Shown here piece after piece: positions 1-21,574 of a DNA stretch of 21,574 nt. This DNA comes from Candidatus Heimdallarchaeota archaeon LC_2 (GTDB taxonomy: Archaea; Asgardarchaeota; Heimdallarchaeia; Heimdallarchaeales; Kariarchaeaceae): positions 1 through 21,574 of the forward strand of contig MDVR01000163.1 in NCBI GenBank assembly GCA_001940725.1. Reading direction: 5' to 3'. The notes below the pieces were generated by a model. It made no database searches. It saw only the letters and a list, made by a program, of their open reading frames with translations, and was not told the origin of the DNA. Each line of letters starts with the position of its first letter. Position 1 is the first letter of the stretch. Made by a program: the position numbers and the translations under genes.

Positions 1-159
1 TGCTAATTCATATTCAAATACAGTTCCTTGATCAGTTAGATCTCCAGTAAAAATATAGTAATCAGCATCAATCTCATTTATGTACTTGACACCTTCAATA
101 AATGTCTCTTCATTAAATTTACCACCTATATGTGCGTCACTGAATACTACAAATTTCAT
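1..159 (-). CDS. Metallophosphoesterase, N-terminal fragment (cut by window edge)
   Basis: This is the first 53 residues of a gene that runs off the left edge. The start MKFVVFSDAHIGGKF carries the Asp-x-His signature of calcineurin-like phosphoesterases (SDAH at residues 7-10). The second block, FTGDLTDQG at about residues 39-47, is the GD motif that supplies the next metal ligands. Family members hydrolyse phosphoesters with two bound metal ions; the substrate cannot be told from this fragment. The ATG at 159 is chosen because the first beta strand of the fold follows it directly. The gene lies 82 bases downstream of the glycerophosphodiester phosphodiesterase on the same strand, so the two may be cotranscribed. 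Confidence 0.8.
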   Translation of the reverse strand, partial: MKFVVFSDAHIGGKFNEETFIEGVKYINEIDADYYIFTGDLTDQGTVFEYELA

Positions 160-241
160 GAAATCAGTGTATACCCTCTGTTCATTAATCTTTATCAAAT
201 CAAATGGATAAAAGTGAATTTCTAAATAGCTCTCCTTATTT

Positions 242-991
242 TCAGATTTTTTGTTTCAGATATCCAGAAAGAAGTGAGGGATAATTTGTAAGTATACCAT
301 CAACATTATTTTTTATTAGAAAATCCCACTCTTCAGGAAAATCAGCAAAATAAACCATTGTTTTTGTCCCAGTGTTTCTTAGTTTAATAAATTCTTCTTC
401 TGAATAATTTCTCCATCTAATTTGGGAGTATTCAATCCTATTTTCTTTAATTATCTTGTAAAATTCATCAAAAGACCGTTTTTTCTGCATTAAACCAAGC
501 GAGTATTTATTTGTGTTAACTTTAAACCATTGTAATGTTTCAACATCTCGAGCGGAAATGTATCCATTGCCAATACCTGTTTTCCCGGTATTATCATCTA
601 AACAATCCAACATTAATCTTTCAAGAGTTCTATTTTCCTCTATTTGATCGAATTGAGGCTTAACTTCAACAATGTAAGAAACATCGACTGGTAGTTCTTG
701 AAGAACCTCAGCAAAGGTTGGAATCCTTGTATTATTGAATAATTTGTTCTTCCAAGTCCCAACGTCTTTTTGTTTTAATTTTTGTAGTGTAAAATTAACA
801 ATTCCTTGATCTTCACCTGTAATTCTAGAAAGTGATCTATCATGAAAAATAACCAATTCTTTATCTTTAGTTATTTGTACATCAAGTTCAATTATATCTA
901 CATTTGAAGTAATAGCAGTCCAAAAAGATAGCATGGTGTTTTCAGGTGCTACACCTGATGCACCTCGATGCGCAATGCTTACAATACTCAT
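242..991 (-). CDS. Glycerophosphodiester phosphodiesterase
   Basis: This 249-residue protein has the full GDPD signature. It shows HRG at residues 8-10, PEN at 16-18, the metal-binding ELDVQ at 35-39 (E35, D37), the catalytic FHD at 49-51 (H50), and VEVK at 108-111. The length is typical of cytosolic GDPDs and no signal peptide is visible. The family hydrolyses glycerophosphodiesters, for example deacylated phospholipids, to glycerol phosphate and an alcohol. In an archaeon with ether lipids the natural substrate is uncertain; phospholipid head-group turnover is an inference. The start is an ATG at 991, and the next gene upstream ends 73 bases away on the same strand. Confidence 0.92.
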   Translation of the reverse strand: MSIVSIAHRGASGVAPENTMLSFWTAITSNVDIIELDVQITKDKELVIFHDRSLSRITGEDQGIVNFTLQKLKQKDVGTWKNKLFNNTRIPTFAEVLQELPVDVSYIVEVKPQFDQIEENRTLERLMLDCLDDNTGKTGIGNGYISARDVETLQWFKVNTNKYSLGLMQKKRSFDEFYKIIKENRIEYSQIRWRNYSEEEFIKLRNTGTKTMVYFADFPEEWDFLIKNNVDGILTNYPSLLSGYLKQKI

Positions 992-1064
992 TTATTCTAT
1001 TTTTCAAGATCAATTTTTTAGTTTAGAGAATTCAAAAGGAATTATTGATAAATTAAAAAGAAAT

Positions 1065-2357
1065 TTAGTGACTTCCACCAGGAATAGATTTGAGAGGGTA
1101 GATCTGCATCAATCCTGGGAGTTCATAAACAATTTCTGCCATATTTGCTTGGTGCACCATATTCATTATGGGTTGTCTTCTTCTGAATGTCATATAATTT
1201 CTAATTTCTCTGAAATATGTAAATTTATGATTTTCTGATGAATTTCTAAATTTCAGTTCAAAATAGTTAATTCCATTCTTATCTAAATTAATTTCCAAAG
1301 AGTCCAATGGTTGAATGAATTCATAACCTCCACCATGTGGTGTGATATTAAGTTTAGAAAATTTATTTTCTAGATTCAGATTTCGAACTCGCCCACCTTC
1401 GGTCCACTTATCCAAAAATTCACTTGTAAGATTCGGTTTATGTTTTACAGCTACAAGTCCTTCTTCTGGATTAAAAGCTATAGGCATTAAACCCTCATGT
1501 TTCTGAGTTCCAATAATGTGAGAAGCTCCTTTTTCTATTAATCCTTGATGAGTAATCTCTTCCAACTTCTTCCATGGATGTTTATCAAATATTTCACCCA
1601 TTGTTATGTCTCTATTTTCTGCGTTTGCTGATTCAGTTAATAGAAATTGATTGTAATATCGATTTCTAGCCTCTCCTTCAAGAAAAACAATATCGCCATG
1701 TGGTGTTTCTATATTATGGAACCCCTCTACATCGGACAACCATTCTTCAGGATTAGAAAGTAACTTTCCTCCAACATGTCCAGAACAGTGAACTACAACA
1801 AATCTTCGATGTGTATCTTCTCCACTTTCTGGGTCAATTACATTATAGACTCCAGCAAAATGATTTCCTTTTCCTAATTGGCTAAGCTGATCATTACCAA
1901 TTCTTTGTTGTGAAGAGGTAAGATATTCAAGTAGATCCACATCTGGGATTGGATCTTCGATTTCATAGATGCTGAATCCACAGCCATTAGGTAATGAATT
2001 ATTGGTAGCCATCATACCGTCAAACTCTAGATTTAAGATTGCACCATAAGTAAATCCTCTTTTTATCCTAATGGGATTATAAGTCACGGTGCCATCAGGA
2101 GCAAAAAGAACGTATGGATTAGATTGTTGAATGTCCATTCCAAGATGATCAGCTGCATAAAGAACCTTTGCGAATCCAACTTCCATAATTTTTGGAGCAA
2201 TCTTTGCGACCTTACCTCCAGCTGCCAATGAGAAAATTCTTTCACGTGCGAGGTTCATCCATGGTTCTAGCATTTTCGACACACCTGAAAATGAAACTTT
2301 AGGTGATAATTTAATAATTTCCTCATTATCAAGTGTTGATAGTTTTCTAGATAACAT
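1065..2357 (-). CDS. Divergent RtcB-like protein (RNA ligase family homolog)
   Basis: The 430-residue protein resembles the 3'-phosphate RNA ligase RtcB block by block but is far from canonical. NGCGFS (124-129, C126) matches the metal-binding Cys block, GKGNHF (162-167, H166) the NHF motif, and HCSGHVGG (190-197, H190) the HxGSRG region. ANAENRD (244-250) matches the A-x-ANR helix, ITHQGLIE (268-275, H270) the AHN motif, and ITPHGGG (338-344, H341) the HGAGR loop that carries the guanylylated histidine. The Asp three residues before the metal-binding Cys is replaced by Pro123, and the HRKGAT block is not recognisable. All the Cys and His ligands appear kept, so metal and nucleotide binding is plausible, but ligase activity is not assured. 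A TATA-like box lies 26 bases upstream of the ATG. I infer an RNA repair or ligation paralog. Confidence 0.65.
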   Translation of the reverse strand: MLSRKLSTLDNEEIIKLSPKVSFSGVSKMLEPWMNLARERIFSLAAGGKVAKIAPKIMEVGFAKVLYAADHLGMDIQQSNPYVLFAPDGTVTYNPIRIKRGFTYGAILNLEFDGMMATNNSLPNGCGFSIYEIEDPIPDVDLLEYLTSSQQRIGNDQLSQLGKGNHFAGVYNVIDPESGEDTHRRFVVVHCSGHVGGKLLSNPEEWLSDVEGFHNIETPHGDIVFLEGEARNRYYNQFLLTESANAENRDITMGEIFDKHPWKKLEEITHQGLIEKGASHIIGTQKHEGLMPIAFNPEEGLVAVKHKPNLTSEFLDKWTEGGRVRNLNLENKFSKLNITPHGGGYEFIQPLDSLEINLDKNGINYFELKFRNSSENHKFTYFREIRNYMTFRRRQPIMNMVHQANMAEIVYELPGLMQIYPLKSIPGGSH

Positions 2358-2382
2358 TGATTATATACCCATCGTTGAATTT

Positions 2383-2390
2383 GTTTATAA
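2383..2390 (-). promoter_or_regulatory. TATA-like box of the RtcB-like gene
   Basis: On the minus strand the sequence TTATAAAC ends 26 bases before the ATG at 2357. In archaea transcription starts about 25 bases after the TATA box, so the transcript would be leaderless or nearly so. Confidence 0.45.
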
Positions 2391-2557
2391 CTTTTTCTCA
2401 GAATGAAACTATTTCATGAAGGAAATTTGTTCGGTCAATAGAATTTTGGAAGAAATTCTTATGGTTTAATATATAAAGCATAGTCAATTATAGCGTATCA
2501 ATTAAATTTTTGCAAATGATGAGATTCAAAGCTTCTTCTAATGTTTTATTTGAGTAA

Positions 2558-2815
2558 TTATTGAGCGGTTGAATTTTCTGCTTCTTTTTTTGGATCGACA
2601 TAGTATTTGTAAAATAAAGGTATAATATATGGAGCAACTCCAATTGACACCATTAACATACCAATTGCTATGACAATTGAACCAGTGGATGGAGCACCTC
2701 TTAATCCAGCTCCTACAATTGAAAATCCCATCAAGAAAAATAATGAAGTAAACATCAATTTGGTTATAATGCCCATTCCATCTCTCTTAAGATCTTTTGA
2801 CTTTGCTTTTGACAC
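2558..2815 (-). CDS. Small two-helix membrane protein of unknown function
   Basis: I do not recognise this 85-residue protein. A short basic N-terminus (KAKSKDLKRD) is followed by two hydrophobic segments at about residues 19-39 and 47-69, joined by a Gly-Ala-Pro-Ser turn. The tail is charged (KKEAEN). Two transmembrane helices with both ends in the cytoplasm fit the positive charges. The apparent start is GTG at 2815; an overlapping ATG two bases upstream is out of frame. The gene stands alone: about 200 bases separate it from the RtcB-like gene downstream, and it is divergent from the DUF547 gene. No domain assignment is possible by eye. Confidence 0.65.
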   Translation of the reverse strand: MSKAKSKDLKRDGMGIITKLMFTSLFFLMGFSIVGAGLRGAPSTGSIVIAIGMLMVSIGVAPYIIPLFYKYYVDPKKEAENSTAQ

Positions 2816-2927
2816 ATTTCGTTAATTGACTATGTCCTTTTTAGCTTTATCTCGCGCACACTTAGAATATAGATTCTTTAATATAAAATTTAGTAATTGC
2901 CCTCTACTACTAATTATCAAACCATTA

Positions 2928-2936
2928 TTATATATT
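2928..2936 (+). promoter_or_regulatory. TATA-like box of the DUF547 gene
   Basis: TTATATATT lies 23-31 bases before the ATG at 2959, the spacing expected for a leaderless archaeal transcript. Confidence 0.5.
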
Positions 2937-2958
2937 GAATAAGTAATAATATTTAATT

Positions 2959-3624
2959 ATGGCTTCTCAAGTAATTGATAAATCAGTATTACTATCATAT
3001 CTAAAAGATGGCAAGGTAAATTATTCTTTATTGAAAAATGATCTTTGGCTAAAAAAAAACTTAGAGAAGATGAAAAATACCAACGTTAAGGAATTAACTT
3101 ATTCTGAAGAATTTGCATTTTGGCTCAATGCCTACAATTTATTGACGCTTCAAGCTGTTTGCAAAGAATTAGAAAAAAATCCTAATTGGAAGGGAAATTT
3201 ATCATACTTCTCAAGGATTCGCTTTTTTGCTCTTAGAAGGCATTCTATTGGTAGTAAAAAAATTTCACTCTATACTTTGGAAAACAAAATATTACGCAAA
3301 AAATTCAAAGATCCAAGAATTCATTTCGCAATAAACTGTGCTTCTATTTCTTGTCCATTTCTACCCGGAAAATTATTTGAGGCAGATTCATTGGAAACAT
3401 ACTTAGAAGATTTAACTTATCAATTTATAAATGATCAAAATTCAGTAATTTTAAACGAGGATACTTTAAGCCTTAATCAGATATTTAAATGGTACAAGAA
3501 GGATTTTAAAGAAGGTGGTGGACTTATCACTTTTATTAACAAATATTGGAAAGGATCAAAGATTCCAAATAATATTAGAATAGAATATTTAAAATATGAT
3601 TGGCATATAAATTCAATTTCCTAA
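2959..3624 (+). CDS. DUF547 domain protein
   Basis: This 221-residue protein matches the DUF547 family through two blocks. The first is FAFWLNAYN (residues 52-60) followed by LLTLQAV. The second is the 118-133 stretch DPRIHFAINCASISCP, with its two cysteines C127 and C132. The domain fills nearly the whole protein, and there is no clear signal peptide or membrane helix. DUF547 proteins occur in bacteria, plants and archaea and their biochemical activity is not established, so none is assigned. The ATG is supported by a well-placed TATA-like box. The gene is transcribed divergently from the small membrane protein. Confidence 0.85.
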   Translation: MASQVIDKSVLLSYLKDGKVNYSLLKNDLWLKKNLEKMKNTNVKELTYSEEFAFWLNAYNLLTLQAVCKELEKNPNWKGNLSYFSRIRFFALRRHSIGSKKISLYTLENKILRKKFKDPRIHFAINCASISCPFLPGKLFEADSLETYLEDLTYQFINDQNSVILNEDTLSLNQIFKWYKKDFKEGGGLITFINKYWKGSKIPNNIRIEYLKYDWHINSIS

Positions 3625-3730
3625 AGAACCAATGTATTTATCTCTAAACAACGTGTAATCTATATATCATAGTTTTTACGCGATTAATCCGAAAAATTCA
3701 CACAAGATTTTATATTTGCAAGTTTCGAGG

Positions 3731-3740
3731 TTTTAATATA
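3731..3740 (+). promoter_or_regulatory. TATA-like box of the proline-rich membrane protein gene
   Basis: TTTTAATATA ends 23 bases before the ATG at 3763, consistent with a leaderless or short-leader archaeal transcript. Confidence 0.45.
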
Positions 3741-3762
3741 GATAATAAATTGGAGTTATTTT

Positions 3763-4752
3763 ATGGCATCCATTCCAGATAATTTACCACCCGAAGGTTT
3801 TGATCCTTTCTACAAAGCATTAATTTATTTGAGTATTGTATATATCATTGCCACAGCATTCACAACCTGGTTAATTACTCGAAAGCGTGCGAAGCCAGTT
3901 ATTGAATATCGTGATTCTGATGATTCAGGTCATGTTGAAATGCCAGATTCTTCTACTACACAAATTTCATTTGAAGACAGTAGAGATATTCTTGCAAGTT
4001 TAAGAATTGAAATTGCTGGTGCTGAAGCAAGTTTAGTCCAATTAAGTGCTGTAAAAAATGAAGGAGAAGTCTCAAACGTTGCTTACAAAATTTTGCACAC
4101 TCGTTTTTCATCAGATGTTACAAAATTGACAGCTAAAATGAATGAAATGCTGAAAGTTGACATAGTCAGTTCTAAAACGGGAGAAATTGATTCTGGTATA
4201 ACTGATGATGAGATGGTTGACATTGAAGCAGATCTCGAGAAACAATTACAAGAGCTTGAAGATGAGGATGATTTTCTGGCACCAAGAGGTAGAGGTAGAA
4301 GAGGGCGAAAATCAAAGGCTAAATCCGCTGTAACTAAAACAGTTATCACAAAACCTGTAGAGGTAAAAGCACCACACGAAAAAGTAAAGGTCACAAATCC
4401 CCCCCCACCTACCAAGGCTTCTATACCTCCACCAACCGCATCACCCCCTCCTCCTGAAAAACCGATTTCACAAGCTCCCCCACCAACTAAAATTGGTCAA
4501 GCCATGCCAGCACCCACTAAAACATCGACAGCTGGGATTCCTCCTCCACCAACCAAGGCTTCTATACCTCCACCAACTGCAAAATCAGTATCATCAGCTG
4601 CGCCCCCTCAAGCAGCTCAGCCAATGAAAGTTGAAAATGCAGATCCTGAGAAAGAAAAAATATTTGCTAAATCGACCTCAATTGCTGCATTAAGAATGGA
4701 TATGCTAAGAGAATTAGCCCGTTTAAAGAAATTAATTAATGAAGATGAGTAA
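3763..4752 (+). CDS. Membrane-anchored proline-rich protein of unknown function
   Basis: The 329-residue protein begins with a short polar stretch and one transmembrane helix (about residues 17-38) followed by RKRAK, which places the rest in the cytoplasm. A helical, possibly coiled segment follows at about 70-130. Next come an acidic stretch (LEDEDD) and a basic one (RGRGRRGRKSKAK, about 174-188). Residues about 205-290 form a proline-rich, presumably disordered region with the repeated unit PPPPTKASIPPPTA. A short C-terminal helix (about 300-329) is rich in Leu, Arg and Lys. The layout resembles a membrane-tethered scaffold with a flexible linker, but no known family is recognised. The 3' end overlaps rpiA by 14 bases, so the two are probably translationally coupled. 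Confidence 0.75.
   Translation: MASIPDNLPPEGFDPFYKALIYLSIVYIIATAFTTWLITRKRAKPVIEYRDSDDSGHVEMPDSSTTQISFEDSRDILASLRIEIAGAEASLVQLSAVKNEGEVSNVAYKILHTRFSSDVTKLTAKMNEMLKVDIVSSKTGEIDSGITDDEMVDIEADLEKQLQELEDEDDFLAPRGRGRRGRKSKAKSAVTKTVITKPVEVKAPHEKVKVTNPPPPTKASIPPPTASPPPPEKPISQAPPPTKIGQAMPAPTKTSTAGIPPPPTKASIPPPTAKSVSSAAPPQAAQPMKVENADPEKEKIFAKSTSIAALRMDMLRELARLKKLINEDE
4411..4577 (+). repeat. 26-bp exact direct repeats in the proline-rich region
   Basis: Two identical 26-base stretches at 4411-4436 and 4552-4577 encode TKASIPPPT-type units. The offset of 141 bases is 47 codons, so the reading frame is kept. An 8-base C run at 4399-4406 lies beside the first copy. Both are likely to be prone to slippage or recombination. 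Confidence 0.8.
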
Positions 4753-5461
4753 TAATTCAAAAAATATTGCTGCAAAATATACTGCAAATTTAGTGCAAAA
4801 TAATCAATACTTAATATTTGGTTCAGGGTCCACTGTAAACCTAGTAATTGATTATTTATCAAAATCACATTTCAAATTGGAAAAATTAGACGTTGTTTCA
4901 GCTTCTACATATACATCTGAAAGGCTAATGAAATATCAAATAAATGAAATCAGTTTAGAAGAACTGAAAAATAAAAAATTGGACACTTCTCTGATATGTA
5001 TTGATGGTGCAGACCAGATTAAATTTGATAATGGTAATAATCCAGTTTCTATTCTCAAAGGCCATGGATCTGCATTAGTTAGAGAAAAAATTCTATGGGC
5101 ACAAAGTGATATGATTTTTGTCGTTGTTGATAAAAACAAATTGGTAGATAAAATTACTGGATTTATCCCGGTAGAGATTATACCGATTGCTAATGAATTA
5201 GTAATTGATAAAATAAATTTACTTTATGATGATATTGAAATAAAATTACAAATGAATTCATTAGAAGAACCCTTGATAACTGATAATCATAATTATATAT
5301 TAGAAGTACACCATCAAGGTCGAATTACAGATATAAACAAGTTTCACAAACAAGTAAAATCACTAGTTGGAGTAGTAGACACGGGTATATTTGGAACTAC
5401 TTTGATAAACAAATGTAAATTCATTATTGGCTACAAAGATAAAGTTAGAGTGATAGGATGA
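4739..5461 (+). CDS. rpiA: Ribose-5-phosphate isomerase A
   Basis: RpiA interconverts ribose 5-phosphate and ribulose 5-phosphate and supplies ribose for nucleotides. The 240-residue protein shows the phosphate loop GSGSTV (28-33), the active-site IDGAD (88-92, D89 and D92) and KGHGSALVREK (107-117, with the expected catalytic Lys107 and Glu116). VVVDKNKLVDK and FIPVEIIP follow at 128-150. The usual KGGGGAL block is changed to KGHGSAL. Length fits the family. ATG codons at 4739 and 4745 both lie in the overlap with the preceding gene, and either could be the start. The stop codon directly abuts the stop of the convergent ATPase gene at 5462, with no spacer. Confidence 0.93.
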   Translation: MKMSNNSKNIAAKYTANLVQNNQYLIFGSGSTVNLVIDYLSKSHFKLEKLDVVSASTYTSERLMKYQINEISLEELKNKKLDTSLICIDGADQIKFDNGNNPVSILKGHGSALVREKILWAQSDMIFVVVDKNKLVDKITGFIPVEIIPIANELVIDKINLLYDDIEIKLQMNSLEEPLITDNHNYILEVHHQGRITDINKFHKQVKSLVGVVDTGIFGTTLINKCKFIIGYKDKVRVIG

Positions 5462-6757
5462 TTATACTCGACGAACTGTTAAAGGAGATTCAGCTCTATC
5501 CAAAAATCTTTCCAATCGTTTTGTGGTCGCCTTTTTTCTTGATAATTTAATTTCACCGTTAGGATCAATTATTGCATTCAACATTATTTGAGGTCCAATC
5601 ATAAGTTGGATTTGTTCATATTCATGTCCATTTTCTACTTTTACAATTAGATGCTTTCTTGTTTCAATTATTTCTAGAATTGGAAGATTATTTCCTTCTG
5701 AAGTAAATTTTGATTTCATTGGTAAATCAAATAAATTTTGTTTTTTTCTTGAGTGTCTGTAAGATCTGTTATCCTTGGGTTTTTTCCTCTTCCGCTTAAA
5801 TTCCTCATTCCCTGTTAATGGTATTACAACAATCTGCTCTCCAAAAGAGAACATTTCGTATAATGGTTTGCGATTTAGAAAGTTTCTTACTTCAATAACA
5901 GGTCTAGCCAACCCCTGGTCATTAAACCCAGAGGGTGTTTTAACAAGCATTTTGAGTGACAATACAGTCTCTACATCTCCATTGAAAATGAAAATTACAG
6001 TGTCAATCACATTTGCAATTAAACCCAGTTCTATGCGTGTAACAAATCTTTGTATTGCATCAATAGGTTGAGTGGCATGGATTACTCCAACCATCCCAAC
6101 ACCTGCAAGTCTCATATCTGTATATACATTGAAATCCAAATTTTTTCTGATTTCATCAAATATTACATAATCAGGCCTCATGAGTAACAAAACATCAGCC
6201 AATTTTTCTACATCTTCAGGAAGTGTCGTAAATTGAGTTATTCTGTCATCTAGTTGCAAATCTCTTGGTTTTTCAATTGTCTTAATTATCTTCTGCTGAT
6301 CGGCATAAAAATTGGTTAAAGCCGCAGCAAAAGTAGATTTTCCATGTCCGGGGGCACCCGCAATTAGTATCCCTTCAGCTCTGTCTTCTAATCTTTGCAA
6401 CAGTTTTTCAGGAATATTGTATTCACTGAGTTTTTTCTGAATTGTAGGTCTAACGATTGTAATTTCGTAAGCATCTGAAAAAGGAGGGATTGTTATAACA
6501 ATTCTGTAATTATGTAATTGGATTACTTGGACCAATTCCTGATCATCTTCAATGAAGGCATTTGCTTCTTCATCGGCAATCTCTAAAATTGTTTGTGTAA
6601 GACTTTCAAGATAATCACGATCTAAGATATCATCACTAATTGGATCTAAACTCCACTCACCAGGGTTTCCATGTTTTACTTGTGGATTTAGATTTTCTCT
6701 AAGATGCAAACTCATAGTATTTTCAAATACATCAAACATCTGTTCTAGTTCAATCAT
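5462..6757 (-). CDS. PINc-type archaeal ATPase with KH domain, lacking the PIN domain
   Basis: This protein belongs to the archaeal PilT-type ATPase family that normally has the order PIN, ATPase, KH (COG1855). From the ATG at 6757 it has 431 residues. Family hallmarks are SLHL followed by GNPGEW near residues 16-35, IPPFSDAYEITIVRP near 90-104, Walker A GAPGHGKST (134-142) and IEKPRDL (161-167). Walker B DYVIFDEIR (196-204), DMRLAGVGMVGVIHAT (214-229) and LARPVIEVRNF (283-293) complete the core. A basic linker (KRKRKKPK) precedes a KH-like RNA-binding domain at about 370-420. The PIN nuclease domain that should precede the conserved core is missing, and there is no room for it before the next gene. 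A TTG at 6790 would add only 11 hydrophobic residues. RNA-related function is inferred from the family. Confidence 0.85.
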   Translation of the reverse strand: MIELEQMFDVFENTMSLHLRENLNPQVKHGNPGEWSLDPISDDILDRDYLESLTQTILEIADEEANAFIEDDQELVQVIQLHNYRIVITIPPFSDAYEITIVRPTIQKKLSEYNIPEKLLQRLEDRAEGILIAGAPGHGKSTFAAALTNFYADQQKIIKTIEKPRDLQLDDRITQFTTLPEDVEKLADVLLLMRPDYVIFDEIRKNLDFNVYTDMRLAGVGMVGVIHATQPIDAIQRFVTRIELGLIANVIDTVIFIFNGDVETVLSLKMLVKTPSGFNDQGLARPVIEVRNFLNRKPLYEMFSFGEQIVVIPLTGNEEFKRKRKKPKDNRSYRHSRKKQNLFDLPMKSKFTSEGNNLPILEIIETRKHLIVKVENGHEYEQIQLMIGPQIMLNAIIDPNGEIKLSRKKATTKRLERFLDRAESPLTVRRV

Positions 6758-6829
6758 ACAATAAATTATAACAGGCAATTTGTAAACCAATCGGTAGATA
6801 ACAAACGAAATACTTTAACAAAAATAAAA

Positions 6830-7723
6830 TTAGAAATATCTTGATATTGCTACATCAATAATAATTATTACCAAAGCTATAAACATATTTGGCAATAACC
6901 AATTTTTGAATTTTTTAGCTGTATTATAGTTGGGATCTTTTAATAATGGTATCCCCTGACGTAAGAGTAATAGAACAAATCCACCAGCCGCAAGAATAAA
7001 CAAAGGACCAAATGTATGATTGAATAATGGGAGTAAAGCCACAATAATTGCAACCAAAATTAATAACAAAACTAATCTAGCAGCATTAAACTTTCCATAT
7101 AATACAGCAATTGTTTTGATACCATATTCCCTATCACCTTCTGTGTCCATAATCCCCTTAGCTACTTCTCGAGAGGTATTAAGAATTGCAGAAATAAGAA
7201 ATAGGTATATTGAAGCATTCCAAGTAGATATTGGCCAAAAATGATCCCAACCAGATACTATGGCATCACCATAAAGAAATGCAGAGGTAGCAGTTACTCC
7301 AACCGTAATATTTCCTAGGAAACCTAGTTGTTTAAGTTTGGAATTATATAATAGTGATAAAATGAGGGTAATAGACATAATAATAATTGCTTCTAAACTC
7401 CCAACACCTAGTCCGGCTATTGTCCCGATTATAAATAATACAATTGCATAGATCTTGGCTTGCTTTAGAGAAACTTTTCCTGATGGTAAAGCCCTATGCG
7501 GTGCATTTATTTTATCAATATCAAGATCAATAATATCATTATGAACCATGGCGATACCTATATATGCATTTGCAACAATAATTGCCAATACATATAACCA
7601 CCACTCAGTATTATCACTTGCAAACCATATTCCAGTTACAGCCATCGCAGTAACCATAAAGGCATTTGGTGGTCTTATCATTTTTAATAAATCAAAGATC
7701 GCCACGTTTTCTACAACTTCCAT
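6830..7723 (-). CDS. Geranylgeranylglycerol-phosphate geranylgeranyltransferase (DGGGP synthase, UbiA family)
   Basis: This UbiA-superfamily integral membrane enzyme probably adds the second geranylgeranyl chain in archaeal ether-lipid synthesis. The 297-residue protein has eight or nine hydrophobic segments. Its first Asp-rich motif is HNDIIDLDIDKINAPHR (61-77, with D63, D66, D68 and D70), followed by ALPSG as in archaeal DGGGP synthases. The second motif is DTEGDREYGIKT (193-204). These bind Mg2+ and the prenyl diphosphate. Other UbiA enzymes use the same motifs, but the NxPHRxLPSG context and the archaeal setting favour DGGGP synthase. It follows the endA-like gene on the same strand after a 104-base gap. 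The start is an ATG. Confidence 0.85.
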   Translation of the reverse strand: MEVVENVAIFDLLKMIRPPNAFMVTAMAVTGIWFASDNTEWWLYVLAIIVANAYIGIAMVHNDIIDLDIDKINAPHRALPSGKVSLKQAKIYAIVLFIIGTIAGLGVGSLEAIIIMSITLILSLLYNSKLKQLGFLGNITVGVTATSAFLYGDAIVSGWDHFWPISTWNASIYLFLISAILNTSREVAKGIMDTEGDREYGIKTIAVLYGKFNAARLVLLLILVAIIVALLPLFNHTFGPLFILAAGGFVLLLLRQGIPLLKDPNYNTAKKFKNWLLPNMFIALVIIIIDVAISRYF

Positions 7724-7827
7724 TTCTATATAAATGTGATTTTAATGTCTATATTATCAACTTTATGATTTTTTTCAGCATATAAATCAAATCTATTATT
7801 ATACATAATCATGATTAACGATTTATT

Positions 7828-8460
7828 TTAAATTTCAGATTTTTCTAATTTTGAGTATTCATCCCACAGTTCTTTCCAGTTCCAATCTGAAAAATTGGAA
7901 TATATTTTATCATCCAATTCAGATGGTTTTATCTTAGTAGCCTCCAAATATGATACATCTCCAATTGCATCAACCATTCCTATAATCAATAATTTGGAAG
8001 ACTTCCTGGCTATTTCAATTAAACTTTCGAGATCATTCAGTTGAATTGATCCTCCTTCTCTCAAGCAAGTGACATAATATTTTGCTCCATCTAATTTTGG
8101 TTTAGTATTTCTAGCATATAATCTGAAGAAAAATGAGCTTCCACTACCTAAATTCAGGATGTAACCACGATTCCGTAAATCCTTATAAACCAAATATCTT
8201 AAAGTAAACTGAGGTAAAATATCTGAAAAAAATGATAATACATTTTCTTCCGTTAGATATTCATCATCTTTCTTGATTTTTATTCTTCCAAGTTCAAGTA
8301 AATGTAATGCCTCAAATCCATTCAATTTAACCCCTTCGTGTTCTGGAATACCATAATACCCCTTGTTGTGTAAAGAAATTGCAATTGGGCCAGTTGCTAG
8401 AACAGTCGATCCTTCTAATATAGCTGGTACCATATTTCTAGTTTCTTGATCTTCAGACAT
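7828..8460 (-). CDS. endA: tRNA-intron endonuclease EndA-like subunit, catalytic His missing
   Basis: EndA cuts the bulge-helix-bulge motif of archaeal pre-tRNAs. This 210-residue protein has both domains. The N-terminal part includes HNKGYYG (31-37) and NGFEALHLLELGRI (47-60). The C-terminal nuclease fold starts with LRYLVYKDLRNRGYIL (87-102) and runs through FFRLYAR (111-117) to RKSSKLLIIGMVD (152-164). By comparison with the known Tyr-His-Lys triad, Tyr115 and Lys156 are present, but the His that should precede the KYLV strand is Gly125 (LDGAKYYV). This suggests a structural, non-catalytic subunit of a hetero-oligomeric enzyme, or an altered active site. The ATG at 8460 lies 37 bases after the methyltransferase gene, so an operon of tRNA-processing genes is likely. 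Confidence 0.82.
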   Translation of the reverse strand: MSEDQETRNMVPAILEGSTVLATGPIAISLHNKGYYGIPEHEGVKLNGFEALHLLELGRIKIKKDDEYLTEENVLSFFSDILPQFTLRYLVYKDLRNRGYILNLGSGSSFFFRLYARNTKPKLDGAKYYVTCLREGGSIQLNDLESLIEIARKSSKLLIIGMVDAIGDVSYLEATKIKPSELDDKIYSNFSDWNWKELWDEYSKLEKSEI

Positions 8461-8497
8461 TTCAGGATGATCCTCATTTTTATAATTTTTCCTTTAT

Positions 8498-9310
8498 TTA
8501 TTTTTGTATTGTCAGTATTACTTCAATATGATCCAAATTTGGTGAGTAATTTTTTATTGTTCTCATTGAATGGGAGATAACTTTTGCTCCTAATTTATCT
8601 ATCCAATTAGTATATTCTTCAATCCATTCCGTATGATTATTTTTCCTTGCTAATGGATGAATATGAATAATGGCATTATTTTTACAAGCCTGAATAGCGG
8701 TTTTCATATGATTTTTATTTACATTATGATATCCCATAAAAACATGATCTGCCCAATTTTCAATTTTAGCATCTTTACAATCAATATTCATAATTTCAAT
8801 GTTTTTTATTTTGTTTATTTTAACTGTTTTCTCTAAAAATGAGAATGTGTAAGGGTCTTTTTCAATTAGTTTGGCATTGATATTATTGTGGACCACAACT
8901 TGGAGGCTTAAATTACCGACTGCAGCAAACATATCAAGTAAATTTTCCCCATCTTTGATTTCATTTACCAATTTTATTCTAAGATTTCGATTGCCACCAG
9001 AAAAAGTAATTTTAGAAATATCTAAATAATACTTAACATGATTTTCTTTGTGTATTACAATGGTATTTGGATTACCAGCAAGATGAATTAACTCAGGTCG
9101 TCGATTTTCACCAGATGTTGTTACATGTTGAAAAACCCCGGTACACCAAGGATAAGCCTCGATTATAGCCTCTCCTAGCTCTCCAGATAAGATAGTATTT
9201 TTTCGTAATATTATTTTATTTTCTATTCTTTTATATCCTTGTGGTATATTCTTTAAATTTGGATTTACTTGAAAAATTCGTTCTCGAAACTGAAGTTTTG
9301 ATATTTTCAA
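8498..9310 (-). CDS. Trm5/TYW2-family tRNA methyltransferase or aminocarboxypropyl transferase
   Basis: The 270-residue protein has a class I SAM fold of the Trm5/Taw2 group that modifies guanosine 37 of tRNA-Phe and other tRNAs. An N-terminal GELGEAIIEAYPW block is followed by DISKITFSGGN (97-107), like the conserved xVxFSxGN stretch. Motif I is LLDMFAAVGNLS (124-135), and an acidic ribose-binding strand (LIEKDP, 148-153) and NIDCKD (175-180) follow. The motif IV position reads ADHVFMGY (187-194) rather than the NLP of Trm5. This points to Taw2/TYW2, which transfers an aminocarboxypropyl group, but the choice is not secure. The start is a TTG at 9310. The protein is shorter than many Trm5 enzymes and lacks the extra N-terminal domain. 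It is probably cotranscribed with the endA-like gene. Confidence 0.8.
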   Translation of the reverse strand: MKISKLQFRERIFQVNPNLKNIPQGYKRIENKIILRKNTILSGELGEAIIEAYPWCTGVFQHVTTSGENRRPELIHLAGNPNTIVIHKENHVKYYLDISKITFSGGNRNLRIKLVNEIKDGENLLDMFAAVGNLSLQVVVHNNINAKLIEKDPYTFSFLEKTVKINKIKNIEIMNIDCKDAKIENWADHVFMGYHNVNKNHMKTAIQACKNNAIIHIHPLARKNNHTEWIEEYTNWIDKLGAKVISHSMRTIKNYSPNLDHIEVILTIQK

Positions 9311-9402
9311 TGTTTTACAAATTCATTCATTAAACAAATAATCTTGTATTTTGTCTTGTTACATATCGTTGTATAAAAAAAAACTAAGAAAAACATAACA
9401 TA

Positions 9403-9879
9403 TTGAAACCCTCTAAGGTCCAATTTAATAGAATTAAATCAATTTTAGAAGTACAGTTTCCTAATCTAAAAGTTAAGCAGATTTTGGTTAATATTGATAT
9501 TGTTTTATCTAGGAAAACAAATAGAATAAAAGAAGTAAACGAAATTTCAGAAAACAAAAAATTATTACTATTTGCACTAAGACCTAATGATGGTCATTTA
9601 ATTCCAAGTTTATATGGAGCTCAAAAAATTCTTGACACAGGATATGAGGGGAATAGGGTCATTATGAGTAATGATTCATGTCCATTTATACAACAAGGAA
9701 AGTCAGCATTTTGCAAACACGTAGTGGAGGTTGATCATAATGTTATACCCAATTCTGAAGTTTTCATTCTTAACCCGAATCGAGAATTAATTGCAATTGG
9801 AACCGCTTTACAACCGGGTTATGCTATGCTTCAAATGCAATCGGGAATCGCAGTAAAAACCAAAAAATATAAGAAATGA
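9403..9879 (+). CDS. PUA-domain RNA-binding protein, archaeosine-transglycosylase C-terminal type
   Basis: This 158-residue protein has an N-terminal alpha/beta segment (1-82) and a PUA domain at about 83-156. The PUA part shows NRVIMSND, QGKSAFCKHVVEVD (98-111), NSEVFILNPNRELIAIGTAL (117-136) and SGIAVKTKK. The block GKSAFCKHVV is typical of PUA domains at the end of archaeosine tRNA-guanine transglycosylase and related stand-alone proteins. The preceding RPNDGHLIPSLYGAQKIL also resembles the C2 domain of that enzyme. The transglycosylase catalytic domain is absent. Binding of tRNA or rRNA is inferred. The start is a TTG at 9403, the only good candidate in this frame. It is transcribed divergently from the Trm5/Taw2-like gene across 92 bases. 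Confidence 0.75.
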   Translation: MKPSKVQFNRIKSILEVQFPNLKVKQILVNIDIVLSRKTNRIKEVNEISENKKLLLFALRPNDGHLIPSLYGAQKILDTGYEGNRVIMSNDSCPFIQQGKSAFCKHVVEVDHNVIPNSEVFILNPNRELIAIGTALQPGYAMLQMQSGIAVKTKKYKK

Positions 9880-9908
9880 TTATTTGTTATTATAAAATAC
9901 TGATAGTT

Positions 9909-10349
9909 TTAACTTAAACTCATAATTGCTGAAGCTAAATCACCTTTACTTTGTTCAAGTGCTCTTCTTGCTTTTTCTTTAGTTACATTTGCGGTTGACA
10001 TTATAAGTTTTACATCATCTTCTTTGATTTCGATTTCTACATCATCTATTCCACTATCTTCTACAATTGGCTGAGCATTTACCGCTCTTCTTTCTACACT
10101 CTGTGGCACTACACTCCAAATTTCTTGACCAACATTCATAATTGAAACTTCAGGGCTCTTCAAAACGATTTCTTCAGTAGGGGTTCTTACAATTACCTCA
10201 ATAACATTTTCTATTTCTTCGGTATCCATATTGGCAATTGCTTTTTGCATTTGTTTGTTTGACATACCACTCATATCGCCCATTCCTCCACCGGGGCTTT
10301 GACTTTTTCTCCGACTAGCTCGCCTTGCATCTCTTCTTCTTTTACTCAT
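9909..10349 (-). CDS. nac: Nascent polypeptide-associated complex protein (archaeal NAC)
   Basis: Archaeal NAC forms homodimers that bind nascent chains at the ribosome exit. The 146-residue protein has a NAC domain at about 48-95, including IVLKSPEVSIMNVGQEIWSV, and a UBA domain at about 109-146 (EDDVKLIMSTANVTKEKARR, then ALEQSKGDLASAIMSL). Its N-terminus is unusual: residues 2-16 hold nine Arg/Lys (KRRRDARRASRRK), followed by a Gly/Met/Ser linker before the NQMQKAI-like helix (here NKQMQKAI). A basic tail at this place recalls the ribosome-binding N-terminus of eukaryotic NAC subunits; that function is an inference here. It is transcribed divergently from the A-ATPase subunit H gene. Confidence 0.93.
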   Translation of the reverse strand: MSKRRRDARRASRRKSQSPGGGMGDMSGMSNKQMQKAIANMDTEEIENVIEVIVRTPTEEIVLKSPEVSIMNVGQEIWSVVPQSVERRAVNAQPIVEDSGIDDVEIEIKEDDVKLIMSTANVTKEKARRALEQSKGDLASAIMSLS

Positions 10350-10466
10350 ATTTTCAATTTTTCAATTCAATTAATATATTAGTTGATAATACTTTATTGA
10401 AAAGTGAAATTGAAAGGAATCACAATATAATATGTGCATTTGTGTAATCGTTATTGTATATTCCAA

Positions 10467-10476
10467 TTTATTTAAA
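10467..10476 (+). promoter_or_regulatory. TATA-like box of the atpH-atpF pair
   Basis: TTTATTTAAA lies 27-36 bases before the ATG at 10503, followed by AGGAAA-like purines. It is the best promoter candidate for the two ATPase genes. Confidence 0.4.
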
Positions 10477-10502
10477 GGAAATAATAATAGATCGCAGTTT
10501 GA

Positions 10503-10814
10503 ATGTCTGTTGATCGTCTAAAAGAAATCCGAGATGCTGAATCTCAGAGTGATATCCTTATTGTTGAGGCCGAAGAAAATGCCGCTAAAATGTTAATGAA
10601 GGCAAGAAAAGAAGCTGATGAAATAATAAAAAAATCAAAAATAGATGCAGAAAATGAAGGGAAAGCCTATACTAAGAAAATGCTTGATGAAACTAAAAAG
10701 GAAATCACAGTACTTGACAAACAGGCTACTAAAAATAAGGAAGCCTTAAGATCGGCCAAAAAAGGAAATTTAGAAAAGGCTACCGAAATGATTCTTAATA
10801 AAATAACGGAGTAA
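10503..10814 (+). CDS. atpH: A-type ATP synthase subunit H (peripheral stalk)
   Basis: The 103-residue protein is almost entirely a charged alpha helix with heptad character. It includes LIVEAEENAAKMLMKARKEA at about residues 19-38, as in the subunit H/G peripheral stalk proteins of A/V-ATPases. With subunit E it would form the stator stalk that holds the catalytic head still. The small size, the Glu/Lys/Ala-rich heptads and the subunit F gene starting five bases after its stop make the assignment firm, although coiled coils alone carry little family information. Subunits I, K, C and E, which often sit between or near these genes, are not in the window. Confidence 0.85.
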   Translation: MSVDRLKEIRDAESQSDILIVEAEENAAKMLMKARKEADEIIKKSKIDAENEGKAYTKKMLDETKKEITVLDKQATKNKEALRSAKKGNLEKATEMILNKITE

Positions 10815-10819
10815 TTCTC

Positions 10820-11152
10820 TTGAGTACAGTAGAAAGAACAGTAATTGCAACGGTTACTGACGATATCACTGCTTTAGGAATGAAACTGGCAGGTATCGGT
10901 AAAATAGCAGCTCTAAAAGAAGATGAAAACGGATCAGATCACATTACAAAATTTGCTAGTGACCCTTCGATAGCCGTCTTAATTATAACAGAAAAAGTTG
11001 GTGAAATGAATCGAGCTCTTCTAAATAGGATTGCTCAAAGGCCTTGGCCTGTGGTAGTTGAAATACCTGGACCCGAGGGGAAAATCGAAAAAGAAAGTTC
11101 AACACTAAAGGACCTGGTTAAACGAGCTTTGGGTATTGATATGGATGTTTAA
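10820..11152 (+). CDS. atpF: A-type ATP synthase subunit F (central stalk)
   Basis: The 110-residue protein fits the V-type ATPase subunit F family. The N-terminal TVIATVTDDITALGMKLAGI (7-26) resembles the family's VIGDxDTVxGFxLAGI start. PSIAVLIITEKVGEMN (49-64) matches its IGIIxITExIAE strand, and WPVVVEIPGPEG (75-86) matches the IPxIxEIPSKxG segment. It would sit in the rotor stalk with subunit D. The start is a TTG at 10820 just after the subunit H stop, which implies translational coupling. No further ATPase gene follows; the next gene is on the opposite strand. Confidence 0.92.
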   Translation: MSTVERTVIATVTDDITALGMKLAGIGKIAALKEDENGSDHITKFASDPSIAVLIITEKVGEMNRALLNRIAQRPWPVVVEIPGPEGKIEKESSTLKDLVKRALGIDMDV

Positions 11153-11211
11153 TCAATTAATTTCGTTAAAAATTATTACCGAAATACACGATTATTGATA
11201 TTTTACAATTA

Positions 11212-12123
11212 TTAAATTATCTTTTCATAAGAATAAACTGAATCAAATTCGAATCCAAATTTTAAGTATAGACCTTCAAGTTGTAACAACTCATTAATTA
11301 AGAAGGTTCCAACATGTTTCATCCCTGCAGGTTTGAGGGTTTCAATATGTGATGAAAGATGTGTATCAATTATTTTTTCAATATCTGTGGGATCCTCTGC
11401 CCAAAAAGGAGAAATCCCTCCATAGGACGGATCTTCATCTGATCTATGTACATATGTAAATCCCAAAATTCTATTATTATCACCTGTCATTTTCCAACTG
11501 ACATAGGTCGGACCTTTTTCTTTCTCCTTTCTTTCCCTGTTGCTAACTGCATAATTGTACCAATACTGCCCCTCTTCTTTGGAGAGACCCATTTTAGTTT
11601 CATAGATTTCTTTTAATTGATCATGGAATTTATCATCAAAATCAGTCACACCCTCAGTATTTCCAGAGATTTTAAGATTTTCAACTGGAGTGCGCGTTCT
11701 TTTGAATAACAATCGATTTTTCTCAAATCCATATTTATTTGCAAAATCTAATGTATTTCCGAATCCTATTCCAGCGGGGGCTCGAATTTTTTTTATTCCC
11801 AATTCACGGAACCTAATGAATGCCTTTTCCATAAGATCTGAAACAATATCACGGTCATCATTCTTAACCAGAGGAAATCGAAGTGTGCCGTAATCTCCTT
11901 TTTCAGGATTTTTCACTACATCTGAAACAATGAAACCTACAAGTTCATCATTTTCAAACGCGTAAAAACGGGTTGATGGATCAAAATTATCTTTAGAATA
12001 AGTCTTTCTTAGTGCATCATAAGAGGTCCGATATGGATATTTCCATGGACCAGAAATTTCCCAAACCAAATCCACCTGTTTATCGATAAATTCAGAATTA
12101 TATCCTAATATTTTATGGGTCAC
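11212..12123 (-). CDS. GNAT-family acetyltransferase, two-domain
   Basis: The 303-residue protein appears to contain two GNAT folds. In the first (about 1-150), FYAFENDELVGFIVSDVV (53-70) is the central strand pair. IRAPAGIGFGNTLDFANKYGFEKN (113-136) covers the end of motif A and the motif B helix and strand, with the typical NKYGFE. The second half (about 155-303) repeats the pattern with RILGFTYVHRSD and a final LYLKFGFEFDSVYSYEK. The canonical acetyl-CoA loop Q/RxxGxG/A is not clear in either half, so catalytic ability is uncertain. The substrate is unknown. The start is a GTG at 12123, and it is convergent with the ATPase subunit F gene. Confidence 0.75.
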   Translation of the reverse strand: MTHKILGYNSEFIDKQVDLVWEISGPWKYPYRTSYDALRKTYSKDNFDPSTRFYAFENDELVGFIVSDVVKNPEKGDYGTLRFPLVKNDDRDIVSDLMEKAFIRFRELGIKKIRAPAGIGFGNTLDFANKYGFEKNRLLFKRTRTPVENLKISGNTEGVTDFDDKFHDQLKEIYETKMGLSKEEGQYWYNYAVSNRERKEKEKGPTYVSWKMTGDNNRILGFTYVHRSDEDPSYGGISPFWAEDPTDIEKIIDTHLSSHIETLKPAGMKHVGTFLINELLQLEGLYLKFGFEFDSVYSYEKII

Positions 12124-12305
12124 ATTATCATTCTATAGATGATTCTAATAAATATTAGGTAAGAAGAGAATAATTTATTACTACATTTAGTGAAAATTTC
12201 TCTAGTAATATTTGATTCCACTATCATAAAAATCAAATTACTTTTATTGGAAATATCAGGTTAAATTAAATTAATAATTGATCTTATTCTACAATTCAAG
12301 TTAGT

Positions 12306-13187
12306 TTAGTTTATCCATTTAAATTTCTTAAATTTTCTATAATTAGAAAGTAAAACCACCCCAAAGGTGATGATTAAAAAAGGAAAATAAGTCTCATTAG
12401 TTGATGAAATCTCATTTTCCTTAGTATCTGTAGATTCCTTTGATGATTGAATTTCCTCCCCTGCCGTTCCAGTGTCAGATGATGTTTGTGTTGTTGTATC
12501 TATGGAAATTTTGGTTGAAATGGAAGGATTTATGTCATCTAGGGTCAATGGGAGCCCATTATAAGTATTTCCAAAAAAGTTCGCTGAATCAAATGAGGTT
12601 TGATCTGGGGCAATCGGGGTCCAATCTACATTGTTAATTGAATTGTTTTCAACAATTAAATCTGTGGAACTTTGGATAAATATGCCGGTACCCTCAATAT
12701 TATTAATTTGGTTATTGGAAATAGTTATATTATTTCCCCTAGCAAAAATTCCATTTTTAACCACGCTACTAATACTATTGTTGTTAATTACAACGTTATT
12801 ATTGAGATAGGAGATAATTCCATCATTTGTACCACTCACAATCGTATTATTATAAATCTGAATATTATCACTAAATTCTACAAATAACGCATAACTATTT
12901 GCGTTTTCTATAATATTATTCCTAACTACTAAATTATCACTGTTGATAACAAAAATAGTATTACCATCATTATATATTAGATTCTCAATAATAGTATCGG
13001 GTGCATTTTGCAATAATACCAAATCCCAACCATCAATATTTGGCAGATGAACAGATCTTCCACGTCCATCAATAATCAAGACATTATAATTATCAATATC
13101 AGATCCATTGATTGCAGTTACTGCAATAGATAACGATACTAAAACATGAACTAGAAGCATGGTTCTGAGATTTTTTCCTAATTTCAT
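12306..13187 (-). CDS. Secreted parallel beta-helix (NosD-like) protein with C-terminal membrane anchor
   Basis: The 293-residue protein starts with a signal peptide (KLGKNLR, then a hydrophobic core to about residue 25). Residues about 50-190 are a run of short repeats of the form NNxIxxxxxxGIxxxxxNN, rich in Asn and Ile, as in right-handed parallel beta-helix (PbH1/NosD) proteins. A Thr/Ser-rich stretch at about 220-262 acts as a spacer. It is followed by FPFLIITFGVVLLS (about 268-281) and RKFKKFK, a membrane anchor with a cytoplasmic basic tail. The design is that of an archaeal cell-surface protein, perhaps carbohydrate-related; no catalytic residues can be named. It is divergent from atpA. 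Confidence 0.8.
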   Translation of the reverse strand: MKLGKNLRTMLLVHVLVSLSIAVTAINGSDIDNYNVLIIDGRGRSVHLPNIDGWDLVLLQNAPDTIIENLIYNDGNTIFVINSDNLVVRNNIIENANSYALFVEFSDNIQIYNNTIVSGTNDGIISYLNNNVVINNNSISSVVKNGIFARGNNITISNNQINNIEGTGIFIQSSTDLIVENNSINNVDWTPIAPDQTSFDSANFFGNTYNGLPLTLDDINPSISTKISIDTTTQTSSDTGTAGEEIQSSKESTDTKENEISSTNETYFPFLIITFGVVLLSNYRKFKKFKWIN

Positions 13188-13395
13188 ACCTATTCAGATT
13201 ATGTTTTTACTTGATCTTTATTAATATTACTTGTGAAGAAAATTTCAACGATTTTTTTATGCGATCATTATTCTTAAATCAAAATCCCCCTTCCGATCTA
13301 TCAATAACTAAAAGGTATTATCATAAATCCTTTTAATAAACAATTTTAGTTTCACATTAGAGCTCAGACTACAAGTTTTTTTTGAGAGATGACCA

Positions 13396-15756
13396 ATGAG
13401 TGAAAAAATAGTTGGAAAAATAGAACGTATATCTGGACCATTAATCCAGGCATCTGGAATGAAAGGTGTGCGACTATACGATGTAGCCCGTGTTGGAGAT
13501 TTAAAATTAATCGGAGAAATTATCAAAATTGATGGAGAGATTGTCTCTATTCAATGTTATGAAAATACCGATGGTATATATCCCGGAGAAGTTGTAGTTG
13601 GAACTGGTAGTCCACTTTCAGTCATACTTGGTCCTGGTTTAATGAGCCAAATTTATGATGGCATTCAGAGACCACTCCCTCAAATTAAAGAAGCTGTTGG
13701 TGATTACATTACCAGAGGTGTTGAGACACCCGCACTCGATATGAATAAGGAGTGGGATTTCAAGATGACAGCCAAGGTTGGAGATATGGTTGTCGGTGGA
13801 GATGTTTTTGCCGAGGTAGAGGAAACTCCCGCATTTCTACACAAAGTAATGATACCCCCACTAATTTCAGGTAAGATCACGAAAATTGAAAAATCTGGAA
13901 AATATAATATCCGAAAAGTGTTAGTTGTTGTTGAAGATGAGAACGGAGTTTCTCATGATGTTCTCGGTTATCAAGAATGGCCTGTTCGAAAACCACGACC
14001 TTTCAAGAAGCGTTTGGCTTCAGATGAGATTCTGATAACTGGACAGCGGATTTTTGATACTTTCTTTCCTATTTCAAAAGGTGGTGTGGCTGCAGTGCCT
14101 GGACCGTTCGGGACCGGAAAATGTATGGAAGGATCTACACCTGTTTTATTAGCAGATGGCAATAAGATTGCAATCAAAGATCTCTTTGAACAATACAAAG
14201 ATATGGGTGAAGAAGTAGTAGGAGAAGAAAATGAGACCATAATCAGACTTCATGAAGGAAATGAAATACAAGTTATTGGTTTTGACTCAAAGGACTATTC
14301 TTTAGCAATTACAGAAGCAACTCATGTCTATAAAGGTATGAGTGACAGTCTTATAAGGATTGAAACTAAATTTGGTCGAAAAATTAGCATTACACCCGTC
14401 CATAAATTACAAATCCACGATTTTGAAAACACAATTGAAAAACAAGCTATGAACATCGAAATTGGAGATTTACTATTAGCACCGAAAGATTTCAGCATTG
14501 ATTACGATGATCAAATTATTGAATTTGACACTTTTAACTCCAACGATCAAGTACTTTTAACCAAACAAGAACTCTCATTAGACCAAAAATTTGATTTAGA
14601 TCCAGTTGTCAAAATTGAACTAATTGAAGGCCCAGTTGAAGTATTTGATCTAACAGTACCTTCAACTCACAAATTCCTTGCTGGGGAGAAGTTACTAATA
14701 GTTCATAACACTGTTACGCAACATTCACTTGCTAAATTCGCAGATGCTGAAGTAGTGGTCTACGTTGGATGTGGCGAAAGAGGGAATGAAATGACAAATG
14801 TACTAGAAGAATTTCCACACTTAAAGGATCCTAAGACCGGATTGCCACTAATTGCGCGGACTACAATGATTGCAAATACCTCAAATATGCCAGTTGCGGC
14901 TCGTGAGGCATCGGTATACACTGGTGTTACAATGGCGGAATATATCCGTGATCAAGGTTATAATGTAGCAATGATGGCCGATAGTACGAGCAGATGGGCG
15001 GAGGCGATGCGAGAAATCTCAGGACGCCTAGAAGAGATGCCAGGAGAAGGTGGATATCCAGCTTACCTTGGTTCAAAAATTGCAGCTTATTATGAGAGAG
15101 GAGGAAAGGTGGAACTAATTGGAAGTGACGAACGAATTGGATCGATTTCAATTATTGGCGCTGTGAGCCCTCCAGGTGGAGATTTTTCAGAACCAGTGAC
15201 ACAAAATACATTACGTATTGTGAAGGCATTTTGGGCATTAACTAAGAAATTGGCAGAACAACGTCATTTTCCAGCAATTTCATATTTGGATTCGTATACC
15301 CTGTATTGGGATGTTCTCGAACCCCAATTCTTGATAAAATTCAGTGAAGATTTCCCTGAATTGAGATCAAAAGCATTCAGACTTCTACAAGAAGACAGTG
15401 ATTTACAAGAAATCGTGCAATTAGTTGGTCCTGACGCACTCCCACCGGCTGAGCGGATCACTTTGGAAGCAGCAAGGTTACTAAAAGAAGATTACTTGCA
15501 ACAAAACGCATTCCATGATGTTGATCAATATTGTTCACCAGAGAAACAGGTTCTTATGCTCAGAAATATATTTGATCTTTATGATAAGATGAGAGAGTTG
15601 CACGATGGTGGAGTTGAGCTTGAACAGATAACAAATCTCGATACATTTGACAAGATTGCTCGTATGAAATATGAGGAAACAACGGACAGTCTCAAAGTAT
15701 TAGCAGATGAGATATCAAAAATGTCAATTGATCAATTTGAAGTAATTCAAGTTTAA
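13396..15756 (+). CDS. atpA: A-type ATP synthase catalytic subunit A, with in-frame mini-intein
   Basis: Subunit A hydrolyses or makes ATP in the A1 head. The 786-residue precursor contains a 196-residue intein (residues 243-438). Without it 590 residues remain, the usual family length. The N-terminal beta barrel begins KIVGKIERISGPLI, and the bulge domain follows at about 110-190. The P-loop GPFGTGK (236-242) is split from its next residue, Thr, by the intein. Downstream come VYVGCGERGNEM with the catalytic Glu, MMADSTSRWAEAMREISGRL, and GGDFSEPVTQNTLRIVKAFW. The ATG at 13396 follows a TGA in frame. Splicing is required for a working enzyme because the P-loop is interrupted. The gene stands apart from subunits H and F, and subunit B does not follow it. 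Confidence 0.96.
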   Translation: MSEKIVGKIERISGPLIQASGMKGVRLYDVARVGDLKLIGEIIKIDGEIVSIQCYENTDGIYPGEVVVGTGSPLSVILGPGLMSQIYDGIQRPLPQIKEAVGDYITRGVETPALDMNKEWDFKMTAKVGDMVVGGDVFAEVEETPAFLHKVMIPPLISGKITKIEKSGKYNIRKVLVVVEDENGVSHDVLGYQEWPVRKPRPFKKRLASDEILITGQRIFDTFFPISKGGVAAVPGPFGTGKCMEGSTPVLLADGNKIAIKDLFEQYKDMGEEVVGEENETIIRLHEGNEIQVIGFDSKDYSLAITEATHVYKGMSDSLIRIETKFGRKISITPVHKLQIHDFENTIEKQAMNIEIGDLLLAPKDFSIDYDDQIIEFDTFNSNDQVLLTKQELSLDQKFDLDPVVKIELIEGPVEVFDLTVPSTHKFLAGEKLLIVHNTVTQHSLAKFADAEVVVYVGCGERGNEMTNVLEEFPHLKDPKTGLPLIARTTMIANTSNMPVAAREASVYTGVTMAEYIRDQGYNVAMMADSTSRWAEAMREISGRLEEMPGEGGYPAYLGSKIAAYYERGGKVELIGSDERIGSISIIGAVSPPGGDFSEPVTQNTLRIVKAFWALTKKLAEQRHFPAISYLDSYTLYWDVLEPQFLIKFSEDFPELRSKAFRLLQEDSDLQEIVQLVGPDALPPAERITLEAARLLKEDYLQQNAFHDVDQYCSPEKQVLMLRNIFDLYDKMRELHDGGVELEQITNLDTFDKIARMKYEETTDSLKVLADEISKMSIDQFEVIQV
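14122..14709 (+). other. Mini-intein in the AtpA P-loop (VMA-b-type site)
   Basis: The insertion interrupts GPFGTGK/TVTQ, the P-loop site also used by inteins of other archaeal A-ATPases such as those of Thermoplasma and Pyrococcus. It is 196 residues long. Block A begins with Cys1 (CMEGSTPVLLADG), block B contains ITPVH (T91, H94), block F reads VEVFDLTVPSTHKFLAG (172-188), and block G ends VHN (H195, N196). The +1 extein residue is Thr. All residues needed for the standard splicing route appear present. Between block B and block F there is only a linker, with no LAGLIDADG motif, so the intein cannot home by itself. Confidence 0.93.
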
Positions 15757-15763
15757 AATTGCC

Positions 15764-17680
15764 TTAAAAATTATCCCAATGCAAATTTGCAGACGGGTCG
15801 AAAAACTCAGGATTTTGTCTTTTTAACTTTTCTAAAACTTCTTTGTGCTTCATTTCCCTATTAAATTTATGTGGGAAATATTCTTTCGCAATTTTATAAT
15901 GGCTTGCTTTAGACAAGAAATTAAAAAATTTTTCTCTATTTTCTTTAGCAGTCATTATTCCGATGTAGTTTCCATCTGTGTTGGTATATATTCTTGCCCT
16001 GATACCAATTTCTCCTAATTTGTTTACTAAAATTTCTTGGTCTATTCTAGAAAAATTATGAGAAGCAAGTGAATGTGCAGTTTTGGAGTATGTACCATCC
16101 CCCACATACCAATGTAAAAGGATATTTGGTGTAATTTTTTCAAAAGAATTAGGAACAATTTTTCTGTATAATCCTTTCTCATCTGCTGCTTTCGGTTCAT
16201 ACCACTTTTGCCAAATGAAACTAAGTTGGACGGATGCTGAAGTATCGAATCGAATGTTCCACTTTAACTCTTGATCCGGATTGTTAACCGGTGCAATATT
16301 TCCATGTACATTATAATCTTTACTAAATATATCAGCCAATTTTTTTACCCATTTAAATTCTTGAATTGATTTATTTACACGGAATTGAGCTGTGTTAGTT
16401 TCAGCAATGATATCAAAAGCATTGTTCCATTTAATCACATCCACCATTCTCAAGTCCTCATCTTTGTGAATTCTATTTCCTAATTTCTCTATTTCCAATA
16501 ACGCGTTTTTATAATCATCAATAGTAAAACTGGGATTATCTGGTTTACCCTTTGTCTGTACTCTTACATGAATATCTCCTAAAATACTACCAACAATTAT
16601 ATCTTCCATCTCATTGGAAATATCAATATTGAATCTTCCAGTAAAATGATTTATTGATTTTGTCCATAGAGCAGAATTCGGTATTTTTGCTCCCGTATCC
16701 AATATCTCATGTTTAAAAGAATCAGGACCTCGATTAATAATTTCACCAATTCGTTTCATCCCAATTAAGTCCCCAAAATACATTTGTCGAATTTTCGAAC
16801 CATCTTCTGTTATGTTTCTAGGGTCAATCGCAAGATCATTTTCAGTAAATTGAGGATCATTAAATCTAATTTTATCTAATTTTACACGTTGTTTATGTGC
16901 AGTATTTAGATGAATTCCTAACTTAGAGGCCAACTCATCATCAGATATTTTCAAAGCTTCTTTTTTAATGAGATTGTTATCGCCCTTTGTAAATACGTAA
17001 TCTAGAATTGAACCTGTAAGGCGTACCTTTTGCATATTAATTGCATTTATTGATTTTCCAATAAGATTTGAAAGTTCGATTCCAGACATATAATCCATAT
17101 TTTCATTCAACAATTTATTTTGTTCTTTTGTCCATGGTTCTTTCTTTCCTATACCTTGGGAAGGTACTCCCTGAAGCGTGTGCATTTTTTGCTTAATTGA
17201 TCTAGCTGATCTTCCAAAATATCTCTGCAATTCCTTGTATGGTAAGTCTTTATTATCTATGAGAGTTTGTTCATCATCTTTTGTCCAAGGTAGACCTTTA
17301 TTTGGAGTATCACCATCTTTATACCGTGGATAGATTTGAACGCTTATTTTCATTGTCGGTTCGTTAGTTTCACTTACTCTGTTTTCATTTTTTAACAAAT
17401 CATCATCTGAAATTCTATCCTCATTATCTGTAAAAAATGGGTTTTCAATATTTAGTGATTTCTTCAGACCATTGTGTTTATCATTAGCTAAATTGAAATC
17501 ATCTTGCTCTACTCTTCCAAGCAGTCCTAAATCATCATCAAATTCATCTGTGACCATTTCCGTACCGACAGATTTTTTGTTTTTTAGAACATCATCTTTT
17601 TCATCTAACCAATCTTCACTATCATCTAGAAAATCTGATAATTTCTTTTTATAACCAAGATCATCCTCCCGATAACTCAT
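15764..17680 (-). CDS. Free-standing LAGLIDADG homing endonuclease with SANT/Myb-like repeats
   Basis: The 638-residue protein carries two LAGLIDADG motifs: EDIIVGSILGDI (359-370, catalytic D369) and ILLHWYVGDGTYSK (520-533, D528). Both catalytic Asp are kept, so a monomeric two-motif nuclease that is probably active is indicated. Residues 1-110 are highly acidic and presumably disordered (DDSEDWLDEKDD). They are followed by two SANT/Myb-like helical repeats starting LPWTKDDEQTLIDN (130-143) and EPWTKEQNKLLNEN (181-194), each ending in a recognition-like helix. A third helix-turn-helix-like unit (LASKLGIHLNTAHKQRVKL) lies at about 250-268. These would add DNA-binding specificity. The gene is convergent with atpA, leaving seven bases between the stops. 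A TATA-like box sits 20 bases before the ATG. A role in mobilising the atpA intein is inferred from position only. Confidence 0.88.
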   Translation of the reverse strand: MSYREDDLGYKKKLSDFLDDSEDWLDEKDDVLKNKKSVGTEMVTDEFDDDLGLLGRVEQDDFNLANDKHNGLKKSLNIENPFFTDNEDRISDDDLLKNENRVSETNEPTMKISVQIYPRYKDGDTPNKGLPWTKDDEQTLIDNKDLPYKELQRYFGRSARSIKQKMHTLQGVPSQGIGKKEPWTKEQNKLLNENMDYMSGIELSNLIGKSINAINMQKVRLTGSILDYVFTKGDNNLIKKEALKISDDELASKLGIHLNTAHKQRVKLDKIRFNDPQFTENDLAIDPRNITEDGSKIRQMYFGDLIGMKRIGEIINRGPDSFKHEILDTGAKIPNSALWTKSINHFTGRFNIDISNEMEDIIVGSILGDIHVRVQTKGKPDNPSFTIDDYKNALLEIEKLGNRIHKDEDLRMVDVIKWNNAFDIIAETNTAQFRVNKSIQEFKWVKKLADIFSKDYNVHGNIAPVNNPDQELKWNIRFDTSASVQLSFIWQKWYEPKAADEKGLYRKIVPNSFEKITPNILLHWYVGDGTYSKTAHSLASHNFSRIDQEILVNKLGEIGIRARIYTNTDGNYIGIMTAKENREKFFNFLSKASHYKIAKEYFPHKFNREMKHKEVLEKLKRQNPEFFDPSANLHWDNF

Positions 17681-17699
17681 TTCATCACTTCAATTTAGA

Positions 17700-17710
17700 T
17701 TTATACTATA
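17700..17710 (-). promoter_or_regulatory. TATA-like box of the endonuclease gene
   Basis: On the minus strand TATAGTATAAA ends 20 bases before the ATG at 17680. It touches the first copy of the structured repeat, which starts at 17718. Confidence 0.45.
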
Positions 17711-17717
17711 ATAAATC

Positions 17718-17879
17718 GTGATCAAACCATTTCAAAAAACAGATATCCACTGACATCTGGTGATCACGAGTTTCATTCAGTTTGTATGATGAATAAACAG
17801 CCAAAGGCTGATTCATCCTCTGAATTAGGTTTTTTCTTCATGTTCTTTCAATTATGAAATAATTGAATCCCAGAACATG
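17718..17879 (+). repeat. Structured direct repeat, copy 1
   Basis: Bases 17718-17848 match 18834-18964 with six mismatches in 131 positions. Three inverted repeats are visible. First, GTGATC (17718-17723) pairs with GATCAC (17762-17767). Second, GATGAAT (17788-17794) pairs with ATTCATC (17811-17817), enclosing CAGCC/GGCTG around an AAA loop. Third, CATGTTCT (17839-17846) pairs with AGAACATG (17872-17879), enclosing a 9-bp TTCAATTAT/ATAATTGAA stem. A T6 run (17830-17835) follows hairpin two, like an archaeal terminator. The element lies between the divergent endonuclease and SAP-motif genes. It may be a non-coding RNA gene, a small mobile repeat or a regulatory palindrome. Strand is given as the reading with the T run. 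Confidence 0.85.
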
Positions 17880-18080
17880 ACAAACTTGGGTTATAGATTA
17901 TAAGTGATGAAAACTATATAAGAAAACACCAAAAAAAGAGCATCTCAATTTTTCAATAATTAAAATAGTACAATATTATTGCGAGCATGAATTTTTCCCT
18001 ACCAAATTATACTAGGAGGATCTTATACACTTATTAACTTTAAAATTTTTAAATTCATAGTAAGTATATCAAGTAGAAAA
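17880..18080 (+). other. Intergenic stretch after repeat copy 1
   Basis: No gene is seen here. The first 45 bases keep weak similarity to the sequence after copy 2, ending in a TATA-like CTATATAAG at 17914-17922; its counterpart CTATATAA is at 19029-19036, almost the same distance from the repeat start. The rest is very AT-rich. A purine run AGGAGG at 18014-18019 has no start codon at a suitable distance. The region presumably contains the promoter of the SAP-motif gene. Confidence 0.5.
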
Positions 18081-18767
18081 ATGCTGTTGTCAGACTTCTT
18101 GATGGATTATGTTTATGATGAATCGATAAAAGAAATTTTAAGATTTTACAATGCTAAATTATCTGGGGTAAAAGCTGTAAAAATTGAACGATTGATAAAA
18201 TTGGATGATTTTCATGTTGAAGAGCTACCCGATTTTCTTTATAGAGAAGAAATTCAAGATATCTGTGATGCACTCGAATTGCCACGTTCGGGAAAAAAAG
18301 ATGACCTCTGGGAAAGAATTTTGGAAGAGATTGAAGGCCTTGAATATCGTAAATCAAAAATGAGAACTTCTAAAAAGAATGAGTTACCCATCCAGATTCA
18401 ATCAATTGCTTATCAAGAAGTTCTATCTTTGTCAGATACTAGTTTGATTATTGATATCAAAATAAAGAATAATACTTTAAATAACGAAGTAGTCATTCTA
18501 TCTCATTACTCAGCATGGAGTGAAGGTCAAGAACGTAAAGAAGATCCAATAAGTATCTCACCTGGCGAGATCCATAATTCAAGCATCCTTCTTCAAACAC
18601 CAAAGGAAAACAGGAAATATAAATTTCAAGTGAAATTGCTAAATGAAAACAACTTGCAATATAAGCGACAGGCATACTTATTCGAATTTGAGATTAAGAA
18701 AAGTAGGAAAGATAAAATTCTTCAAGTAGTTTCAAACGTTGGTGAAGTTATAGTCAAAGCAATTTAA
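18081..18767 (+). CDS. Protein with two SAP-like DNA-binding motifs
   Basis: I do not recognise the whole 228-residue protein. Its N-terminal part contains two helix-turn-helix units of SAP type. One is IKEILRFYNAKLSGVKAVKI (17-36) followed by ERLIKL; the other is IQDICDALELPRSGKKDDLW (58-77) followed by ERILEEIE. Both fit the pattern of a hydrophobic helix, SGxK, then a second helix ending in xRI/L. SAP motifs bind AT-rich DNA or tether proteins to chromatin. Residues about 103-215 look like a beta-sandwich (alternating strands such as SLIIDIKIKN and KYKFQVKLLN), perhaps Ig-like. The gene sits exactly between the two direct repeats, which suggests that the three form a cassette. The start ATG at 18081 is supported by upstream stops; an ATG at codon 8 is an alternative. 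Confidence 0.7.
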   Translation: MLLSDFLMDYVYDESIKEILRFYNAKLSGVKAVKIERLIKLDDFHVEELPDFLYREEIQDICDALELPRSGKKDDLWERILEEIEGLEYRKSKMRTSKKNELPIQIQSIAYQEVLSLSDTSLIIDIKIKNNTLNNEVVILSHYSAWSEGQERKEDPISISPGEIHNSSILLQTPKENRKYKFQVKLLNENNLQYKRQAYLFEFEIKKSRKDKILQVVSNVGEVIVKAI

Positions 18768-18833
18768 AAGTGATATAAAACCAAATTTCAAGCTAAATAC
18801 ACCTAATATCGATCTGTATAATTGTAATATGTT

Positions 18834-18994
18834 GTGATCAAACCATTTCAAAAAACAGATATCCACTGACATCAGGTGATCACGAGTTTCATTCAGTTTG
18901 TGAGATGAATAAACAACCAAAGGCGGGTTCATCCTCTGAATTAGGTTTTTTCTTCATGTTCTTTATTCAATAATTAATTGAATTTGAGAACATG
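18834..18994 (+). repeat. Structured direct repeat, copy 2
   Basis: This is the second copy in the same orientation, starting 1116 bases after copy 1. GTGATC (18834-18839) and the matching GATCAC are unchanged. Hairpin two keeps its outer GATGAA/TTCATC stem, but the inner stem is weakened (CAACC against GGCGG). Hairpin three keeps CATGTTCT (18955-18962) and AGAACATG (18987-18994). Its inner stem is now ATTCAAT (18965-18971) with ATTGAAT (18977-18983) and a different loop, so the sequence changed while pairing was kept. It lies in the 322-base gap between the ends of two convergent genes, which contains nothing else recognisable except a TATA-like CTATATAA at 19029-19036. Confidence 0.85.
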
Positions 18995-19089
18995 ATATTT
19001 TTTGGGTACAGATAGTAGGGGATAAATTCTATATAATTCATAAGCTAATTCTAAGGGTTTTTCTTGTTTATTTCCTTATCAGTACTTCT

Positions 19090-19863
19090 TTATTCGAAAT
19101 CTAAATTTCCATTTGAAAAATTAAATTCTTCATTTTTGTTAAGTCCAATGGCTGCTAATGTTTTAGCAATTTCAGCTGCTTTCTTCTCATATTCTTTGGG
19201 ATGATATTTCTCAAGGTGATCAAAATTGTTTTCTGGGATTATCTCATTGCAAAATACACAATATTCATCGTAAGTCTCTCTTACTCCATGAATTCTATAA
19301 AAATGATCGTTAAAATCAATTTCTAATATTTTTTTGTCGCAGAAACTACATTGATAGTAAGTATCATTATCGTCCTTCTCTTTTGCTTCACCCATCTCGT
19401 CCTTATTCACAACAAACCTCTCCGTTACCTCACAGAGTACATGATTCATTCCAATTTCTTTCGCTTTTACAAATCGATGATTTCCATCTCCAATCCAATC
19501 ATATTTTGGTGGGTTCATCCAATTTTCGGACGTAAAAACGAAATTCTCTAGTGAAATTCGAGGTAGATGGATCTTTTTTCCAATAGTAAATGGAGTGTAC
19601 TCATTAAATGGCATTCTAAGAAGTGTATCTGCATCGGCCCAATTAGTCATTCTTTCTAATCGGTTTTCATGTGATATGGTGAAAGGGGGGAGAAGATCCA
19701 TGAGTACTGCTCGAATAAAAGAAAAGTATAGAACTTGAGTATCAGGATTTGGTTTATACCCCATTGCTAAGTCAATTGACAAATAAAATTTTCTCATATA
19801 GTCTTTGAGTCCCTGAGGATATTCTCGAGTAAGAAACCAATCATGAAAGTTTACTGATACCAC
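19090..19863 (-). CDS. ParB/sulfiredoxin-fold protein with two C2H2 zinc fingers
   Basis: The 257-residue protein has a central motif IGDGNHRFVKAKEIGMNHVLCEV (124-146), which matches the nucleotide-binding box of the ParB/sulfiredoxin (ParBc) superfamily, with D126, N128, H129 and R130. The preceding 100 residues are helical and unassigned. After a charged linker come two zinc fingers of C2H2 type: C172-x2-C175-x11-H187-x4-H192 and C202-x2-C205-x10-H216-x4-H221. A helical tail follows. ParBc proteins act as CTPases, nucleases or phosphotransferases; zinc fingers suggest nucleic-acid targeting. The precise role is unknown. The start is a GTG at 19863; an in-frame stop lies four codons further upstream. 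The insertion sequence begins 34 bases before this start, so its promoter may have been altered. Confidence 0.72.
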   Translation of the reverse strand: MVSVNFHDWFLTREYPQGLKDYMRKFYLSIDLAMGYKPNPDTQVLYFSFIRAVLMDLLPPFTISHENRLERMTNWADADTLLRMPFNEYTPFTIGKKIHLPRISLENFVFTSENWMNPPKYDWIGDGNHRFVKAKEIGMNHVLCEVTERFVVNKDEMGEAKEKDDNDTYYQCSFCDKKILEIDFNDHFYRIHGVRETYDEYCVFCNEIIPENNFDHLEKYHPKEYEKKAAEIAKTLAAIGLNKNEEFNFSNGNLDFE

Positions 19864-19897
19864 GTTAATTTGATACTATCATTATTATTATAGATAA

Positions 19898-19924
19898 TCG
19901 ATTGACAGATACCTAACGTATCAC
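19898..19924 (+). repeat. Left terminal inverted repeat of the insertion sequence
   Basis: The sequence begins TCGATTGACAGA and ends GTATCAC. Against the reverse complement of the right end, 22 of 27 positions agree. Confidence 0.75.
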
Positions 19925-19992
19925 CCTAAATAATACCCACAGCTAGCTGGCATAATACCTAAAAAATCAACTAGCAATTGCATAAATTTTTC

Positions 19993-21405
19993 ATGCAACA
20001 ACTTGCATTTTACGATTATTTCGATCATCAGGGATTTGATTTTTACAGGCTTAAGATCAAGAAATCAAGTAATTTGTATTTCAAATTCTTTCTCATATGG
20101 ACCATGTGGACCAATCGGGGTAGAGTTTGGCTTCAATCGGTATTTGCCCTTGAATTTGGCATTTACCTGGATTCCAATCTTGTCAGTAGGATGATGAGCG
20201 ATCTACTCATCAACTTAGCTCCTAAGCAGAGGGTCAAATCTTTAACCTTCAAGCTCAATAATAATATTCAGAAAATTCCTCAAACTTCCCGAGAACTGAT
20301 TTTACAGCCTGTAGCTGAAAACAACCTAAAAGAATTTAGTCAGTTGGATACTCAGAATAAAACAGATCTGATTGAAATCACACATCGATTGGCTTCAGGA
20401 GAGAGGTTGTCTGAGATCCAAGAGAGTAATTCTAGCTTAAAACCTTTTCATAAATTGAAGAAGTTGGGATCCAAGCTCGAAGACTGGACAATTAATACCA
20501 GTGTCAATAGCTTTGATGCTGTAGGAATTGCAATTGATGAAAAAATCATCAAGAAGGCATTTAGTATTAATAAACATAAAGAATTTGGACATCACTGGGT
20601 ATCTCGGTGTAAAACTTACCTACCAAGTATTATGATAGAAGTGGTTGGACTTCTCAGACCTGGAAGATTAGCAGAGGTGGTGGGTCACTTTTTCCCATAT
20701 CCTCAGAAAAATTACGATGTTAATGGTAAATACAAACCATTAAGAAAACATGAATTCTTGCAACCGTTTTTAGAGGTTCTTTTCCAACGTTTTGGTGATT
20801 TAGTACTGGTTGCAGATGCTAATTATGCAACAAGAAAGGTAATTTCATGGTTACAGAGTAAAGGTTGGCATTTTGTGATGCGGTTGAACAGTAACAACAA
20901 GATGTTAGCTGGTATCAAAGAGCAATTTGAACAGAACACTAATCTCAAATTCATTGTTGAATGGATGCATGAAGAAGAATTTGGTGGATTTATCCGTATT
21001 TTGGCTTATCGCCGTAGGTGGAAGGATGCTAAGGGAACTAGAAAACATAAAACCTATTATTTGATAACAACATTGGATTGGGATGCAAGATCGATTTGGA
21101 GGTTTTACAGACTTCGCTGGTCACTGGAAAATACTTTCAAGGCACTTCCAGTATTGGATCGTACACCAGGAATGGATGCTGATCTAATTCGTGGTTTTTT
21201 AGCATTGAATTTGCATGTGATCGCACCAATTAGCTATCAGAGTAGATCTTCAAGTCGTACGATAGCTAAATTGTTGGATTTACCCATGTTGGTTAAAGGA
21301 AAAAAAGTTGTTTGGCAAAACATTCCTACCCGCTTTGCCAGACGTTTGCTATTGATCGGTTATTACCGCTCAATGGAGTTCCAGAAGATCGAATTAGAGA
21401 TCTAG
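19993..21405 (+). CDS. IS4-like DDE transposase
   Basis: From the ATG at 19993 the protein has 470 residues; a TTG at 19978 would add five more. It belongs to the DDE transposases of the IS4 type. Candidate catalytic residues are D182 in AVGIAIDEK, D275 in LVLVADANYATRKVISW and E379 in FYRLRWSLENTFK. The last block fits the Y-x2-R-x3-E signature, but the usual Lys seven residues after the Glu is Pro, with a Lys four residues after instead. The N-terminal third is basic and helical and probably binds the terminal repeats. The frame is intact from end to end, so the element may still be mobile or was acquired recently. The exact IS family would need a database comparison. Confidence 0.85.
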   Translation: MQQLAFYDYFDHQGFDFYRLKIKKSSNLYFKFFLIWTMWTNRGRVWLQSVFALEFGIYLDSNLVSRMMSDLLINLAPKQRVKSLTFKLNNNIQKIPQTSRELILQPVAENNLKEFSQLDTQNKTDLIEITHRLASGERLSEIQESNSSLKPFHKLKKLGSKLEDWTINTSVNSFDAVGIAIDEKIIKKAFSINKHKEFGHHWVSRCKTYLPSIMIEVVGLLRPGRLAEVVGHFFPYPQKNYDVNGKYKPLRKHEFLQPFLEVLFQRFGDLVLVADANYATRKVISWLQSKGWHFVMRLNSNNKMLAGIKEQFEQNTNLKFIVEWMHEEEFGGFIRILAYRRRWKDAKGTRKHKTYYLITTLDWDARSIWRFYRLRWSLENTFKALPVLDRTPGMDADLIRGFLALNLHVIAPISYQSRSSSRTIAKLLDLPMLVKGKKVVWQNIPTRFARRLLLIGYYRSMEFQKIELEI

Positions 21406-21547
21406 GATCAAAGTCCCACAACCTCACTCAACAACAAACCCACTGGAGGTTCCATCTCAGAAAAGGATTTGATTTACTGAATATTTAAACGATTAGCATA
21501 CCTGTGAATGTTTCTAGTATTACTATAATTATTTCATCGATTAATTA

Positions 21548-21574
21548 GTGATACATCAGTTTTCTGTCGATCGA
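21548..21574 (-). repeat. Right terminal inverted repeat of the insertion sequence
   Basis: Read on the minus strand it begins TCGATCGACAGA and ends GTATCAC, matching the left end at 22 of 27 positions. It finishes on the last base of the window. Confidence 0.75.

Follow-up and report, generated by a model that had tools for sequence, protein, structure and literature searches.

We examined a 21,574-nucleotide stretch of DNA (the window) from contig MDVR01000163.1 of Candidatus Heimdallarchaeota archaeon LC_2, and we favor, with moderate confidence, the view that its essential gene atpA has been entered by two separate selfish elements, a tail-swapping endonuclease gene and an independent relic intein. 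The P-loop intein would be a relic that lost its endonuclease domain and has been inherited mainly together with atpA. The neighboring gene would be a member of a small family of free-standing endonucleases that resemble I-SceI, occur in Heimdallarchaeota-type genomes, and home by tail swap: Within the coding sequence of a housekeeping gene, the enzyme would cut at a conserved motif, a cleavage that we infer, and repair would copy in the gene end of the donor together with the antisense endonuclease gene, leaving the host protein intact and the native gene end displaced or lost. In the window, atpA would be the host gene, and homology suggests that the copy arrived there in the same way as in the relatives, while the intein upstream could at most have hitch-hiked by co-conversion.

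The atpA gene, which encodes the catalytic subunit A of the A-type ATPase, lies at positions 13396..15756 of the forward strand and contains an in-frame mini-intein of 196 residues (14122..14709, forward strand) at the P-loop site GPFGTGK/T, with a short linker replacing the endonuclease domain. The C-extein (14710..15756, forward strand) puts about 1.05 kb (1047 nt) between the intein and the endonuclease gene. Behind a stop-to-stop gap of 7 bp (15757..15763), a free-standing LAGLIDADG_2 homing-endonuclease gene for a protein of 638 aa (15764..17680, reverse strand) runs convergently, tail-to-tail with atpA. The first-pass annotation had described both elements, an endonuclease-less intein of 196 residues in atpA and a separate two-motif LAGLIDADG gene with its stop 7 bases from the atpA stop, and both descriptions held up. 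In its best segment, the window atpA shares 86% identity with the atpA of the Heimdallarchaeota MAG RS678 (L002). Two genes at 11212-13187 (a weak GNAT match and a NosD-like beta-helix) separate atpA from the upstream genes that precede it in the genomes G002 and G004. An inverted repeat, AAATCGTGATCA / TGATCACGAGTT, is found immediately upstream of the endonuclease gene start (17713-17772), and a DDE (IS4-like) transposase is encoded at 19978-21405, 2.3 kb past the endonuclease gene.

The intein has C1, a TPVH block (TxxH), a terminal HN, and a +1 Thr, and it is inserted in-frame within a conserved motif. By these sequence features it is a P-loop AtpA mini-intein, with splicing predicted. Its type and site go by the names VMA-a, P-loop, and mini-intein, and TliVMA occupies this same atpA P-loop site. 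AtpA is present in 57 of the 58 class genomes, and full-length inteins of 501-550 aa occupy the same atpA codon in eight class genomes; both endonuclease acids are kept in seven of these eight and lost in G011 (G011:C1, L165). In the RS678 family of eight genomes, atpA was matched in seven and is intein-free in all seven. A protein search with the window intein gave 37 relatives, 28 of which carry Pfam PF14528, and three relatives in proteins of 969-991 aa are without a PF14528 call. P0019-P0021 are close sisters (58-62%, inteins of 200-207 aa) that also have no endonuclease domain, P0020 being labeled Candidatus Kariarchaeaceae, and P0029, P0031, and P0051 are remoter endonuclease-less relatives (183-226 aa). 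The extein tree separates the window and P0019-P0021 from the remaining sequences with a support of 94; in trees of atpA segments, the branching is poorly resolved. The simplest reading of these sequences is that the endonuclease-less lineage arose by one endonuclease loss, followed by inheritance. Full-length alleles of archaeal VMA/AtpA P-loop inteins (e.g., TliVMA, 7qss) share the atpA codon of the window intein, whereas the window allele and its three sisters are without the endonuclease domain. The idea that the window endonuclease is the ejected domain of the intein was rejected, as the endonuclease falls into Pfam PF03161 and the full-length inteins into PF14528; hhalign gives a weak profile similarity, with 68% probability over 93 columns. 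A ninth class intein is in G044 (L237, L238), where atpA is apparently split over 2 Mb; runs of N beside both pieces show that this split is an assembly gap, and the endonuclease part of the intein is retained.

The product of the neighboring gene is, judged from sequence and structure model, of the LAGLIDADG homing-endonuclease type, with cleavage predicted. It has two LAGLIDADG motifs with both acids conserved (D369 in GSILGD, 16574..16576; D528 in WYVGDG, 16097..16099; both on the reverse strand) and a two-repeat fold. The conserved core, residues about 291-638 (15767..16810, reverse strand), is I-SceI-like in the AlphaFold model, with pLDDT values mostly above 90. I-SceI, which is intron-encoded, is the best PDB match at 16% identity, and the matched I-SceI chain has no counterpart of the N-terminal extension of the window enzyme (residues 1-290; 16811..17680, reverse strand), in which a helix-turn-helix (HTH)-like segment was recognized (residues 131-170; 17171..17290, reverse strand; block pLDDT 87-91). 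This extension is absent from the orthologues linked to PPDK genes, and two ahcY-linked relatives likewise bear N-terminal HTH-rich extensions. A search with the 638-aa protein found no relative among 8000 candidates scored from 5.8 billion proteins, nor in viral contigs, phages, or PDB sequences, and a pattern search of genome contigs matched six stretches, none of which encodes a relative. By whole-genome searches, orthologues were recovered from 4 of the 35 genomes of the order, and members of the family from 7 of the 227 genomes of the phylum; a profile search gave 16 family proteins, 13 of which were used for the endonuclease alignment and tree (P0001-P0003 were omitted as copies or near-copies of loci already included). 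The window enzyme is 34-41% identical to the 17 nearer relatives and forms a long branch; with the ahcY-linked pair as outgroup, it falls outside the group holding the PPDK-linked enzymes, with a support of 83. As the window enzyme is divergent and its N-terminus new, its target may differ from the targets of the relatives.

All four orthologues (G003, G011, G019, and G022) are positioned tail-to-tail with an intein-free PEP-synthase/PPDK gene at distances of 19-39 bp, and the two remoter relatives (G037 and G042) are positioned in the same way behind ahcY, at 21 and 59 bp. A tail-to-tail placement within 59 bp is thus found for all six intact relatives as well as for the window gene; the seventh family member, a broken copy in G048, lies near argS. 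The presence of the family is patchy across genomes. PPDK was matched in 43 of the 58 class genomes, but only the four genomes with the orthologues were found to have the enzyme gene next to PPDK, and no enzyme gene was found between ahcY and truA at six of the eight ahcY loci examined (G038, G040, G041, G043, G045, and G046). The two endonuclease genes behind ahcY (L156 in G042 and L157 in G037) encode 542-543 aa with several HTH motifs and lie 2.8 kb downstream of an intein-free atpA.

The relatives imply that the family cuts within the coding sequence of the gene behind which it sits. The PPDK gene of G022, which has the endonuclease gene, differs by 3.2-3.7% from those of G020, G030, and G029, which have none, and then by 23-25% in the last 145-158 nt, a step with log-likelihood ratios (LLR) of 35-41 that was reached in 0 of 200 permutations for each of the three comparisons. 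Beyond the insert, an identity of 92-96% resumes, and the resumed sequence opens with the last 23 nt of the native PPDK gene (6-7 codons and the stop). G022 therefore has this end in two copies, and the remnant of 23 nt with the stop was located past the endonuclease gene and a 246-aa ORF (G022:C194, L138; about 10742-10766). In G037, the difference of ahcY from that of G043 rises from 6.8% to 30.2% at residue 362, within the GRLINLAAAEGHPSEIMD stretch (LLR 45.5, 0/200), and the sequence beyond the insert is 95.6% identical to G043. In G022 and G037, the abrupt divergence sets in at coding motifs that are conserved and lie 48-85 codons ahead of the stop. In G003 (G003:C304, L137), the PPDK gene, the antisense endonuclease gene, and a displaced PPDK end were found at about 1270-1437 and 1618-5577; the displaced end lies beyond the endonuclease gene and comprises 55 codons, beginning at GEQGGDP, and this locus would be a homing snapshot in its own right. 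The two PPDK tails of G003 are 79% identical to each other and equally close to the family tails, so that either tail may be the foreign one. The loci of G003, G022, and G037 form the core of the case and match the tail-swap homing of Allomyces and Glomus mitochondria.

The steps at other loci are weaker. In G019, the PPDK step is found at column 2794, nearly the same place as in G022 (2805/2818), with LLR values of 6.3-12.8 (3, 0, and 5 of 200), which is about the range of gene-free pairs, and the ahcY step of G042 is also weak (LLR 8.8-13.2). Ten gene-free control pairs, seven for PPDK and three for ahcY, were analyzed along the full host gene and gave LLR values of 3.0-11.1; three PPDK control pairs (LLR 8.2-11.1, columns 1142-1811 of 2967) and one ahcY control pair had steps at 0/200, and the permutation tests take no account of rate variation along the gene. 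The ends of ahcY are more variable in gene-free pairs too (LLR 5.8-7.8). The last 450 columns were additionally scanned for eleven PPDK pairs, and the best point of the G031/G018 PPDK control was column 2806, which was non-significant (74/200). No displaced gene end was found beyond the enzyme gene in G011, G019, G037, and G042. As a side aspect, the PPDK gene of G013 (L170), which has no endonuclease gene beside it, is a mosaic. It is 78-84% identical to G020 in two places, around columns 1890-2025 and, toward the 3' end, around columns 2655-2745, where it is unlike its close relatives; compared to G012 it shows the opposite step near its end, from 24.6% to 8.7% (1/200). This mosaic may be due to ordinary recombination or may be a trace of past homing.

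As the relatives imply cuts inside the coding sequence of their own host gene, an atpA target is plausible, and the window enzyme probably targets the atpA coding sequence. The window gene lies directly behind a conserved essential gene, which is the position expected for tail-swap homing, and by analogy to the PPDK and ahcY loci, some 3' part of the atpA C-extein may be derived from a donor. Beyond the window endonuclease gene, no displaced atpA end was detected at the protein or DNA level, and the available alleles include no close endonuclease-free relative of the window atpA, so that no breakpoint was located in it. A mosaic structure of atpA, which would point to a cut site, may be hinted at by a weak contrast in residues around the intein that was looked for after the fact.

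A coincidence of location, in which rearrangement brought the endonuclease gene into the variable region behind atpA and atpA is not its target, is in our view possible, if doubtful. The 3' flank of atpA does vary among the family genomes, the transposase gene lies nearby, and the missing displaced atpA end would be in line with such an origin, as would the survey of the atpA loci L001-L080, none of which (0/80) has a family enzyme at E 0.01 in its flanks, which were covered to at most 8 kb. However, family members as a rule sit close behind a conserved gene in convergent orientation, and this argues against chance.

The first-pass annotation had proposed collaborative homing, in which the free-standing enzyme would cut the empty atpA P-loop and repair would transfer a single block made up of the intein, the C-extein of 1.05 kb, and the endonuclease gene. 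We consider this unlikely. Both elements are real, the enzyme is of the homing type with intact motif acids, and atpA is a plausible target; the part of the proposal that is not supported is the pairing with the intein, as the orthologues lie beside intein-free PPDK genes and the remoter relatives beside ahcY. The window does contain an endonuclease-less splicing element adjoining a free-standing endonuclease gene, as expected for collaborative homing, and this geometry resembles the phage pathway, in which a free-standing enzyme mobilizes an adjacent element without an endonuclease (PMC2988022, PMC2814812). In addition, the P-loop is the kind of site that the family seems to choose, a conserved coding motif upstream of the endonuclease gene, and homing that began close by could carry along an intein at a distance of 1 kb through co-conversion. 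The inferred distances from cut to stop in the family, however, are about 145-255 nt and not 1047 nt. The co-occurrence of intein and endonuclease gene in related genomes, which the first-pass annotation had suggested surveying, broke down: In five of the six family genomes with a located atpA (G019, G022, G037, G042, and G048, the latter with the broken copy), atpA is present without the intein only, an argument against cleavage of the empty P-loop by those enzymes, while G011 is the sole intein-bearing one and G003 has no atpA match. Further, none of the 16 profile-search proteins has the contig of P0019 (21,219 bp) or P0021 (30,031 bp) as its longest contig, a comparison that covers longest contigs only, with P0002, P0010, and P0015 among the proteins that have further contigs. 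It also covers only proteins of up to 635 aa, the limit set for the profile search, and disregards where atpA lies on the sister contigs. These two sister contigs suggest an intein without a linked endonuclease, and the relatives at PPDK and ahcY appear to cut sites unrelated to atpA; both findings speak against the proposal by its own terms, and in both respects the window enzyme may differ. Diagnostic residues of atpA are mostly sister-like ahead of the intein (8:3), whereas behind it most resemble G001/G004/G005 (3:9, not counting three others; Fisher p=0.039), which would favor the proposal, but this contrast is small and was sought after the fact. As many of the post-intein states are common to G002, they are probably ancestral. 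A version in which an enzyme with a new HTH-bearing N-terminus has switched its target from motifs of the PPDK/ahcY type to the P-loop of atpA and mobilizes the endonuclease-less intein in trans appears similarly unlikely. Tail-swap homing beside a relic intein thus ranks first as the reading that we moderately favor, a doubtful coincidence of location comes next, and the unlikely P-loop collaboration follows. That the gene product is a domesticated DNA-binding or regulatory protein and not a mobile endonuclease is highly improbable, as both motif acids are conserved, its occurrence is patchy, and the relatives bear signatures of mobility.

Mobile endonuclease ORFs that replace gene ends are described for fungal mitochondria, for atp6 of Allomyces macrogynus and for atp6, atp9, cox2, and nad3 of Glomus sp. 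(PMC3630166). These systems share with the loci described here an endonuclease gene (there LAGLIDADG or GIY-YIG) at the 3' end of an essential gene, an inserted C-terminal part, and a native end past the endonuclease (PMC3630166). The differences are that the present loci lie in archaeal genomes, that the gene is antisense to its host, that the hosts are PPDK and ahcY, and that replacement at the window atpA is a prediction from homology. For phages, collaborative or trans homing is described for mobE and an nrdB intron (PMC2988022) and more generally, with a psbA case cited by title (PMC2814812), and F-CphI is reported to be a further case (PMC6083498). Such systems share with the window a splicing element without an endonuclease and a neighboring free-standing endonuclease, but there the elements are group I introns, whereas here it is an archaeal intein, and co-occurrence fails in the relatives. 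The HeimM2 element of Heimdallarchaeum, inserted between a 16S rRNA and a tRNA gene, has a homing-endonuclease-like gene in common with the window, in its case within a Heimdall mobile element (PMC8813620). Among the literature matches listed, which cover few subscription papers, no title or abstract start dealt with an archaeal intein paired with a free-standing endonuclease or with tail-swap homing in archaea.

The related loci, with alleles with and without the gene and with displaced ends, resemble natural homing snapshots in Asgard-type archaea, and such snapshots point to target motifs within tens of bases, with no experiment needed. If the favored reading is true, tail-swap homing would not be confined to mitochondria, and through it, homologous segments of foreign origin could replace catalytic motifs in essential archaeal genes, a point of relevance to gene trees. 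The window would then present an essential gene hit by two parasite types at once and a concrete system for testing the cellular trans mobilization of inteins. If instead collaboration at the P-loop were true, an Asgard chromosome would harbor a parasite in two parts, and phage collaborative homing would have a counterpart in cells that is based on protein splicing.

An apparent association between intein endonucleases that are dead or missing and a free-standing enzyme of the family (2/2 vs 0/7) was discarded as evidence, because the window is the index case, the test was post hoc, and about 190 kb separate the G011 gene from atpA. G011 has its family enzyme at PPDK, at this distance from the intein-bearing atpA, and it also has a DP2 polymerase intein with LAGLIDADG_3, located 3.9 kb from the free-standing family enzyme gene (L139).
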